DNA from: Leisingera thetidis
GTDB lineage: Bacteria; Pseudomonadota; Alphaproteobacteria; Rhodobacterales; Rhodobacteraceae
Assembly: GCF_025857195.1 (NCBI RefSeq)
Contig: NZ_CP109787.1
Location: 3,909,001-3,973,000, forward strand
Reading direction: 5' to 3'
Length of the DNA: 64,000 bases
Shown one piece after another: positions 1 to 64,000 of this stretch; the stretch's first letter is position 1, and each line of letters starts with the position of its first letter. The notes under the pieces are model-generated. The model was given only the letters and a program-made list of their open reading frames with translations, made no database searches and was not told where the DNA came from. The position numbers and the translations under genes are program-made.

Positions 1-255
1 CAGAAACACCGCCTCGGCAGCGCGGTTGCGCGGCCGCACCATCAGCGCCGCATACATCGCATGGGCATCGCGCAGCGGCTGGCCGGGATGCAGGCCCTCC
101 GCCGAAGCGGCCGCATTTAACGCAGAAATAACCTGAGTGTTCGATACTTCTTCCGCAACGGCCAGCGGCCCGGCACTGCCGCCGCGCTCTGCCCGCATGA
201 TGCGTTCGGCGCCAAGGCGCGGAAACCAGAGCGACAGGATGCGGCGGCAGGTCAT
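1..255 (-). CDS. imuB: ImuB-like Y-family DNA polymerase, N-terminal part (cut by window edge)
   Basis: Only the first 85 codons are present; the gene runs off the left edge. The start reads MTCRRILSLWFPRLGAERIM, followed by a segment with GLHPGQPLRDAHAM, which is the characteristic beginning of ImuB proteins (inactive Y-family polymerase relatives that bridge DnaE2 to the beta clamp in translesion synthesis). The ATG at 255 was chosen because an in-frame TAA lies 13 codons upstream and no other start codon intervenes. No good Shine-Dalgarno precedes it, but it overlaps the stop of a 19-codon ORF by ATGA. No imuA lies directly upstream, where it is often found; the neighbour there is a divergent cytochrome gene. 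A LexA box lies 59 bases upstream. The family call rests on the N-terminus alone. Confidence 0.75.
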   Translation of the reverse strand, partial: MTCRRILSLWFPRLGAERIMRAERGGSAGPLAVAEEVSNTQVISALNAAASAEGLHPGQPLRDAHAMYAALMVRPRNRAAEAVFL

Positions 256-311
256 GGGCAGAACAGGCAGCAGGGGCCGGCAGGCGGCGGATTACAGGAG
301 TTCCACAGCAT
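252..311 (-). CDS. Putative 19-codon upstream ORF coupled to imuB
   Basis: An ATG at 311 opens a 19-residue frame that ends in a TGA overlapping the imuB ATG (ATGA). The peptide begins MLWNSC and is rich in proline and cysteine. Its start lies only three bases beyond the LexA box. If the predicted -10 (320-325) is right, transcription would begin within a few bases of this ATG, so the ORF would be nearly leaderless. This would give imuB, which lacks its own Shine-Dalgarno, a translating ribosome by coupling. The frame may also be chance; conservation has not been tested. Confidence 0.35.
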   Translation of the reverse strand: MLWNSCNPPPAGPCCLFCP

Positions 312-313
312 AT

Positions 314-328
314 GTTCTTATTTTGTTC
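314..328 (-). promoter_or_regulatory. LexA (SOS) box ahead of imuB
   Basis: On the minus strand the sequence is GAACAAAATAAGAAC, an exact GAAC-N7-GAAC match to the direct-repeat LexA operator known from alphaproteobacteria. It overlaps the predicted -10 of the leftward promoter, so LexA would block imuB transcription until DNA damage. Confidence 0.85.
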
Positions 329-348
329 CTGTCATGTGATTCGGTCAA
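320..348 (-). promoter_or_regulatory. Predicted imuB promoter (-35 TTGACC, -10 CAAAAT)
   Basis: On the minus strand TTGACC (348-343) is followed after 17 bases by CAAAAT (325-320). The -10 lies inside the LexA box. The predicted transcription start is near 312-314, immediately before the ATG of the short ORF. Confidence 0.5.
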
Positions 349-367
349 CCGGCACGGAGGCCGCGTG

Positions 368-844
368 ATGTCCCTGCGCCTGTTCAAAACCTTCGCCTTC
401 CTGGCAATCCTCGCCGCCCTGGCCATCGGCAGCACCGCCCCGGCCACCGCCAGGGACGGCATCAGCAAGCATGTCACCCGGCGGATGGCCCTGATGACCT
501 CGCAAAAGGCGGCGATGGATGTGCTGGCCGGGATGATGGCCGGGCGCACGGCCTTCGACCGGGACAAGGCGCGCAGCGCCCGGCGGCAGCTGATCCGCTC
601 CACCGGCAGCATCCGCAAGCATTTCAAGAAGCCGCGGCTGGATCCGCGCTCCAACGCCCGGCCGCTGATCTGGCACGCCTGGGAAGATTTCAAGGCCCGC
701 GCCGGAACTGCCGAAGCGGCCGCCAAAGGGCTGAACACCCGCTCCCTGCCCGCGCTGCGCCGCACCCTGCCCGGCCTGATGCAAAGCTGCCTCAGCTGCC
801 ACGAGACCTACCGCAACACGCCGAACGCCTTCATCACCCACTGA
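368..844 (+). CDS. Cytochrome c556-type (class II c-type) cytochrome, periplasmic
   Basis: A 158-residue secreted monohaem cytochrome. Residues 1-29 form a signal peptide (hydrophobic core LAILAALAIG, cleavage near ATA-RD). The haem site is CLSCH (C141, C144, H145) near the C-terminus, as in the four-helix-bundle class II cytochromes. Met40, in the RRMALM segment, is a plausible axial ligand, which favours a low-spin c556 over a high-spin cytochrome c'. The ATG at 368 follows a GGAGG at 357-361. The gene is divergent from imuB; their promoters share the region 256-367. The electron partner is unknown. Confidence 0.85.
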   Translation: MSLRLFKTFAFLAILAALAIGSTAPATARDGISKHVTRRMALMTSQKAAMDVLAGMMAGRTAFDRDKARSARRQLIRSTGSIRKHFKKPRLDPRSNARPLIWHAWEDFKARAGTAEAAAKGLNTRSLPALRRTLPGLMQSCLSCHETYRNTPNAFITH

Positions 845-849
845 CCGGT

Positions 850-864
850 CCGGCCTGCGGCCGG
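850..864. terminator. Short GC hairpin between convergent genes
   Basis: CCGGCC-TGC-GGCCGG lies in the 30-base gap between the stop codons of the cytochrome and the TetR gene. There is no U-tract, so its role as a bidirectional terminator is only plausible. Confidence 0.3.
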
Positions 865-874
865 GCGGGTCCGC

Positions 875-1492
875 TCAGACGCCGTACCGCGCCATGAAGG
901 TGTCGATGGCGCCGCCGATCACCCGCTCGCGCTCCGCCGCGCTGAAGGTCTCGTCGATCTTGAACAGGAAGCGCAGGAACAGATCCGCCTTGCACAGCTC
1001 GGCAAACTGCGCGGCGGCCAGATCGGCATCGGCAATCGCCAGCTCGCCCCGTTCCGCAGCCCGTTCCAGGTAATCGCGGATCTCCGCGTGCATCACCATC
1101 GGCCCGCTTTCGTAGAACATCGGCCCCAGCTCGGGAAACCGGTCGGCCTCGGCCACGAAGATGCGGAACAGCTGCAGGCTGAACCCGCCCAGCAAGGCGC
1201 CGTGAATGCGCTCCGCCGCCGCCCGCAGCACGTCCCGCGGCCCGCAGCAGCCCGCCGCCAGATCCAGCGAGGCATCCGCCTGCTGCACGCAGGCCGAGCG
1301 CACCACCTCCATGAACAGCACCCGCTTGTCGGGGAAATAGCTGTACAGCGTGGCCTTGGACACGCCCGCCGCCTTGGCGATCTTGTCGACGCTTGCCCCC
1401 TCGAAACCGTCCGCCAGGAACACGTCGCGCGCGCCTTCCAGGACCTGGTCGAATTTCCGGCCGGTGCGCAGGACGCTGGCTTGCTGGTTCAT
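875..1492 (-). CDS. TetR/AcrR-family transcriptional regulator
   Basis: A 205-residue repressor. Residues about 12-58 form the TetR helix-turn-helix, including the typical SVDKIAKAAGVSKATLYSYF signature, followed by a helical ligand-binding/dimerisation domain (about 85-200) resembling the AefR-like C-terminal family. The inducer cannot be read from the sequence. It is convergent with the cytochrome gene and divergent from mbfA; the 137-base gap to mbfA holds the Irr-type element, so the TetR target may be its own promoter or a distant gene. The ATG at 1492 fits the usual short N-terminal arm. Confidence 0.85.
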   Translation of the reverse strand: MNQQASVLRTGRKFDQVLEGARDVFLADGFEGASVDKIAKAAGVSKATLYSYFPDKRVLFMEVVRSACVQQADASLDLAAGCCGPRDVLRAAAERIHGALLGGFSLQLFRIFVAEADRFPELGPMFYESGPMVMHAEIRDYLERAAERGELAIADADLAAAQFAELCKADLFLRFLFKIDETFSAAERERVIGGAIDTFMARYGV

Positions 1493-1598
1493 GCGGGCTC
1501 CTTGGGCGGCGTGCGGGTCTGGGCCTAATGTAGCCCCTGCCGCGGCATTGCAACAGCATAAGCCGCAGCATCTTGCGGTCCCTCGCGGAACCGTTATG

Positions 1599-1615
1599 TT
1601 TAGAATTATTCTAAT
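1599..1615 (+). promoter_or_regulatory. Iron control element (Irr operator) upstream of mbfA
   Basis: TTTAGAA-TTA-TTCTAAT matches the TTTAGAA-N3-TTCTAAA iron control element bound by the haem-sensing regulator Irr, with one mismatch at the last base. It ends 14 bases before the mbfA start, a position suited to repression under iron limitation, as is known for mbfA in Bradyrhizobium and Agrobacterium. Confidence 0.85.
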
Positions 1616-1629
1616 TTGCGGAGCGGCAG

Positions 1630-2604
1630 ATGCGTTTTTTCACACAGCGCAAACAGTTTTCGGATCTGAGCGGGCAGGAAATCCTGGCCCTGGCGATCTC
1701 GTCCGAGGAGGATGATGCGCGCATCTACCGCGGCTACGCCGAACGGCTGCGAAGCGATTATCCCGCCACCGCAGCGATGTTCCTCGGCATGGCGGCGGAA
1801 GAGGACGATCACCGCGCCCAGCTGATCACCCTGCACGAGTCGCGTTTCGGCCCGGCGATTCCGCTGATCCGGCGCGAGCATGTGGCAGGCTATTATGCCC
1901 GCCGCCCCGTGTGGCTGATGGAGAACCTCAGCCTGGACCGCATCCGCGGCGAGGCCCGCGCAATGGAACGCGACGCCGAACGCTTCTACACCGCCGCTGC
2001 CGCCCGCACCCAGGACGCCGCCACCCGCAAGCTGCTGGGCGATCTGGCTGCGGCCGAGGCAGGCCACCAGGCCCTTGCGGGCGAGATCCGCACCACGCAT
2101 CTGGATGCGGACACCCTTGCGGACGAGGACCGCGCCGCCCACCGCCAGTTCGTGCTGACCTGGGTGCAGCCGGGCCTCGCCGGGCTGATGGACGGCTCGG
2201 TCTCCACCCTGGCGCCGATCTTTGCCACCGCCTTTGCCACCCAGGACACCTGGACCACCTTTCTGGTCGGCATGGCGGCCTCGGTCGGGGCCGGCATCTC
2301 GATGGGCTTCACCGAGGCGGCCTCCGACGACGGCGAGCTTTCCGGCCGCGGCTCGCCGCTGAAGCGCGGCCTGGCCTCCGGCGTGATGACCACTATCGGC
2401 GGCCTCGGCCACGCCCTGCCCTATCTGATCCCGGAGTTCTGGACCGCCACCACGCTGGCGCTGCTGGTCGTCTTTGTGGAGCTCTGGGCCATCGCCTGGA
2501 TCCAGAACAGGTTCATGGAAACCCCGTTCTGGCGCGCCACGCTGCAGGTGGTGCTCGGCGGCGCCCTGGTGCTGGGAGCGGGCATGCTGATCGGCAGCGG
2601 CTGA
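1630..2604 (+). CDS. mbfA: MbfA membrane-bound ferritin-like iron exporter
   Basis: A 324-residue protein with two parts. Residues about 10-165 form a ferritin-like (rubrerythrin/erythrin) four-helix domain with acidic metal-binding stretches (SSEEDDARIYRGY near 24, AAEEDDHRAQL near 56, EARAMERDAERFY near 107, AEAGHQAL near 141). Residues about 180-324 form a VIT1/CCC1-like membrane domain with several helices. This arrangement is that of MbfA, which exports iron and protects against peroxide. The ATG at 1630 follows GCGGAG. The iron control element directly upstream supports both the name and regulation by Irr. It is monocistronic and followed by intergenic repeats. Confidence 0.92.
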   Translation: MRFFTQRKQFSDLSGQEILALAISSEEDDARIYRGYAERLRSDYPATAAMFLGMAAEEDDHRAQLITLHESRFGPAIPLIRREHVAGYYARRPVWLMENLSLDRIRGEARAMERDAERFYTAAAARTQDAATRKLLGDLAAAEAGHQALAGEIRTTHLDADTLADEDRAAHRQFVLTWVQPGLAGLMDGSVSTLAPIFATAFATQDTWTTFLVGMAASVGAGISMGFTEAASDDGELSGRGSPLKRGLASGVMTTIGGLGHALPYLIPEFWTATTLALLVVFVELWAIAWIQNRFMETPFWRATLQVVLGGALVLGAGMLIGSG

Positions 2605-2610
2605 ACACGC

Positions 2611-2697
2611 AAACGGAGCCCTCCCGCCCGGTCCGGAACAGCCGCAGGCTGCCCCTCCCCGGTTGGGCCGGGCAGCGCTGCCGCGCTGCGGGCGGCG
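2611..2697 (-). repeat. Two-hairpin intergenic element, copy 1 (reverse)
   Basis: On the minus strand: hairpin 1 GCAGCGC-GGCA-GCGCTGC, then CCGGCCCAAC, hairpin 2 around GCAGCC-TGC-GGCTGT, then GGGCGGGAG. It begins six bases after the mbfA stop and is one of eight copies in the window. Confidence 0.65.
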
Positions 2698-3060
2698 TCT
2701 GCGGCTGAACGCCCGTCTCACAACCGGCGGGGCGCTTTCAGGGCGGACCTGCCCTTGACGCGCTTCGCAGCTGATACCTGCCCCGTAAAGCGCCATGGGG
2801 GGCGCCGGAGTGACGCTCCCAGGCTCCCAGGGAAGAGGCTCCGCATGGTGCAGCGGAACCGTCGCGCCAGTGGCGCGGCGTAAGCCCGTTGAACGCTCGG
2901 CAACCGCTGCAAGCGCTGGAGCGACAAGGGGACCTTTGTCCGCAAGATGGCCGGGCTTTGCCGTGCAGCCGTCCGGGCGCCGGCGGGCTGCCCGGGGACC
3001 GCGGCTGCGGCCGCGGCCCGAAGGCCTTCCATTCTGCCATACCCCCGCAGCCATTCCCGC
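2698..3060. other. Intergenic spacer without a convincing gene
   Basis: About 360 bases between a reverse and a forward copy of the two-hairpin element. Open frames here have no recognisable protein and no ribosome binding site. A CCTTGACGCG stretch near 2752 and a GGCTCCGC stretch near 2838 recur in the spacer between copies 5 and 6 (35308-35460), suggesting a larger degenerate composite. Confidence 0.4.
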
Positions 3061-3128
3061 CCGCAGCGCAGCTGCCACGCCCAACTGTGAAGGGCATTCT
3101 TCAGAATGCCCATAAGCAGGCGGGAGCC
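3061..3128 (+). repeat. Two-hairpin intergenic element, copy 2
   Basis: Hairpin 1 is GCAGC-GCA-GCTGC (3063-3075), followed by CACGCCCAAC, hairpin 2 GGGCATTC-TTCA-GAATGCCC (3092-3111), and the closing GCAGGCGGGAGCC (3116-3128). Confidence 0.65.
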
Positions 3129-3167
3129 GCCCGTTTTCCGCCGCTGCCTGCAAATCGGGCTTTGCCA

Positions 3168-3190
3168 ATTGGTCAAATCAGGTTACCAAT
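3168..3190. promoter_or_regulatory. Inverted repeat ahead of the AEC transporter
   Basis: ATTGGT-N11-ACCAAT is a perfect 6-bp inverted repeat ending seven bases before the start codon, and it sits in an AT-richer patch. The position suggests an operator or translational control site. No regulator gene is adjacent, so the binding protein is unknown. Confidence 0.35.
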
Positions 3191-3197
3191 CCGCGCG

Positions 3198-4121
3198 ATG
3201 GCCGAGATTTTCTTCAGAACCCTGCCCTTCTTCGCAATCATCGGTCTCGGCTACTGGGCCGGACGCAGCCGCTTCTTCACCGAAGAGGCCACCGCCTTTC
3301 TGACCAAATTCGTGTTCTACTTCCCGCTGTCGGCAATGATCTTCGGCTTTGCCGCCAACCTGTCCTTTGCCGAGGTCTTCGACCCCGCCCTGATCCTCGG
3401 CTACCTGGCGGGCACCCTGGCGGTCTACCTGCTGGTGACGGCGGTGGCGGTGATCCGCGGGCTGGACATGCCCACCGCCGCGGTCGAGGCGCAATGCGCC
3501 GCCATCGGCAATGTCGGCTTTCTCGGCCTGCCGATGATGGCGATCCTGTTCGGTCCGGCCTCGGCCGCGCCGATGATGGTGGTGCTCAGCGTCGATCTGG
3601 TGGTGTTCTCCTCGCTGATCGTCATCCTGATCAACGCAGGCCGGGGCCAGGGGCTGGGCCTGGCCACGCTGAAACTGGTCGGGCTGGGCCTGCTGAAGAA
3701 CCCGATGATCCTGTCCATCACCGCAGGCCTCGCCTGGTCAGCCTCGGAGCTGCCGATCCCGGAGCCCGCAAACGACTTCCTCACCATCCTCGGCGGCGCG
3801 GCCACCCCCGGAGCGCTGTTCGCCATCGGCGCCTCGCTGGCCTCGAAATCGGCCGAGCGGGTGCAGATCGCCGGCTGGCTCAGCTTTGCCAAGCTGGTGC
3901 TGCATCCGGCTTTTGTGGCCATCGGCGTGCTGTGGCTGGTGCCCGCCGCGCCGTTTTCCGCCACCGTCGCCATTGCCGCCGCCGCGCTGCCGGTGGCGGG
4001 CAATGTCTACATGCTGGCACAGCACTACGGGGTGGCGCCGCACCGGGTTTCCGCCACCATCCTGATTTCCACCGTGCTGTCGATCATCACGGTGCCGGCG
4101 GTGATTTCCTGGGTCTCCTGA
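3198..4121 (+). CDS. AEC (auxin efflux carrier) family transporter
   Basis: A 307-residue inner-membrane protein with about ten hydrophobic segments, starting MAEIFFRTLPFFAIIGLGYW. The order and length match bacterial AEC-family permeases, which move small organic anions such as malate or malonate. The conserved asparagine-containing segment in the first half (GNVGFLGLPMM, about 109-119) and the second-half counterpart (AGNVYML) are typical of the family. The ATG at 3198 gives the normal N-terminus; longer upstream frames would add sequence from the repeat. Substrate not predictable. Convergent with the cupin gene, eight bases apart. Confidence 0.85.
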   Translation: MAEIFFRTLPFFAIIGLGYWAGRSRFFTEEATAFLTKFVFYFPLSAMIFGFAANLSFAEVFDPALILGYLAGTLAVYLLVTAVAVIRGLDMPTAAVEAQCAAIGNVGFLGLPMMAILFGPASAAPMMVVLSVDLVVFSSLIVILINAGRGQGLGLATLKLVGLGLLKNPMILSITAGLAWSASELPIPEPANDFLTILGGAATPGALFAIGASLASKSAERVQIAGWLSFAKLVLHPAFVAIGVLWLVPAAPFSATVAIAAAALPVAGNVYMLAQHYGVAPHRVSATILISTVLSIITVPAVISWVS

Positions 4122-4128
4122 CCCGGCC

Positions 4129-4470
4129 TCACAGCCGGATCACGTAATCCTTGCGGGTGATTTCGATCACTTCCCAGGTGCCGCTGAAACCGGGGCGCAG
4201 GATGAAACTGTCACCCGCTGCCAGCGGATATTCGGTGCCGTCGTCGCTGGTGATCACCGACCGCCCCTGCAGGATCCGGCAGTATTCCCACTCGTCATAG
4301 GAAATCCGCCACTTGCCCGGCGTCGACTGCCAGATGCCGCAGTAAAGACCGTCCCGCTCTTCCGCGTTCCAGGTGGTGAACACCGGATCGCCCGCAATCA
4401 CTTTCTCCGCCGCCGGGCGCTCCACCTCCGCCGCCGCGGCCTCCGGTGTCAGTCTCAGAAAATCGCTCAT
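4129..4470 (-). CDS. Small cupin protein (DUF861/EutQ-like)
   Basis: A 113-residue single-domain cupin. The second half carries the beta-barrel signatures EWEYCRILQGRSVITSDDG and PLAAGDSFILRPGFSGTWEV, as in DUF861 proteins related to ureidoglycine aminohydrolase and EutQ. The canonical histidines of metal-binding cupins are largely absent, so a metal-dependent enzyme is doubtful and a ligand-binding or structural role is possible. The start MSDFLRL at 4470 was chosen over an upstream in-frame extension of low-complexity sequence. It is divergent from fghA. Confidence 0.75.
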   Translation of the reverse strand: MSDFLRLTPEAAAAEVERPAAEKVIAGDPVFTTWNAEERDGLYCGIWQSTPGKWRISYDEWEYCRILQGRSVITSDDGTEYPLAAGDSFILRPGFSGTWEVIEITRKDYVIRL

Positions 4471-4698
4471 GGCCCTGTGCCTCCCTTTTGCTTTGGCGGC
4501 GGACTGTCCCGGTTTTCGCCACCGCTGTCCAGCACACGCCTGCGCAAATGCGGCAGCCGCAGCGCGCCCAAAACCCCGGATGTTTGCGATTTGGCAAGCC
4601 TTGTGCCGCAAAAACCGGACTTGCTGCCGCCCGGCCGCTGGACCCTGAGGCCAACTGCGGATAGCGATAGGGCTAACAGAATTCAAGGAGCCTCACCG

Positions 4699-5532
4699 AT
4701 GGAAACCGTTTCCGAGAACCGCGCCTTTGGCGGCACCCAGGGCGTCTACAAACACGCCAGCAGCGCCACCGGCGGCGACATGACATTCGGCCTGTTCCTG
4801 CCGGAAGAGGCCAGGGACGGCCCGGTGCCGGTGCTGTGGTACCTGTCCGGCCTCACCTGCACCCACGAAAACGCGATGACCAAGGCAGGCGCCCAGTCCT
4901 GGTGCGCCGAGCAGGGCATCGCCATCGTCTTCCCCGACACCAGCCCCCGCGGCGAAGGCGTCGCCGATGATGACGCCTATGACCTGGGCCAGGGCGCGGG
5001 CTTCTACGTGAACGCCACGCAGACCCCCTGGGCGCCGCATTTCCGCATGTGGGACTATGTGGCCGAAGAACTGCCCGCGCTGCTGGGCGACAAATTCGCC
5101 ATCGACCTGGACCGCCAGGCGATCACCGGCCACTCGATGGGCGGCCACGGCGCGCTGACGCTGGCGATGAACCTGCCGGGCCGCTACAAGTCGGTCTCCG
5201 CCTTTGCGCCGATCTGCAACCCCACCGCGTCGGACTGGGGCCGCAAGCAGCTGGGCGCCTATCTGGGCGATGATGAAACCGCCTGGGCCCGGCATGACGC
5301 CACCCTCTTGATGCGCGAAAAAGGCTTCGACGGCCCGATCCTCATCGACACCGGCACCTCCGACCAGTTCATCGACCTGTTGAAGCCCGAAGCGCTGGCC
5401 CAGGCGGTCGCCGAACGCCGCCAGCAGGCCACCCTGCGGCTGCAGCCGGGCTATGACCACAGCTATTTCTTCGTGTCGACCTTCATGGAGGAGCATGTCT
5501 CCTTCCATGCCGACGCGCTGTACCAGAACTAA
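4699..5532 (+). CDS. fghA: S-formylglutathione hydrolase
   Basis: A 277-residue alpha/beta hydrolase of the esterase D family, the last step of glutathione-dependent formaldehyde oxidation (S-formylglutathione to formate and glutathione). The catalytic triad is visible as Ser146 in GHSMGGHG, Asp222 in TSDQF and His254 in YDHSYFF. The WYLSGLTCTHEN segment near 48-58 is diagnostic of the family. The ATG at 4699 follows AAGGAG at 4685-4690. No formaldehyde dehydrogenase lies beside it here. sthA follows 18 bases downstream, probably in the same transcript. Confidence 0.93.
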   Translation: METVSENRAFGGTQGVYKHASSATGGDMTFGLFLPEEARDGPVPVLWYLSGLTCTHENAMTKAGAQSWCAEQGIAIVFPDTSPRGEGVADDDAYDLGQGAGFYVNATQTPWAPHFRMWDYVAEELPALLGDKFAIDLDRQAITGHSMGGHGALTLAMNLPGRYKSVSAFAPICNPTASDWGRKQLGAYLGDDETAWARHDATLLMREKGFDGPILIDTGTSDQFIDLLKPEALAQAVAERRQQATLRLQPGYDHSYFFVSTFMEEHVSFHADALYQN

Positions 5533-5550
5533 GAAACAAAGGACGCGGCC

Positions 5551-7044
5551 ATGAGTGACGAATTTGATTATGACCTGATCATCATCGGTTCCGGCCCCTC
5601 GGGCCGCTCCGCTGCCATTCAGGCCGGCAAGCTGCACCGCCGGGTGCTGGTGATCGACCGCAAGGACCGTCTCGGCGGGGTGTCGGTGCACACCGGCACC
5701 ATCCCCTCCAAGACCCTGCGCGAAACCGTGTTGAACCTCTCCGGCTGGCGCGAGCGGTCGTTCTATGGCCGCTCCTACCGGGTCAAGGACCAGATCGGCG
5801 CCGAGGACCTGAAGGCGCGCCTGCACATGACCCTCGACTACGAGGTCGACGTGCTGGAGCACCAGTTCAACCGCAACCACGTGGAATCGCTGAACGGGCT
5901 GGCGAAATTCGTCGGCCAGAACGAGATCGAAGTCGCCACCGAAGCCGGCGAAACCACCCGGCTGACGGCCGAGAAATTCCTGATCGCCACCGGCACCCGC
6001 ACCTACCGCCCGGACTATGTGCCGTTCAACGGCAAGACCGTGGTGGACGGCGACGATTTCCTGGAAATGGCCGAGATCCCGCGCTCGCTGGTGGTGATCG
6101 GCGCCGGCGTGATCGGGGTGGAATATGCCACCATGTTCTCCGCCCTCGATGTCCGCGTCACCCTGATCGAGCCGCGCGAGACCTTCCTTGATTTCATCGA
6201 CAAGACCCTGATCCAGGAATTCACCCATCAGATCCGCGAAAACGGCGTCGACCTGCGGCTCGGCTCCGCGGTCGAAAGCATCGAGGACCGCGGCGCGCAT
6301 ATCGAAGTCATCCTCGACAACGGCCGCCATGTGCGTGCTGAAATGCTGCTGTTTGCGGCCGGCCGCCTGGGCGCCACCGCGTCGCTCAACCTCGAGGCCA
6401 CCGGTCTCAAGACCGACCACCGCGGCCGCCTCAGCGTCGACCGCAAGACCTATCAGACCGAGGTGCCGCATATCTATGCCACCGGCGATGTGATCGGCCA
6501 CCCGTCGCTGGCCTCCACCTCGCTGCAGCAGGGCCGCGTCGCCGCCTGCCACGCGCTGGAAACCCCGACCCTGCCGGAAAGCCCCTGGTACCCCTATGGC
6601 ATCTACTCGGTGCCGGAAATGTCCACCTGCGGCATGTCCGAAGAAGAGCTGCAGGAGCGCGGCATTCCTTACGAGGTCGGCGTCGCCCGTTTCCGCGAAA
6701 CCTCGCGCGGGCACATCATGGGGCTGGAGCACGGCATGCTCAAGATGCTGTTCTCATTGAAGACCCGCCGGGTGCTGGGCGTTCAGATCGTCGGCGAAGG
6801 CGCCACCGAGCTCATTCACATCGCCCAGGCGGTTCTGAACCTCAAGGGCACGGTGGACTACTTCGTGCAGAACACCTTCAACTATCCGACCCTGGCCGAG
6901 GCGTACAAGATCGCCGGCCTCGACGCCTTCAACCGGATGCCGATCCCGGAGGAGTTCAAGGTCAAGAAGCCCGCCCGCAAGGCCAAATCCGCCCCCAAGG
7001 CGGAGGCAAAGCCGGCCGAAGAACCCAAGAAGGCGGCGGAGTGA
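5551..7044 (+). CDS. sthA: Si-specific (soluble) NAD(P)+ transhydrogenase
   Basis: A 497-residue FAD flavoprotein. It has an N-terminal FAD-binding motif ([13 protein letters not shown]), a central NAD(P) Rossmann motif ([13 protein letters not shown] near 184), the ATGD FAD motif, and a dimerisation domain. The position of the redox disulphide in lipoamide-dehydrogenase relatives reads [13 protein letters not shown], without the CxxxxC pair, as expected for SthA rather than for a disulphide reductase. It interconverts NADPH and NADH in the cytoplasm. The C-terminus from about residue 470 is a lysine/alanine/proline tail that typical SthA proteins lack. The stop overlaps the next gene (GTGA). 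Confidence 0.92.
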
Positions 7045-7496
7045 CCGCGCTCTACATCGACGCCGACGCCTGCCCCGTGAAGCAGGAGGCCGAGCGGGTT
7101 GCCACCCGCCACCGCCTGCGCATGTTCGTGGTCTCCAACGGCGGGCTGCGCCCCTCGCAGAACCCGCTGGTGGAAAACGTGATCGTCTCCGAGGGCGCCG
7201 ATGCCGCCGACATGTGGATCGCCGAGCGCTGCGGCCCCGGCGACGTGGTGGTGACGGGCGACATTCCCCTCGCCGCCAAATGCATCGAGGCCGGTGCCCG
7301 CGTGCTGCGCCACAACGGCGAGCGGTTCACCCAAGCCAACATCGGCCAGCAGCTGGCGATGCGCGACCTGATGGCGGACCTGCGCGCCGCCAACCCGCTG
7401 GGGGCCGGCGGCAGCGGCAAGGGCTTCACCAAGGCCGACCGCTCGCGCTTCCTCGACGCGCTGGAGCGGGAACTGAGGGCCGCCAAACAGGCCTGA
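7041..7496 (+). CDS. YaiI/YqxD family protein (DUF188)
   Basis: A 151-residue cytoplasmic protein with the family's N-terminal signature [17 protein letters not shown] and the later [12 protein letters not shown] motif, a PIN-like acidic fold of unknown function. The GTG start overlaps the sthA stop as GTGA, giving translational coupling. The length is normal for the family. Nuclease activity has been suggested for the fold but cannot be inferred here. The gene is the last before a double hairpin terminator. Confidence 0.88.
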
Positions 7497-7594
7497 CCCC
7501 GGATCAAGGCTCCGCGCCGGCAGACAACCGGGCAGGCGCGGTTCAGCCGATCCCTGACACTTCCCCCGAACCCTGTCCCCGGTGTTCTGCGGCC

Positions 7595-7641
7595 CAAAAT
7601 TCCGGCGCGGAATTTTGCCCGGAAAAATTGCATTTTTCCGG
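7595..7641 (+). terminator. Tandem hairpins ending fghA-sthA-yaiI
   Basis: Two perfect hairpins stand two bases apart: CAAAATTCC-GGCGC-GGAATTTTG (7595-7617) and CCGGAAAAA-TTGCA-TTTTTCCGG (7619-7641). The second carries T-runs within its 3' arm and reads similarly on both strands. They lie about 100 bases after the yaiI stop. Confidence 0.65.
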
Positions 7642-7708
7642 CCCCAGCCCCATTGCCGCACCGTGCCAAATCCGCCACTGATCAGAGGCAGGCAACAGGA
7701 GGGCAAAC

Positions 7709-8671
7709 ATGACCGCAGAGGTGAAGATCAGCGTCCCCGGCCTGTTCGCCGCCGCCGGTGCCGGCATTGCCTTTTCCGTCATCGACATGATCTTCAAGTT
7801 CCTGTCCGGCGACTACCCGCTTTATGAGGTGGTGCTGTTCCGCTCGGTGGTGGCGCTCGCCGTCATGCTTGCCGTCATCATGCCGCTGGAAGGCGGCTAT
7901 CATCACCTGCGCACCCATCAGCCGAAACTGCACGTCTGGCGCTGCGCCGTGGTGCTGTTTGCCAACATCTGCTTTTTCACCGGCCTTGCCATCCTGCCGC
8001 TGGCCGAAGCGGTGGCGATTGCCTTTGCCACCCCGCTGATCGTCACCATCCTGTCGGCGCTGTTCCTGGGCGAACGCCCCGGCCCGTGGCGCTGGGGCGC
8101 AGTCTGCGCCGGTTTCCTTGGCGTGCTGATCATCATGCGGCCCGGCCCCGGCACCTTCCAGGCCGCCGCGCTGCTGCCCTTTCTCGGCGCCTGCGGATAT
8201 GCCACGCTGCATGTGCTGACCCGCCGGGCGGGCAGTACCGAAAGCGGCGCCACGCTGGCCTTCTATCCGATGCTGGGCTTTCTGGTTGTCAGCGCCCTGG
8301 TCGGCCTGGCGCTTGGCGACGGCCGCTTTGCCACCGGCGGCAGCGCCGCGCTCGATTTCATCCTGCGCGCCTGGATCTGGCCCGCGCCGCAGGACTGGCC
8401 CTATCTGATCGGCGTCGGCCTGGCCGGCTCCGTGGGCGGCTACCTGGTCAGCCAGGCCTACCGCATGAACGAGGCCGCGCTGGCCGCCCCGTTTGAATAC
8501 ATCGCCATGCCGATGTCGGTTCTCTGGGGCGTGCTGATCTTCAGCGAATGGCCTGACACGGCGGTCTGGGCCGGCAGCAGCCTGATCATCGCCTCCGGGC
8601 TGGTGTCGGTCTGGCGCGAAACCCGCCGCGACCGGCCCGTCCCGCGGCCCCGTCCGCGTGCAGAAGGATAA
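7709..8671 (+). CDS. EamA/DMT-family membrane transporter
   Basis: A 320-residue inner-membrane protein with about ten transmembrane helices in two homologous halves, as in the drug/metabolite transporter (EamA, RhaT-like) family. The first half ends near GFLGVLIIMRPGPG (about 141), the typical boundary motif, and the second half repeats the pattern ending at ASGLVSVWRE. The C-terminal tail is arginine/proline rich and cytoplasmic. The substrate is unknown. A GGAGG precedes the ATG. The stop TAA overlaps the next ATG by one base. Confidence 0.87.
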   Translation: MTAEVKISVPGLFAAAGAGIAFSVIDMIFKFLSGDYPLYEVVLFRSVVALAVMLAVIMPLEGGYHHLRTHQPKLHVWRCAVVLFANICFFTGLAILPLAEAVAIAFATPLIVTILSALFLGERPGPWRWGAVCAGFLGVLIIMRPGPGTFQAAALLPFLGACGYATLHVLTRRAGSTESGATLAFYPMLGFLVVSALVGLALGDGRFATGGSAALDFILRAWIWPAPQDWPYLIGVGLAGSVGGYLVSQAYRMNEAALAAPFEYIAMPMSVLWGVLIFSEWPDTAVWAGSSLIIASGLVSVWRETRRDRPVPRPRPRAEG

Positions 8672-9297
8672 TGCCCATGCCGGTGAATGCCGTCGTCTTC
8701 GACATCGGCCGCGTGCTGATCGAATGGGAACCCGAACGCTTCTACGACAGCCGCATCGGCGCGCCGCGCCGCCAGCAGCTGTTCGAACAGGTGCCGCTGC
8801 ACGCGATGAACCTCGACGTCGACCGCGGCGCCCCTTTCCGCGAAACCGTCTATGCCCTGGCGGACGCCCATCCGCAGTGGCGCGAGGAAATCCGCTGGTG
8901 GCACGACTGCTGGCTGCAGATGGTGCCGCGCGAAATCCCCCGGACAGTGCGCCTGATGCAGGCGCTGCAGGCCCGCGGCATCCCGGTCTTCGCGCTCAGC
9001 AACTTCGGCGCCGAGACCTTTGAACTGGCCTGCGGGGCCTACCCTGCCTTGCGTGGCTTCGACCACACATGTGTTTCCGCGCATCTGGGAACCATCAAGC
9101 CAGAGCCGCAAATCTATGCCATTCTGGAACGCGGAACCGGGGTTGCTCCGGAGAACCTGCTGTTCACCGACGACCGCCCCGAAAACATCGAGGCCGCGCG
9201 CCTGCGCGGCTGGCAGACCCACCTGTTCACCGCCCCCGGCGCCTTTGCCGCGCGGCTGGTGCAGGAGGGGCTGTTGACGGAACAGGAGGCCGCCTGA
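8671..9297 (+). CDS. HAD-superfamily hydrolase
   Basis: A 208-residue HAD-IA type phosphatase-like protein. Motif I reads VVFDIGRVLIEW, with the nucleophilic Asp followed by Ile-Gly where many HADs have a second Asp; the same D-x-G-x-V form occurs in YihX-like sugar phosphatases. Motif II is FALSNFG, motif III the lysine in GTIKPEPQIY, and motif IV FTDDRPENIEAA. All catalytic elements except the second motif-I Asp are present. The start at 8671 overlaps the upstream stop (TAATG); a second ATG two codons later is equally possible. Substrate unknown. Confidence 0.85.
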   Translation: MPMPVNAVVFDIGRVLIEWEPERFYDSRIGAPRRQQLFEQVPLHAMNLDVDRGAPFRETVYALADAHPQWREEIRWWHDCWLQMVPREIPRTVRLMQALQARGIPVFALSNFGAETFELACGAYPALRGFDHTCVSAHLGTIKPEPQIYAILERGTGVAPENLLFTDDRPENIEAARLRGWQTHLFTAPGAFAARLVQEGLLTEQEAA

Positions 9298-9330
9298 CAC
9301 GGCCCGCAACAGACACAGGATAAGGCACGG

Positions 9331-10248
9331 ATGAGCATTCCCTACATTGGCTTCGAAGAGGGCGAGGCGCTGCTCGATTGGGTCGGCTTTGCAGAGGCGC
9401 TGGCCGCCAGCCACGATCTGCCCAAGGCGGAAATCGGCGACACCTTCCTCTACCGCGATCCCGACACGCTGCTGAGCCGCTCCGCCTGGATCGACGGGCT
9501 GGGGCTGGCGGTGAAAACCGCCAACATCTTCCCGCGCAACCCGGACGCCGGCAAGCCGATGATCAACGGCTCGGTCTGTCTTTACTCGGACGCGGACGGC
9601 ACGCTCGAAGCCCTCGTCGACTTCCATCTGGTGACCAAGTGGAAGACCGCCGGCGACAGCCTGCTGGGCGCGCTGCGGCTGGCAAACCCGGACGCACAGG
9701 AGGTGCTGATCGTCGGCGCGGGCACCGTCGGCGCCTCCCTGATCGAGGCGTTCGGCACCGGCTTCCCGCAGGCGCAGATCCGGGTCTGGAACCGCACCGG
9801 CGCCAAGGCGCAGGAACTTTGCGCCCAGTACCCCGGCACCCTGCACGCCGCCGATCTGGAACCGGCAGTGCGCGCCGCCGATATCATCGTCACCTGCACC
9901 ATGTCCTCGCAGCCGGTGATCAAGGGCGAATGGCTGCGCCCCGGCCAGCACCTCAACATGATCGGCGCCTACCGCCCCGACATGCGCGAGGCCGATGATG
10001 CGGCGCTGCAGCGCGCGCAGATCTATTGCGACAGTTTCGACACCACCCTGGACCACATCGGCGAGTTCAAGATCCCGCTGGCCGCGGGCGCCATCCAGCG
10101 CAGCGACGTGCTGGCGGACTTCTACGGCCTCGACCGTTTTCCCGCCTTTGATCCCGCGCAGATCACCCTGTTCAAGAACGGCGGCGGCGCCCATCTCGAC
10201 CTGATGACCAGCCACCACGTCCTGCAGAAGTGGAAGGCCAGGGCATGA
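9331..10248 (+). CDS. Ornithine cyclodeaminase / mu-crystallin family protein
   Basis: A 305-residue NAD(P)-dependent protein. The N-terminal substrate domain contains the SAWIDGLGLAVKTANIFPRN stretch with the family lysine, and the Rossmann domain begins at EVLIVGAGTVGASLIEAF (about 129). NGGGAHLD near the C-terminus is the family signature. Members include ornithine cyclodeaminase, alanine and ketimine reductases; the exact substrate cannot be assigned. The gene overlaps the following hydrolase by ATGA and probably lies in one operon with the EamA and HAD genes. Confidence 0.85.
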   Translation: MSIPYIGFEEGEALLDWVGFAEALAASHDLPKAEIGDTFLYRDPDTLLSRSAWIDGLGLAVKTANIFPRNPDAGKPMINGSVCLYSDADGTLEALVDFHLVTKWKTAGDSLLGALRLANPDAQEVLIVGAGTVGASLIEAFGTGFPQAQIRVWNRTGAKAQELCAQYPGTLHAADLEPAVRAADIIVTCTMSSQPVIKGEWLRPGQHLNMIGAYRPDMREADDAALQRAQIYCDSFDTTLDHIGEFKIPLAAGAIQRSDVLADFYGLDRFPAFDPAQITLFKNGGGAHLDLMTSHHVLQKWKARA

Positions 10249-11180
10249 GCTGGCTGCCGGGTCTGAGCGTTGTCCTCCTGGTCCTGATTGTCATCCCGTT
10301 CCTGCGCGAGCGGCTGCGCAAGCCGATGAACGCGCAGGAACGGCAAGCCGCCCCCGGCGCCTTTGCCGCGCTGTCCGGCGGACTCACCCATTACCGCTGG
10401 ACCGGCCCCTTGCGCGGGCCGGTCGCGGTCTGCGTGCACGGTCTCACCACGCCGTCCTTCGTCTGGGACGGGGTGGCGCAGGGGCTGGCCGCGATGGGCT
10501 ACCGGGTGCTGAGCTACGATCTCTACGGGCGCGGTTTTTCGGACCGTCCTGGCGGGCCGCAGGACCGCGGCTTCTTTGTCGCCCAGCTGGAGGAACTGCT
10601 GGAGGATCAGCAGGTGGGCAATGATTTCACGTTGATCGGCTATTCCATGGGCGGCGCCATCGCCACCGCCTATGCCGCGGCCCATCCCGGCCGCCTGCGG
10701 GAGCTGATCCTGCTGGCGCCGGCCGGGTTCGGCAGCAGCAGCGGCCGGCTGACACGGGTGATCCGCCAGGTTCCGCTGCTGGGGGACTGGCTGATGCAGG
10801 CCCTCTACCCGGCGCTGCACATCCGCGGCACAGAACGCGAGCGCCCCCTGCCCAGCTCGGTGCCCGGCATCGTTGATTTGCAGCAAAGGGAGCTCAGCTA
10901 CCGGGGCTTCATCCCCGCCGTCCTCGCCTCGCTGCGCGGAATACTGGCCGAGGATTTCACCACCGACCACCGCCGCCTGCATGCGGAAAGCGTGCCGGTG
11001 ATGGCGATCTGGGGCCAACAGGACGCGGTGATCCCGCCGACCTCGCCGGGCCGCCTCGCCGAACACGCCCGTTCGATCCGCCAGGAGGAAATCCCCGGCG
11101 CCGGCCACGGGCTGCCTTATACCCACACCGATGAGGTGCTGGGCATCATCGCCCGCAACCACCGCCGCGGCCTGCTTTGA
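10245..11180 (+). CDS. Alpha/beta hydrolase, membrane-anchored
   Basis: A 311-residue alpha/beta hydrolase with an N-terminal hydrophobic anchor (residues about 3-19, LPGLSVVLLVLIVIPFL). The oxyanion segment VHGLTTPSFVW, the nucleophile elbow GYSMGG (Ser about 142), the acidic residue in WGQQDAVIPP and the final histidine in GAGHGLPY form a complete triad. The start ATGA overlap with the preceding gene implies coupled translation. The substrate is unknown; an esterase or lipase-like role near the membrane is likely. Confidence 0.85.
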   Translation: MSWLPGLSVVLLVLIVIPFLRERLRKPMNAQERQAAPGAFAALSGGLTHYRWTGPLRGPVAVCVHGLTTPSFVWDGVAQGLAAMGYRVLSYDLYGRGFSDRPGGPQDRGFFVAQLEELLEDQQVGNDFTLIGYSMGGAIATAYAAAHPGRLRELILLAPAGFGSSSGRLTRVIRQVPLLGDWLMQALYPALHIRGTERERPLPSSVPGIVDLQQRELSYRGFIPAVLASLRGILAEDFTTDHRRLHAESVPVMAIWGQQDAVIPPTSPGRLAEHARSIRQEEIPGAGHGLPYTHTDEVLGIIARNHRRGLL

Positions 11181-11191
11181 TCCGCCCGGCC

Positions 11192-11215
11192 CTTTTCCTC
11201 TTTCTGGAAATACTC
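11192..11215 (-). repeat. GAGTATTT/AAAGA 3'-end motif, copy a
   Basis: On the minus strand GGAGTATTTCCAGAAAGAGG lies downstream of the MFS gene stop at 11251. Similar strings follow dnaE2 (26776-26797 and 26701-26722). Confidence 0.45.
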
Positions 11216-11250
11216 CGGGGCGCTGCCCGCGTCCCGGCTCCCTTCGGGCG

Positions 11251-12501
11251 TTACGCCGCCACCGGGGCCGCCGCCTGCCCCAGCGGCCGTTCCCTGACCG
11301 GCAGGTGCACAATCGCGCTGAAGGCGCCGATGCCCACGCCGATCCACCACACCAGGGTGTAGTCGCCATAGGCATCATACATCCGCCCGCCCAGCCACAC
11401 GCCCAGGAAACTGCCCAGCTGGTGGCTGAAGAAGACGATGCCATAGAGCGTGCCCATGTAGCGCAGGCCATAGATATGCGCGACCAGCCCCGAGGTCAGC
11501 GGCACCGTCGCCAGCCACAAGGAGCCCATCACGATCGAGAACACGATCACCGTCATCGGCGTGATCGGGAACAGGATGAACGCCGCCGCCGCCAGCGTCC
11601 GCCCGGTATAGATCGCCGCCAGCAGGTATTTCTTGGAATAGCGCTTGCCCAGATACCCCGCCAGCAGCGTGCCGCCGACGTTGGCCGCGCCGATGAGCGA
11701 GATCGCCACCGCCCCCAGCGCCGAGGTCGAGGTGATGCCCATCGAATAGAGCGCGCCGCCCGGCTGGATCGGCCCGCACATCTCGGTCACGAACGCCGGG
11801 AAATGCGCGGTGACAAAGGCCAGCTGGTAGCCGCAGCTGAAAAAGCCGAGGAATATCAGCGTGTAGGAGGGATCCTTGAACGCCTTCATCAGGATCGTGC
11901 CCATGCTTTCTTCCAGCTCCGCCTTGGAGGCGGCCTCCGGCGCCCGCATCAGCGGCAGCGTCAGGATCAGTGCCAGCACCAGGCCGGCAAAGATCACGAA
12001 AATCGTCTGCCAGGGCAGGAAAGTCAGCATCCATTCCGCCGCCGGCGCGCCGAAGATCTGCCCAGCGGAACCCGCAGCGGTGACAACCGCCAGCGACATC
12101 GAGCGGTTCTCGTCCGAGCTTGCCCGCCCGACCACCGCCAGCACCACGCCGAAGCCGGTGCCGGCAATCCCGAACCCCACCAGCCATTCATAGGCCTGCA
12201 TCTCGAACGGCGTGGTCGAAGCCGCGCTCAGCACCAGCCCGGCGGCATAGACGAGGGCCCCCATGATGATCGCCTTGCGGTCGCCGATCTTCTCGGCAAT
12301 GGCGCCGAAAATCGGCTGGCCGATGCCCCAGGCAAGGTTCTGGATCGCAATCGCCAGCGAGAACTCCGAGCGCAGCCAGCCGAACTCCTCTGCAATCGGG
12401 ATCTGGAACACGCCGAAGGACGCGCGCACCGCAAAGCTCACCATGATGATGACGCACCCCACGATCAGAACGGGGGTGAACAGCGGCGCGGAACGGTCCA
12501 T
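11251..12501 (-). CDS. Major facilitator superfamily transporter (monocarboxylate-porter-like)
   Basis: A 416-residue inner-membrane protein with about twelve transmembrane helices and a cytoplasmic loop around residues 190-210. Near the start, FAVRASFGVFQIPIAEEFGW and, further on, GAIAEKIGDRKAI (the loop 2-3 MFS motif) resemble the monocarboxylate-porter branch of the MFS. The ATG at 12501 follows AGGAG and gives the N-terminus MDRSAPLFTP; a longer in-frame form would add 15 residues without a better ribosome site. Substrate unknown. Convergent with the hydrolase and divergent from zapE. Confidence 0.87.
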   Translation of the reverse strand: MDRSAPLFTPVLIVGCVIIMVSFAVRASFGVFQIPIAEEFGWLRSEFSLAIAIQNLAWGIGQPIFGAIAEKIGDRKAIIMGALVYAAGLVLSAASTTPFEMQAYEWLVGFGIAGTGFGVVLAVVGRASSDENRSMSLAVVTAAGSAGQIFGAPAAEWMLTFLPWQTIFVIFAGLVLALILTLPLMRAPEAASKAELEESMGTILMKAFKDPSYTLIFLGFFSCGYQLAFVTAHFPAFVTEMCGPIQPGGALYSMGITSTSALGAVAISLIGAANVGGTLLAGYLGKRYSKKYLLAAIYTGRTLAAAAFILFPITPMTVIVFSIVMGSLWLATVPLTSGLVAHIYGLRYMGTLYGIVFFSHQLGSFLGVWLGGRMYDAYGDYTLVWWIGVGIGAFSAIVHLPVRERPLGQAAAPVAA

Positions 12502-12686
12502 GGGCTCTCTCCTGAGTATCAGCGCGACACTACGCATATTCCCCAAGCCGTCAAATCAGGATTTCTGCGCGCTGTGTTAAGGATATCTGATGTGTCCGCC
12601 ACAGGCCGCAGACGCGATTGCGGCGCCGCCGCGGAAATGGCATCCCCCGCTTCCCATCCCCCGCGCCCCGCGCTATCCCTGTCCCC

Positions 12687-13763
12687 ATGACCGATTTCAG
12701 CGCGCTTTACCGGCACAAGATTGACGCGGGCGAATTGAAGCCCGACCCGGCCCAGGAAGCCGTGCTTCCCCATTTCGACCGCATCGCCGAGGGGCTGATG
12801 GCGCCGCCGGTGAAACGCGGCTTTTTCCGCAAGGCGGAATATGAACCGGTCCGGGGGCTCTACCTCTGGGGCGGGGTGGGCCGCGGCAAGTCGATGCTGA
12901 TGGACATGTTCGTCGCAAGCCTGGACGGCATCCCCGCCCGCCGGGTGCATTTCCATGCCTTCATGCAGGAGATCCACGCCAGCATGCATGCCGCCCGCCA
13001 GCAGGGCGCCGAGGACGCGCTGGCGCCGGCCGCGGCAGAGGTCGCGGAAACGGTGCGGCTGCTGGCCTTTGACGAGATGCAGATCATCGACATCACCGAT
13101 GCGATGATCGTCGGGCGTTTGTTCGAGGCGCTGTTTGCCGCCGGCGTCACCGTGATCACCACCTCCAACCGGGCACCGGATGACCTGTACAAGAACGGGT
13201 TGAACCGGCAGCTGTTCCTGCCCTTCATCGATCTGATCAAAGAGAAGATGGCGGTGCACGAGATGGTGAGCCCCACCGACTACCGCCAGCACCGGCTGAC
13301 CGGCGCGCAGGTCTATTTCTCCCCCATCGACGCAGAGGCCCGCGCGTTGATCCGGGCGATCTGGCGGGACCTCTCCGGCGGCGGCGATGCCCCGCCGCTG
13401 ACGCTGCAGGTGAAGGGCCGCGAGGTGACCCTGCCCGCCTTCCGCAACGGCGTCGCGCGCGCCAGTTTCTATGACCTGTGCGGCAAGATGCTGGGGCCCG
13501 GCGACTATCTCGCCATCGCCGAAGCGGTCAAGGTCCTGGTGCTCGAGGACATCCCGCGCCTCAGCCGCAACAATTTCAACGAGGCCAAGCGGTTCGTCAC
13601 CCTGATCGACGCCCTGTACGAATCCCGCGTGCGGCTGATCTGTTCGGCAGCGGCGCAGCCCGAAATGCTCTATGTCGAGGGCGAGGGCACGTTCGAGTTC
13701 GAACGCACCGCCTCGCGCCTGCGCGAAATGCAGGACAAGGACTGGGGAGCCGCCGCGCCGTGA
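12687..13763 (+). CDS. zapE: ZapE cell-division ATPase (AFG1 family)
   Basis: A 358-residue cytoplasmic AAA-type ATPase. Walker A is GGVGRGKS (62-69), Walker B is LLAFDEMQ (Asp129-Glu130), and the sensor segment TTSNRAPDDLYKNGLNRQLF is typical of ZapE/AFG1 proteins. In Escherichia coli ZapE modulates FtsZ-ring stability; in mitochondria the homologue supports quality control. The start MTDFSALY at 12687 has no clear Shine-Dalgarno but matches family N-termini. The stop overlaps the next start as GTGA. Confidence 0.92.
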   Translation: MTDFSALYRHKIDAGELKPDPAQEAVLPHFDRIAEGLMAPPVKRGFFRKAEYEPVRGLYLWGGVGRGKSMLMDMFVASLDGIPARRVHFHAFMQEIHASMHAARQQGAEDALAPAAAEVAETVRLLAFDEMQIIDITDAMIVGRLFEALFAAGVTVITTSNRAPDDLYKNGLNRQLFLPFIDLIKEKMAVHEMVSPTDYRQHRLTGAQVYFSPIDAEARALIRAIWRDLSGGGDAPPLTLQVKGREVTLPAFRNGVARASFYDLCGKMLGPGDYLAIAEAVKVLVLEDIPRLSRNNFNEAKRFVTLIDALYESRVRLICSAAAQPEMLYVEGEGTFEFERTASRLREMQDKDWGAAAP

Positions 13764-14665
13764 TCGTCCGCCAGTCGCCCCGCCGGTGGGAAATCTTCCT
13801 GATCCTGAACGGGTCGGTGGTGCCGCGCATCCTGCCCAATATCATCGGCGCCGCGCTGTGGGCGGCCCTCGTGCTGATGCTGGACCGCCATGTGATGGCG
13901 GTGCCGCAGATCCCGATCGGGGCGATGGGAGTGTTCGGCCTGTCGCTGTCGTTGTTTCTCGGCTTCCGCAACAACGCCGCCTATGACCGCTGGTGGGAGG
14001 CGCGCAGGATCTGGGGCCGCATGGTCTCTGACGTGCGCAGCCTGGCGCAGGAACTGCGCATCTTTGCGGGCCAGGGCCCGGACGAGGAATACATCCTGAC
14101 CCGCATCCTCGCCTTTCACCACCTGCACCGCGCCCAGCTGCGCGGCGACGAGGTGGCGGATACCGTGCGGCACTGGGTCGGACCTGCGGCGGCAGAACAG
14201 CTGATGCAGACGGAAAACAGCCCCAACGCCGCCCTGCGCGGCATCGCCGCCCGGCTGCGCGAAATGGCAGAGGACGGCCGCATCGACGGCTTCGGCCAGC
14301 GCGCCCTGGCGGAACGGCTGGCCGCCTTCGCCGCGGCCCAGGCCGGCAACGAGCGGCTGCTGACCACGCCGCTGCCCTTTGTCTACTCGCTGCTGGTCTG
14401 GCGCACGACCTACCTCTACTGCCTGCTCCTGCCCTTTGCCCTGCTTGGCAGCGCCGGCTGGTTCGAGCCGCTGGTGGCGGCGGTGGCGGCCTATGTCTTC
14501 TTCGGTCTCGCCGAAGTGACGCATGAGCTGGAGCACCCGTTCCGCAAACAGGCCAATTCCGTCCCCCTCAGCGCCATGTGCCGTGTGATGGAAATCTCGG
14601 TCTGCAACGCCCTCGGCCGCCCGGTGCCGCCCAGGCTGGAGCCGGTGAACTACGTTCTGGACTAG
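13760..14665 (+). CDS. Bestrophin-family (UPF0187) membrane protein
   Basis: A 301-residue predicted anion channel-like protein. The N-terminal block IVRQSPRRWEIFLILNGSVV, the FLGFRNNAAYDRWWEAR motif near residues 70-86 and the C-terminal HELEHPFRKQANSVPL segment are the signatures of bacterial bestrophins. About four hydrophobic segments are visible. The GTG at 13760 overlaps the zapE stop (GTGA), so translation is coupled. Physiological role unknown. Confidence 0.88.
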   Translation: MIVRQSPRRWEIFLILNGSVVPRILPNIIGAALWAALVLMLDRHVMAVPQIPIGAMGVFGLSLSLFLGFRNNAAYDRWWEARRIWGRMVSDVRSLAQELRIFAGQGPDEEYILTRILAFHHLHRAQLRGDEVADTVRHWVGPAAAEQLMQTENSPNAALRGIAARLREMAEDGRIDGFGQRALAERLAAFAAAQAGNERLLTTPLPFVYSLLVWRTTYLYCLLLPFALLGSAGWFEPLVAAVAAYVFFGLAEVTHELEHPFRKQANSVPLSAMCRVMEISVCNALGRPVPPRLEPVNYVLD

Positions 14666-14695
14666 AGGCCCGCGGATTTCCGCAAAGATGAAATG

Positions 14696-14766
14696 CGGCC
14701 GCGCCGCGCCAGCGGCGCCCGGCCCAACGGGATGAGATCCCCGGATCGAAGCCGGGCGGGAGAGCC
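14696..14766 (+). repeat. Two-hairpin intergenic element, copy 3
   Basis: Hairpin 1 GCGCCGC-GCCA-GCGGCGC (14701-14718), CCGGCCCAAC, hairpin 2 GATCC-CC-GGATC (14736-14747), and GGGCGGGAGAGCC at the end. It fills the gap between the convergent bestrophin and folC genes and is nearly identical to copy 5. Confidence 0.7.
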
Positions 14767-14788
14767 TCCCCCGCCACGGGCCAAGGCC

Positions 14789-16060
14789 TCAGCCGTTTTC
14801 GCGCAGGATATGGCCTGCCAGATACAGCGAGCCGCAGATCAGCACCCGCGCCTGCGGATCTTTCGCAACAATCGCCTTCAGCGCCGCCATGGCGCTCTCC
14901 GCGGTCCCTGCTTCGATGCCCGCCGAGCGGGCCGCCGCCTCGGTCTCTTCGGCGCTCAGGGTGTTCACCTCGTCCGGGATCGAGATCGCGGTGAGGCTCG
15001 CCGCATGCGGCGCCAGCGGGCGCATGTAGCCGCTCACGTCCTTGGTGTTCAGCATGCCGCAGATCAGATGCGTCGGGCGCCCGGGCAGACCCGCCAGCAC
15101 GTCGGCCAGCGCAATGCCGGCGGCGGCATTGTGGCCGCCGTCCAGCCACAGCTCGGCCTCCGGCGCGGCCGCCACCAGCGGGCCGGTCTTGAGCCGCTGC
15201 ATCCGCGCGGGCCATTCGGCGTTCACCATCGCCGCCTCGCAGGCGGCCTCATCCGCGCCCAGATGGCGCAGCACCGCCAGCGCCGCGCCGGCGTTCTGGA
15301 CCTGATGCGCGCCCAGCAGGGCCGGCAGCGGCAGGTCCAGCAGGCCGTTTTCGTCCTGGAACACCAGGCGGCCATGCTCCTGATGCACATGCCACTGCTG
15401 GCCGCAGGCGATCAGCGGCGCCCCGAGGCGGGCGGCGGTGGCCTCAATGACCTCCATCGCCTCCTCCGGCTGCGGGCCGGCCACAACCGGCACACCGCGC
15501 TTGATGATGCCCGCTTTCTCCGCGGCGATCTTGGCCAGCGTGTTGCCCAGGAACTGCTCGTGGTCGATGGAAATCGGGGTGATCACGCTGATTTCGGGCT
15601 TGCCGATCACGTTGGTGGCGTCCAGACGCCCGCCCAGGCCCACCTCCAGCAGCGTGTAATCCGCGGGCGTGCGCGAAAACGCCAAGAGCCCCGCCACCGT
15701 GGTGATCTCGAAATAGGTGATGTTCTCGCCGCCGTTCCTGGCATAGCACTCGTCCAGCACCTCGGTCAGATGCGGCTCCGAGATCAGCGCGCCCGCCAGC
15801 CGGATGCGTTCATGAAAGCGCGCCAGATGCGGCGAGGTGTAGGCGTGCACCGATTTGCCCATGCCCTCAAGGCCCGCCCGGATCATCGCCTGGGTCGAAC
15901 CCTTGCCGTTGGTGCCCGCCAGGTGGATCACCGGCGGCAGATTTTCCTGCGGGTTGTCCAGCGCCGCCAGCAGCCGCCAGACCCGGTCCAGCGTCAGGTC
16001 GATGATCTTGGGGTGCAGCGCCATCATGCGGGCGAGGATCGCGTCGGACGTCTGGGTCAT
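14789..16060 (-). CDS. folC: Folylpolyglutamate synthase / dihydrofolate synthase
   Basis: A 423-residue Mur-ligase-type enzyme that joins glutamate to dihydropteroate and folates. The P-loop GTNGKGST (49-56) follows VIHLA, and YTSPHLARFHERIR, GLGGRLDATNV and the later LDGGHNAAAG motifs are characteristic of FolC. The start MTQTSDAIL at 16060 was preferred to an in-frame extension that would run into the intergenic hairpin. It lies 91 bases downstream of accD on the same strand, the common accD-folC arrangement of alphaproteobacteria. Confidence 0.93.
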   Translation of the reverse strand: MTQTSDAILARMMALHPKIIDLTLDRVWRLLAALDNPQENLPPVIHLAGTNGKGSTQAMIRAGLEGMGKSVHAYTSPHLARFHERIRLAGALISEPHLTEVLDECYARNGGENITYFEITTVAGLLAFSRTPADYTLLEVGLGGRLDATNVIGKPEISVITPISIDHEQFLGNTLAKIAAEKAGIIKRGVPVVAGPQPEEAMEVIEATAARLGAPLIACGQQWHVHQEHGRLVFQDENGLLDLPLPALLGAHQVQNAGAALAVLRHLGADEAACEAAMVNAEWPARMQRLKTGPLVAAAPEAELWLDGGHNAAAGIALADVLAGLPGRPTHLICGMLNTKDVSGYMRPLAPHAASLTAISIPDEVNTLSAEETEAAARSAGIEAGTAESAMAALKAIVAKDPQARVLICGSLYLAGHILRENG

Positions 16061-16100
16061 TCGGGGGCTCTCTGGCAACGGGGTTCTGGGGCTTGATACG

Positions 16101-16130
16101 CAAACGGCCCGCCCGGACTCAGGCAGGCCG
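16101..16130 (-). terminator. Hairpin between accD and folC
   Basis: On the minus strand CGGCCTGCC-N8-GGCGGGCCG forms nine pairs (one G-U), followed by TTTG. The wobble pair exists only on this strand, which suggests selection for leftward RNA. It may partly terminate accD transcription before folC. Confidence 0.5.
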
Positions 16131-16151
16131 CAGCTAGGCATTCTGGCAGGT

Positions 16152-17102
16152 TCAGCCTTCGGCGGCTGCCGGTTCTGCGGCATCCGCAGCCTTGTTCGCG
16201 GCCTTGGCCGGTGCGTCCGCCTGCGGCGACGGCAGATCGCCCACCACCTGCGGCGGCAGGCCCATCAGCATCCGGGTGATGGTGATCAGCTCTTCGCGCA
16301 TCTCGGTGCGCGGCGTCACCCGGTCCAGCATGCCGTGGTCCAGCAGGTACTCGGCGCGCTGGAAGCCGTCGGGCAGCTTCTCGCGGATGGTCTGCTCGAT
16401 CACCCGCGGGCCGGCAAAGCAGATCAGCGCGTTCGGCTCGGAAATATGCACATCGCCCAGCATCGCATAAGAGGCGGTAACGCCGCCCGTGGTCGGGTGG
16501 GTCAGCACGACGATGTAGGGCAGCCCCGCCTCTTTCAGCATCTGCACCGCCACCGTGGTGCGCGGCATCTGCATCAGCGACAGGATGCCCTCCTGCATCC
16601 GGGCGCCGCCGGCCGCCGAGAACAGCACCAGCGGGCGGCCCAGCTTCACCGCCTCCTCGGCGGCGGCGATGATGGCATTGCCCACATACATGCCCATCGA
16701 GCCGCCCATGTAGGAAAAGTCCTGCGCGGCGGCGATGATCGGGGTGCGGCCGATTTCGCCGGCAGCCACCAGCATCGCTTCCTTCTCGCCGGTCTTCTTC
16801 TGCGCCGCCTTCACCCGCTCGGGGTATTTCTTCTGATCCTTGAACTTCAAGGGGTCGGCCAGCGGCTCCGGCACCGCGACCTCGGCAAAGACACCGCCGT
16901 CGAACAGCGCGGTGAACCGGTCGCGCGGCGAGATATGCATGTGGTGGCCGCAGCTGGTGCAGACGTTCTGGTTGTCGCTCAGCTCGCGGTGAAACAGCAT
17001 GGTGCCGCATTCATCGCATTTCTGCCAAAGGTTCTCGGGCACTTCGCGGCGCGAAAAGATCGAGTTGATCTTGGGCCGGACGTAATTGGTGATCCAGTTC
17101 AT
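16152..17102 (-). CDS. accD: Acetyl-CoA carboxylase carboxyltransferase subunit beta
   Basis: A 316-residue protein of the first step in fatty-acid synthesis; with AccA it transfers carboxyl from biotin to acetyl-CoA. The N-terminal zinc ribbon is intact (C29, C32, C48, C51), and the crotonase-like domain shows [26 protein letters not shown] and [16 protein letters not shown]. The C-terminal tail (about 285-316) is alanine/proline rich. The start MNWITNYV at 17102 is the standard N-terminus. It is followed by folC. Confidence 0.95.
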
Positions 17103-17165
17103 TGAGCTTGCCTCTCCGGGGGCGCGGTTTGACCCCCAGATAAGGCCCCTTGGCCGCAATTGCAA

Positions 17166-18056
17166 TCAGCGGCGTATGGCCAGCCGCGCTGTCAGCCAGC
17201 TGATCAGCATCAGCGCAAAGTCGACCGCCATCCAGGGCCGCAGGTTTCCGGTGTCCGACATGTCGAAGGGGATCAGATACAGCGCCAGGCCGTTCAGGCT
17301 GGTGGGCGAGGCAAACAGCAGCAGCGCAGCGGCATTGTTGAAGAAATGCACCGCCATCGCCGGGCCCAGGGTGCCCGCCCGCGCCGTCAGATCCGCCATC
17401 AGCACCCCGAACATCCCGGCCCATGCCGTGATCAGCAGCGCGTTCTCCCCGGCCTCGGCGGGCAGGTAGTGGCCCAGCGCAAACAGCGCCGAAGGCGCCA
17501 GCAGCCACACCCAGGGACTGCGGAACCGCGCCGCCAGCGCCTGCTGGATGTAGCCGCGGAACAGGATCTCTTCCGAGCTGGTCTGCACCAGCACCCCGGC
17601 CGCCGACAGCGGCAGGATGCCCAACCAGGTCCAGAGCGGCAGATTCGCGGTCATCGGCGGCCCCATGCTGTAGGGCGGCAGGGCCATCAGCAGCACACTC
17701 AGGCCCAGCAGATACAGGCTGACGCGCAGGAACTGCCAGACCAGCGGCCGCAGGTGCCCGGTCACGGAGGCAAAGCCGCGCTGGTGGAGCAGCCGGGCCG
17801 CGATGGCAACGCCCAGCGACAGGAAGGCAAAGCTGCCCAGAAGCACCAGCATGGCGCCCGGGTTGCTGCCGTTGGCCAGCCCCTGCAGCCAGGCCCCGGG
17901 AAACAGGCCCGCCACCGCCGCCTGCAGCGCCGCCGTCATCGCAAAGCTCACCGCCGCCACCAGCACCAGCCCCAGCAGCAGCCGCCACAGCGCCGGCTGC
18001 ACCCGGGCACAGCGCACCAGCGCTTCATGCGCCCTGTAGCGGTGCTTGTGCTGCAT
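17166..18056 (-). CDS. CPBP-family intramembrane metalloprotease
   Basis: A 296-residue polytopic membrane protein with about eight hydrophobic segments. The three CPBP (Abi/Rce1) motifs are present: SSEEILFRGYIQQAL (glutamate pair and arginine), LFALGHYLP and AMAVHFFNNAAALL. It should act as an intramembrane glutamic/metallo-type peptidase; the substrate is unknown. The ATG at 18056 is six bases after GGGAG. It precedes accD on the same strand with a 63-base gap. A plausible role is processing of a membrane-bound or prenylated substrate. Confidence 0.88.
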   Translation of the reverse strand: MQHKHRYRAHEALVRCARVQPALWRLLLGLVLVAAVSFAMTAALQAAVAGLFPGAWLQGLANGSNPGAMLVLLGSFAFLSLGVAIAARLLHQRGFASVTGHLRPLVWQFLRVSLYLLGLSVLLMALPPYSMGPPMTANLPLWTWLGILPLSAAGVLVQTSSEEILFRGYIQQALAARFRSPWVWLLAPSALFALGHYLPAEAGENALLITAWAGMFGVLMADLTARAGTLGPAMAVHFFNNAAALLLFASPTSLNGLALYLIPFDMSDTGNLRPWMAVDFALMLISWLTARLAIRR

Positions 18057-18212
18057 GAATGCTCCCTTCCGGCCCGCCGCCAAATGCCGCCCACGTTATG
18101 CATTGCTGCAACGCCAAGGCAAGGCATCGGCGCCGCAGGGCTGTTCGCTCTTGCCGCTTTGCCGGCCCGCCCGTAAGAAAATTGCCAAAAAACAGGACCG
18201 GCAGGGGCAGCA

Positions 18213-19034
18213 GTGACCACGACAAACATCGGAAATCCGGCGTCTTTTCCGCCCCCCGGCGGAAACGCGCCAAGGCGCGGGCGATTTGGCAAGGCTGCCG
18301 CGGCGGCGGCGCTGGCGGGCTTGGCGCTGGCCGCGTGCAGCCCTGCGTCCAAGGGCCTGTCCTTCGCCGCCGGCGGCCCCGGCCAGGCGCCGCGCCTCAG
18401 CGGCCAGGTGATGTCCTTTGCCGGCGGCGAGGTGCTGCTGGCCGCACCGGCCTCCTACTGCTTTGACCGCCGCAGCAGCACTGCCGAAGCGGACGGCGGC
18501 TTTGCCCTGATCGCCCATTGCAGCCGGCTGGACGGGCGCAGCTGGTTCGGCCCCCGCAATGCGGCGGTGCTGACCGCCTCGATCGGCCCGGCGAAACAGG
18601 ACGCCGCGGCGCCGCAAGCGGCGGATATCGCGGCCATGTTCCCCAAGGCCAAACTGCTGGAAACCCGCGAGGACCAGCTGCTGCCGCTGGTGCGCCTGGA
18701 ATTCCCGGACGCCGTGGCGGACGGCGCCAGCCCCATCCATTGGCGCGGCGCCTTTGTGCTCGACCGCTACCTGATCGCGCTGGCGCTTTATGCCCCGGAG
18801 GGCAGCCGGTCCCTGGGCAGCCAGGGCGCGGCGCTGTTGAACGAGACCACCCACCGCACGCTGGAGGCCTCGATCCTGCCGGCTCTGGAGGAGGCAAGCG
18901 CCGCTCCGTCCGCAGCGCCTGAACCGGCCCTGCGGCCGCTGCCGCGGCCCGCGCGCCCCGGGAATGGCCCGCAGGCAGACACGCCGCGCAAAAAACGCGG
19001 GCTGGGCCAGCGGATTGCCGGTTTATTTCAATAG
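18213..19034 (+). CDS. Putative lipoprotein of unknown function
   Basis: A 273-residue protein I do not recognise beyond its export signal. Residues about 20-42 form a hydrophobic segment ending LALAAC, a good lipobox, so the mature protein would begin at the cysteine near 42 and be lipid-anchored. The long N-terminal region before the lipobox is unusual; a later start might be used. The central part (about 60-220) looks globular; the tail is alanine/proline rich and ends with basic residues. The GTG start follows AGGGG. It heads three rightward genes of little-known function. Confidence 0.6.
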   Translation: MTTTNIGNPASFPPPGGNAPRRGRFGKAAAAAALAGLALAACSPASKGLSFAAGGPGQAPRLSGQVMSFAGGEVLLAAPASYCFDRRSSTAEADGGFALIAHCSRLDGRSWFGPRNAAVLTASIGPAKQDAAAPQAADIAAMFPKAKLLETREDQLLPLVRLEFPDAVADGASPIHWRGAFVLDRYLIALALYAPEGSRSLGSQGAALLNETTHRTLEASILPALEEASAAPSAAPEPALRPLPRPARPGNGPQADTPRKKRGLGQRIAGLFQ

Positions 19035-19131
19035 CCGCCAGCGGTTACACTGCCGCCAGGAGCCGCTGACTCCCGCTGACGGCAGCGCGGACCGGGACAG
19101 GCAACAGGTATCACGGGGCAAGAGGGGCACG

Positions 19132-19893
19132 ATGGGCAGGATCATGGACCGGCTGCTGCACCTGCGCAGCCTGCGCCGCTGGCGCGCTGCGGCAGAAGAC
19201 TCGGCGCGCGCACCGCTCTCCGAGCTGCGCCGCCAGCGCAATCAGGCCCGGCAGCTGCGCACCCATCTGGACCGGCTGATCCACACCGCCGACGGCCGCC
19301 TGGCGCTGCCGCTGATCGGCTCCTCCTTCTTTCCGCGCCCGCATGGCACCGACTGGTCCTGGCGGCCGGAACTGTGGCGCGGGCCGCTGCCGGAACGCGG
19401 GCTGTCCTCGGTCGCCACCAAGGCCCGGCTCGGCGATGAGGTGCAGCTGTTCCACGACTGTGCCTTCTCCGAACTCACCCTGCGCCAGCTCCGCAACACC
19501 CGCGAAGAGGATCTCGCCCCTTTCGGCCTGCGCATGGACGTGTTCAAGTTCGACGGCTCCTTCCTGTCGCTGGTGGTGGACCTGCCGCCCGCCGCCGCCG
19601 ACGGCATGACCCGCCAGCACCTGCTGCGGGTCGACAGCATCATCGAATCGGAAAAGCCGATCGAGATCTTCGCCCGGCTCAACATCCAGCACGGCCCCAA
19701 CACCGAGCAGATCGTGCGCGAGCTGCCGATGGAGGAACAGAACATCGTGGTGGAGTTCGACCTCGCCTATTCCAAGCTGAACGAGAAGCGGATCGAGAAG
19801 ATCTGGCTGGATCTGATCTTCGAGGCGCCTGACATGAACCAGGTGATCCTGCGCGACCTGACCTTCTCGCGCCACCGCCGCGCGGCGATCTGA
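19132..19893 (+). CDS. DUF6478-like conserved protein
   Basis: A 253-residue protein without a signal peptide or membrane segment. The pattern of an arginine-rich helical N-terminus (RRWRAAAEDSARAPLSELRR), then FHDCAFSELTLRQLRNTREE, FGLRMDVFKFDGSFLSLVVD, FARLNIQHGPNTEQ and a C-terminal DLIFEAPDMNQVILRDL is one I recognise from a Rhodobacteraceae-wide uncharacterised family (DUF6478). The second half looks like a beta-rich domain. Function unknown. It is 11 bases upstream of the next gene and probably forms a pair with it. Confidence 0.7.
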   Translation: MGRIMDRLLHLRSLRRWRAAAEDSARAPLSELRRQRNQARQLRTHLDRLIHTADGRLALPLIGSSFFPRPHGTDWSWRPELWRGPLPERGLSSVATKARLGDEVQLFHDCAFSELTLRQLRNTREEDLAPFGLRMDVFKFDGSFLSLVVDLPPAAADGMTRQHLLRVDSIIESEKPIEIFARLNIQHGPNTEQIVRELPMEEQNIVVEFDLAYSKLNEKRIEKIWLDLIFEAPDMNQVILRDLTFSRHRRAAI

Positions 19894-19904
19894 GGAGCCC
19901 CGAC

Positions 19905-20282
19905 ATGAGCGACCTGACACTGACCAAAATCCGCTTCCGCAACGGCATCTGGGAGGGCAAGATCAGCAATGCCCCGGCCAGCGGCGCGCGCCCCGACATC
20001 ACCGTGATGTTCCAGGATGAGCCGGTGGCGGCAACAACACTGGCCGAAGGCCAGACCGGCGGCGAATGGCTGGTGTCGGTGCCGGTCCCAGCCGAGGCGC
20101 TGGCCGACGGGGTGCAGACCTTTGTGATCTTCGACGCGTCGGACAGCACGCGGCTGGGCGATTTCACCCTGATCGCCGGCGAGGCGGTCGCCGACGACCT
20201 GCGCGCCGAGGTGGAGCTTCTGCGCGCCGAGCTGGACATGCTGAAACGCGCCTTCCGCCGCCATTGCCTGGAAACCGCCTGA
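19905..20282 (+). CDS. Conserved hypothetical protein with C-terminal coiled coil
   Basis: A 125-residue protein I cannot name. Residues 1-90 look like a small beta-sandwich (KIRFRNGIWEGKISNA, VMFQDEPVAATTLAEG, WLVSVPVPAEAL). Residues about 97-122 form a heptad-patterned helix (VELLRAELDMLKRAFRRH), likely a coiled coil for oligomerisation or pairing with the DUF6478-like protein. GAGG precedes the ATG. It directly follows the DUF6478-like gene and converges on the PEP-mutase-like gene. Confidence 0.65.
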   Translation: MSDLTLTKIRFRNGIWEGKISNAPASGARPDITVMFQDEPVAATTLAEGQTGGEWLVSVPVPAEALADGVQTFVIFDASDSTRLGDFTLIAGEAVADDLRAEVELLRAELDMLKRAFRRHCLETA

Positions 20283-20300
20283 GCGGAACCGGCCTGAGCG

Positions 20301-21044
20301 TTATTCCAGCGCCTGGAAATGCTCCGCCAGCACCTGCATCAGCCGGGCATGCGGAATCGGGCCATAGCTGGCCCGGGCCACTCCGGCCTGCCGCGCGGTC
20401 TCCAGCGTGATGCCGCGCATCATCGTGTTGACCGGCAGCGGGCACCCCTCGCAGACCTGCGCAATCAGATCCGGATCGGACAGCCCCGGCACAAAGAACC
20501 CGTTGCCGCCGGCCTCGGCATAAGCCGCCGCGCGCTCCAGCGCTTCCGGCAGCAAGCCTGCGTGCTTCCCGGCATCTTTTTCCTTCAGAAACAGATCGGT
20601 GCGCGCGTTCACGAACAGATCCGCATGGGCCGCCCGCACCGCGGCCACCCGCCGGGCCTGTTCTTCGATGCTGTAAAAGCCGCCGCCGCCGACCACCTGA
20701 TCCTCAAAGTTCAGCCCCACCGCGCCGGTCTCTGCCAGCCGCTTCGCATTGGCGGTCAGCTGGTCCGGCTCGCGGGCATAGCCGCCCTCGAAATCAATGG
20801 TGACAGGCAGCTCCGTGGCGGCCACGATGCGTTCCGCATTGCCCAGCACGAACTCCAGCGGCACCTTCTCGCCGTCCGCGAACCCCTGCGCCGCCGCCAC
20901 CGGGAAACTGCCGGTCGCCAGCGCCCTGGCCCCCGCCCCGGCAATTGCCCGGGCGCTGCCCGCGTCCCAGATGTTGTATAGAACCACCGGATTGCCCGGC
21001 TGGTGCAGCGCCGCAAAAGCCGCTGCGCGGTCGGAATAATTCAT
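20301..21044 (-). CDS. Isocitrate lyase / PEP mutase superfamily protein
   Basis: A 247-residue TIM-barrel protein of the ICL/PEPM superfamily. The metal-binding segment VTIDFEGGYA, the NFEDQ motif (normally NLEDQ) and NARTDLFL are typical of the short, uncharacterised branch. The lyase loop cysteine of true isocitrate lyases (KKCGH) is missing, so it is not a glyoxylate-cycle enzyme; C-C or C-P bond cleavage of an oxaloacetate-like acid is possible. The ATG overlaps the ada stop (ATGA), so it is translated with ada. Confidence 0.8.
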   Translation of the reverse strand: MNYSDRAAAFAALHQPGNPVVLYNIWDAGSARAIAGAGARALATGSFPVAAAQGFADGEKVPLEFVLGNAERIVAATELPVTIDFEGGYAREPDQLTANAKRLAETGAVGLNFEDQVVGGGGFYSIEEQARRVAAVRAAHADLFVNARTDLFLKEKDAGKHAGLLPEALERAAAYAEAGGNGFFVPGLSDPDLIAQVCEGCPLPVNTMMRGITLETARQAGVARASYGPIPHARLMQVLAEHFQALE

Positions 21045-22105
21045 GCTGAAATCCTCTGTCTGTAGCCTGTTTCAATCTCGATGAGCCGCTGCTTGCGCCA
21101 AAGGCCGCCGCCATAGCCGGTGAGCGCGCCATCGGCTGCAATCACCCTATGGCAGGGCACCACCAGCGCCAGCTGATTTGCGCCGTTTGCGCGCGCAACG
21201 GCGCGCGTGGCAGAGGCGCGGCCCAATTCCCGCGCGATCTGCGAATAGCTGCGGGTCTCGCCGGCCGGGATGGTCAGCAGATACCGCCAGACCTCGCGCT
21301 CGAACGCGGTGCCATGCAGCGCCAGCGGAGTCTGGAACTCCGCGCCCTCGCCCGCGAAGAACCGGCGCAGCTCTCCGGCGATCTGCTCTGTCGGCGCAGG
21401 TCGGCCAAAACCCAGGCCGCCGGGCTGGGCCTTCTGCAGCCTGGCCGCCTCGCGGGGCAGCGCCTTGCGGTCGGCAAATTCCAGCAGATGCAGCTGGTGC
21501 TGGCAGCTGATCGCGATCATCGCGCCCAACGGCGTGTCGATCCAATCGGCCAGCAGCAGCGCCTCGCGGCGGAACGCGCCCGGCGCAATCCCCACCAGCC
21601 TGGCGAAGGCGGCGCGGAAGGCGCTGGCGCTTTCAAAGCCGGCATCGATCTGCGCCGCAATCACCGGCTCGCCCGCCTTCAGCGCCGTGAACCCCTCGCG
21701 CAGCCGCCGCTGCCGCGCCATCTCCAGGAAGGTCATGCCGAAATGCCGCTTGAAGGCGCGCCGCACGGTGGATGGCTCCAGCCCCATCCGCGCCAGATCG
21801 CCCTCGCCCCAGCGGTAGGCGGGGCGCTCCTCCAGCTTGGCCAGCAGGCCCTGCACCAGCGGATCGTCTCCGGCGGCGGCCGCCAGCGGCCGGCAGCGCT
21901 TGCAGGCGCGGAACCCCGCCTCGATGCAGTCGCCGGGGGCGGCGAAGAACCGGCAGTTCCCGAACTTCGGCTTGCGCGCCGGACAGGTCAGGCGGCAGAA
22001 GATGCCGGTGGAGGTGACGCCGACATAGGCACGGCCCTCGTATGCGTCATCGCGGTTCAGCAGCGCTTGATACAGCGTCCGGGAATCAGGCAGGTCAAAC
22101 ATCAT
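21041..22105 (-). CDS. ada: Ada: methyl-DNA repair methyltransferase and regulator
   Basis: A 354-residue three-part protein. The N-terminal Ada zinc domain has all four cysteines (C37, C41, C68, C71), the first of which accepts methyl groups from phosphotriesters. An AraC-type DNA-binding region follows (about 85-180). The C-terminal O6-alkylguanine methyltransferase domain carries the PCHRV motif with acceptor Cys318. The layout and spacing match Escherichia coli Ada, so it should repair alkylated DNA and activate its own expression. The start is MMFDLPD; either methionine could be used. Confidence 0.93.
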   Translation of the reverse strand: MMFDLPDSRTLYQALLNRDDAYEGRAYVGVTSTGIFCRLTCPARKPKFGNCRFFAAPGDCIEAGFRACKRCRPLAAAAGDDPLVQGLLAKLEERPAYRWGEGDLARMGLEPSTVRRAFKRHFGMTFLEMARQRRLREGFTALKAGEPVIAAQIDAGFESASAFRAAFARLVGIAPGAFRREALLLADWIDTPLGAMIAISCQHQLHLLEFADRKALPREAARLQKAQPGGLGFGRPAPTEQIAGELRRFFAGEGAEFQTPLALHGTAFEREVWRYLLTIPAGETRSYSQIARELGRASATRAVARANGANQLALVVPCHRVIAADGALTGYGGGLWRKQRLIEIETGYRQRISA

Positions 22106-22522
22106 GGGCAGATCATAGAACAGCGCCTGCGCTCTGTGCGCCGAAGAACGGGCGTTGATTGCAAATTTCCCGCCAGATGCAACTGGCCCGGCGCCTGCGG
22201 CTTGATGCCGGGCAAGGTGTTGCGCACCCGGCGCACGCCGCCTTCACGCAATCCTCATGCCGCCATGCCAAGCTGTCTTCCGATCGATCCCCCGCCATGG
22301 CCCCGCGCAAGGGCCATGATACAAGGCGCAGGCATCTGTGGTGCTGCCTGCGCAACACCCGGAGACCGGCCCCGATAATAAGGGGGTCGTTCAGGAAATC
22401 CTGTCCGAGCAGGCCCCGCGGGGTCTGTCCATTCTCTAACCGGCGGCGCCGCCCCCCTTCTTAACCGGCCCCCCGAGACAAACGGCACCAGCCCCGCCGG
22501 ATCCGGCGGCAATGCCGCAATG
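22106..22522. other. Intergenic region without a convincing gene
   Basis: About 415 bases between the leftward ada start and the terminator of ctpA. It must hold the ada promoter. I see no recognisable protein, tRNA or element of the repeat family; short frames here lack ribosome sites. Confidence 0.5.
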
Positions 22523-22548
22523 AAAAAGGCCGCCCAACCGGACGGCCC
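22523..22548 (-). terminator. Intrinsic terminator after ctpA
   Basis: On the minus strand GGCCGTCC-GGTT-GGGCGGCC (one internal mismatch) is followed by TTTTT. It lies about 40 bases after the ctpA stop and ends the gpmI-envC-ctpA transcript. Confidence 0.8.
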
Positions 22549-22586
22549 CTTTGTGCTGCGCTGTGCGCTGCGTGCCTGCGGCAGGC

Positions 22587-23918
22587 TTACTTCGGACCCA
22601 GCGCCACCAGGCCCTTCAGGATGTCGATGGCATAGGCCAGCTGGTAATCCTGCTCGCGCAGCTCGGCGGCCTTTTCGGCCTTCTCGCGGTCGGCCTCGAT
22701 CTGGCGGATCTCATCCTCGCTCAAACTGTCGTTGTTCAGGCTGCCGCGCAGGTCGGCTTCCGAACGCGAGCGGCGGGCGGGGCTGTCCTCGTCCTCGGCT
22801 GCGGCGGTGCGGCGGGGCTGCTGGACCACGATGTCGGGCGACACGCCCAGCGCCTGGATCGACCGGCCCGACGGCGTGTAATAGCGCGCGGTGGTCAGCC
22901 GCATGGCGCCCTCGCCCTTCAGCGGCATCACGGTCTGGACCGAGCCCTTGCCGAACGACTTGGTGCCGACCACAATGGCGCGGCGGTGGTCCTGCAGCGC
23001 GCCGGCCACGATTTCCGAAGCCGAGGCCGAACCGCCGTTGATCAGCACCACAATCGGCTTGCCGCCGGCCAGATCGCCCGGGGTGGCGTTGAAGCGCTCG
23101 CCGTCCTCGGGGTTGCGGCCGCGGGTGGAGACGATCTCGCCCGACTCCAGGAAACTGTCGGCCACCTTGATCGCCTGGGTCAGCAGCCCGCCCGGGTTGT
23201 TGCGCAGGTCCAGCACGATGCCGTTCACATTCTCCATGCCGCCGGCGTCCTCGATCTGTTCCTTCAGGTTGGATTCGAGGTTCGGCGTGGTCTGGTCGTT
23301 GAAGGTGGTGATCCGCATCACCACGGTGTCGCCTTCGGTGCGGGCGCGCACCGCGGTCAGCTTGATGGTGTCGCGGATGATCGAAACGTCGAACGGCTCA
23401 TCCTCGCCCTCGCGCACCACGGTGATCACGATCTCCGAGCCGACCGGCCCGCGCATCAGGGTGACCGCCTCGTCCAGCGACAGGCCCAGCACGCTTTCGC
23501 CATCGACATGGGTGATGAAATCGCCGGCTTCCACCCCGGCCTCGTCCGCCGGGGTGCCGTCGATCGGCGACACCACTTTGACAAAGCCCTCTTCCTGGGT
23601 GACTTCGATCCCCAGGCCGCCGAATTCGCCGCGGGTCTGCACCCGCATCTTGCTGGCATCATCGGGCGAGAGATAGCTGGAATGCGGGTCCAGCGAGGTC
23701 AGCATGCCGCCGATTGCCGCCTCGATCAGCTCCTTCTCGTCGACCTCCTCGACATATTGCGCGCGGATCCGCTCGAAGATGTCGCCGAACAGGTCCAGCT
23801 GCTCATAGACATTGGCCTCGCGCTCGCCTTCCTGCGCCAGCAAGGGGCCTGCGACATAGGTTGTTGCAACGATCCCTGCCAGCGTGCCGCCAATGGCGGC
23901 CATCGCAAATTTTCTCAT
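22587..23918 (-). CDS. ctpA: Carboxy-terminal processing protease (S41 family)
   Basis: A 443-residue exported serine protease. Residues 1-29 form a signal or anchor helix (MRKFAMAAIGGTLAG to LLAQE). A PDZ domain covers about 88-170 and the S41 domain about 190-360, with catalytic Ser299 in GGSASASE and Lys324 in SFGKGSVQ. The acidic, charged tail (about 378-443) is coiled-coil-like. The ATG at 23918 has AAGG upstream; a GTG at 23933 would add five residues and overlap envC. Position after envC suggests work on periplasmic peptidoglycan enzymes. Confidence 0.92.
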   Translation of the reverse strand: MRKFAMAAIGGTLAGIVATTYVAGPLLAQEGEREANVYEQLDLFGDIFERIRAQYVEEVDEKELIEAAIGGMLTSLDPHSSYLSPDDASKMRVQTRGEFGGLGIEVTQEEGFVKVVSPIDGTPADEAGVEAGDFITHVDGESVLGLSLDEAVTLMRGPVGSEIVITVVREGEDEPFDVSIIRDTIKLTAVRARTEGDTVVMRITTFNDQTTPNLESNLKEQIEDAGGMENVNGIVLDLRNNPGGLLTQAIKVADSFLESGEIVSTRGRNPEDGERFNATPGDLAGGKPIVVLINGGSASASEIVAGALQDHRRAIVVGTKSFGKGSVQTVMPLKGEGAMRLTTARYYTPSGRSIQALGVSPDIVVQQPRRTAAAEDEDSPARRSRSEADLRGSLNNDSLSEDEIRQIEADREKAEKAAELREQDYQLAYAIDILKGLVALGPK

Positions 23919-23925
23919 CAAGCCT

Positions 23926-25059
23926 TCATCCACCTTTTCCAGTGCGGAACCATGTTTCCGGGTCCACCGGGCTGTTGTCCATTCTCACTTCTATATAGAG
24001 CGTTTCTGTCCGGTCAGTTCCACCCCCTTCACCGCTTGTTGACAGAATTGCGTCCGGCTTGGGGTTTTCTCCGCTCATCAGTCCGACCGGGGTGCCGCCG
24101 GGGATCACCTGCCCCGCCTCGCCAAACACCTCGGCCAGGCCGGAGAGCACAAACAGCGTCTCCGGCTGCGGCTCCAGAATCACCACATTGCCCAGATCCA
24201 GCAGCGGCCCGCGGTAGCGGATGGTGGCGGCAGTGGGCGCGGTGACCAGCGCCCGCGGGCGGGCGGCGACCAGCAGCCCGGGGCGGGCAATGCCGGCCGC
24301 ATCGCGCTCGCCGTAGCCGCGCAGCACCAGCCCCTCGACCGGCAAGGGCAGGCTGCCGCGCAGGGCGCTGATGTCGGCCTCGCTGGCGGTGATCTCGCCG
24401 CCGGCGATCTCGGCCAGCCCGTCGGCAAAGCCCGACAGCGTCTCGGTCGAGGAAATCAGGATCGCGGTGCGCACCGGATCGGCGGTGAAGCGGCGCGGCA
24501 GCGTGGTGCGGTCGGCAATCGCGGTCGACAGCTGCACCCGCGCCGACTGCACCCCGGCCAGCCCTTCCTCCAGCGTCCTGGCCGCGTTCTGCTGCAAGAG
24601 CCGCAGACGCTGCACCTCGTCCAGATCCGCCTTCAGCGACTGCACCCTGGCCTGCAGCGCCGGCGTCACCTCGGCCAGCATCATCGCCGAGCGCGCCGCC
24701 CCCAGCGGCCCCGAGGGATGCACCATCAGCACCGGCGGCGGCGAGGTCTCGATGGTCTGGATGATGCCGAGCAGGCTCGAGACCTCTTCCCCGCGGGCGG
24801 CCAGCTGCGCGCTCAGCTGCGCCTCGCGCCGCGCCACCCGGCGCAGGCCGTCGCGCATCGCCGCCAGCCCGGCCTCAAAGGCCTGCACGGTGGTGGTCAG
24901 CGCCTTCACCCGGTCGCGGGAGCTGGCAGCCTCCTGCAAGTGCACCGAGGCAGTCTCCAGCTGCGCGGCCGCGTCGCGGGCCGCCTGCGCAGGGTCCGCC
25001 GCCGACTGCAGCGGCACGGCCAGCAGCGCCAGCAGCAAAAGGCCCGCCCGCAGGATCAT
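23926..25059 (-). CDS. EnvC-like murein hydrolase activator (degenerate M23)
   Basis: A 377-residue periplasmic protein. It has a signal peptide (residues 1-21), a long coiled-coil region (about 25-200) and a C-terminal LytM/M23-like domain (about 260-365). The zinc ligands of active M23 peptidases are missing: the HLS-type segment reads FVLSGL and the first histidine motif is absent. Such inactive LytM proteins (EnvC, NlpD) activate amidases at the septum. Its ATG overlaps the gpmI stop (ATGA), and ctpA follows within eight bases. Confidence 0.83.
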   Translation of the reverse strand: MILRAGLLLLALLAVPLQSAADPAQAARDAAAQLETASVHLQEAASSRDRVKALTTTVQAFEAGLAAMRDGLRRVARREAQLSAQLAARGEEVSSLLGIIQTIETSPPPVLMVHPSGPLGAARSAMMLAEVTPALQARVQSLKADLDEVQRLRLLQQNAARTLEEGLAGVQSARVQLSTAIADRTTLPRRFTADPVRTAILISSTETLSGFADGLAEIAGGEITASEADISALRGSLPLPVEGLVLRGYGERDAAGIARPGLLVAARPRALVTAPTAATIRYRGPLLDLGNVVILEPQPETLFVLSGLAEVFGEAGQVIPGGTPVGLMSGENPKPDAILSTSGEGGGTDRTETLYIEVRMDNSPVDPETWFRTGKGG

Positions 25060-26573
25060 GACAGCAGGCTCTCCCCGGTCATCTCCGCCGGTTTCTCCAG
25101 CCCCATCAGCTCCAGGATGGTCGGCGCCAGATCGGCCAGCCGCCCGTCGCGCAAGCGCGCGCCCGGCGGCCCGCCGACCAGCGCCACCGGCACCAGGTTC
25201 AGCGTATGCGCGGTATGGGCACCGCCGGTTTCGGGATCGACCATCACCTCGCAATTGCCGTGGTCGGCGGTGACGATCATCGCGCCGCCCGCCTTCTCAA
25301 GCGCTGCCACCACTTTGGCCAGCCCCTGATCCACCGCCTCGCAGGCCCGCACCGCCGCCTTCAGATCGCCGGTATGGCCGACCATGTCGGGGTTGGCGTA
25401 ATTGGTGACAATCAGGTCATAGCCCGCCTCGATCGCCTCGACGAATTTCGCCGTCACCTCCGGCGCCGACATCTCCGGCTGCAAATCATAGGTCGCCACA
25501 TTGGGCGATTTCGGCATGGCCCGGTCCTCGCCCTCTTCCGGCTCTTCCTTGCCGCCGTTGAGAAAGAAGGTCACATGCGGGTATTTCTCGGTCTCGGCCA
25601 GGCGGAACTGGCGCTTGCCCTGTTTGGCGACCCATTCGCCCAGCGTGTTGACAATCGCCGCCTTGGGATAGGCGGTGGTCATGTAGTCATTATGGGCATC
25701 GGAATATTCCACCATGCCGAGCAGCCCCGCCAGCCTGGGCCGCGCGCCGGTGTCGAACTCGGCAAAGCCCGGCTCGCCGATGGCGCGCAGGATCTCGCGC
25801 GCCCGGTCGGCGCGGAAGTTCAGGCAGAAAAACCCGTCGCCATCCTTCACGCCGTCATAGCCCGCCAGCACGGTGGCGGCGATGAATTCATCGGTTTCCG
25901 ACTGGTTGTAGGCATGGTCCACCGCGCCATGGGCATTCAGCCCCGGCCGCCCCCGGGCGTGGATCATCGCGTCATAGGCCTCGCTCACCCGGCCCCAGCG
26001 GTTGTCGCGGTCCATCGCGAAATAGCGCCCGGTAACGGTGGCAATCCGCGCGCCTGCGGGCAGCTTCTCCTCCAGCCGTCGGAAGTGGCGGAAGGCCGAT
26101 TTCGGCGCCACGTCGCGGCCGTCGGTGATCGCGTGCAGCCAGACCGGCACGCCGGCATCGGTGATCGCCGTCACCGCCGCCAGGATATGGTTGATATGGC
26201 CGTGCACGCCGCCGTCCGAGACCAGCCCCATCAGATGCGCGGCACCGCCGCTTTCCTTCAGCTGCCTGATAAACGCCTGCAAAGCCTCGTTTTCAAAGAA
26301 CGACCCGTCCTCGATCGCCAGGTCGATCTGGCCCAGGTCCATCGCCACCACCCGGCCCGCGCCGATATTGGTGTGGCCGACCTCGGAGTTGCCCATCTGC
26401 CCGGTCGGCAGCCCCACATCGGGCCCGTGGGTGATCAGCCTGGCCGCCGGTCCTCTGGCCATGATCGCATCAAAGACAGGCGTTTCGGCCAGAAAAGGCG
26501 CATTTGCCTTGCCCGGCTCGCCGCTGCCCCAGCCGTCGAGAATGCACAGGACAACGGGTTTGGGTGCGGTCAT
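25056..26573 (-). CDS. gpmI: 2,3-bisphosphoglycerate-independent phosphoglycerate mutase
   Basis: A 505-residue glycolytic enzyme interconverting 3- and 2-phosphoglycerate. The metal-binding LCILDGWG (Asp13) and the phospho-serine loop QMGNSEVGHTNIGAG (Ser63) are intact. The C-terminal motif VTADHGNCE supplies further metal ligands. Length is normal. It is the first gene of gpmI-envC-ctpA, an order common in alphaproteobacteria, and overlaps envC by ATGA. Confidence 0.95.
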   Translation of the reverse strand: MTAPKPVVLCILDGWGSGEPGKANAPFLAETPVFDAIMARGPAARLITHGPDVGLPTGQMGNSEVGHTNIGAGRVVAMDLGQIDLAIEDGSFFENEALQAFIRQLKESGGAAHLMGLVSDGGVHGHINHILAAVTAITDAGVPVWLHAITDGRDVAPKSAFRHFRRLEEKLPAGARIATVTGRYFAMDRDNRWGRVSEAYDAMIHARGRPGLNAHGAVDHAYNQSETDEFIAATVLAGYDGVKDGDGFFCLNFRADRAREILRAIGEPGFAEFDTGARPRLAGLLGMVEYSDAHNDYMTTAYPKAAIVNTLGEWVAKQGKRQFRLAETEKYPHVTFFLNGGKEEPEEGEDRAMPKSPNVATYDLQPEMSAPEVTAKFVEAIEAGYDLIVTNYANPDMVGHTGDLKAAVRACEAVDQGLAKVVAALEKAGGAMIVTADHGNCEVMVDPETGGAHTAHTLNLVPVALVGGPPGARLRDGRLADLAPTILELMGLEKPAEMTGESLLS

Positions 26574-26700
26574 GAGTCAGCTCCGGGGCAAGGCAAGGTT
26601 CGCAAGCCTTCTAACGCCTTGCCGCGCCGGGGTGAACCGGCATTCCTGCCACAGTTGGCGTTATCAGGCCGCTTGGCGGCAGCCCGCCCCCGGCCAGCCG

Positions 26701-26722
26701 CTTCATCTTCCCCCGAATACTC
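26701..26722 (-). repeat. GAGTATTT/AAAGA 3'-end motif, copy b
   Basis: On the minus strand GAGTATTCGGGGGAAGATGA lies about 75 bases after the dnaE2 stop. It is a looser version of the motif at 26776-26797. Confidence 0.35.
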
Positions 26723-26775
26723 AATTCCGCGCTGCCCGCCCTGAGCTGCCGTCCGTGCTCTGCGGCCCCTGCCCG

Positions 26776-26797
26776 CTTCTTCTTTGTCCAAATACTC
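26776..26797 (-). repeat. GAGTATTT/AAAGA 3'-end motif, copy c, overlapping the dnaE2 stop
   Basis: On the minus strand GAGTATTTGGACAAAGAAGA begins inside the dnaE2 stop codon. No strong hairpin accompanies it here. Confidence 0.45.
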
Positions 26798-29732
26798 ACT
26801 TCCCCCGCCCGCCTTCCGCGCCGTCCCCCCTGTTCTGCGGCGTCAAGAGATGCCGGATCAGCGCCACCGGATGGGCGCGCAGGCTCAGCCGCATGGCAAC
26901 GTAATCCTCCACCACCTCCTCGCCCGGCCCCATCTGCGGCAGGCTGGCCTCCGGCTCGCGGATCCCCTCCCCCTCCAGCTCGCGGGCAAACAGCGGCAGC
27001 GGCTTGCGGGCGGTGATCGCCTTGGCCGCCCACAAGGCCGCGCGCCGGTTCATCCCCAAGGCGGCAAAGGCATCGGCCTCCGCCAGCCGCGCGATCACCG
27101 GCGGCGCCAGCCCCGCCTTGCGCCAGACATCCTCGACCTCGGTGTAGCCGTTGCCGCGCGCCGCGGTCAGCCAGGCGGCGTCCTCGTCGCGCAAGCCCTT
27201 GATCTGCCGGAACCCCAGCCGCAGCGCCAGCCCGCCCTGGCCGTCCGGCTCCATCACGTTGTCCCAGTAGGAGCGGTTGATGCAGACCGGCCGCACCTCC
27301 ACCCCGTGCGCGCGGGCGTCCCGCACGATCTGGGCGGGCGCGTAGAACCCCATCGGCTGCGCGTTCAAGAGCGCGCAGGCAAAGATGCCGGGATGGTGGC
27401 ACTTGATCCAGGCGGAGGCATAGACCAGCAGGGCAAAACTCGCCGCATGGCTTTCCGGAAAGCCGTAGGAGCCGAAGCCCTCGATCTGGCTGAAACAGCG
27501 TTCGGAGAACTCCGCATCATAGCCGTTCCGCGCCATGCCGCGCAAAAACAGGCTGCGGAATTCGCTGACCGAGCCGTGCTTCTTGAAGGTCGCGAGCGAA
27601 CGGCGCAGCCGGTCGGCCTGCTCCGGCGTGAAACCGGCGCCGACGATGGCGATCTGCATCGCCTGCTCCTGGAACAAGGGCACGCCGAGGGTCTTGCCCA
27701 GCACCTCGCCCAGCGCATCCGAGGGAAAATGCACCGGCTCCTCCTTGTTGCGGCGGCGGATGTAGGGATGCACCATGTCGCCCTGGATCGGGCCGGGGCG
27801 GACGATGGCGACCTCGATCACCAGGTCATAGAAACAGCGCGGCCGCATCCGCGGCAGGAAGTTCATCTGTGCGCGGCTTTCGACCTGGAACACCCCGATG
27901 CTGTCGGCGCGGCACAGCATGGTGTAGACCGCCGGATCCTCGGGCGGCAGGGTGGCGAGCGTATAGTCCAGCTGGTGGTGCTGGCGCATCAGGTCGAACG
28001 CCTTGCGGATGCAGGTGAGCATCCCCAGAGACAGCACATCGACCTTGAGGATGCCCAGCGTGTCGATGTCGTCCTTGTCCCAGCAGATCACCGTGCGCCC
28101 CTCCATGGTGGCGTTCTCGATCGGCACCAGCGCGTCCAGCCGTCCCTGGGTGATGACAAAGCCGCCCACATGCTGGCTCAGGTGGCGGGGGAAACCGATG
28201 ATCTCCTCCACCAGCTGCATCGTCAGCTGCAGGCGGCGGCTGCCGGGGTCCAGCCCGATCTCGCGCATCCGCTCCGCCTCCATCCCCTTGGCGCTGAAGA
28301 ACCCCCAGAGCTGCGAGGACATGGCCGAGATGGTGTCCTCGGTCAGCCCCATGGCGCGGCCGACCTCGCGGATCGCCCGCTTGCCGCGGTAGTGGATCAC
28401 CGTCGCGCAGAGCCCTGCGCGGTGGCGGCCGTAGCGCTCATAGATCCACTGGATCACCTCCTCGCGCCGCTCGTGCTCGAAATCGACGTCGATGTCGGGC
28501 GGCTCGTCGCGGGCCTCGGAGACGAAACGCTCGAACACCATGGTGCCGAGCTCCGGGCTGACGGAGGTGACACCGAGGCAGTAGCAGACCACCGAGTTGG
28601 CGGCGGACCCCCGCCCCTGGCACAGGATCCCGCGGGAGCGGGCAAAGGCGACGATGTCGCGCACGGTCAGGAAATAGGGGTCGTATTCCAGCTTGGCGAT
28701 CAGCGCCAGCTCATGCTCCAGCAGGGCGCGCACCCGCTCCGGCGCGCCGCCCGGGTAGCGCCAGCTGAGGCCCTCTTCGGCCAGCCGCCGCAGCCGCTGG
28801 GGCGGGGTTTCGCTGCCGCGGCCCTCGTCCGGGTAGTCATAGCGCAGCGCGTCCAGCGAGAAGCTGAGCCGGTCCGCCAGCCGGGCGGCATTGTCCACCG
28901 CCTGCTCATGATCGCGGAACAGGCGGCGCATCTCTCCTTCGGAGCGCAAACGCTGCTCGCCATTGGCCATGGCGGCGCGGCCCAGGGCTTCGACCTTGCA
29001 GCGCAGCCGGATGGCGGTCAGCACATCGCCGAGGCGGCGGCGGCGGCCGTGGTGCATCCGCGGCGCGGCGCTGGCCAGGGGCGGCAGGTTCAGATGTTCG
29101 GCGAGGTCTGCCCATGCCGCAAACCGCGCCCGGTCGCCGCCGTCATAGGCAGGCGTCATCAGCAGGTGCATCCGCCCGGCAAAGCGGCGCGTCAGCCCGT
29201 CCATATGCGGCCCCCATCCGCCCGCGCCGCAGGGCGGATGCCCCGCCTGCGGCAGCAAGAGCAGGTGCAGCCCGCCGGCAAACTCCAAGAGGTCGGACAA
29301 GTGGAGGGTGCAGCTGCCCTTCTCCGCCCTGAGCCGCCCGGTGGACAGAAGCCGGGTCAGGCTGCCCCAGCCGGTGCGGGTCACGGGCAGGGCAATGACC
29401 TGGGGCGCGTCGGTGAATATGAGCTTTGCCGCCGGGATCAGCCGCACGGTGCCATAGACCGGGAAAGAGGGCGGCTGCGGGATGCCCTCCGGGCGCGGCG
29501 GGCCGATGGGGGTGTTCTGCCGGTCCCAGGCCTGCCGCTCGCGCACCCTTCGGGCGATGTCGCGGCATTCCGCATGGGCGCGCACGATGCCCGCCACCGA
29601 GTTTTCATCGGCAATGGCCAGCGCGCTGATCCCGAGCTCCAGCGCACGGCGCACGTATTCCTCCGGATGCGAGGCCCCGGTGAGAAAGGTGAAATTCGAA
29701 AGACAGGCGAATTCGGCGAACATGAGTCGCAT
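26796..29732 (-). CDS. dnaE2: Error-prone DNA polymerase III alpha-like subunit DnaE2
   Basis: A 978-residue C-family polymerase. The N-terminal PHP domain begins FAEFACLSNFTFLTGASHPE, which marks the DnaE2/ImuC branch. The catalytic aspartates are in PDIDVDFEHERR (Asp415, Asp417), and the SQHVGGFVIT and CWDKDDIDTLGILKVDVL segments follow. The C-terminal epsilon-binding and OB regions are short, as usual for DnaE2. It makes translesion DNA after damage. ATG 29732 has GGGAA upstream; ATG 29723 (MFAEF) is an alternative. imuB lies 27 kb away rather than beside it. A LexA-like box overlaps the start region. Confidence 0.93.
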   Translation of the reverse strand: MRLMFAEFACLSNFTFLTGASHPEEYVRRALELGISALAIADENSVAGIVRAHAECRDIARRVRERQAWDRQNTPIGPPRPEGIPQPPSFPVYGTVRLIPAAKLIFTDAPQVIALPVTRTGWGSLTRLLSTGRLRAEKGSCTLHLSDLLEFAGGLHLLLLPQAGHPPCGAGGWGPHMDGLTRRFAGRMHLLMTPAYDGGDRARFAAWADLAEHLNLPPLASAAPRMHHGRRRRLGDVLTAIRLRCKVEALGRAAMANGEQRLRSEGEMRRLFRDHEQAVDNAARLADRLSFSLDALRYDYPDEGRGSETPPQRLRRLAEEGLSWRYPGGAPERVRALLEHELALIAKLEYDPYFLTVRDIVAFARSRGILCQGRGSAANSVVCYCLGVTSVSPELGTMVFERFVSEARDEPPDIDVDFEHERREEVIQWIYERYGRHRAGLCATVIHYRGKRAIREVGRAMGLTEDTISAMSSQLWGFFSAKGMEAERMREIGLDPGSRRLQLTMQLVEEIIGFPRHLSQHVGGFVITQGRLDALVPIENATMEGRTVICWDKDDIDTLGILKVDVLSLGMLTCIRKAFDLMRQHHQLDYTLATLPPEDPAVYTMLCRADSIGVFQVESRAQMNFLPRMRPRCFYDLVIEVAIVRPGPIQGDMVHPYIRRRNKEEPVHFPSDALGEVLGKTLGVPLFQEQAMQIAIVGAGFTPEQADRLRRSLATFKKHGSVSEFRSLFLRGMARNGYDAEFSERCFSQIEGFGSYGFPESHAASFALLVYASAWIKCHHPGIFACALLNAQPMGFYAPAQIVRDARAHGVEVRPVCINRSYWDNVMEPDGQGGLALRLGFRQIKGLRDEDAAWLTAARGNGYTEVEDVWRKAGLAPPVIARLAEADAFAALGMNRRAALWAAKAITARKPLPLFARELEGEGIREPEASLPQMGPGEEVVEDYVAMRLSLRAHPVALIRHLLTPQNRGDGAEGGRGK

Positions 29733-29735
29733 GAT

Positions 29736-29750
29736 ATTCCCGTTTTGTTC
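29736..29750 (-). promoter_or_regulatory. LexA-like box at the dnaE2 start
   Basis: On the minus strand GAACAAAACGGGAAT is GAAC-N7-GAAT, one base from the alphaproteobacterial LexA consensus. Its first eight bases equal those of the imuB box. It ends four bases before the 29732 ATG, so it also overlaps the ribosome site. Confidence 0.6.
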
Positions 29751-29793
29751 CCATGTGGAGTCATGCTGGGAGAGGCCTGCCGGAATGCGCCCC

Positions 29794-29869
29794 CGCGCCG
29801 CGCGCCAGCGCGGCGCGCGGCCCAACAGGCCAAAGGGCATTTTCAATGCCCGCCCGGCTGGCGGGAGCC
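29794..29869 (+). repeat. Two-hairpin intergenic element, copy 4
   Basis: Hairpin 1 has a perfect 10-bp stem, CGCGCCGCGC-GCCA-GCGCGGCGCG (29794-29817), then CGGCCCAAC, hairpin 2 GGGCATT-TTC-AATGCCC (29835-29851), and GGCGGGAGCC. It lies between the divergent dnaE2 and DUF1203 genes. Confidence 0.7.
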
Positions 29870-29957
29870 CCACGCCCCGCTGCGGGATGCGCAGGATCCG
29901 GGTCGATCCGGGACAGCCGGTTCCGGCAGGATCGGAGCAGCAACAAGGAGACACGCC

Positions 29958-30422
29958 ATGCTGAAAATCACCGCCCTGCCCACAGAGATTGTCCGCGCGC
30001 TGCAGGATGGCGGCGCCGACGCCCACGGCCAGATGCCGGAGCGCGCGGTGTCGGATGGCGGCGGCAACCCCTGCCGCCATTGCCTGCGGTACATCCCCGA
30101 AGGCGCGGATATGCTGATCCTCGCCCACCGCCCCTTTCCCGCGGCACAGCCCTATGCCGAGACCGGGCCGGTTTTCCTCTGCGCCGATCCTTGCGCGCGG
30201 CATGACGGCGAGGCCATGCCGGAGGCTCTGGAAGGCTCTCCCGATTACCTGATCAAGGGCTACAGCGCCGGCCACCGGATCGTCTATGGCACCGGCATCG
30301 TGATCCCGCAGGCGGAGATGATGGCGCAGGCCGAGGCGCTCTTTGCGGATCAGCGTGTAAGTTACATCCACATCCGCTCAGCCCGCAACAACTGCTATCA
30401 GGCGCGGATTGACCGGGAGTGA
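29958..30422 (+). CDS. DUF1203 family protein
   Basis: A 154-residue cytoplasmic protein. The segments NPCRHCLRYIPEGADMLILAHRPF, GPVFLCADPC and AGHRIVYGTG match the DUF1203 family, whose function is unknown. The C-x-x-C (CRHC) and a second cysteine pair near CADPC suggest metal binding. AAGGAG at 29945-29950 supports the ATG at 29958. It is divergent from dnaE2, with the repeat element between them. Confidence 0.8.
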   Translation: MLKITALPTEIVRALQDGGADAHGQMPERAVSDGGGNPCRHCLRYIPEGADMLILAHRPFPAAQPYAETGPVFLCADPCARHDGEAMPEALEGSPDYLIKGYSAGHRIVYGTGIVIPQAEMMAQAEALFADQRVSYIHIRSARNNCYQARIDRE

Positions 30423-30499
30423 GCGGAGCTTGGCGAGGGGCAGAATGGCTCCCCTTGGCCGCTCAAAGCACAAAGGGCTGCGCCTGACCGGGGAGGCGC

Positions 30500-30530
30500 A
30501 AACGCGCCTGCCGGGGGGCAGGCAGGCGCG
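30500..30530 (-). terminator. Hairpin terminator after the ABC ATPase gene
   Basis: CGCGCCTGCC-N8-GGCAGGCGCG is a perfect 10-bp stem. On the minus strand it is followed by TTT. It lies between convergent genes, 24 bases beyond the leftward stop codon. Confidence 0.6.
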
Positions 30531-30553
30531 GCGCGGCCCGGCAGCCCGGCCCT

Positions 30554-31483
30554 TCAGGCGGATTTGGTCAGCGACAGGAAGACATCCTCCAGATCCGCCT
30601 CCTCGGTCTTCACGTCGCGGATGCTGATCCCGGCGGCATGGACCGCGGCCAGCACCTCCTCGGCGCTGGTTGCGCGGCTGCGGTAGCGCAGCGCCACGGC
30701 GCCGTCCGCGCGCAGCTCGGCCTCGATCCCCTCGCCCTGCGGCAGCACCGCAGCAGGCACCGCAGGCTGCACCACCATGGTCTTGGCATCGAGCCGGCCC
30801 AAGAGGCTGGATTTGCTGTCGCGCGCGACCACCTGGCCCTGGTTGATGATGGCGATCTCGTCGCACATCTCCTCGGCCTCCTCCAGGTAGTGGGTGGTGA
30901 GGATGATGGTCATGCCCTGCGCGTTGAGCTTGCGGATGTTTTCCCACAGCATCTGGCGCAGCTCGATATCGACACCCGCCGTCGGCTCGTCCAGCACCAG
31001 CACGCTGGGATGGTGCACCAGCGCCTTGCCCAGCAAAAGCCGCCGCCGCATGCCGCCCGACAGGGTGCGGGCATAGGCCTCCGCCTTGTCCGACAGGCCG
31101 ATCATCGCCAGGATCTCGTCGCTGTGGCGCTCGGATTTGGGCACCCCGTAGAGGCCCGCCTGCACCTCCAGCGCGCCGCGCGGGGTGAAAAACGGATCGA
31201 GGTTCAGCTCCTGCGGCATCACCCCGATGGCGGCACGGCTCTGGCGCGGGTTTTCATCCTGGTCGAAACCCCAGATCGTCACCTTGCCGGAGGTCTTGCG
31301 CACCAGGCCCGCGAGGATGTTGATCAGCGTCGACTTGCCCGCGCCGTTCGGCCCCAGGAGCCCGAAGACCGAGCCGCGCGGCACCGTCAGGCCGACACCC
31401 TTGAGCGCGTGTTTTTCCGGCTGGCCCCTGCCGCCCTTGTAGATTTTGCGCAAAGCTTCGATACGGATTGCATCGCCTGTCAT
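30554..31483 (-). CDS. ABC transporter ATP-binding protein (drug/YadG-type)
   Basis: A 309-residue ATPase. Walker A is GPNGAGKS (about 44-51), the signature is LSGGMRRRL, Walker B is VLVLDEP, and the H-loop is [13 protein letters not shown]. The C-terminal extension (about 225-309) resembles the regulatory tail of multidrug and YadG/CcmA-type exporters. No permease gene lies next to it, so its membrane partner is elsewhere. It ends at a strong hairpin. A divergent zinc-finger gene lies 72 bases upstream. Confidence 0.87.
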
Positions 31484-31554
31484 CGCTGCTCTTGCCCCCG
31501 GTTTTTGCTTGGCTCATAAAAGCGCCTAGCCGAAAAGTGAAAGGACTGCCAGCC

Positions 31555-31749
31555 ATGAGCACCGCCACGCCGCCTGAAGCGCCGGAAACCAAGATCGTGG
31601 ACAGCTACCGCGTGGCCTGCGACGGCAGCGAGGGCGCATTGGGGCATCCGCGGGTCTACCTGCAGATCGCGGAACAGCAGGGCTGGGTCGAATGCCCCTA
31701 TTGCGACTGCAGATTTGTGCACAAGGACGCGGCCAAGGCGGCGGAGTGA
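31555..31749 (+). CDS. Small CHCC zinc-finger protein (NDUFS6-like)
   Basis: A 64-residue protein of the zinc-finger CHCC family. The metal ligands appear as a cysteine in RVACDGSEG, the histidine in [10 protein letters not shown] and CPYC. The family includes the respiratory complex I accessory subunit NDUFS6, present in alphaproteobacterial complex I, so a role in complex I assembly or stability is plausible. AAAGGA precedes the ATG. Confidence 0.85.
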
Positions 31750-31792
31750 TCCGGGCTTTCGGCGCTCTTCCTGACAGCGCAGGCTGCTGCTG

Positions 31793-32278
31793 ATGGCACA
31801 GCTTCTGATCGTCTATCACAGCCGCACCGGCGGCAGCCGCCGGATGGCGGAGGCCGCGGCGGAGGCGGCACGGGGCGAGATCGAAACCGTCCTGAAACGG
31901 GCCGAAGATGCCGGGCCGGAGGATCTGCTGGCCGCCGACGGCTATCTCTTCTGCGCGCCGGAAAACCTGGCGGCCCTGTCCGGCCAGATGAAGGAATTCT
32001 TCGACCGCTGCTATTACCCGGTGCTGGGGCGGCTCAACGGGCGCCCCTATGCCCAGATGGTCTGTGCCGGGTCGGACGGCGAAAACGCGGCGCGGCAATG
32101 CGCGCGGATCGCCACCGGCTGGCGCCTGAAGGAAGTGCAGCCGCCCATGATCGTCTGCACCCATGCGCAGACGCCCGAGGCCATTCTGGCACAGAAAGTG
32201 ATCCCGGAGAACGAGCTGGAGCGCTGCCGCGAGCTGGGGCTGGCACTGGGCGCGGGTCTGGCGATGGGGGCGTTCTGA
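31793..32278 (+). CDS. Flavodoxin-like / NAD(P)H-dependent FMN reductase family protein
   Basis: A 161-residue single-domain flavodoxin fold. The phosphate-binding loop VYHSRTGGSRRMAEA (about 7-21) and the later FCAPENLAALSGQMKEFFDRCYY segment match small NADPH-dependent FMN reductases and WrbA-like proteins. It likely binds FMN in the cytoplasm; redox partner unknown. It follows the zinc-finger gene by 43 bases and precedes polA. Confidence 0.8.
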   Translation: MAQLLIVYHSRTGGSRRMAEAAAEAARGEIETVLKRAEDAGPEDLLAADGYLFCAPENLAALSGQMKEFFDRCYYPVLGRLNGRPYAQMVCAGSDGENAARQCARIATGWRLKEVQPPMIVCTHAQTPEAILAQKVIPENELERCRELGLALGAGLAMGAF

Positions 32279-32409
32279 CGAACCTGCTGCCGGCTGCGGC
32301 GGGCCGCACCCGTGCCAAGGCCCGAAACTCCAATTGCCCTCCCCTCGCGGATCACCGATAACCGGGAAACGGAACACGAACGGAATTCCCAGAAGGAGCG
32401 CGACAGGCC

Positions 32410-35211
32410 ATGAGCGGAACACAATTCGGCAAGGGCTGCCATCTGCATCTGATCGACGGCTCGGCCTTCATCTTCCGCGCCTATCACGCGCTGCCGCCCT
32501 TGACCCGCAAGTCCGACGGGCTGCCGATCGGCGCGGTTGCCGGCTTCTGCAACATGCTGTTCAAGCAGGTCGAGGACAACAAGGGCCCCGATGCGCCGAC
32601 CCATGTGGCGGTGATCTTCGACTATTCCGGCAAGTCGTTCCGCAACGAGATGTATGACCTCTACAAGGCCAGCCGCCCGCCCGCGCCGGAGGATCTGGTG
32701 CCGCAGTTCCCGCTGACCCGCGAGGCGACCAAGGCGTTCAACATCGCCTGCAAGGAGGTCGAGGGCTACGAGGCCGACGACATCATCGCCACCCTGGCGC
32801 ATCAGGCGCGCGATGCGGGCGGGCGGGTCACCATCATCTCCTCCGACAAGGACCTGATGCAGCTGGTCGGCGGCGGCGTCGAGATGCTGGACGCGATGAA
32901 GAACAAGCGCATCGACAGCGACGGGGTGGTGGAGAAATTCGGCGTCGGCCCGGACCGGGTGGTGGATGTGCAGGCGCTGGCGGGCGACAGCGTCGACAAC
33001 GTGCCGGGCGCGCCGGGGATCGGGATCAAGACAGCGGCGCTGCTGATCAACGAGTTCGGCGATCTGGAGAGCCTGCTGGACCGCGCCGAAGAGATCAAGC
33101 AGCCCAAGCGCCGCCAGACCCTGATCGAGAACCGCGAACAGATCGAGCTCAGCAAGAAGCTGGTGCAGCTGGACTGCGGCATGGCGCTGGACTTTACCTT
33201 GGATGATCTGGAGATCCGCGAGCCGGACGCGGAAACCCTGCTGGGGTTCCTGTCGGAAATGGAATTCCGCACCCTGACCAAGCGGCTGGCCGACCAGCTG
33301 GGCATGGACGCGCCGGCCATCCCGGAAGCGCCCGCCGCAGCGGCGGCGGCCGCGGCGCCGGAAGCGGTGCCGTTCGACAAGGAAAAATACGAATGCGTCC
33401 GCGACGGGGCGGGATTGCAAACCTGGGTCGACCGCATCCGCCGCCGCGGCTGGGTGGCGGTGGATACCGAGACCACGGGCCTGGATGAAATGGTGGTGGA
33501 TCTGGTCGGCATCTCGCTGTGCGTCGAGCCCGGCGAGGCCTGCTATATCCCCTTGGCGCACAAGGCGGGCGGCGATGATCTGTTCGGCGGCGAGGGGCTG
33601 TCGGAGGGGCAGATGCCGCTGGAGGAAGCAGTGGCGATGCTGAAGGGCGTGTTGGAGGATCCGGCGATCCTCAAGATCGGCCAGAACATGAAATACGACA
33701 CCAAGATCCTGCACCGCTACGGGGTGGACGTGGCGCCCATCGACGACACCATGCTGATGTCCTATGCGCTGCATGCGGGCATGCACGGGCATGGCATGGA
33801 CACGCTGTCCGAACGCTACCTCGACCACACGCCGATCCCGATCAAACCGCTGCTGGGCAGCGGCAAATCGGCGATCACCTTTGACCGGGTGCCGATTGAC
33901 GACGCGGTGCCCTATGCGGCGGAGGATGCCGACATCACCTTGCGGCTGTGGCAGCTGTTCAAGCCGCAATTGCATCAGGAGCGGGTGACCACGGTCTATG
34001 AGACGCTGGAACGGCCGCTGGTGCCGGTGCTGGCGGATATGGAGCGCAACGGCATCAAGGTGGACCGCGACACGCTCAGCCGCATGTCCAACGCCTTTGC
34101 CCAGAAAATGGCGGCGCTGGAGGCGGAAATCCACGAGCTGGCGGGGCAGACCTTCAACGTCGGCTCGCCCAAGCAGCTGGGCGAGATCCTGTTCGACAAG
34201 ATGGGGCTGGAGGGCGGCAAGAAGGGCAAGACCGGCGCCTATGCCACCGGCGCCGATATCCTCGAGGATCTGGCGACGGAACACGACCTGCCCGCCCGCG
34301 TGCTGGACTGGCGGCAGCTGTCGAAACTGAAATCGACCTACACCGATGCGCTGCAGGACCACATCAACCCGGACACCGGCCGGGTGCATACGTCCTATGC
34401 CCAGACCGGCGCCAGCACCGGCCGCATGGCCTCGACCGATCCGAACCTGCAGAACATCCCCGTCCGCAGCGAGGAAGGCCGCCGCATCCGCGAGGCGTTC
34501 GTGGCGGAAGAGGGCAACGTGCTCTTATCGCTCGACTACAGCCAGATCGAGCTGCGCATTCTGGCCCACATGGCCGGGATCGACGCGCTGAAACAGGCCT
34601 TTGCGGAAGGCGTTGACATCCACGCGCTGACCGCCTCGGAGATGTTCAGCGTGCCGCTGGAGGAGATGACGCCGGAGATCCGCCGCCAGGCCAAGGCGAT
34701 CAACTTCGGTGTGATCTACGGGATTTCCGGCTTTGGCCTCGCGCGCAACCTGCGCATCCCGCGCAAGGACGCGCAGGGCTTCATCGACCGCTATTTCGAG
34801 CGCTTCCCGGGCATCCGCAAGTACATGGATTCCACCGTGGAATTCGCCAAGGAGCACGGCTACGTGCAGACCCTGTTCGGGCGCAGGATCCACACCGCGG
34901 AGATCAATGCCAAGGGGCCGAAGGCGGGCTTTGCCAAGCGTGCGGCGATCAATGCGCCGATCCAGGGCACGGCCGCCGACGTGATCCGCCGGGCGATGAT
35001 CCGGATGCCGGAGGCCATTGCGCACCTGCCGGCGCGGATGCTGCTGCAGGTGCACGACGAACTGTTGTTCGAGGTGCCGGAAGCGGCGGTGGAGGACACC
35101 ATCGCAGCGGCCCGGCAGGTGATGGAAAGCGCGGCCGATCCGGCGGTGCATCTGGACGTGAAACTGGTGGTCGACGCGGGCCGAGGCCGCAACTGGGCCG
35201 AGGCGCATTAA
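32410..35211 (+). CDS. polA: DNA polymerase I
   Basis: A 933-residue three-domain enzyme. The 5'-3' exonuclease (about 10-290) shows LIDGSAFIFRAYHALP and the helix-hairpin-helix GAPGIGIKTAA. The 3'-5' proofreading domain is intact, with AVDTETTGL (Asp352, Glu354). The polymerase domain has DYSQIELR (Asp709) and VHDELLF (Asp883). An alanine/proline linker separates the first two domains. It replaces RNA primers and fills repair gaps. GAAGGAG precedes the ATG. Followed by repeat elements. Confidence 0.96.
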   Translation: MSGTQFGKGCHLHLIDGSAFIFRAYHALPPLTRKSDGLPIGAVAGFCNMLFKQVEDNKGPDAPTHVAVIFDYSGKSFRNEMYDLYKASRPPAPEDLVPQFPLTREATKAFNIACKEVEGYEADDIIATLAHQARDAGGRVTIISSDKDLMQLVGGGVEMLDAMKNKRIDSDGVVEKFGVGPDRVVDVQALAGDSVDNVPGAPGIGIKTAALLINEFGDLESLLDRAEEIKQPKRRQTLIENREQIELSKKLVQLDCGMALDFTLDDLEIREPDAETLLGFLSEMEFRTLTKRLADQLGMDAPAIPEAPAAAAAAAAPEAVPFDKEKYECVRDGAGLQTWVDRIRRRGWVAVDTETTGLDEMVVDLVGISLCVEPGEACYIPLAHKAGGDDLFGGEGLSEGQMPLEEAVAMLKGVLEDPAILKIGQNMKYDTKILHRYGVDVAPIDDTMLMSYALHAGMHGHGMDTLSERYLDHTPIPIKPLLGSGKSAITFDRVPIDDAVPYAAEDADITLRLWQLFKPQLHQERVTTVYETLERPLVPVLADMERNGIKVDRDTLSRMSNAFAQKMAALEAEIHELAGQTFNVGSPKQLGEILFDKMGLEGGKKGKTGAYATGADILEDLATEHDLPARVLDWRQLSKLKSTYTDALQDHINPDTGRVHTSYAQTGASTGRMASTDPNLQNIPVRSEEGRRIREAFVAEEGNVLLSLDYSQIELRILAHMAGIDALKQAFAEGVDIHALTASEMFSVPLEEMTPEIRRQAKAINFGVIYGISGFGLARNLRIPRKDAQGFIDRYFERFPGIRKYMDSTVEFAKEHGYVQTLFGRRIHTAEINAKGPKAGFAKRAAINAPIQGTAADVIRRAMIRMPEAIAHLPARMLLQVHDELLFEVPEAAVEDTIAAARQVMESAADPAVHLDVKLVVDAGRGRNWAEAH

Positions 35212-35235
35212 GGCAGACCCGGCAGTGCAGACCGT

Positions 35236-35307
35236 GGTGCTCCCGCCCGGCTTCGATCTGACGATCTCATCCCGTTGGGCCGGGCGCCGCTGACGCGGCG
35301 CGGGCGG
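35236..35307 (-). repeat. Two-hairpin intergenic element, copy 5 (reverse)
   Basis: On the minus strand GCGCCGC-GTCA-GCGGCGC, CCGGCCCAAC, a GATC-N4-GATC hairpin and GGGCGGGAG. It lies 25 bases after the polA stop and closely matches copy 3 apart from the loops. Confidence 0.7.
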
Positions 35308-35412
35308 CTCTCGCCCCAGCCGTTCCGATTCGGGTCAAGGAAGCCGCCAGGCTCCGCGCCTCTGGCGCGGCTTGTCCTTGACGCGACTCGGAACAGAGAA
35401 AGACTTGGCAAC

Positions 35413-35443
35413 GCCCCTCAAGGGCAGACCTGCCCTTAGGGGC
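35413..35443. other. Long hairpin between repeat copies 5 and 6
   Basis: GCCCCT-C-AAGGGCAG, a two-base centre, CTGCCCTT-AGGGGC: fourteen potential pairs with one bulge. It may serve as a terminator for polA; there is no U-tract. The remaining spacer 35308-35460 shows no gene. Confidence 0.45.
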
Positions 35444-35460
35444 TTCTCAGCAAGACCTTT

Positions 35461-35532
35461 GCGCCGCGCCAGCGGCGCCACGCCCAACCGGCGCTGCTGC
35501 ATCGCAGATGCGGCTTGCGGCGGGCGGGAGCC
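35461..35532 (+). repeat. Two-hairpin intergenic element, copy 6
   Basis: Hairpin 1 GCGCCGC-GCCA-GCGGCGC (35461-35478), CACGCCCAAC, hairpin 2 GCATC-GCA-GATGC (35499-35511), then GCGGGCGGGAGCC. Confidence 0.7.
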
Positions 35533-35548
35533 TCCCCCCTGCCCGGTC

Positions 35549-35782
35549 TCAGCTGCCCGTGGGCTGCCTGACCAGCCGCGCCACCAGCCTGCGCACCAGC
35601 GGCGCGGCCACCAGAACGGCCGGGAAGGCGACCGGCCGGCTGAAGCCCCAGGCGGCCATCCAGCCGGACAGAAAGGTCCCGGACCCGGTGACGCGCAGGG
35701 TCGAAAGTCCCGAGACGATGCAGGACATCATCCCGGACAGCAGCAGCGCAAACAGTACAGGAGCAAAACGGGCGGGCAACAT
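35549..35782 (-). CDS. DUF2798 small membrane protein
   Basis: A 77-residue protein with two hydrophobic segments (LFALLLSGMMSCIVSG and GWMAAWGFSRPVAFPAVLVAAPLV), the pattern of the DUF2798 family; function unknown. The tail LVRRLVARLVR is basic and probably cytoplasmic. The start MLPARFAPVLF at 35782 fits the family and has AAGGA upstream; an in-frame ATG at 35821 would add 13 residues. Confidence 0.7.
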   Translation of the reverse strand: MLPARFAPVLFALLLSGMMSCIVSGLSTLRVTGSGTFLSGWMAAWGFSRPVAFPAVLVAAPLVRRLVARLVRQPTGS

Positions 35783-35956
35783 GACGGCAGGTTCCTTGCC
35801 GGCAGATCCGAAGGGGCGCATATGACGGATGCCTCCGCCATATGCACGCAGGGGGCCGCCAGGAAAACTGCGCCAGCACACAGGTCACTGCGCAGCCGGC
35901 CTCATTCGGGGGGCCCGGCCATCTGCCGCAAGGAGGCAGGGCGCGCGGGACGCGGC

Positions 35957-36709
35957 TCAGCGCATCCAGCCCAGGCTGTCCTCGGTGCGCCGGGTCGAGG
36001 GGGTGTATTCGGCGCTGACCCAGCCGTCGTAGCCGCTGGCGTCGATGGCGGCGAACAGCTGCTCGAAATCCACCGGCCCGGTGCCCGGCTCGCAGCGCCC
36101 CGGTGCGGCGCCGATCTGCACATGCTCGGCGTGCTTGCCGAAGGTGTCCCAGACCTTGGCCGCATCGCCGTGGATCAGCTGCGCGTGGTAGGCGTCATAC
36201 TGCAGGCCGACATTGGGCCGGTCCACCGCCTCCAGCACCTCCACCGCCAGGTTGTAGTCATCGAGGAAATAGCCGGGCTGGTCGCCGCTGTTCAGCGGTT
36301 CGATGGTGAACTGCTGCTCCGGCGCGCGGTCGGCGGCCCATTGCAGGTTTTCAATGAAAGTATGCTGCGCCGCCGCGCCCTTGGCGTAGCCCGCCATCAC
36401 ATGGATCCGGCCGGCCTTCAGCGCCTCGGCATAGCGCAGAACCCGCCGGATGTCGCGCTGGAACCGGTCGACGCCTTCCGGCACCGCCGCGTAACCGGGC
36501 ATGCCGCCGGTGTAATTCGGGGGCGGTGCGTTGATCAGCAGGAGCTGCAGCCCGTTGGCCAGCAGCGCGCGCTGGGTTTCCTTGGCCGCCAGCTCATAGG
36601 GGTAGAGAATCTCCACCGCCTCGAACCCCGCCGCAGATGCGGCCTGGAACCGGTCGAGATACGGCAGTTCGGCAAACAGCATGGAAATATTGGCCGCAAA
36701 CCGGGGCAT
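35957..36709 (-). CDS. hyi: Hydroxypyruvate isomerase family protein
   Basis: A 250-residue TIM-barrel (xylose-isomerase-like AP endonuclease 2 fold). It starts MPRFAANISMLFAELPYLDRF, the standard Hyi/OtnI N-terminus, and has EPLNSGDQPGYFL and QYDAYHAQ with the acidic and histidine residues that bind metal, ending VSAEYTP. It interconverts hydroxypyruvate and tartronate semialdehyde; the related OtnI works on 2-oxo-tetronate, and sequence alone does not separate them. AAGGAG precedes the ATG. No glyoxylate carboligase gene is adjacent. Confidence 0.87.
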   Translation of the reverse strand: MPRFAANISMLFAELPYLDRFQAASAAGFEAVEILYPYELAAKETQRALLANGLQLLLINAPPPNYTGGMPGYAAVPEGVDRFQRDIRRVLRYAEALKAGRIHVMAGYAKGAAAQHTFIENLQWAADRAPEQQFTIEPLNSGDQPGYFLDDYNLAVEVLEAVDRPNVGLQYDAYHAQLIHGDAAKVWDTFGKHAEHVQIGAAPGRCEPGTGPVDFEQLFAAIDASGYDGWVSAEYTPSTRRTEDSLGWMR

Positions 36710-36819
36710 GGGAGTCTCCTTCTTGGCTGATGATCTAACCCTGCTCCGCAGGGCCGCCAAGGGATGAAAAGAACAGATTCTTCGTATTAAGGTTTATTTA
36801 ACCCCGCCGGGATCCCTGC

Positions 36820-37416
36820 TCAGCCGGGATCCAGCTCATCCGACGGAATGACCCGGAAGAACCGGCCCGCCGACCAGACCCCGAACCAGCCGTCATGGTG
36901 CGCGCCCAGGTCCACCAGCCGGTAGAAGCTCTTGCGGTCGATCAGCGCCTCCAGGCCGGCCCGCACCATGACATAGGGCGACGGTTCGCCGGTGTCCGTG
37001 CCGCGCTCCACCCGGATCGGGTGGTCCGCGCCCGCAGCGGCGGTGTCGCCGGTATTGGTGGTGAAGGTGATTACCTGGTCGCGGCCCTGCCCCTCGGCCT
37101 CGAAATCGACCGCCACAAAGGGCGCGTCCTCGACGGTGATCCCCACCTTCTCTGCGGGCGTGACCAGAAAATACTTGCCGTCCTCCAGCTTGAGGATCGA
37201 GGCGAACAGCTTGACCAGCTCGAACCGGGTGAACGGCGTGCCGAGATAATGCCAGCTGCCGTCGCGCGCGATGCGGATGTCCAGATCGCCGCTGAACGGC
37301 GGATTCCACAGGTGCACGGGCGGCAACCCCTTGTCTTTGCGCGCCGCTTTCGCCGCCGCGGCAAGACCCTCGGCATCGGGTGTCACAGGTTTTTGTCCGC
37401 TCATTGCTTTTGCCAT
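36820..37416 (-). CDS. DUF1285 family protein
   Basis: A 198-residue cytoplasmic protein of the DUF1285 family, recognised by PPVHLWNPPFSGDLDIRIARDGSWHYLGTPF (quoted here as adjoining segments PPVHLWNPPFSGD and WHYLGTPF), KYFLVTPAEKVGI and the C-terminal GWFGVWSAGRFFRV. Function unknown. Two starts are possible, MAKAMSGQ at 37416 and MSGQ at 37404. It is divergent from the moxR operon across about 50 bases, so their promoters overlap. Confidence 0.8.
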   Translation of the reverse strand: MAKAMSGQKPVTPDAEGLAAAAKAARKDKGLPPVHLWNPPFSGDLDIRIARDGSWHYLGTPFTRFELVKLFASILKLEDGKYFLVTPAEKVGITVEDAPFVAVDFEAEGQGRDQVITFTTNTGDTAAAGADHPIRVERGTDTGEPSPYVMVRAGLEALIDRKSFYRLVDLGAHHDGWFGVWSAGRFFRVIPSDELDPG

Positions 37417-37468
37417 TTCCTGTCAGCACGATAGAGTAACAGAATATATCCGTGAAACGAGGAATGTC

Positions 37469-38476
37469 ATGCCCGAACCCGACGATCTGCTGGCCGGCAT
37501 CGAAGCGCTGGAAGCCAAGCTGCAGGAAGCGCGCGCATCGATCACCAGGCGATTCATCGGCCAGGAGCGGGTGGTCGATCTCACCCTGTCGGTGCTGCTG
37601 TGCGGCGGCCACGGGCTGCTGATCGGCCTGCCCGGCCTCGGCAAGACCCGGCTGGTGGAAACCCTGAGCACGGTGATGGGGCTGGACGGCAACCGCATCC
37701 AGTTCACCCCCGACCTGATGCCCGCCGACATTCTGGGCTCCGAAGTGCTGGACACCGCCGCCGACGGCCACCGCTCGTTCCGGTTCGTGCCGGGGCCGGT
37801 GTTCTGCCAATTGCTGATGGCGGATGAGATCAACCGCGCGAGCCCCAGGACCCAGTCGGCGCTGTTGCAGGCAATGCAGGAGCGGGTGGTGACAGTGGCG
37901 GGCGAGGACCGGCCGCTGGGTCCGCCGTTCCATGTGCTGGCGACCCAGAACCCGATCGAGCAGGAAGGCACCTATCCGCTGCCGGAGGCGCAGCTGGACC
38001 GGTTCCTGCTGCAGATCGACGTGAATTATCCGGACCGCGCGACCGAGCGGGATATCCTGCTGGCCACCACCGGCGCCGAGGAAGCGGAAGCCTATCAGGT
38101 GTTCACCGCTGCCGAGCTGATTGCGGCGCAGACCCTTTTGCGGCGGATGCCGGTGGGCGAGTCGGTGGTGGAGATGATTCTGGACCTGGTGCGCGCCTTC
38201 CGCCCCGAAGAACCCGGCGTGTCCGATCATGTGGCGCAGACCGTGGCCTGGGGGCCGGGTCCGCGCGCCGCCCAGGCGCTGATGCTGGCGGTCCGGGCAC
38301 GGGCGCTGTTGCAGGGGCGGCTGGCGCCCAATGCCGAGGATGTGCTGGACATGGCAAAGCCGGTGCTCAGCCACCGGATGCAGCTGAACTTCGCCGCCCG
38401 CGCGCGCGGCGACAGCCTGGCCGCGCTGATCGAGGAAACCGCCGCGGATCTGGCCCGGACCGGGGCCGCCGCGTGA
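37469..38476 (+). CDS. MoxR-family AAA+ ATPase
   Basis: A 335-residue AAA+ chaperone-like ATPase. Walker A is GLPGLGKT (about 51-58), Walker B MADEINRA, sensor 1 ATQNPIEQEGTYPLPEAQLDRF. MoxR proteins act with von Willebrand-type partners in protein maturation and envelope stress. GAGGA precedes the ATG. The stop overlaps the DUF58 start (GTGA), opening a four-gene coupled operon. Confidence 0.92.
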   Translation: MPEPDDLLAGIEALEAKLQEARASITRRFIGQERVVDLTLSVLLCGGHGLLIGLPGLGKTRLVETLSTVMGLDGNRIQFTPDLMPADILGSEVLDTAADGHRSFRFVPGPVFCQLLMADEINRASPRTQSALLQAMQERVVTVAGEDRPLGPPFHVLATQNPIEQEGTYPLPEAQLDRFLLQIDVNYPDRATERDILLATTGAEEAEAYQVFTAAELIAAQTLLRRMPVGESVVEMILDLVRAFRPEEPGVSDHVAQTVAWGPGPRAAQALMLAVRARALLQGRLAPNAEDVLDMAKPVLSHRMQLNFAARARGDSLAALIEETAADLARTGAAA

Positions 38477-39366
38477 CCAGACCTGCCGCCTCCCAGGCTG
38501 CAGCCGGACTGCGGCACCGGGCAGAGGCCGAGGCCAGCGCCTTGCCGCCGCTGCTGGTGCAGGCGCGGCACCTGGCCGGATCGGTGCTGATGGGCGAGCA
38601 TGGCCGCCGCCGGGCCGGCACCGGCGATGACTTCTGGCAGTACCGCCCGGCCCAGGCCGGCGACAGCCGCCGGATGATCGACCACCGCCGCTCGGCGATG
38701 GGCGATGTGCAATATGTGCGCGAGCGGGAATGGCATATCTCGCAGACGGTGCATCTGTGGGTGGATACCGGCGCCTCGATGCGGTTTGCCTCCTCGCCCA
38801 GGCTGCCGCAGAAGGCGGACCGCGCCCGGCTGCTGGGCCTCGCCGCCGCGGTGCTGATGGTGCATGGCGGCGAGCGGGTCGGTCTCACCGGCGGCAGCCT
38901 GCCGCCGCGGCGCGGCAATGTGCAGATCCTGCGGCTGGCCGAGGCGCTGTCGGATGATGCGGCAGAGGATTACGCCCCGCCCAACGGCCGCGCCCTGATC
39001 CCGCATGCCCGCGCCCTGTTCATCTCCGACTTCCTGGGGCCGTACGAGCCGGTGGAGCAGGCGCTGTCCAAGGCCGCCGCGCGCGGCGTGCGCGGGGTGC
39101 TGCTGCAGGTGCTGGACCCGGCGGAGGAGGCGTTTCCCTTTGCCGGGCGCACGGTGTTCGAAAGCATCGCGGGCGGTGTCACACATGAAACACTGAAGGC
39201 CTCGGCGCTGCAGGAGCGCTATCTGGACCGGCTGGCGGAACGGCGCGCTGGCCTGGAGCGGCTGTGCCATGAGGCGGGCTGGCGGTTCGGTCAGCATCAT
39301 ACCGGCACAGCGGCGCAGAACGCGCTGATGTGGCTCTATCACGCATTGGAAAGAACCGCGCCATGA
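38473..39366 (+). CDS. DUF58 domain protein (MoxR partner)
   Basis: A 297-residue cytoplasmic protein. The DUF58 signature is seen in AGTGDDFWQYRPAQAGDSRRMIDHRRSA (split here as GTGDDFWQYRPAQ and DSRRMIDHRRSA), followed by a von Willebrand-like fold with HLWVDTGASM (D-x-G-x-S), a variant of the metal-site motif. Such proteins are the constant partner of MoxR ATPases. GTG start by overlap with moxR; its stop overlaps the next ATG (ATGA). Confidence 0.88.
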   Translation: MTRPAASQAAAGLRHRAEAEASALPPLLVQARHLAGSVLMGEHGRRRAGTGDDFWQYRPAQAGDSRRMIDHRRSAMGDVQYVREREWHISQTVHLWVDTGASMRFASSPRLPQKADRARLLGLAAAVLMVHGGERVGLTGGSLPPRRGNVQILRLAEALSDDAAEDYAPPNGRALIPHARALFISDFLGPYEPVEQALSKAAARGVRGVLLQVLDPAEEAFPFAGRTVFESIAGGVTHETLKASALQERYLDRLAERRAGLERLCHEAGWRFGQHHTGTAAQNALMWLYHALERTAP

Positions 39367-42146
39367 CGATGATTGCGGGCATCGGCTTTACCGCGCCCTG
39401 GCTCTTGCTGGGGCTGCTGGCACTGCCGGTGCTGTGGCTGCTGCTGCGCGCGGTGCCGCCCGCCCCCAAGCGCCAGCCGTTTCCGGCGGTGACGCTGCTG
39501 CTGGGATTGAAGGATGACGAGAGCCTGTCGGACCGCACCCCGTGGTGGCTGCTGCTGCTCAGGATGTTGGCGGTGGCGGCGGCGATCATCGGGCTGTCGG
39601 GGCCGGTGCTGAACCCCGCGACCGAGGAGACCGGCGGCAGCGGGCCGCTGCTGATCGTGATGGATGCCGGCTGGGGCGGTGCCGCGGGCTGGAAGCAGAC
39701 CAGCGCCCAGGCCGCCGTCCAGCTGGAAGAGGCCGGCCGGGCGGAGCGTCCGGTGGCGGTGCTGCGCCTGAGCGCGCCGGAGCCGCTGCAGTTCCGCGCC
39801 GCCAGCAGCTGGCAGCGGCAATTGGCCGGGCTGGTGCCGCTGCCCTGGCAGCCGGGGCCGGATCAGCTGCAGGGCGCGCTGGCGGCAATTGACGGTGCGG
39901 AGGGAAGCTTTGACACCATCTGGTTCAGCGACGGGCTGGAATTTTCGGGCCGCGAAGGCCTGATCGGGGCGCTGAGCCGCCGCGGCGGTATCGAAGTCTT
40001 TGAACAGCCTGCGCCGGTGCTGGGGCTGATGCCAGCCGCCTATACCGGCGGCGCAATCGAAGTGACGGTGCAGCGCAGCCGGGCGGGGCCGGCCCAGGAA
40101 GTGACGGTGCTGGCGCAAGGCAAGGACCCGGGCGGCACCGCGCGCAGCCTGGCGGCCCTGCCGCTGCGCTTTGCCGATGGCGCCCGCACAGCCTCGGCAG
40201 AACTGCTGCTGCCGGCAGAGCTGCGGGCACGGCTGTCGCGGTTCGAAATCCGCGGCATGAAATCCGCCGGCGCGGTGGCGCTGACCGATGACAGCCTGCG
40301 GCGCCGCGAGGTGGCGCTGGTGTCCTCGCAAAGCGCCGACGAGGGGCTGGCGCTGCTGTCGCCGCTGCACTACCTGCGCCAGGCGCTGGCGCCTTCGGCA
40401 GAGCTGCTGGAAGGCGCGCTGGCGGATCTCTTGCCGGCCAATCCGGATGTGATCGTGCTGGCGGACGTGGCGCGGCTGGCGCCCGCGCAGGAAGACGCGG
40501 TCATCGAGTGGGTGGAAAACGGCGGCCTGCTGCTGCGTTTTGCCGGGCCGCGGCTGGCCGCCAGCGACACCGCCCGCGCGGGCGAGGAGCCCCTGATGCC
40601 GGTGCGCCTGCGCATCGGCGGCCGCAGCATCGGCGGCGCCATGAGCTGGGGCGAGCCGAAAACCCTGGCGCCCTTTGCCGAAAGCTCGCCGTTTTACGGG
40701 CTGGAGGTGCCGGCCGAGGTCTCGGTCGGCTCGCAGGTGGTGGCGCAGCCCGATCCCGAACTGGCGGAGCGGGTGATTGCCGAACTGGCCGACGGCACCC
40801 CGCTGGTGACGCGCAAGACGCTGGGCCAGGGCCAGGTGGTGCTGTTTCACGTGACCGCCAATGCGGAATGGAGCAGCCTGCCGCTGTCGGGGCTGTTCGT
40901 GTCGATGCTGGAGCGGCTGGCGGTGTCCTCGTCGGCGGCCGCGCCAAAAGCCGAAGACCTTGAGGGCACCACCTGGACGCCGGTCGAGGTGCTGGACGGC
41001 TTTGGCACACTGGACGCAACGGAGACGCTGCCGGGGGTCAAGGGTCCGGACCTGGTGGCGGCGCCTGCCGGCCCTGAGCTGCGGCCCGGGATCTATGCCG
41101 GCGGGCGGCGGATGCTGGCGCGCAACGTGCTGCGCGCGGGCGACGAGCTGCTGGCGGCGCGCTGGCCGGCCACGGTGGAAGTCAGCGGCTATGACGCGCC
41201 GCAGGAGCTGCCGCTGGGCGGCGCGCTCTTGACCCTGGCGCTGGGGCTGCTGGCGCTGGATGTGCTGGGCACGCTGGCGGTGTCCGGCCTGCTGGGCGGG
41301 GTGCGCACCGCCGCGCTGGCCGCGGCATTGGCGCTGGCGGCGCTGGCGGCTCCGCGGGAGGCGCGGGCGCAGGACATCCCGGCGCCGGAAGATTACAGGG
41401 CTGCCGAGCTTGCGTCGGAACTGGTGCTGGCGCATGTGCTGACCGGCGACCCGGAGGTCGACCGCATCGCCGGAGCCGGCCTGCGCGGGCTGTCGGACAC
41501 CCTGTTCTTCCGCACCTCGGTGGAGCCGGCCAACCCGGCCGGCATCGATCTGGAGCGGGATGAGCTGGCGTTCTATCCGCTCTTGTACTGGCCGGTGACC
41601 CGGGACCAGCCGTTGCCCTCCTCCGCGGCCTACAGCAGGCTGAACACCTATTTGCGGGCAGGCGGCATGATCCTGTTCGACACCCGCGATGCGGATCTGT
41701 CCGCCTCGGGGGCCACCAGCCCGGCGGCGCGGCGGCTGCAGCAGATTGCCCTGCCGCTGGACATCCCGCCGCTGGAGGTGGTGCCGGAGGACCATGTGCT
41801 GACCCGCGCCTTCTACCTGCTGCAGGCCTTCCCCGGGCGTTACAGCCGCGGCCCGGTCTGGGTCGAGGCAGCGCCGCCCGATGCGGAACAGGCCGAGGGC
41901 ATTCCGTTCCGCAACCTCAACGACGGGGTGACGCCGGTGGTGATCGGCGGCAACGACTGGGCCGCGGCCTGGGCGGTGGATGAAAACGGCCGCCCGCTGC
42001 TGCCGGTCGGGCGCGGCTATGCCGGCGAGCGGCAGCGCGAGCTGGCGTTCCGGTTCGGCGTCAACCTGGTGATGCATGTGCTGACCGGCAACTACAAATC
42101 CGATCAGGTCCATGTGCCGGCCCTGCTGGACCGGCTGGGGCAATAG
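39363..42146 (+). CDS. BatA-N / DUF4159 membrane protein
   Basis: A 927-residue protein. Residues 1-80 match the aerotolerance-regulator N-terminal domain with two hydrophobic segments (APWLLLGLLALPVLWLLL and LLLLRMLAVAAAIIGL). A VWA-like region (about 95-220) lacks a clear metal motif. A glutamine-amidotransferase-like middle part follows (ALVSSQSADEGLALL to DVIVLADVARL). Two more hydrophobic segments (about 615-665), the second ending in an AREARA-Q signal-like site, precede a C-terminal DUF4159 domain (about 680-927). It is translationally coupled to DUF58. Confidence 0.85.
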   Translation: MTMIAGIGFTAPWLLLGLLALPVLWLLLRAVPPAPKRQPFPAVTLLLGLKDDESLSDRTPWWLLLLRMLAVAAAIIGLSGPVLNPATEETGGSGPLLIVMDAGWGGAAGWKQTSAQAAVQLEEAGRAERPVAVLRLSAPEPLQFRAASSWQRQLAGLVPLPWQPGPDQLQGALAAIDGAEGSFDTIWFSDGLEFSGREGLIGALSRRGGIEVFEQPAPVLGLMPAAYTGGAIEVTVQRSRAGPAQEVTVLAQGKDPGGTARSLAALPLRFADGARTASAELLLPAELRARLSRFEIRGMKSAGAVALTDDSLRRREVALVSSQSADEGLALLSPLHYLRQALAPSAELLEGALADLLPANPDVIVLADVARLAPAQEDAVIEWVENGGLLLRFAGPRLAASDTARAGEEPLMPVRLRIGGRSIGGAMSWGEPKTLAPFAESSPFYGLEVPAEVSVGSQVVAQPDPELAERVIAELADGTPLVTRKTLGQGQVVLFHVTANAEWSSLPLSGLFVSMLERLAVSSSAAAPKAEDLEGTTWTPVEVLDGFGTLDATETLPGVKGPDLVAAPAGPELRPGIYAGGRRMLARNVLRAGDELLAARWPATVEVSGYDAPQELPLGGALLTLALGLLALDVLGTLAVSGLLGGVRTAALAAALALAALAAPREARAQDIPAPEDYRAAELASELVLAHVLTGDPEVDRIAGAGLRGLSDTLFFRTSVEPANPAGIDLERDELAFYPLLYWPVTRDQPLPSSAAYSRLNTYLRAGGMILFDTRDADLSASGATSPAARRLQQIALPLDIPPLEVVPEDHVLTRAFYLLQAFPGRYSRGPVWVEAAPPDAEQAEGIPFRNLNDGVTPVVIGGNDWAAAWAVDENGRPLLPVGRGYAGERQRELAFRFGVNLVMHVLTGNYKSDQVHVPALLDRLGQ

Positions 42147-42155
42147 GAGCGCGCG

Positions 42156-44198
42156 ATGACACAGACGATCCTGTTTGACCCTCTGGTGCCCTGGCCGGTG
42201 ATCTGGGCCGCCGGCGGCGTCACCCTGGCGGCGCTGGTTCTGGCGCTGTGGAAGGGGCTGTCGGGCTGGGGTCTGCGGGCGCTGGCGGCGCTGGTGCTGC
42301 TGGCCGCCCTGGCCGGCCCGGTGCATCAGAGCGAGGACCGCGCCCCGCTCAGCGACATCGTGATCGTGGCCGAGGACCGGACCGCCAGCCAGCAGCTGCG
42401 GGACCGGCCCGAACAGATGGCACGGGCGCGCACCCAGCTGAAGGCGGCGCTGGCGGACCGGCCGGGAACTGAGGTGCGCTGGGTCACCGTGGCGGATGGC
42501 GCGGGCGATGAGGGCACAAGATTGCTCAGCGCCATTGCCGGGGCGCTGGCGGACGAGCCGCGGGCGCGGGTGGCCGGCATCATCGCCTTGTCCGACGGCC
42601 AGGTGCATGACGCGGAGCAGGTGCTGAACCTGCCCGCCCCGATGCATCTGCTGCTGACCGGACGCGAGGACGACTGGGACCGCCGCCTGATCGTGAAGAA
42701 CGCCCCCGGCTTTGCCATCATCGGCGAGCCGGTGAAGCTGACGCTGAGGATCGAGGACCAGGGCGCGGTGCCGGTGCAGGGCGGCTTTGCCGATCTCGAC
42801 ATCTCGGTCGGCGGCGATGCGCCGCAGCGTTTCACCCTGCCGGTCGGGGTCGATTTCGAATTGCCGATGGTGCTGCAGCACGGCGGGCGCAACGTGATCC
42901 GGTTCAGCGTGCCGGAGGAGCCGGGCGAGCTGACCGCGCGCAACAACACGGCGCTGGTGCAGATCAACGGGGTGCGCGACCGGCTGCGGGTGCTGCTGGT
43001 GTCGGGCGAGCCGCATGCGGGCGGGCGCACCTGGCGCAACCTGTTGAAATCCGACAGCGCGGTGGATCTGGTGCATTTCACCATCCTGCGCCCGCCGGAA
43101 AAACAGGACGGCGTGCCGGTGGAGGAGCTGTCGCTGATCGCCTTCCCGACGCGCGAGCTGTTCCTGGAGAAGATCGAGGATTTCGACCTGATCATATTCG
43201 ACCGCTACAAGCGGCGCGGCATCCTGCCCGCGGTCTATCTGGACAATGTGGCCAATTACGCGATGGGCGGCGGCGCGGTGCTGGTGGCGGCGGGGCCGGA
43301 TTTCGCCAGCGCCGACAGCATCTACCGCTCGCCCTTGTCGCTGATCCTGCCGGCCGAACCCTCGGCGCGGGTGCTGGAGGAGCCTTACCGCCCGGAAGTG
43401 ACGGACCTGGGCAAGCAGCATCCGGTGACTGCAGGGCTGGAGGGCGCGGCGGACTGGGGCCGCTGGCTGCGCCAGGTCGAGCTGCGCACACCCGAGGGCC
43501 ATGTGCTGATGAGCGGCGCCGGCGAACGGCCCCTGCTGGTGCTGAACCGGGTCGGCGAGGGCCGGGTGGCGCTGCTGGCCTCGGATCATGCCTGGCTGTG
43601 GAGCCGCGGCTATGAGGGCGGCGGGCCGCAGCTGGAGCTGCTCAGGCGGCTGGCGCATTGGATGATGAAGGAGCCGGAGCTGGAGGAAGAGGCGCTGTGG
43701 GCCGAAACCTCGGGCCAGCGGATGCGGATCCTGCGCCGCACGCTGGCCGGTCAGGCGGGGCCGGTGACAGTGACCAATCCGGATGGCTCCACGGTGCAAT
43801 TGGACCTGCGCCAGACCGCGCCGGGCCAATGGGAGACCCGCTATGAAGGCCCGGAGCAGGGCCTGTACCGGCTGGAGGAAGGCGGCCGCACCGCCGTGGC
43901 GGGACTGGGGCCTGCCGCGCCGAAGGAGTTCGAGGAGACCATTGCCACCGGCGGTGTGCTGGCGCCGGTGCTGGCACCTCTGCGCGGCGGCGTGCTGCGG
44001 CTGGAGGAGGGGATGCCCTCGCTGCGCAACGTGCGCGCCGGACGGCCTGCCGCCGGGCGCGGCTGGATCGGCCTCACCCCGCGCGAGGCCTATGAAACGC
44101 TGTCGGTGTCCCAGGGCCCGCTGCTGCCGGCCTGGCTGGCGCTTGTGATGGCGGCCTTTTTCCTGGTGGCCGGCTGGCTGCGCGAAGGGCGGCGCTGA
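42156..44198 (+). CDS. VWA-like membrane protein of the MoxR operon
   Basis: A 680-residue protein with two hydrophobic segments near the N-terminus (about 15-60), a large extracytoplasmic part and a C-terminal anchor (LLPAWLALVMAAFFLVAGWL, about 655-674). A VWA-like block starts DIVIVAEDRTASQQ, whose D-x-T-x-S resembles a metal-site motif, and continues to IIALSDGQVHDAEQ. A glutamine-amidotransferase-like part follows (LRVLLVSGEPHAGGRTWRN, IIFDRYKRRG). No catalytic cysteine triad is evident. Last gene of the operon, nine bases after DUF4159. Confidence 0.8.
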   Translation: MTQTILFDPLVPWPVIWAAGGVTLAALVLALWKGLSGWGLRALAALVLLAALAGPVHQSEDRAPLSDIVIVAEDRTASQQLRDRPEQMARARTQLKAALADRPGTEVRWVTVADGAGDEGTRLLSAIAGALADEPRARVAGIIALSDGQVHDAEQVLNLPAPMHLLLTGREDDWDRRLIVKNAPGFAIIGEPVKLTLRIEDQGAVPVQGGFADLDISVGGDAPQRFTLPVGVDFELPMVLQHGGRNVIRFSVPEEPGELTARNNTALVQINGVRDRLRVLLVSGEPHAGGRTWRNLLKSDSAVDLVHFTILRPPEKQDGVPVEELSLIAFPTRELFLEKIEDFDLIIFDRYKRRGILPAVYLDNVANYAMGGGAVLVAAGPDFASADSIYRSPLSLILPAEPSARVLEEPYRPEVTDLGKQHPVTAGLEGAADWGRWLRQVELRTPEGHVLMSGAGERPLLVLNRVGEGRVALLASDHAWLWSRGYEGGGPQLELLRRLAHWMMKEPELEEEALWAETSGQRMRILRRTLAGQAGPVTVTNPDGSTVQLDLRQTAPGQWETRYEGPEQGLYRLEEGGRTAVAGLGPAAPKEFEETIATGGVLAPVLAPLRGGVLRLEEGMPSLRNVRAGRPAAGRGWIGLTPREAYETLSVSQGPLLPAWLALVMAAFFLVAGWLREGRR

Positions 44199-44399
44199 TC
44201 GCGCCGGTTCCGGAAAAGCAACCGTTCCAAAGATCCGGCGGCCGCGACACGCGCCTGCGCGGGCCTGGCAAGGCGGCTGTCCGCCAAAGCGGCAATCCCG
44301 GCATCCGTGGCGCAGGCGGTCCCGGCCGCGGCGGCGGCCACTGCGGCGGCGCAGGCGGCAAGGCGCGGTTTCCGCATCCCGGATCCGCGGCAGACGGGA

Positions 44400-46547
44400 T
44401 CAATCGATCCGCAGGTCAATCCGGTCCGAGCGGCCCGCGCCATCGACCACCACCAGCGAGGAGAAGCCGGGGCCGGGGCTGGGCAGGGAGAATTCACGGC
44501 GGCGCTGGCCCGCCAGCACAGGGCGGCCATTCGCCAGCACCAGAAACGGGGCAGTGCCGCCGCGCAGCTTGAGGGTCAGGGACGCCCCTTCCAGCGCCAG
44601 CCGGGCACCGTCCGGCGGAAAGATCAGCTGCGGAGCGTCTCCGCCGGCGGCAAAGGCTGCCTGCCGCGGACGGAAGCGCCGCAGCGGCAGCGGCAGTTCG
44701 GCAGAGCTGACAATCAGCGCGGACGGCGGCGGCGGCGGCAGCGGCTCCAGCGCGGGTTTCAAGCGCCCGAAGGCTTCGAACAGAACCGGCGCGGCCAGGC
44801 TGCCGCCGAAGATGCCCGGCACCGGAGTGCCATCGGCGCGGCCGATCCAGACGCCGATCGCATGGCGCCCGTCCCAGCCGACCGCCCAGGCATCGCGGTG
44901 GCCGTAGGAGGTCCCGGTCTTGTAGGCGATTGCTCCGGCCCGCGCCCCCGGCGGCACCGGCAGCCCGCGCAGGATGCTGCCGACCTGCCACGCCGCTTCG
45001 GGCGAGATCAGCCGGTCGGCGGGCTGCAGCGCCGCGCCCTGCATCACGCGCAGCCGCGGCCCCTGCCCGCCTGCCGCCAGCCCGGCATAAAGCTGCACCA
45101 GATCCTGCAGGCTGAGGCCGACGCCGCCAAGCGAAACCGCCAGCCCCGGCGCGCCGCCCGGCAGCTGCGGCCGGGCGCCGCCGGCGCGCAGCGCAGCCAT
45201 CACCCGCGCCGGACCCAGCTCCTGCGTCAGCTTCACCACCGGAATGTTGAGTGACAGCTGCAGCGCTTCGCGCACCCGGATGTCGCCGCGGAAGCTGCCG
45301 TCGAAGTTCTGCGGCGCGTAGCCTGCGAAATCGGCCGGGCCGTCGTGGATCAGGGTCTCGGGATGCGCCAGGCCCTGGTCGAAGGCCAGCCCGTAGATCA
45401 GCGGCTTCAGGGTGGAGCCGGGCGAGCGGATGGCCTGGGTCATATCGACAAATCCGCGGCGGCCGGCGTCGGAATAGCCGGGCGAGCCGACCAGCGCCAG
45501 CACCTCGCCGGTCTGGTGGTCGGCGGCAATCAGGGCGGCAGAGAGCCGGTCGCCGCCGCGGCGCACGGCGTCAGCGGCCAGTCTTTCCATGCGTGCCTGG
45601 ATGGCGCCGTCGAGGGTCAGCCGCAGCTGGCGTCTGCCGGGATGGCGGGCCTTTGCCCGGTCCGCCAGATGCGGTGCCAGGCGCGGGAAGGCGGCCATGC
45701 GGTGCGGCAGCGGGGTGTGGCGGGCGGCTTCGGCGTCTTCGGCGCTGAGTACCCCCTGCCGCTGCATCCGCGCCAGCACCCGGTCGCGGGCCTGGCTGGC
45801 GGCCTCGGGGAAACGGTCCGGGCGGCGGCGTTCGGGGGATTGCGGCAGGGCCACCAGCAGCGCGGCCTCGGCCGGGGTCAGGCGTCCCGGCTCCTTGCCG
45901 AACCAGCTGTAGGCCGCGGCGCGGACGCCCTCCGCCGCGCCGCCATAGGGGGCGTGGGTCAGGTAGAGGGTGAGGATGTCTTCCTTGCTGAGGCGGCGTT
46001 CCAGCGCCAGCGCCACCCGCATCTGGCGCAGCTTGCCCGCCCAGCGGCCGGTGGTGCCGTCCTCCAAGAGCCGCGCCACCTGCATAGTGAGGGTGGAGCC
46101 GCCGGACACCGCGCGGGTGTTCCACAGCGCCTGGCCCGCAGCGCGCAGGAGGGCGATGGGGTCGACGCCGGCATGGGAGCGGAAACGCTTGTCCTCGTAG
46201 CGCAGCAGCATGTCGAGGAAGCGCGGGTCGACGTCGGCGGGCTTAACGGCGAGGCGCCAGAGGCCGTCGCCCACGGGGTAGGCGCGCAGCAGCTTGCCGT
46301 TGCGGTCGAGGACTTCGGTGGAGGTTTCCGCGAGGGTGAGGGGGAGGTTTGTGTTGCCGATCCAAGTGTCGAAGCTGCGCCATGCGGTGAGCGTTACCGC
46401 AATCAGCAATGCTATGGCCGAAGCGCTCCATTTCCATCTTTTGCCTGGCCGATAGGCCGGGCATCGCCCGTCCGCCCCCCCGGGCGGGCGATACTCGCCC
46501 CCCCGCGGACGGGCGCTGCCCTCTGAGCTGTTCAGCCAGCGTCTCAC
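44400..46547 (-). CDS. pbpC: Penicillin-binding protein 1C
   Basis: A 715-residue bifunctional peptidoglycan synthase. A membrane anchor (about 41-56) follows a basic N-terminus. The glycosyltransferase domain has LLRYEDKRFRSHAGVD with catalytic Glu118 and GGSTLTMQVARLL. The transpeptidase has SxxK (Ser378-Lys381 in SPGSTLK), SLN (432-434) and KTG (543-545). The C-terminal BiPBP_C domain (about 625-715) is specific to PBP1C. The GTG start overlaps the stop of the alpha-2-macroglobulin gene (GTGA), the classical yfhM-pbpC pairing. Confidence 0.93.
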   Translation of the reverse strand: MRRWLNSSEGSARPRGGEYRPPGGADGRCPAYRPGKRWKWSASAIALLIAVTLTAWRSFDTWIGNTNLPLTLAETSTEVLDRNGKLLRAYPVGDGLWRLAVKPADVDPRFLDMLLRYEDKRFRSHAGVDPIALLRAAGQALWNTRAVSGGSTLTMQVARLLEDGTTGRWAGKLRQMRVALALERRLSKEDILTLYLTHAPYGGAAEGVRAAAYSWFGKEPGRLTPAEAALLVALPQSPERRRPDRFPEAASQARDRVLARMQRQGVLSAEDAEAARHTPLPHRMAAFPRLAPHLADRAKARHPGRRQLRLTLDGAIQARMERLAADAVRRGGDRLSAALIAADHQTGEVLALVGSPGYSDAGRRGFVDMTQAIRSPGSTLKPLIYGLAFDQGLAHPETLIHDGPADFAGYAPQNFDGSFRGDIRVREALQLSLNIPVVKLTQELGPARVMAALRAGGARPQLPGGAPGLAVSLGGVGLSLQDLVQLYAGLAAGGQGPRLRVMQGAALQPADRLISPEAAWQVGSILRGLPVPPGARAGAIAYKTGTSYGHRDAWAVGWDGRHAIGVWIGRADGTPVPGIFGGSLAAPVLFEAFGRLKPALEPLPPPPPSALIVSSAELPLPLRRFRPRQAAFAAGGDAPQLIFPPDGARLALEGASLTLKLRGGTAPFLVLANGRPVLAGQRRREFSLPSPGPGFSSLVVVDGAGRSDRIDLRID

Positions 46548-49500
46548 CTGACTTCCACGCGCCCGGTGCCGGTGCGGGCGCGGTAGGCGGGGCGGTACAT
46601 GTCCTCGACCGAGGCGGCCGGGTGGTGGAACACGCCGGGCGTCACCGCGCGGACCACATAGGCCAGCGTCACCTGCGCGGCATCGCGCACGTTCACCGCC
46701 GCCAGGAAGCGGTCGCTGCGGAATTCGGCGTGTTCGGCCTCGGCCGGGTTCAGCCAGTCGAGATCGCGCAGATCGCCGGAGCGCAGCAGGTTCGGGTTGT
46801 CGATCTCAAACCCCGCGGGCAGCGGGTCGCTGATCATCAGCCTCGCACCGGTCTTCTCATGCGGCTTCACCCGCAGCACCGCCACAAAGCGTGCGCCTGT
46901 GCGGACGGACTGCGCGTCGAGCGGCCGGCCCTCCAGCGTGTAGTAGCTGCGCTCGATCGTGTAGCCGAAGCCGCCCGCGGCGGGCGGGACCTCTGGCACG
47001 CCGAGCGTGGTCAGGGTGATGTCCGCGGTGCGGCCATTGGCGGCGGTCAGGGCGAGTTCCGGCATGTCCTGGCCGTCTGCAGCCTGCACAAACGGGCCCT
47101 GGACCGGCTGTCCGTTGACCAAGAGGCCGGAGTCTTCGGGGGTCCGGGCCAGTGCATGGGCCGCCATCAGGGTCCAGGCGGCCTCCTGGGTGGAGCGGGT
47201 GCCGGCCGCATTGGAGAGCCGCGCCGACAGGCTGGCGCGGTCCACGGCTTCCGACCCGGCCTCCGCCGCCAGCGCCAGCACGCCGGCGGTGTCGCGCAGC
47301 CGTGTGCCGAAGTCGGCGCGCCAGAGGCGGGCCTCATTTTGCGCCTCAGCGCCGATCATCTGCGCGGCGCGGGCAAACATCCGGTCGGCCCGGCGCTGGT
47401 CGCCATAGGCCGCAAGGGCGGCGCCCAGCTGGGCGGCGGCCAGCGGCGTCGCAAAGGCCTCGCCCTTGACATCCGCGTAATAGCGCAGATCCCCCATCTG
47501 GGCCGCGCCTTCGCGGGCCAGCACCAGGAGGGCATAGGCAATCTCCTCGCCGCCTTTGTCGAAGTCGGACGCGTAGCTGATGCGGTTGCGCAGGTTGTCC
47601 ATCGCCTGGGCAAAGGCCTGCTGCGGCACGTCGTACCCCTGCGCGCGGGCGCGGCTGAGGAAGTCGCTGGCGTAGGCATCCAGCCAGAACTCGCCGCTGC
47701 CGGCCTGCCACAGGCCGAAGGCGCCGCTGGGGGCCTGCCGGGTCAGCACCTTGCGGACCGCGGCATTGACGCGCGCATCCACCGCCGGGCCATCGCCCAG
47801 TCCCGCCGCTTGCGCCACGCTGCTGAGGTAGAGCAGCGGCAGCGCCCTGGAGGCCACTTGCTCGGTGCAGCCGTAGGGGTACTGGTCCAGCTGTGCCAGG
47901 AGGCCCGGCACGTCGAACTTGGCGAGCGGGCCGGAGGAGATGGCGGCGCGTGCGGTGCCGGGACGCAGGCCGGTGAAGACGTCCTTGCTGAACAGGAAGG
48001 TGTCGCCGCCCGCCAGGGTGAAGCGGCGGGTCCGGGAGGTCACCGGGTCATTGGCGCGCACCGGCAGACGCAGGTCCTGGCGCAGCACCTGCCCGTCCGG
48101 GGTGGTGAGGGTGAGGGTCAGTTCGTGGTCACCAACGGTTTCTGCCGTCACCGGCAGTTCCAGCACTGTCTTGCCCTGTTCCGCCAAGGTGACGGAGGCG
48201 GGCAGGCTGCCGAGTGCCAGGCCGCCTGCGGTGCTGGCGGTCAGCGCTATGTCTCCGGCAGGGCCGTCGGCATGGACGATCTCGATCTTTGCGCGGCTTT
48301 CATCGCCGGGCGCCAGGAAGCGCGGCAGCGAGGCGGTGACCACCACCGGGTCGCGCACCAGCATGTCAGCCTCGGCCTGACCGACAGCGCGGCCGGACCA
48401 GGCGACAGCCATCAGCCGCACGGTGCCGTTGAAGGCGGGCAACACCATCGGGAACTCGGCCGCGCCGTTGGCATCCGCCTGCAAGGGGCCGGAGAACAGC
48501 GCCACAAGGTCCTGGGTCGGCGGCGGCGATTGCATCTTCATGCCGCTGTCGGCATCGCCGCCGGAGCGGACGCGGCCCAGGGCGCCGTTGCCGGGGTCGA
48601 TCAGGCGGCCATAGACGTCGCGCAGCTCCATCCCCAGCCGGCGCTGGCCGTGGTAATGCGCGCTGGGGTCGGGGCTTTCGAAGCCTGTCAGGTTGAGGAT
48701 GCCGAGGTCCACTGCGGCCACGGTGAGCCAGACCTCCTCGCCCTCCGCCGCGCCATCCACATGGATTTTTGCAACTGAAGTGCCGCGCGGGCGGGCCACT
48801 TCGGGGACATCAATCGCAACCTTCAATTGCTGGCCGGGCTGGGTGACGCCGGCGTGGGCCAGACCCAATGCGCGCAGCGGGGTGCGGCCGCGGTCGCCAG
48901 CCACCGGCTGGATCACCGTTGCGGTCACATAGGCGCCGCTGCCCCAGTCCTGTGTGACCTCCAGCGGGATCACGGTTTCGCCGGCCGGGACCTCCACCGC
49001 CATGCGGTGGATCAGGTGGCTGGAGACCACCGAGACCAGCGCAGTACCTGCCGCCTGCGGCACGATGCGCAGGCGGGCGGTGCCGCCGGGGGCATAGGTT
49101 TCGCGGTCCAGCGACAGCTCCAGGCGGGCGGGGGTCTCGGAACTGCCCTCGGGCGCGTACCAGCCGGCATAGAAGTCATAGGCAGCAGAGGCATAGGCGC
49201 CGTCGAGGCGTTCCACAACCAGCTCATAGCGGCCCCAATCCACAGGCTGCGACAGCGGCAGGGGATCGCTGCCCAGCTGCGCCTCGCCGGTGGCGATGCG
49301 GGTGCGGCGGGTGATCGGCTCCCAGTTCCAGTTGCCGTAGAGCTGATACCATTGGTAGCGGGTTTCGACCCGGTTCAGGGTCCATTTGACGCGCATCGGC
49401 ATGGGCGTCAGGTCCGGGGCCAGGGCGATGAGTTCAAAGCCTGCCTCGGAGCCTTCTGCCGCGACCTCGTCAAACTGCGGCTTGATGCCGAGGACCGGAC

Positions 49501-51991
49501 CGGCGGGGCGGACCGGCAGCTCAAGCGAGCGCTCTACCGGGCGGGCAGATCCATCCGCGACGCGGGTGGTGAGGGTGGCCAGCAGCGGCTTGCCTTCTGC
49601 CGGGGTGGCAGCGGGGAGGTTTGCGGAGAATGCCGCACTGCCATCGGCGCCGGTTTCCTGGCCGCCGAAGTATTCGGTCTGGGCGGAGGAGGCTTCATCG
49701 TAGCGGCCAAAGCGGAAGCCGGGCCATTGCACCAGAGTGCCGGCGGCGGTGAGGCGGATGCTGCCTTCCACCTTCAGGCCAGCGCCCGGCGCACCGAACA
49801 GGTAGCCGGCCTGCAGCGCGATTTGAGCGGCGCCGCCGGGCTGGAGGGCGTCTGCATTGGCGACCTCCTGTTCAAAGTCGATGCGTTCGGGCAGGAAGTC
49901 TTCGATCAGGATCTGGCGGCTGGCGAGCGCGGGGGCCTTGAGGTCGCTTTTGATCTCAACCCGCCAGGTGCCGCGCGGGGCGGCGGGGCCGGTGGGCAGG
50001 GCAAAGACATGGCCGCCCTGATGCCCGCTGGCGGAAGTCTGGCGGGTGTATTCCACACCGTCGGGCCGCAGCAGGATTGCGGTGAGCGGCAGATCCCCGA
50101 TGGCCTGTGCCCTGCTGTCGCGGGCCAGCGCCGTCACATGCACGGTTTCACCCGCACGGAAGGCGCCGCGGGCGGTGGCAAGGAACACATCCACCGGCCC
50201 CGGCGCGGGACGGCCCGCAACACCGCGGTCCGACAGGTCGAAGGCGGCATCGGTCAGCGGCAGGAAGGTGAAGTCGTCCTCTCCGGCGCGCGCGGTGATC
50301 AACGCAGGCGCCGCGCCGCCCGAACCGCGGGTCAGCCCCGGTGCAAAGCGCACATAGCCGCTGGCGTCACTGGTTTCGGTGGCCAGCACCTCGTTGGCGC
50401 CGGAGATCAGGCTGACCTCGGCCCCCGCCTGCGGCCTGGCATCCGCCAGTCCCTGCACCTGCACATGCAGGCCGTCGCTGCCGGACATGGTGCTGAGGCC
50501 CAGACCGGTCAGCACAAACCACTGGGTGGCGCCGGCATCGTCATAGGGATCGGCGCCCGGCACCCGGGCGGTCAGCGCATAAAGACCCGGCTTCTGCCCT
50601 GTCAGAGCCTGATCCAGCGGCAGGCGGCTGGTCATCGCCTGATTGAGCGCAGTGCCGATCTCGGCGCTGCCCTGCCAGATCTCCTCGGCAATATCCGCGG
50701 CAAAATGCTCATCCTCCCAATGCGACAGCGGCCGGGCGAAATAGCCCTCCTGCAGGGTGCGCAGCACGTTGCGGCTGCTGACCCGGCGCAGGCGCAGGTC
50801 CAGGCCGGTGAGGTTCACCGTCTCCACCGGCAGCGCCGCTTCGCCGCCTGCAGGCAGCACATAGGCGCGGCCCGGGAACCGGACCTGCGGGGCGCGGTCG
50901 CGCACATAGTGGGTCAGCTCCACATCCTTGAAGAGCTGCTCGCCGCTTGCGGCAGGCAGGCCGCGGCGCAGGGTGATCCGGTAGCGCTTGCCGTGCTCCA
51001 CCCCGTCAAGGCACAGCTGGCGGCCCTCGGCTGTGACGGCGAGGCTGCCATCGGCCGTGCGCACGTAGTGTTCCAGACCGGAGCCGGCCTGTTCCAGATT
51101 TTCGGAGAACTCGGCGCAGATGCGCGGCGCGGCGCTGTCGCTTTCAACCGTGCTGGATGTGACACGGAAGCCGTATTTGGCGATTGCATCCTCCAGCCTG
51201 CCGGCAGGCAGCGAACCGGGGGCGATGTCTTCGGCCAGACGCAGCAGAGGCAGCATGTCCCGCCCGCGGCCCCGCAGCGCCTGCGCATCGGCCGCTGCTG
51301 CCAGGGCTTCAGCCTGCCCGCCGGGCGGGCCGGCGCGAAGATAGCCGTTGAGCGCTGCAAAATAGGCCTGCTGCCAAAGGCGCTGCTGCTGCGGCCTGCT
51401 GCCGGCCTCCTTGGCCGCATGCAGCAGGTAGCCGGCAAACCGGGTCCAGTCCTGCGCGGAATCCGACAGCACAACCGCCTGCCCCATCCAGCGCAGCGCA
51501 GCCAGCGGGTCGCCGCCGCGAAGCTGCGACCGGGCCGCCGAGAACGCCTCGGCAGCATCCGTCGTCGCCAGCGGATAATCCAGCCCCAGGGTGCGGGCGA
51601 ATTCCGCCGCATGCCCGAAATCCTGTTCCGAGACGGTCCGCAGGCGTTCTGCCCGGCCGGCGGCCGCCGCCGCCAGCCCGGCCGGCACCGCCTGTTTGAG
51701 CGCCGACACCGCGCCCTCATAGGGGCTGGGCCGCTGCAGGCCGGATTTCGGGAAACAGGCGTTTGCCTTTTGGTTGAACACAAAGCCCGCGCACGCCGTC
51801 TGTGCGGAACAGGCCCGGGCACAGGACTCCAGATCCGTCTCGAACAGCGGCTGCAGGTCGGAGCCAAAGAAATCAGTGCCGGCAAAGGACTTGTACCGGA
51901 AATCCGGCAGATGCGGCCCGGCCAGCGCGGCAGGCTGTGAAACGAAAACCGTCAGGCAGAAAATGCAGAAAACAAAGAACAGACGCGGCAT
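46544..51991 (-). CDS. Bacterial alpha-2-macroglobulin with thioester
   Basis: A 1815-residue periplasmic protease trap. Residues 1-28 form a signal peptide without a lipobox. A PAN/apple-like domain (about 35-80) carries paired cysteines (ESCARACSAQTACAGF, ACFPKS). MG domains follow, then the bait region, then the thioester motif YGCTEQ with Cys1375, so covalent trapping should be possible. The partner pbpC is translationally coupled downstream; the pair is thought to guard and repair peptidoglycan when proteases breach the outer membrane. ATG 51991 was chosen over a start four codons upstream because it begins the signal peptide. Confidence 0.93.
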   Translation of the reverse strand: MPRLFFVFCIFCLTVFVSQPAALAGPHLPDFRYKSFAGTDFFGSDLQPLFETDLESCARACSAQTACAGFVFNQKANACFPKSGLQRPSPYEGAVSALKQAVPAGLAAAAAGRAERLRTVSEQDFGHAAEFARTLGLDYPLATTDAAEAFSAARSQLRGGDPLAALRWMGQAVVLSDSAQDWTRFAGYLLHAAKEAGSRPQQQRLWQQAYFAALNGYLRAGPPGGQAEALAAAADAQALRGRGRDMLPLLRLAEDIAPGSLPAGRLEDAIAKYGFRVTSSTVESDSAAPRICAEFSENLEQAGSGLEHYVRTADGSLAVTAEGRQLCLDGVEHGKRYRITLRRGLPAASGEQLFKDVELTHYVRDRAPQVRFPGRAYVLPAGGEAALPVETVNLTGLDLRLRRVSSRNVLRTLQEGYFARPLSHWEDEHFAADIAEEIWQGSAEIGTALNQAMTSRLPLDQALTGQKPGLYALTARVPGADPYDDAGATQWFVLTGLGLSTMSGSDGLHVQVQGLADARPQAGAEVSLISGANEVLATETSDASGYVRFAPGLTRGSGGAAPALITARAGEDDFTFLPLTDAAFDLSDRGVAGRPAPGPVDVFLATARGAFRAGETVHVTALARDSRAQAIGDLPLTAILLRPDGVEYTRQTSASGHQGGHVFALPTGPAAPRGTWRVEIKSDLKAPALASRQILIEDFLPERIDFEQEVANADALQPGGAAQIALQAGYLFGAPGAGLKVEGSIRLTAAGTLVQWPGFRFGRYDEASSAQTEYFGGQETGADGSAAFSANLPAATPAEGKPLLATLTTRVADGSARPVERSLELPVRPAGPVLGIKPQFDEVAAEGSEAGFELIALAPDLTPMPMRVKWTLNRVETRYQWYQLYGNWNWEPITRRTRIATGEAQLGSDPLPLSQPVDWGRYELVVERLDGAYASAAYDFYAGWYAPEGSSETPARLELSLDRETYAPGGTARLRIVPQAAGTALVSVVSSHLIHRMAVEVPAGETVIPLEVTQDWGSGAYVTATVIQPVAGDRGRTPLRALGLAHAGVTQPGQQLKVAIDVPEVARPRGTSVAKIHVDGAAEGEEVWLTVAAVDLGILNLTGFESPDPSAHYHGQRRLGMELRDVYGRLIDPGNGALGRVRSGGDADSGMKMQSPPPTQDLVALFSGPLQADANGAAEFPMVLPAFNGTVRLMAVAWSGRAVGQAEADMLVRDPVVVTASLPRFLAPGDESRAKIEIVHADGPAGDIALTASTAGGLALGSLPASVTLAEQGKTVLELPVTAETVGDHELTLTLTTPDGQVLRQDLRLPVRANDPVTSRTRRFTLAGGDTFLFSKDVFTGLRPGTARAAISSGPLAKFDVPGLLAQLDQYPYGCTEQVASRALPLLYLSSVAQAAGLGDGPAVDARVNAAVRKVLTRQAPSGAFGLWQAGSGEFWLDAYASDFLSRARAQGYDVPQQAFAQAMDNLRNRISYASDFDKGGEEIAYALLVLAREGAAQMGDLRYYADVKGEAFATPLAAAQLGAALAAYGDQRRADRMFARAAQMIGAEAQNEARLWRADFGTRLRDTAGVLALAAEAGSEAVDRASLSARLSNAAGTRSTQEAAWTLMAAHALARTPEDSGLLVNGQPVQGPFVQAADGQDMPELALTAANGRTADITLTTLGVPEVPPAAGGFGYTIERSYYTLEGRPLDAQSVRTGARFVAVLRVKPHEKTGARLMISDPLPAGFEIDNPNLLRSGDLRDLDWLNPAEAEHAEFRSDRFLAAVNVRDAAQVTLAYVVRAVTPGVFHHPAASVEDMYRPAYRARTGTGRVEVR

Positions 51992-52141
51992 GGCACCCTC
52001 CAATACTGGGGGCAGGCTGACACGGGCTTAACGTCATAGCAAGATTCCCCCGCGTAACAGTTTAACAGCAGCCCTGCTGCCGCAAGCGCTGGGAATTTGC
52101 CATGCGCCGTTTGTGTTAAATTATTGCCGGAGTTCGCAGGG

Positions 52142-54436
52142 ATGAGCCTTGCAGAAAAACTAGCGGAAGAAAGGCGGGCCCGGCTGGCCGCCGAGCGGCT
52201 GCTTGAATTGAAGCAGGCCGAGCTTTCCGCTGCCAACCGCAAGCTGGGCCGCCACGCGCTGGCGCTGACCAAGCAGATCGGCCAGACCCAGGCCGAGGTG
52301 GCCACGGTGCGCGATGAAAACGCAAAGGTGAAATCCGATCTCAGCACCGCCCACGCCAAGGTCGAAACCGCCGAGCGGAGGCTGTGGCATTCGATCCAGG
52401 CGTTCCAGGACGGGTTTGCCTTCTTTGATGCCGACAGCAGGCTGATCGGTGCCAACACCGCCTATCTCAACATCTTCGACGGGCTGGAGGAAGTGTCGCC
52501 GGGGATCACCTACATGCGCATCCTGCAGCTGCTCACCGATGAAGGGCTGATCAATACCGGGGAGGTGCCGCCGGCGGACTGGCGGGAGATGATGAACGAC
52601 CGCTGGCATTCGCCATCGCCCGCGCCGGTGGTGGTCCAGCTGTGGGACGAGCGCTATCTGCGGCTGATCGACCAGCGCGGCCATGGCGGCGACGTGGTGA
52701 CGCTGGCGCTCGATATCACCTCGACCGTGCGCTACGAGAAGGAGCTGCGCGCCTCGCGCGCCCGCGCCGAGGCCGCCAACCGCGCCAAATCCGCCTTTCT
52801 CGCCAACATGAGCCACGAGATCCGCACGCCGATGAACGGGGTGGTGGGCATGGCGGAACTGCTGTGCGACACCCAGCTGGATGAAGAGCAGCGGCTGTAC
52901 GCCAGCACCATCAAGAATTCGGGCGAGGCGCTGCTGGTCATCATCAATGACGTGCTCGACTATTCCAAGATCGAGGCCGACAAGCTGGAGCTGCACCCCG
53001 AGGAATTCGACCTGGAGCGCAGCCTGCATGAGGTGGTGATGCTGCTGCAGCCCACCGCCCGGGACAAGGGGCTGGCGCTGCTGGTCGATTACGACCTGTT
53101 CCTGCCGACGCGGTTTGTGGGCGATCCGGGCCGGATCCGGCAGGTGCTGACCAATCTGGCCGGCAATGCGGTGAAATTCACCAAAGAGGGCCATGTGACG
53201 CTGCGGGTGACCGGCATCACCTCGCCGGATGACAAGCAATGCACGGTGCATATCTCGATCGAAGACTCCGGCATCGGCATCCCGGCCGAGAAGCTCGAGC
53301 ACATCTTCGGCGAATTCAACCAGGTCGAGGATGAACGCAACCGCAAATTCGAGGGCACCGGTCTGGGGCTGGCGATCTCCAAGCGGCTGATCGAGCTGAT
53401 GGGCGGCGAGATCTGGGTCGACAGCGACGAGGGCAAGGGCTCCTGCTTCGGCTTCCGGCTGCCGCTGCCGATCGAAGGCCCGGCGGAACAGCCGGTTCCG
53501 GAACTGCCCAGCACGCTGCGCCACGTGCTGATTGTGGACGACATGCCGCTGAATTGCGGGATCCTGCAAAAGCACCTGCTGATGCTGGGCATTCAGGTGA
53601 CCGCGGCGGACTCCGCCGCCGCCGCCCTGGCCGCGATGCAGGACAGCATCGACCTGGTGATCAGCGGCCACAACCTGCCTGAGCTGAACGGGCTGCAACT
53701 GGCCAGGGATCTCAAGTCCGGCCGCTGGAGCGGGGTGCCGGTGCTGCTGCTGAACTCCAGCCCGCATGCCGGCAATGATCCTGAAATCCGCCAGCTGGTG
53801 AACGGGGTGCTGCAGAACCCGGTGCTGCGTGCCGATCTGTTCAGCCAGCTGGCCAGGCTGAGCGGCAGTGCCCCCGGGCCGGACGGAGACGCCGCGGAGC
53901 AGGCCGCCCCGGAGCCACCGGCAGCGGCCGGGGCCGTTGCCCGGCCCGGGCCGCCCGCGGCAGCGGCACCGGAACCGCCCGGCCGCCCGGCCGGGCCCGA
54001 AGCCCGCCGGGTGCGGGTGCTTGCGGCCGAGGACAACAAGACCAACCAGCTGGTGTTCAGCAAGATGGTGAAAGAGCTGAACATCGAGCTGGAATTTGCC
54101 AACAACGGCCTGGAGGCGGTGGAGGTCTTCAAAACCTTCCACCCGGATCTGATCTTCATGGATATCTCGATGCCGATGATGGATGGCAAGGAAGCCACCG
54201 CGCAGATCCGCAGGATCGAGGCCGTTTCCGGCGGCCATGTCCCGGTGATTGCGCTGACCGCGCACGCCATGGCGGGCGATTCCGAGGGCATCCTTGCCGC
54301 CGGCCTGGACCACTACCTGACCAAGCCGCTGCGCAAGGCGCTGATCCATGAAAAGATCCGGGCCTTTGCACCGCCGGAAACCCAGCCGCTGGACCTGGAC
54401 GGCCCGCCGGCCGAAGCGGCGGCCGGCGGGGGCTGA
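52142..54436 (+). CDS. Hybrid sensor histidine kinase with pseudo-receiver and receiver
   Basis: A 764-residue cytoplasmic kinase. Residues 1-80 are a coiled coil, about 82-200 a PAS-like sensor, and 215-285 the HisKA domain with His225 in [10 protein letters not shown]. The ATPase domain (about 325-445) has DSGIGIP and GTGLGL. Receiver 1 (about 460-575) keeps Asp466-467 but has Gly509 where the phospho-Asp should be, and Asn in place of the conserved Lys. After an alanine/proline linker, receiver 2 (about 623-742) is complete (Asp631, Asp674, Lys728). No transmembrane segment. The output is unknown. Confidence 0.9.
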
Positions 54437-54695
54437 GCGGCTGGCGCTGCCGGTTGCCGCTTCGGCCTCTGGCGAAGACAGGCGCAGCGCGATCGCCGCG
54501 GCAGGGCCGCACGCAAAACTCGGCAGGCATCGCGGCCGGATGCCGGGGGCCGCTCGCAAGCGTTTTTCCGGCCCGAAACCGCGGCATCGGGACCCACTCC
54601 GGCAGCTGACCCTTGCAGCCAGGCGCTTACGGCTGCGGGCTTCTCCCGCGCCCGCGGGCGCACCGGCTGCGCCGGCACGGCCCTTGTGCGGCCTT

Positions 54696-54777
54696 GGGCC
54701 CGGCAGCGCGCAAGGCGCGCTGCCGGGCCCAACCGGGACGGTGCATTCTCTTGAATGTGCCGGAGCGGGCGGGAGCC
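54696..54777 (+). repeat. Two-hairpin intergenic element, copy 7
   Basis: Hairpin 1 is a perfect 16-bp stem, GGGCCCGGCAGCGCGC (54696-54711) with its complement 54715-54730 and an AAG loop. Then CCCAAC, hairpin 2 GGTGCATTC-TCTT-GAATGTGCC (54740-54761), GCGGGCGGGAGCC. It lies between the convergent kinase and yaaA genes; the rest of the gap 54437-54695 shows no gene. Confidence 0.75.
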
Positions 54778-54790
54778 CGCGCCCCTTGCT

Positions 54791-55555
54791 TCAGGCGCTG
54801 CGCAGGAAGACAGGCTTGTCCGGTGCCGACATCGCCGGCTGATAGGCATAGCCGCCGGAATCGAAATCCTTGAGGCTTTCCGCATCCGTCAGCCGCTGCT
54901 GGATGATGAACCGGGCCATCGCGCCGCGGGCGCGCTTGGCATAGAAGCTCACCACCTTGGGGCTGCCGTTCTTGTCTTCCATGAAGACCGGCGTGAACAC
55001 CCGCAGCTTCAGCGCGGCCAGATCCACCGCGCCGAAATATTCCTGGCTGGCGCAGTTGACCAGCACGCTGGTGCCGGCGGCCTCGGCCTGCGCGTTCAAG
55101 GCGTCCGAAATCTTGCGGCCCCAGAACTCATAGAGGTTCCTGCCGCGCGGATTCTTCAGCCGCGAGCCCATCTCCAGCCGGTAGGGCTGCATCGCATCCA
55201 GCGGCCGCAGCACGCCGTAAAGCCCCGACAGGATGCGCAGATGGTCCTGCGCCCAGGCCATTTCGTCCGCGTCCAGCGAAGACGCCTCCAGCCCCTGGTA
55301 GGTGTCGCCGGCAAAGGCCAGCGCCGCCGGGCGGGTGGCGCCGGTTTTCGGATCGGCGGCAAAGTCCTGAAAGCGGCCATAGTTCAACCTGGCCAGATCC
55401 TCGCTGATGTGCATCAGCTTCATCAGATCCGCCACCGACTGTTCCCGCGCCACGGCGGCCAGCGCCACCGCGTCGTCGTGAAGCGCGGGCCAGGTCATCT
55501 CCTGATCCCGTTCCGCCCAGTCCAGCTTCTTGGCCGGAGAGGTCACTGCCAGCAT
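54791..55555 (-). CDS. yaaA: YaaA peroxide-stress protein (DUF328)
   Basis: A 254-residue protein of the YaaA family, which lowers free iron and limits oxidative DNA damage in Escherichia coli. It starts MLAVTSPAKKLDW and contains LSGLYGVLRPLDAMQPYRLEMG (split as LSGLYGVLRPLD and PYRLEMG), NCASQEYF and KVVSFYAKRARG, all family hallmarks. Length is normal. It lies directly downstream of recQ on the same strand with a 30-base gap. Confidence 0.93.
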   Translation of the reverse strand: MLAVTSPAKKLDWAERDQEMTWPALHDDAVALAAVAREQSVADLMKLMHISEDLARLNYGRFQDFAADPKTGATRPAALAFAGDTYQGLEASSLDADEMAWAQDHLRILSGLYGVLRPLDAMQPYRLEMGSRLKNPRGRNLYEFWGRKISDALNAQAEAAGTSVLVNCASQEYFGAVDLAALKLRVFTPVFMEDKNGSPKVVSFYAKRARGAMARFIIQQRLTDAESLKDFDSGGYAYQPAMSAPDKPVFLRSA

Positions 55556-55585
55556 GTTCTGCCCCCTTTTGATCTTGGCGCGACC

Positions 55586-57643
55586 CTACCCCGCGCCGCG
55601 CAGGACGTCCAGAAACGCCGCAGCGAAACGTTCGGCGCGGCGCTCCCCCAGCAGCCGCGCAACACCGGTCTCGTCATCCGCGCGCATCTGCGCCACCTTG
55701 GCCAGCAGCGAGGCCGAGCAGGTCAGCGGCTTCAGCGTGCCGCAGTGCCCACGCGCCAGCTGCGCCTGCACCTCCAGCAGCGCGTCATAGACGGACCCGG
55801 AGCCGCGCCCCGCCAGTTTGCGCCGTGCCGGGTGCAGCTGTTCCGCCGCGCCGGTGATCACGGACAGGAAGTCGTCGCCGTAGCGCTCCAGCTTCTTGGC
55901 GCCGACGCCGTTGATCCGCGCCATATGGTCGAGGGTTTCCGGGCGCATCTCGGCCATCTCGATCAGGGTGCGGTCGGGGAAGATCACATAGGCCGGCACT
56001 TTCTGCGCCTCGGCCAGCGCGCGGCGCTTGGCCTTCAGCGCCGACAGCAGCGGCGCGTCTTCCTCGGAGACCAGCGCCTTCACTGCCGGGCGGCGGTCGG
56101 CAGATTTGATGGTGTCGCGGCGCAGCTCGATCGACTGTTCGCCGCGCAGGATCGGCAGCGCCGCCTCGGTAAAGCGCAGCGCGCCGTGGCGCTCCGGGTC
56201 GGGGCGCAAGAGGTCGTGGCCCATCATCTGCCGGAACACCGCCTGCCACTGGCGCTTGCCGAACTCCTTGCCGCAGCCGTAAACCGACAGCTGGTCATGG
56301 CGCTTGGCCCGGATCCGCTCATTGTCGGCCCCCAGCAGGATGTCGATCAGGTGGCCGGAACCGAACCATTCCTCGGTCCGCAGCACCGCCGACAGCGCCT
56401 TCCTCACCACGGTGGTGCCGTCGAACACATCAGCCGGGCTGTCGCAGAGGTCGCAGTTGCCGCAGGGCGCAGCCTCCTCGCCAAAATAGGCAAGCAGCTT
56501 CTGGCGGCGGCAGCGCAGCGCCTCGGCCAGCCCCAGGAGCGCGTTGAGCCGGGCGTGATCGGCGCCGCGGCGCTCGGGCGGGGCAAGGCCTTCGTCAATC
56601 TGGGAGCGGCGCAGGCGGATGTCATCGGGGCCGAACAGGGTGAGGGTTTCGGCAGGCGCCCCGTCCCGGCCGGCACGGCCGATCTCCTGGTAATAGGCTT
56701 CGATGGATTTCGGCAGGTCGGCGTGGGCCACCCAGCGGATGTCGGGCTTGTCGATGCCCATCCCGAAGGCCACGGTGGCGACCACGATCAGCCCGTCCTC
56801 GCGGGCAAAGCGGATTTCGACCTGGCGGCGGTCCTCTGCGTCCATGCCGCCGTGATAGAAACAGGCGGAATGGCCGGCCTCGCGCAATGCAGCGGACAGC
56901 GCCTCGGTTTTGGCGCGGGTGCCGCAGTAGACGATGCCGGACTGGCCCTTGCGGGCGGCGGCGAACTCCAGGATCTGGCGGCGCGGGCTGTCCTTGGCGC
57001 CAAAGGCCAGGTGGATGTTGGGCCGGTCGAACCCGCGCAGGAAGCTGCGCGGCGCCGCGCCGTCGAACAGCTTCTGGACGATTTCTTCCTGGGTTTCCTG
57101 ATCCGCCGTTGCGGTGAAGGCGGCCAGCGGCACGCCGAGGGTCTGCCGCAGTTCGCCGATGCGCAGGTAGTCGGGGCGGAAGTCATGGCCCCACTGGCTG
57201 ACGCAATGGGCCTCATCGACCGCGATCAGGCTGACGCCGATCCGGCGCAGCATGCCCATCGCCGCGCCCGAAGCCAGCCGTTCCGGCGCCATGTAGAGAA
57301 GTTTCAGCCGCCCGGCCTCGATCGCCTCCCAGACCATTTCGGTCTCTTCATCGGTGTTGCCGGAGGTGAGCGCGCCGGCGCTGACGCCGGCCTCCTGCAG
57401 GGCGCGGACCTGGTCGCGCATCAGCGCGATCAGCGGCGAGATCACCACCGTTATGCCGTCGCGCAGCAGTGCCGGCAGCTGATAGCACAGCGACTTGCCG
57501 CCGCCCGTGGGCATGATCGCCAGCACGTTTTCCCCAGCGGTCACGGCATCGACAATCTCCTCCTGCCCGGGGCGGAAGGCGTCGAAGCCGAAGATCTCGC
57601 GCAGGATCGGGGACGCGCCTGTCAGGGCTGCCGGGGCTGTCAT
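55586..57643 (-). CDS. recQ: ATP-dependent DNA helicase RecQ
   Basis: A 685-residue superfamily 2 helicase. Walker A is TGGGKS (about 46-51), motif II is DEAH (143-146) followed by CVSQWGHDFRPDY. The zinc-binding domain shows PCGNCDLC with an upstream cysteine, then a winged-helix region and a C-terminal HRDC domain (FPDRTLIEMAEMRP to VGAKKLERYGDDFL). It unwinds recombination intermediates and stalled forks. The start MTAPAALTG at 57643 was preferred over a cysteine-rich extension. The upstream yggT gene ends at its own terminator. Confidence 0.94.
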   Translation of the reverse strand: MTAPAALTGASPILREIFGFDAFRPGQEEIVDAVTAGENVLAIMPTGGGKSLCYQLPALLRDGITVVISPLIALMRDQVRALQEAGVSAGALTSGNTDEETEMVWEAIEAGRLKLLYMAPERLASGAAMGMLRRIGVSLIAVDEAHCVSQWGHDFRPDYLRIGELRQTLGVPLAAFTATADQETQEEIVQKLFDGAAPRSFLRGFDRPNIHLAFGAKDSPRRQILEFAAARKGQSGIVYCGTRAKTEALSAALREAGHSACFYHGGMDAEDRRQVEIRFAREDGLIVVATVAFGMGIDKPDIRWVAHADLPKSIEAYYQEIGRAGRDGAPAETLTLFGPDDIRLRRSQIDEGLAPPERRGADHARLNALLGLAEALRCRRQKLLAYFGEEAAPCGNCDLCDSPADVFDGTTVVRKALSAVLRTEEWFGSGHLIDILLGADNERIRAKRHDQLSVYGCGKEFGKRQWQAVFRQMMGHDLLRPDPERHGALRFTEAALPILRGEQSIELRRDTIKSADRRPAVKALVSEEDAPLLSALKAKRRALAEAQKVPAYVIFPDRTLIEMAEMRPETLDHMARINGVGAKKLERYGDDFLSVITGAAEQLHPARRKLAGRGSGSVYDALLEVQAQLARGHCGTLKPLTCSASLLAKVAQMRADDETGVARLLGERRAERFAAAFLDVLRGAG

Positions 57644-57732
57644 GGGGGCAAGGGGCCTCAATGTGGTGGTGGTCTGCTCGTCTTGGCAGGCACAATCCCA
57701 CAGGAGGCATAGGGCGGCAAGGGCTGCCACGC

Positions 57733-57757
57733 AAAAGCCCGGCGAAAGCCGCCGGGC
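57733..57757 (-). terminator. Intrinsic terminator after yggT
   Basis: On the minus strand GCCCGGCG-GCTTT-CGCCGGGC is a perfect 8-bp stem followed by TTTT. It stands 15 bases after the yggT stop and separates it from recQ. Confidence 0.85.
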
Positions 57758-57771
57758 CGGGCGCGCTCAGA

Positions 57772-58059
57772 TCAGTAGAACGCAGCCATATTGTTCATCA
57801 GGACAATGCGCAGCGCGTAGACGGCAACCAGCACCACCAGCGGCGCCAGGTCGAGCCCGCCCATGTTCGGTATCAGGCGGCGCACCGGGGCATAGAGCGG
57901 TTCCAGGATCCGGTTCAGCCCGTACCAGATCTGCGCCACCAGCTGCTGGTGCAGGTTCAGCACCTGGAAGTTGATCAGCCAGCTCATGATCACATGGGCA
58001 ATGATGAAGAACCAGACGATGTCCAGGATCAGCATCAGGATTTGGAACAGCGAGACCAT
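57772..58059 (-). CDS. YggT family membrane protein
   Basis: A 95-residue protein with two transmembrane segments (ILMLILDIVWFFIIAHVIMSW and LAPLVVLVAVYALRIVLM, quoted within the limit) around a loop with NRILEPLYAPVRRLIPNMGGLDLAP, abridged here to LEPLYAPVRRLIP. This is the YggT pattern, linked to osmotic tolerance and, in Gram-positive bacteria, to cell division (YlmG). ATG 58059 gives the standard N-terminus MVSLFQILML. It ends at a strong terminator. Confidence 0.88.
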   Translation of the reverse strand: MVSLFQILMLILDIVWFFIIAHVIMSWLINFQVLNLHQQLVAQIWYGLNRILEPLYAPVRRLIPNMGGLDLAPLVVLVAVYALRIVLMNNMAAFY

Positions 58060-58193
58060 CTCATATTTCCCTCTTTCGAACAGCCACACAGGTAAGCAGA
58101 CGCGGCGGAATGCGCAAGGCTTCCGCGAGGTTGCGGTTGACGCGCTGTAAACGGGTGGCATCACGGGCACATGGCATCAAGGAGCGCGCGCCG

Positions 58194-58742
58194 ATGTACC
58201 CGATTTTCCGCCTGATCAAGGATACCGTTCTGGCCAGCCGGATGGAGCGGCTGCCGATCACCGGGCTGCATGTCTCGCATCACATCTGCTGGCCCTGGGA
58301 CCTGGACATGTGGATGGAGCTGAACAACGGCCGCACCATGACGCTGTATGACCTGGGCCGCACCATGCTGGCACAGCGGGCCGGGCTGATCGGCGCGCTG
58401 AAAAGGAACCGCTGGGGGCTGACGGTGGCGGGATCCTCGGTGCGCTACCGCCGCCGCATCCGCGGGTTCGAGCGGTTCGAGATGCGCAGCCGCGCCGCGG
58501 GCTGGGATGACCGCTTCATCTATGTCGAGCAGTCGATGTGGAAGAAAAACGGCGACTGCGCCAGCCATGTGATGCTGCGCACGGCGGTGACGGACCGCAA
58601 CGGCATCGTGCCGCCGGCCAAGGTGCTGGCGGCGCTGGGGCAGGACACCGCGGCCTCGCCCGAGCTGCCCGGCTGGATCAAGGACTGGTGCCGGGCGGAT
58701 GCCGGCCGCCCCTGGCCGCCGATGCAGGACGGGCTTGCCTAG
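58194..58742 (+). CDS. Acyl-CoA thioesterase-like hotdog protein (4HBT family)
   Basis: A 182-residue protein with one hotdog domain. The active-site helix region reads WPWDLDMWMELNNGRTMTLYDLGR, given here as DLDMWMELNNGR followed by YDLGR, the THEM6-like version of the 4-hydroxybenzoyl-CoA thioesterase motif. The strand GLTVAGSSVRYRRRIRGFE follows. It probably hydrolyses an acyl-CoA; substrate unknown. AAGGAG at 58179-58184 supports the ATG. It begins a rightward run with the UMF1 transporter and mepA. Confidence 0.8.
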   Translation: MYPIFRLIKDTVLASRMERLPITGLHVSHHICWPWDLDMWMELNNGRTMTLYDLGRTMLAQRAGLIGALKRNRWGLTVAGSSVRYRRRIRGFERFEMRSRAAGWDDRFIYVEQSMWKKNGDCASHVMLRTAVTDRNGIVPPAKVLAALGQDTAASPELPGWIKDWCRADAGRPWPPMQDGLA

Positions 58743-58792
58743 GCCCCTGCCCGCCTGCCATACCTGAAGGCAACAATAACAAGAGGCCGGGC

Positions 58793-60157
58793 ATGCAGCA
58801 GGTTTCCACGCGCAAGCGGATCTGGGGATGGTGGTTCTTCGACTGGGCCAGCCAGCCTTATCAGACACTGCTGGTCACCTTTGTGTTCAGCCCGTTCTTT
58901 GCCGCCGTTGCGGCGGAGTATTTCATGGCCGAAGGCCTGGCGGACGAGGCCGCCAAGGCGCAGGCGCAGACCATCTGGTCGATGTGTTTGACCGTGACCG
59001 GGCTGATCATCGGCTTCGGCGCGCCGTTCCTGGGGGCGATGGCCGATATCACCGGCCGCCGTCTGCCGTGGATCATGATGTTTTCACTGATGTATCTGAT
59101 CGGTGCCTGGGGGCTGTGGCACATGGATCCCGCGGGCAGCAACCTGTGGTGGATGCTGGTCAGCTTCGGCTTTGGCTTCATCGGCGCCGAATTCGCGCTG
59201 ATCTTTGTCAATGCGCAGCTGCCCACGCTCGCCAGCCGCGAGGATGTGGGCGACATCTCCGGGTCGGGCTTTGCCTTCGGCTATCTCGGCGGGGTGATTG
59301 CGCTGTTCATCATGCTGCTGCTGTTTGTCGAGCAAAGTTCCGGCAGGACGCTGATCGGCCTCAGCCCGGCCTTCGGCCTGGATCCGGAGGCAAAGGAGGG
59401 CACCCGCGCCGTCGGCCCCTTTACCGCGGTCTGGTTTGCCGTCTTCATGATCCCCTATTTCCTGTGGGTGAAGGACCGCGGTGCCACCGGCCGGAAGGCC
59501 AGCCCGGGCAAGGCCTGGCAGATGGTGGTCAAGCTGGTCTCCGGCCTGCGCCACCGGCTGAGCCTGGCGACCTACCTGGGGTCTTCGATGTTCTACCGCG
59601 ACGCGCTCAACGGGCTGTACGGCTTTGGCGGTGTCTACGCCAAGCTGGTGCTGGAGTGGGAGATCACCCAGATCGGCGTGTTCGGCATTGTCGCGGCGCT
59701 GGCAGCCACCCTGTTCAGCTGGCTCGGCGGCAAGGCGGACCGGCGGCTGGGCCCGAAACCGGTGATCATCGCCTCGATCCTGATCCTGGCCTTTGTCTGC
59801 CTGGTTATCGTCAGCATGTCGCGCGACCAGATTTTCGGCATCCCGCTGGCCGAAGGCTCGACGCTGCCGGATGCGGTGTTCTTCGGCTGCGGCGTGCTGA
59901 TCGGCGGCTTCGGCGGCATCCTGCAGGCGGCCAGCCGCAGCCTGATGGTGCGCCACACCAGCCCCGCGGACGCCACCGAGAGCTTTGGCCTTTATGGCCT
60001 GTCGGGCCGCGCAACGGCCTTTCTGGCCCCGGCGCTGATCGGCGCCGCCACCACGGTGACGGGCAGCGCCCGGCTGGGGATTGCCCCGGTGATCGGGCTG
60101 TTTCTGATCGGATTGATACTGTTATTCTGGGTTCAAGGAGAAGGAGATCAGGGTTGA
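58793..60157 (+). CDS. UMF1-type MFS transporter
   Basis: A 454-residue inner-membrane protein with about twelve helices. It begins RIWGWWFFDWASQPY and has GAMADITGRRLPW and AQLPTLASREDVGDISGSGFAFGYLGG (cited as LPTLASREDVG and SGSGFAFGYLGG), which identify the UMF1 family (relatives of yeast Atg22 vacuolar amino-acid exporters). In bacteria the substrate is unknown. The stop overlaps the mepA TTG start, so the two are translationally coupled. Confidence 0.9.
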   Translation: MQQVSTRKRIWGWWFFDWASQPYQTLLVTFVFSPFFAAVAAEYFMAEGLADEAAKAQAQTIWSMCLTVTGLIIGFGAPFLGAMADITGRRLPWIMMFSLMYLIGAWGLWHMDPAGSNLWWMLVSFGFGFIGAEFALIFVNAQLPTLASREDVGDISGSGFAFGYLGGVIALFIMLLLFVEQSSGRTLIGLSPAFGLDPEAKEGTRAVGPFTAVWFAVFMIPYFLWVKDRGATGRKASPGKAWQMVVKLVSGLRHRLSLATYLGSSMFYRDALNGLYGFGGVYAKLVLEWEITQIGVFGIVAALAATLFSWLGGKADRRLGPKPVIIASILILAFVCLVIVSMSRDQIFGIPLAEGSTLPDAVFFGCGVLIGGFGGILQAASRSLMVRHTSPADATESFGLYGLSGRATAFLAPALIGAATTVTGSARLGIAPVIGLFLIGLILLFWVQGEGDQG

Positions 60158-61023
60158 GACTGTTACTTGCCTTTTGTTTAGCGGTTGCGGGTTTCTGTAG
60201 TCCGGCAAGCGCACAAACCCCCGCCAAGGCCCTGTTCGGAGCCAAGCCCAGCGCCTCGCAGCAGCGCCCCGCGCCGTTCGGCTCCTACGCCAAGGGCTGT
60301 GTTGCCGGTGCGGCCCAGCTGCCCGAAACCGGCCCCACCTGGCAGGCGATGCGGCTGAGCCGCAACCGCAACTGGGGCCACCCCGCAGCAATTGATTTTG
60401 TTCAGGATCTCAGCCGGTTTGCCGCCAGGCAGCGCGGCTGGAAGGGGCTTTACATCGGCGACATCAGCCAGCCGCGCGGCGGGCCGATGCTGTCGGGCCA
60501 CCGCAGCCATCAGATCGGCCTGGATATCGACATCTGGATGCGGCCGCCGGACCGGCTGAACCTCAGCCGCAGTGCGCGCGAGAACATCTCCTCGATCTCC
60601 ATGCGCCGGGCCAAGGGCGCCTATGTGAACGCGGGCTGGACGCGGGCGCACCACGAGATCCTCAAGGCCGCGGCCCAGGACAAGCGGGTGGCGCGGATCT
60701 TTGTCTTTCCCGGCGCCAAGGTGCAGATGTGCAATGACGAGAAGGGCGACCGCCGCTGGCTGCGCAAGATCCGGCCCTGGTGGGGGCACCACTACCACTT
60801 CCATGTGCGGCTGGCCTGCCCGCGCGGCGCGCGCGGCTGTGTCGATCAGGCCGCGCCGCCCAAGGGCGACGGCTGCGCCGAGGCGCAGCAGTGGGTGAAC
60901 AACATCCTGAACCCGCCGCCGCCGAAACCGGTTGACCCCAACGCGCCAAGGCCTAAACCGCGGCGGGACTACACCCTTTCGGACCTGCCCAAGCAATGCG
61001 CCTCCGTTCTGCAATCCAACTGA
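60154..61023 (+). CDS. mepA: Penicillin-insensitive murein endopeptidase
   Basis: A 289-residue periplasmic M74 metallopeptidase that cuts cross-links in peptidoglycan. Residues 1-20 are a signal peptide (LLLAFCLAVAGFCSPASA). Zinc ligands are visible in SGHRSHQIGLDID (His116, His119, Asp124/126) and HYHFHVRL (His215, His217). The tail is proline rich. No ATG fits: the TTG at 60154 overlaps the preceding TGA (TTGA) and follows AAGGAG, and it gives an intact signal peptide. The 3' end overlaps the next gene by 28 bases. Confidence 0.92.
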   Translation: MRLLLAFCLAVAGFCSPASAQTPAKALFGAKPSASQQRPAPFGSYAKGCVAGAAQLPETGPTWQAMRLSRNRNWGHPAAIDFVQDLSRFAARQRGWKGLYIGDISQPRGGPMLSGHRSHQIGLDIDIWMRPPDRLNLSRSARENISSISMRRAKGAYVNAGWTRAHHEILKAAAQDKRVARIFVFPGAKVQMCNDEKGDRRWLRKIRPWWGHHYHFHVRLACPRGARGCVDQAAPPKGDGCAEAQQWVNNILNPPPPKPVDPNAPRPKPRRDYTLSDLPKQCASVLQSN

Positions 61024-61907
61024 CCCTGGCCCTGGCGGCGGCTGCCGGACTGGCCGCCGCCGCCTATGCGGCCAACCGCCCCCCGGCAGCGGCTGGCAAG
61101 GCGCGGTACCTCGGCAGCTATACCTGGAAGCTGAACCAGCCGTGGTTCGGCGGGTTTTCGGCGCTCGATCTCAGCGACGGCGGCAGGTCCATGACCGTGC
61201 TCAGCGACCGCGCGACGCTGGTGGCAGCGCAGATCCAACGCAGCCGGGGCGCCATTACCGGTGTCACGGCCCAAAGCGCCCATGGCCTGCGCGCCTCCAC
61301 CGGCAAACCGCTTAAGGGGCGGTCCGGCGACAGTGAGGGCCTGGCCGTGGCCGCGGACGGCAGCCGCTACATCTCCTTCGAAGGAGCTGCGCGTGTCGCC
61401 CGCTACCGCACCGCGCAAGGCCGCGCCAAGGTGCTGCCGCGCCCCAAGGCCTTCCGCAGGCTGCCGCCCAACAAATCGCTGGAAACCCTGGCAATCGATT
61501 CCCGCGGGCATCTTTACACCCTGCCCGAACGGGCGCTGGACACACACGGGCAGATCCCGGTGTGGCGCTGGAACGGCCGCCGCTGGTCGCGCCCCTTCAG
61601 CCTGCCGCCCGAGGGCAACTTCCTGCCGGTGGATGCCGACTTCGGCCCCGACGGCCGGTTCTACCTGCTGGAGCGCGACTTCACCCTGCTCGGTTTCCGC
61701 AGCCGCCTGCGCCGCTGGGACATCACCGCCGCAGGCCCGGTGAAGGAAGCCATCCTGCTGCAGACCGGCCCCGGCACCCACGACAACCTTGAGGGCTTGT
61801 CGGTCTGGGCCGATGACACCGGGCGCCTGCGCGCCACCATGGTGTCGGACGACAATTTCCTGCCGCTGCAGCGCACCGAGCTGGTGGAATACGCCCTGCC
61901 CCGCTGA
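60996..61907 (+). CDS. Exported esterase-like phytase-family protein
   Basis: A 303-residue secreted protein. Residues 1-26 are a signal peptide ending AAYAA. The rest is a beta-propeller-like domain of the 'esterase-like activity of phytase' family, with GGFSALDLSDGGRSMTVLSD, GDSEGLAVAADG, NKSLETLAIDSRGHLYTLPE and HDNLEGLSVWADDTG as repeat-like blades. Catalytic function is unproven for this family. Its start lies inside mepA (28-base overlap), so it is co-transcribed; a role in the periplasm beside MepA is possible. Confidence 0.82.
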   Translation: MRLRSAIQLTLALAAAAGLAAAAYAANRPPAAAGKARYLGSYTWKLNQPWFGGFSALDLSDGGRSMTVLSDRATLVAAQIQRSRGAITGVTAQSAHGLRASTGKPLKGRSGDSEGLAVAADGSRYISFEGAARVARYRTAQGRAKVLPRPKAFRRLPPNKSLETLAIDSRGHLYTLPERALDTHGQIPVWRWNGRRWSRPFSLPPEGNFLPVDADFGPDGRFYLLERDFTLLGFRSRLRRWDITAAGPVKEAILLQTGPGTHDNLEGLSVWADDTGRLRATMVSDDNFLPLQRTELVEYALPR

Positions 61908-61919
61908 CCGCAGGCGCCC

Positions 61920-61991
61920 GCGCCGCGCCAGCGGCGCCACGCCCAACCGGGAGGGGGCGTTCGCCGAATGCACCGCGAGCGGGCGGGAGCC
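61920..61991 (+). repeat. Two-hairpin intergenic element, copy 8
   Basis: Hairpin 1 GCGCCGC-GCCA-GCGGCGC (61920-61937), CACGCCCAAC, hairpin 2 GGCGTTC-GCC-GAATGCACC region (57-74 of this block), then GCGGGCGGGAGCC. It begins 12 bases after the esterase-like stop and may end that operon. Confidence 0.7.
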
Positions 61992-62099
61992 TTTCCTGAA
62001 ACCGGACAACTTGCCCTTGAGGCCGGAACATTTTAAAGGGGCCGGTCTTTTGCTGCCGCGGACTGCGTCTGCGCGCCCCGAAACAAACGGATCCGACCC

Positions 62100-62735
62100 A
62101 TGACCCGCACGCATATTCCCGGCATCCTTGCCATGGCCGCCGTGGTGCTGGCCTCCAACGTCCTGGTGCAATTCCTGTTCGGCCAGTGGCTGACATGGGG
62201 CGCCTTCACCTACCCGGCCGCCTTTCTGGTCACCGATGTGATGAACCGGGTCTACGGCGCCGCCGCTGCGCGCAAGGTGGTGCTGGCCGGGTTCATCACC
62301 GGGGTGATCTGCTCGCTGATCGGCACCCGGATCATGCTGCAGGGCGACGGCTTCACCTATCCGGCCGTCACCCTGCGGATTGCGCTTGGCTCCGGCCTGG
62401 CCTTCCTGACGGCACAGATGCTGGATATCGCGGTCTTTGCCGCCCTGCGCGAGGGAAAATGGTGGCGTGCGCCGCTGGCCTCCACCCTGATCGGCTCTTC
62501 GGCGGACACTGCCATCTTCTTTACCGTGGCCTTTTCCGTCTCCCTGCGCGGGCTGGAGCCGGCCAACGACGTCTCCTGGGCGGGAGACATGCTGCCGCTG
62601 ATCGGACAGGGGCCGGTTGTGCCGTATTGGGTTTCCCTGGCATTTGCCGATTGGCTGGTGAAACTGACGCTTGCCCTGGCCGCACTTGTGCCTTTCCGCA
62701 TCATCGTGCGTAAACTGACCAAAAAGACCACATGA
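62100..62735 (+). CDS. yhhQ: YhhQ/VUT-family queuosine precursor transporter
   Basis: A 211-residue inner-membrane protein with about six helices. The segment TWGAFTYPAAFLVTDVMNRVYG, cited as TYPAAFLVTDVMNRVYG, and the later SSADTAIFFTVAF are the marks of the VUT/ECF-like family to which the preQ0/preQ1 importer YhhQ belongs. No preQ1 riboswitch is apparent upstream. It is followed by the arfB leader, whose -35 begins eight bases after the stop codon. Confidence 0.88.
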   Translation: MTRTHIPGILAMAAVVLASNVLVQFLFGQWLTWGAFTYPAAFLVTDVMNRVYGAAAARKVVLAGFITGVICSLIGTRIMLQGDGFTYPAVTLRIALGSGLAFLTAQMLDIAVFAALREGKWWRAPLASTLIGSSADTAIFFTVAFSVSLRGLEPANDVSWAGDMLPLIGQGPVVPYWVSLAFADWLVKLTLALAALVPFRIIVRKLTKKTT

Positions 62736-62742
62736 TTTTGTT

Positions 62743-62771
62743 TTGACATTAACCGAATCTGTGGCAGGCTG
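62743..62771 (+). promoter_or_regulatory. Predicted promoter of the arfB leader
   Basis: TTGACA at 62743-62748 is a perfect -35. At a 17-base spacing the -10 would be AGGCTG (62766-62771), which is weak. The predicted start is near 62778. Confidence 0.5.
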
Positions 62772-62792
62772 GGGGCACACGAAACATCAGAA

Positions 62793-62920
62793 AGGAGGTG
62801 CCCATTGTCTAGAGAAGCTATGGAGAGCAGTGCCGGAACAGTTCAGAAGGAGTGCGGCCGAGGCAGCCCTTGGTACGTATAGACCCCTGAATTGGTGCTG
62901 ACCTAACCGGTGCACCTCCT
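62793..62920 (+). ncRNA. Structured leader RNA upstream of arfB
   Basis: The element is closed by helix P1, AGGAGGTGC (62793-62801) with GCACCTCCT (62912-62920), nine perfect pairs extended by two more past a bulge. Inside, helix P2 pairs CAGTTCAG (62839-62846) with CTGAATTG (62887-62894), and CAGTGCC (62828-62834) can extend it with GGTGCTG. A small hairpin CCGAGG-CAGC-CCTTGG caps it. P1 hides the Shine-Dalgarno of the internal ORF. It does not match SRP RNA, tmRNA or any riboswitch I know. The transcript would continue into the terminator at 62930. Confidence 0.6.
62805..62882 (+). CDS. Putative 25-codon leader ORF
   Basis: A TTG at 62805 opens a 25-residue frame ending at TAG 62880-62882. 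It is preceded by AAAGGAGGTG (62791-62800), nine bases of which match the full 16S anti-SD complement, at good spacing. That is far better than the sites of most genes in this window. The peptide runs LSREAMESSAG at the start and GRGSPWYV at the end. The C-terminal Ser-Pro-Trp-Tyr-Val before the stop is a candidate slow or stalling context. There is no membrane segment. Function inferred only from context. Confidence 0.55.
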   Translation: MSREAMESSAGTVQKECGRGSPWYV

Positions 62921-62941
62921 ATCATCTCGAAGGGCTGTTCC
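62835..62941 (+). promoter_or_regulatory. Alternative antiterminator pairing
   Basis: GGAACAGTTC (62835-62844) can pair with GGGCTGTTCC (62932-62941): ten pairs, two of them G-U. This is exclusive with both P2 (shares 62839-62844) and the terminator (uses its 5' arm). The same GGAACAG string forms the terminator's 3' arm. Confidence 0.5.
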
Positions 62942-62968
62942 CCGCGTGTGGAACAGCCCTTTCGATTT
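62930..62968 (+). terminator. Terminator just upstream of arfB
   Basis: AAGGGCTGTTCC (62930-62941), an eight-base loop and GGAACAGCCCTT (62950-62961) form 12 perfect pairs, followed by the imperfect U-tract TCGATTT. It ends 25 bases before the arfB ATG. Confidence 0.75.
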
Positions 62969-62993
62969 CGTAAAGCGCGTTTCATAAAGAGCC

Positions 62994-63413
62994 ATGATCC
63001 GCATCAACGAGCAAATCACCCTGCAGGACTGGGAAATCACCGAGAGCTTCATCCGCGCCTCGGGCCCCGGCGGGCAGAATGTGAACAAGGTGGCGACCGC
63101 GGTCGAGCTGCGGTTCGAGGCGGCGCGCTCGCCGGCGCTGGCGCCCGCAGTCAAGAACCGGCTGAAACGGCTGGCGGGCCGCCGCTGGACCAAGGAGGGC
63201 GCGATCCTGCTGCAATGCGACGAGACCCGGTCGCAGCAAAGGAACCGCGAGATCGTGCGCGAGCGGCTGGCGGACCTGGTGCGCAAGGCGCTGGTGGCGC
63301 CCAAGCGGCGCATCGCCACCAAACCCACCCGCGGGTCCATCAAGCGGCGGCTGGAGGCCAAGAAGCAGCGCGGCGGCCTGAAAGCGACGCGCGGTAAAAT
63401 CGACCCGGATTGA
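62994..63413 (+). CDS. arfB: Alternative ribosome-rescue factor ArfB (peptidyl-tRNA hydrolase)
   Basis: A 139-residue release-factor-like protein. The catalytic GGQ is in SGPGGQNVNKVAT (26-28). It lacks the codon-recognition domains of RF1/RF2 and ends in a lysine/arginine-rich tail (about 95-139) that enters the empty mRNA channel of stalled ribosomes. It frees ribosomes stuck on mRNAs without a stop codon. The Shine-Dalgarno (AAAGAG) is modest. Only about 25 bases separate it from the terminator, which leaves little room for a private promoter, so expression may need readthrough. Confidence 0.93.
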   Translation: MIRINEQITLQDWEITESFIRASGPGGQNVNKVATAVELRFEAARSPALAPAVKNRLKRLAGRRWTKEGAILLQCDETRSQQRNREIVRERLADLVRKALVAPKRRIATKPTRGSIKRRLEAKKQRGGLKATRGKIDPD

Positions 63414-63479
63414 TCCGGCGGATTGCACCCGCGGCCTGACCGGCCCATGCTGGCGCCAGACAACCGGGAGGATCAGATC

Positions 63480-64000
63480 ATGCGGCTGGACGGGAAAACC
63501 GCCATCGTGACCGGCGGCGCTTCGGGGTTTGGCGCAGGCATTGCGCGCAAGTTCCTGGCCGAAGGCGCCCGGGTGATGATTGCCGATATCAACGGGGCCG
63601 CGGCGCAGGAGATGGCTGCCGGGCTGGGCGGCAGCGTCCTGGCGCAGGCGGTGGATGTTTCCGAGGGTGACTCGGTCGATGCGATGGCCGAGGCCGCGCT
63701 GCGGGCCTTCGGGCATCTCGACATCCTGGTCAACAACGCCGGTGTCACCCATCTGCCCGCGCCGCTGGAGGACATCAGCGAAGACGATTTCGACCGGGTG
63801 ATGCGGGTAAACATGAAATCCGTCTACCTGACCGCCCGCGCCTTGGTTCCGCACATGAAGGCGCGCAAGTCCGGCGCGATCCTGAATGTCGCCTCCACCG
63901 CCGGCGTTTCGCCGCGCCCCAGCCTCAACTGGTACAATGCCTCCAAGGGCTGGATGATCACCGCGACCAAGACCATGGCAATCGAACTCGCCCCCCACGG
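63480..64000 (+). CDS. Short-chain dehydrogenase/reductase, N-terminal part (cut by window edge)
   Basis: The first 173 codons of a classical SDR; the gene continues past the right edge. The start MRLDGKTAIVTGGASGFGAG contains the NAD(P) glycine motif, an aspartate follows in MIADIN (favouring NAD(H)), then NNAG, the catalytic serine in NVASTAG and YNASK (Tyr-x-x-x-Lys). GGGAGG precedes the ATG. It is a cytoplasmic oxidoreductase; the substrate cannot be told. It begins 66 bases after arfB. Confidence 0.88.
   Translation, partial: MRLDGKTAIVTGGASGFGAGIARKFLAEGARVMIADINGAAAQEMAAGLGGSVLAQAVDVSEGDSVDAMAEAALRAFGHLDILVNNAGVTHLPAPLEDISEDDFDRVMRVNMKSVYLTARALVPHMKARKSGAILNVASTAGVSPRPSLNWYNASKGWMITATKTMAIELAPH

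Follow-up and report, generated by a model that had tools for sequence, protein, structure and literature searches.

Intrinsic transcription attenuators of the Trp and antibiotic types combine a short open reading frame (ORF), alternative helices, and a terminator. A first-pass annotation of the window, by which we mean the whole 64,000-nucleotide stretch of Leisingera thetidis DNA analyzed here, proposed that a stretch just upstream of arfB is an attenuator of arfB, with a short leader ORF and a terminator. In contrast to the Trp- and antibiotic-type attenuators, no conserved helix that we tested in this RNA overlaps its terminator, and no conserved stalling codons were seen. The nearest mechanism that we found in print is the DUF1127 leader of S. 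meliloti (PMC12218461). As described in the accessible parts of that paper, it resembles the window RNA in having a short ORF (uORF), a competition between ribosome and RNA fold, and a later ORF part that is unimportant, and its uORF is proposed to monitor ribosome availability; unlike our reading of the window RNA, it attenuates the downstream gene, probably through Rho, and lacks an intrinsic terminator. Also similar is rnTrpL/peTrpL of S. meliloti, a dual-function sRNA derived from an attenuator and carrying a 14-codon ORF; it differs in being leaderless, in lying upstream of trpE, and in having a functional peptide, according to the available portions of PMC10117765 and PMC7298713.

The described RNA with which the locus aligns is CC2171 (RF01867) of Caulobacter, which the Rfam description line labels sRNA, without a function in that line. 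In the accessible text of two further papers, CC2171 is predicted in Mesorhizobium (PMC5596092) and listed among improved Rfam structures (PMC11701678). For Caulobacter, the available sections of Schrader et al. (2014; PMC4117421) report from ribosome profiling that intergenic ncRNA regions are untranslated, and that two previously predicted ncRNAs are translated. The available sections of sRNA papers on Bradyrhizobium, Paracoccus, and Bartonella contain no RNA that can be equated with the window RNA.

The locus and its relatives

The features of the locus are collected in Table 1. The TTGACA element (62743–62748), Shine–Dalgarno sequence, 25-codon ORF, helices P1 and P2, and terminator that the first-pass annotation listed are all present where it placed them. 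Its ORF now receives a start codon, TTG, its spacing of about 25 bases between terminator and arfB is in fact 32, and two hairpins that it lacked are added, P0 at the start codon and P3 at a stop codon. The names that it gave to the two neighboring genes are reasonable by their model scores (180 against a cut-off of 100 for arfB, 97 against 51 for the yhhQ-like gene); against the closer model NF008406, the yhhQ-like gene does not reach the cut-off. The predicted fold of 62779–62993 has an energy of −83 kcal/mol, compared to a shuffle mean of −63 (z −4.34), and none of 200 dinucleotide shuffles folds as well.

Table 1. Features of the small RNA locus and its neighbors (window coordinates)
Feature	Position	Strand	Details
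yhhQ-like queuosine precursor transporter gene (Vut_1), upstream neighbor outside the RNA	62100..62735	+	TIGR00697 97.4 bits, cut-off 50.95
Putative RNA promoter: TTGACA, 16 nt, CAGGCT (CANNNT in relatives)	62743..62770	+	From comparison of relatives
Small RNA	62777..62965	+	5' end placed from putative promoter; 3' end past terminator hairpin; RF01867 match 62782-62959
Shine–Dalgarno GAAAGGAGGTG	62790..62800	+	Mostly GAAAGGAGGTGRTCC in relatives; motif in 255/394 family genomes
P1, 5' arm (Shine–Dalgarno)	62793..62801	+	Pairs with 62912-62920
P0, start-codon hairpin (62802-62805 x 62820-62823, 62807-62808 x 62817-62818)	62802..62823	+	Below shuffled energy in 128/128
Short ORF, 25 codons, TTG start	62805..62882	+	Relatives stop at codon 19 (here CGA, 62859-62861)
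P2 (62828-62835 x 62893-62900; 62841-62846 x 62887-62892)	62828..62900	+	Own pairing better than swapped in 113/128
Antiterminator, 5' arm (pairs with 62932-62941)	62835..62844	+	Present, not conserved; 64/128, rank 0.528
P3, hairpin at ancestral stop codon (62857-62863 x 62868-62874)	62857..62874	+	Own pairing better than swapped in 119/128; below shuffles in 121/128
Promoter-like CTGACC-16 nt-TATCAT within RNA gene, candidate arfB promoter	62898..62925	+	Score 9/12; 1 found, 0.2 expected
P1, 3' arm GCACCTCCT, complement of the Shine–Dalgarno in the same RNA	62912..62920	+	Pairing form in 105/128
Terminator hairpin, 12 bp	62930-62941 x 62950-62961	+	Tail TTTCGATTTCG; partner swapping 128/128
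arfB, downstream neighbor	62994..63413	+	NF006718 180.2 bits, cut-off 100

A covariance search aligns the window RNA end to end with RF01867 (model positions 1–159) at a significant E-value of 8.9e-5; the score of 30.7 bits lies below the gathering score of 75, the curated threshold for membership, and no Rfam match within the window reaches any gathering score. The same model matched at the same place in 14 of the 16 relatives scanned, two of which (L024 and L183) are apparently one and the same locus, at 28.7–45.7 bits and always below 75; these comprise 7/7 loci of a first set (28.7–45.7 bits) and 7/9 of a second (30.5–43.2 bits). The likeness extends to a common 5' block (consensus CAACAAUCGAAAGGAGGUGAUCCAGUGUC) and to an ORF region, a closing region, and a terminator that follow in the same order. 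The differences are the pairing of the Shine–Dalgarno sequence in P1 in the window and an ORF of 25 codons (18 in relatives). We regard the window RNA as a CC2171 RNA of a divergent branch, which by the Rfam threshold falls short of membership.

Across the class, RF01867 has matches in 84 of 385 genomes, 13 of them above the cut-off, and among 14 control genomes it matched only Caulobacter. By DNA search the stretch was present in 26 of 61 genomes, of which 21 belong to its own genus; a plasmid search gave no match. The 5' motif GAAAGGAGGTGN{1,3}CANTGTC occurs in 255 of 394 family genomes, with a backwards control of 0, and a looser motif in 78 of 135 Alphaproteobacteria as compared to 3 of 263 other genomes of the phylum, the backwards control of the looser motif matching 4 of 398. 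Two matches per genome were seen in only two of the 78 matching Alphaproteobacteria, G048 and G972; in G048 both copies (C1:805112 and C1:2922049) are RNA-like. A Gemmatimonadota bacterium MAG (L171) carries the motif with a different, 21-codon ORF; it may be an alphaproteobacterial contig that was mis-binned, or the RNA may have a relative outside the class.

Most relatives were found by a pattern that fixes the Shine–Dalgarno sequence, the TG of the start codon, and a TC, and loci were assigned to the window's type by S at codon 2, L, M, or V at codon 6, and E at codon 7, without use of length. Because loci were selected in this way, conservation at the fixed positions (residues 2, 6, and 7, Shine–Dalgarno, and start) is not independent evidence; the results on ORF length and stop are independent of the search pattern. 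The set of 130 window-type loci outside the window's genus leaves out loci with less than 230 nt downstream or less than 20 nt upstream, identical 220-nt stretches, and L061–L090. The 83 nonredundant loci of other types are those of 90 with a clear terminator, and leave out three loci with long frames (L206, L240, and L255).

Promoter and terminator

Among the 130 relatives, 87 have a perfect TTGACA within 75 nt upstream of the start codon, and in 114 the best match to this hexamer is positioned at −63 to −66. The last position of the −10 element is T at a rounded frequency of 1.0 in the 99 relatives anchored on TTGAC, a profile that excludes the 31 of 130 loci without that sequence. In the window itself (62743–62770), the −35 element is near consensus but the −10 element has the CANNNT form, which is conserved in the window's type.

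The arms of the terminator paired better with each other than with arms swapped from other species in every sequence compared. A stricter consensus scan of 62690–63010 returned no terminator-like site, which we attribute to the weak T-tract. To judge by this comparison, the RNA has a promoter and a terminator of its own, as would be expected of a translated or dual-function sRNA.

The short ORF

The Shine–Dalgarno sequence is complementary to the 3' tail of 16S rRNA. The ORF behind it has exactly 18 codons in 121 of the 130 window-type loci outside the window's genus and deviates in the other 9. Codon 19 in those 121 is TGA in 52, TAG in 44, TAA in 25, and TGG, the fourth T-purine-purine codon, in none. 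In the window's own genus codon 19 is CGA in 21/21, and the frame continues to codon 25; the leader stop at 62880 is thus special to this genus, while the stop of the relatives corresponds to position 62859. The peptide shows a different picture in the 121 loci: divergence over codons 3–13 is 0.206, 0.225, and 0.249 at the first, second, and third codon positions, and codons 14–18 vary strongly at all three. Peptide-level selection as the main driver was rejected, as third positions do not change clearly more than the others. Among single-base codon differences over codons 3–13, the synonymous fraction is slightly larger in the ORF frame (0.353) than in the other two (0.294 and 0.217), which may reflect a weak peptide constraint. 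The comparison indicates that the stop at codon 19 is kept by selection, and the peptide little or not; the ORF thus shows, through its stop codon, the selection expected of a translated or dual-function sRNA. Since the stop appears selected and the peptide largely not, ribosome passage rather than the product seems to matter.

In the other-type loci the ORF starts with GTG (60/83) or ATG (23/83) and has 14–33 codons, with 20–26 in 68/83; five of these loci come from the window's family. Read in either of the other two frames, the length ranges from 1 to 86 codons, 86 being the end of the stretch read. Among 30 loci found with the Rfam model, the start codon lies 7 nt past GGAGG in at least 25, and in the remaining five the script had picked an earlier GGAGG.

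Two groups of loci depart in the form of the ORF. The Bradyrhizobium-type loci (e.g. L182, L189, and L223) have a 14-codon form, VS..KRCHLAGIAR, in which codons 9–11 (CTCGCTGG) form an exact complement to CCAGCGAG, which precedes the terminator; an Rfam scan of L182, L189, and L215 returned only tRNA at the gathering score. In Azospirillum sp. B21 (L206), the same 5' block precedes a 59-aa frame with a signal-peptide-like start (MSHGASPVVAALFGLAALLTAGIANAEC...), and L240 and L255 have this block with a much longer or different frame that begins like that of L206. These three look as if the short ORF had become, or had been replaced by, a small exported protein.

Secondary structure

Alignment of 128 sequences with MAFFT and folding with RNAalifold recovered little besides P0, P1, and the terminator. 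The poor yield reflects the variable length of the middle region, and we therefore used partner swapping, in which the pairing of two arms from the same RNA is compared to that of arms exchanged between species. The 128 sequences are the window, as the only row from its genus, and 127 homologs; they derive from 151 window-type loci, of which 150 had a terminator call, reduced to 133 by cutting the own genus to four, to 131 with stems of 8 or more, and to 128 after removal of redundancy. Partner swapping preserves the make-up of columns but not relatedness; relatedness alone need not create a signal, since the antiterminator discussed below showed nothing in the same test.

Besides the terminator, P2 and P3 are supported by this test (Table 1). 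P0 folds below its shuffles throughout but shows no gain over swapped partners (74/128). P1, the pairing of the Shine–Dalgarno sequence with the region before the terminator, shows no swap signal either (76/128), its 5' arm being fixed through the choice of loci. In 105 of the 128 sequences the 3' arm of P1 can pair with GGAGGUG (CATCTCC in 61, CACCTCC in 25, CGCCTCC in 17, and CGTCTCC in 2); in the other 23 it falls outside this pattern. When the growing RNA is modeled, the Shine–Dalgarno sequence has a mean unpaired probability of 0.29–0.53 up to 62915, which falls to 0.00 by 62925. The Shine–Dalgarno sequence against the middle region of the window's type gave no signal (57/128).

A helix between the first ORF codons and the bases before the terminator, considered as a mark of CC2171 RNAs, gives a mixed picture. 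In 74 of 83 other-type loci, codons 1–12 covary with the 20 nt that precede the terminator, and they do not covary with the terminator arm (42/83); in the window's type, codons 1–6 against the pre-terminator region reach only 49/128, without a swap signal, and the partner of this region is instead the Shine–Dalgarno sequence. Comparison across the loci indicates a common plan in which the beginning of the ORF is closed by bases that adjoin the terminator but lie outside it.

Neighboring genes

Searches with tblastn of the DNA downstream of the 130 window-type loci placed the start of arfB within 500 nt in 101 and at a greater distance in 7; in 19 loci with 880 nt or more of downstream DNA no arfB was detected, and 3 were too short to judge. 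The ORF has 18 codons in 92/101 of the loci with adjacent arfB, in 7/7 with arfB farther off, in 19/19 where it was not found, and in 3/3 of the short ones. Whole-genome searches of ten genomes that lack arfB near the RNA located the gene elsewhere in nine, at distances from ∼1.7 kb to another contig or megabases, and detected none in one. Conversely, eight of ten genomes negative for the search pattern have arfB, and six of those eight carry the RNA upstream of it, with ORFs that read 18, 12, 18, 18, 18, and 23 codons. The other two lack it; in one of these (G024, locus L282), reading by eye found the end of a yhhQ-like gene and then arfB, without the RNA in between, a natural absence that could serve as a control.

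Counting the window's own genus, 127 loci have arfB, and in 62 of them the estimated gap between terminator and arfB is below 45 nt. Because this leaves little room behind the terminator, arfB may depend on read-through, the terminator having a weak T-tract, or on a promoter inside the RNA gene, for which Table 1 gives a candidate.

For the 78 other-type loci outside the window's family, the next gene was callable in 35, with 22 on the same strand and 13 on the opposite strand, facing the RNA; by these heuristic gene calls, the next genes belong to many unrelated groups and none of the 35 is arfB-like. Two of them encode a DUF188 (YaiI/YqxD) protein and a YCII-domain protein. A single other-type locus, L186 from the Hyphomonadaceae, has an arfB-like gene nearby, upstream of the RNA on the opposite strand.

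Proposed attenuation of arfB

The first-pass annotation had proposed that a ribosome at the leader stop opens P2 and frees 62835–62844 to form an antiterminator with 62932–62941, and had named lack of conservation of the alternative pairings as evidence against itself. The 10-bp complementarity exists in the window, but it is not conserved as a pairing: the native arms do no better than arms swapped between species (64/128). This lack of covariation, together with the nascent-RNA model for the homologs below, led us to reject the antiterminator as a conserved switch. A second candidate, CAGCCCUU of P3 with the 5' arm of the terminator, is a perfect match in the window and was likewise rejected for want of covariation (65/128).

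The proposed effect of the ribosome does appear in a model of the nascent RNA. With the transcript ending at 62943–62955 and 62866–62894 blocked, the probability of the antiterminator is 0.89–0.95, as compared to ∼1e-4 or less unblocked. In the window's genus, a block at the codon-26 stop gives values above 0.5 in 14 of 19 members, about 0.49 in two, and below 0.25 in three, while a block at codon 19 gives 0.025 or less in all 19; the 19 scored members (of 21) are near-identical and not independent. The prediction fails to extend to the complete RNA, to the homologs, and to some footprints. In the complete RNA with 62866–62894 blocked, the terminator has a probability of 0.915 and the antiterminator 4e-9, and forcing the antiterminator costs 21 kcal/mol. 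In the window, the paired share of the terminator arm (with codons 9–15) is 0.70–0.76 if the block ends at least 14 nt past the first base of the stop and 0.18–0.26 if it ends 11–13 nt past it, so that shortening the block by one base lowers the share from 0.70 to 0.26. Among the homologs, none of 127 exceeds 0.5 with a ribosome at its own stop (codon 19) for eight footprints, and 0 to 3 of 127 do so with a ribosome at codon 26.

An attenuator of arfB would be expected to have that gene directly downstream wherever it occurs; 26 of the 130 loci are without adjacent arfB, and in 26/26 of these the ORF retains 18 codons, while relatives of the RNA are widespread with other neighbors. Two elements of the proposal stand: the leader ORF is real, to judge by its selected stop, and the fold is such that ribosome and structure would compete. 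The control of arfB that it was built around is not supported. On the folding models, attenuation is physically possible for the window's genus, in which the stop has moved, but is not what the RNA was kept for. No described arfB attenuator was found in the accessible portions of the literature on arfB leaders and attenuation or on arfB sRNAs in Alphaproteobacteria.

Possible function of the RNA

We consider it probable that the stretch encodes an autonomous structured small RNA, a relative of CC2171 with its own promoter and terminator, in which it is mainly the transit of a ribosome, not the peptide, that is selected. The comparison of relatives supports the promoter, the terminator, P2, P3, the ORF stop, and persistence without arfB. 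The RNA would be transcribed and its short ORF translated from the very strong Shine–Dalgarno sequence. Without a ribosome, it would close, with the Shine–Dalgarno sequence in P1, the start codon in P0, and the end of the ORF and the ancestral stop in P2 and P3. A ribosome that loads early would translate the ORF and keep P1, P2, and P3 open, exposing a 3' part that includes CCTAAC and CACCTCC. As a ribosome on the ORF would open the helices, translation would decide the form of the RNA, and the choice between early loading and none would be set by ribosome availability during synthesis. The output would be in trans or on the stability of the RNA itself; once exposed, CCTAAC and CACCTCC might pair with messengers, and CACCTCC might do so at Shine–Dalgarno sites. 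The gene arfB would receive only read-through or transcription from an internal promoter. Three observations sit less well with an autonomous RNA: arfB is adjacent in 101/130 loci, with a gap below 45 nt in 62/127, which suits a role in cis; L206, L240, and L255 have the same 5' block with much longer or different frames; and ribosome profiling in Caulobacter, in the available sections of PMC4117421, found intergenic ncRNA regions untranslated, two predicted ncRNAs excepted. More tentatively, the RNA could belong to a widespread alphaproteobacterial riboregulator with an obligatory ORF of ∼14–26 codons and no particular peptide, a trans-acting, free-standing gauge of ribosome availability.

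Other readings explain parts of the evidence. Attenuation, by which a ribosome at the leader stop would open P2 and let the antiterminator form before the 3' arm of the terminator, turning arfB on, draws on the nascent-RNA values (0.89–0.95), on the 14/19 genus members above 0.5 and two near 0.49 as against at most 0.025 for a block at codon 19, and on the start of arfB 32 nt past the terminator. We nonetheless think it unlikely, even in a form restricted to the genus whose stop has shifted from codon 19 to codon 26: the terminator wins once the full hairpin has emerged (0.915; 21 kcal/mol), the nascent effect hinges on the footprint, the homologs do not follow (0/127 at codon 19, 0 to 3 at codon 26), native arms pair no better than swapped ones, the RNA is retained where arfB is not adjacent, and nothing in the peptide suggests a stall. 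A different role in cis, with each lineage's downstream gene controlled through Rho or RNA stability without an antiterminator, in the manner of the S. meliloti DUF1127 leader, strikes us as quite improbable. Such a ribosome-monitoring leader is described in the class, and the next gene is co-directional in 22/35 other-type loci; but the next genes fall in many unrelated groups and 13/35 are on the opposite strand (heuristic gene calls), and the RNA has an intrinsic-terminator hairpin that is reportedly absent from the DUF1127 leader, according to the accessible parts of PMC12218461.

We give equally little weight to the possibility that the RNA is a small mRNA for a micropeptide that acts in the cell. 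Frame and stop are kept across types, the ORF frame has its slight synonymous excess, and the 59-aa frame of L206, with its signal-peptide-like start, is matched at its beginning by L240 and L255; yet third-position change shows no clear excess, there is little in common among 18-codon peptides such as VSRVILERGVGTVRGAVA, MSNWDLELEVRLTSGAKI, and MSKAILEIEVRKIGGNGI, and other types carry unrelated peptides. Least probable of all, in our estimate, is a 30S decoy, whose long complement to the 16S tail would bind free 30S subunits until the ORF releases them. The long form GAAAGGAGGTGRTCC is the commonest among the matches listed, but the window has only 11 matching bases, its Shine–Dalgarno sequence is paired in P1 in the full window RNA (unpaired 0.00), and a decoy would have no need of a fixed stop codon.

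The comparison suggests that CC2171 is one of a widespread group of RNAs under selection for being translated, with hardly any selection on the peptide. If true, this would link sRNA function to the availability of ribosomes across a large class of bacteria. The comparison also carries a warning for annotation, in that a terminated leader with a short ORF should not automatically be read as an attenuator of the next gene.
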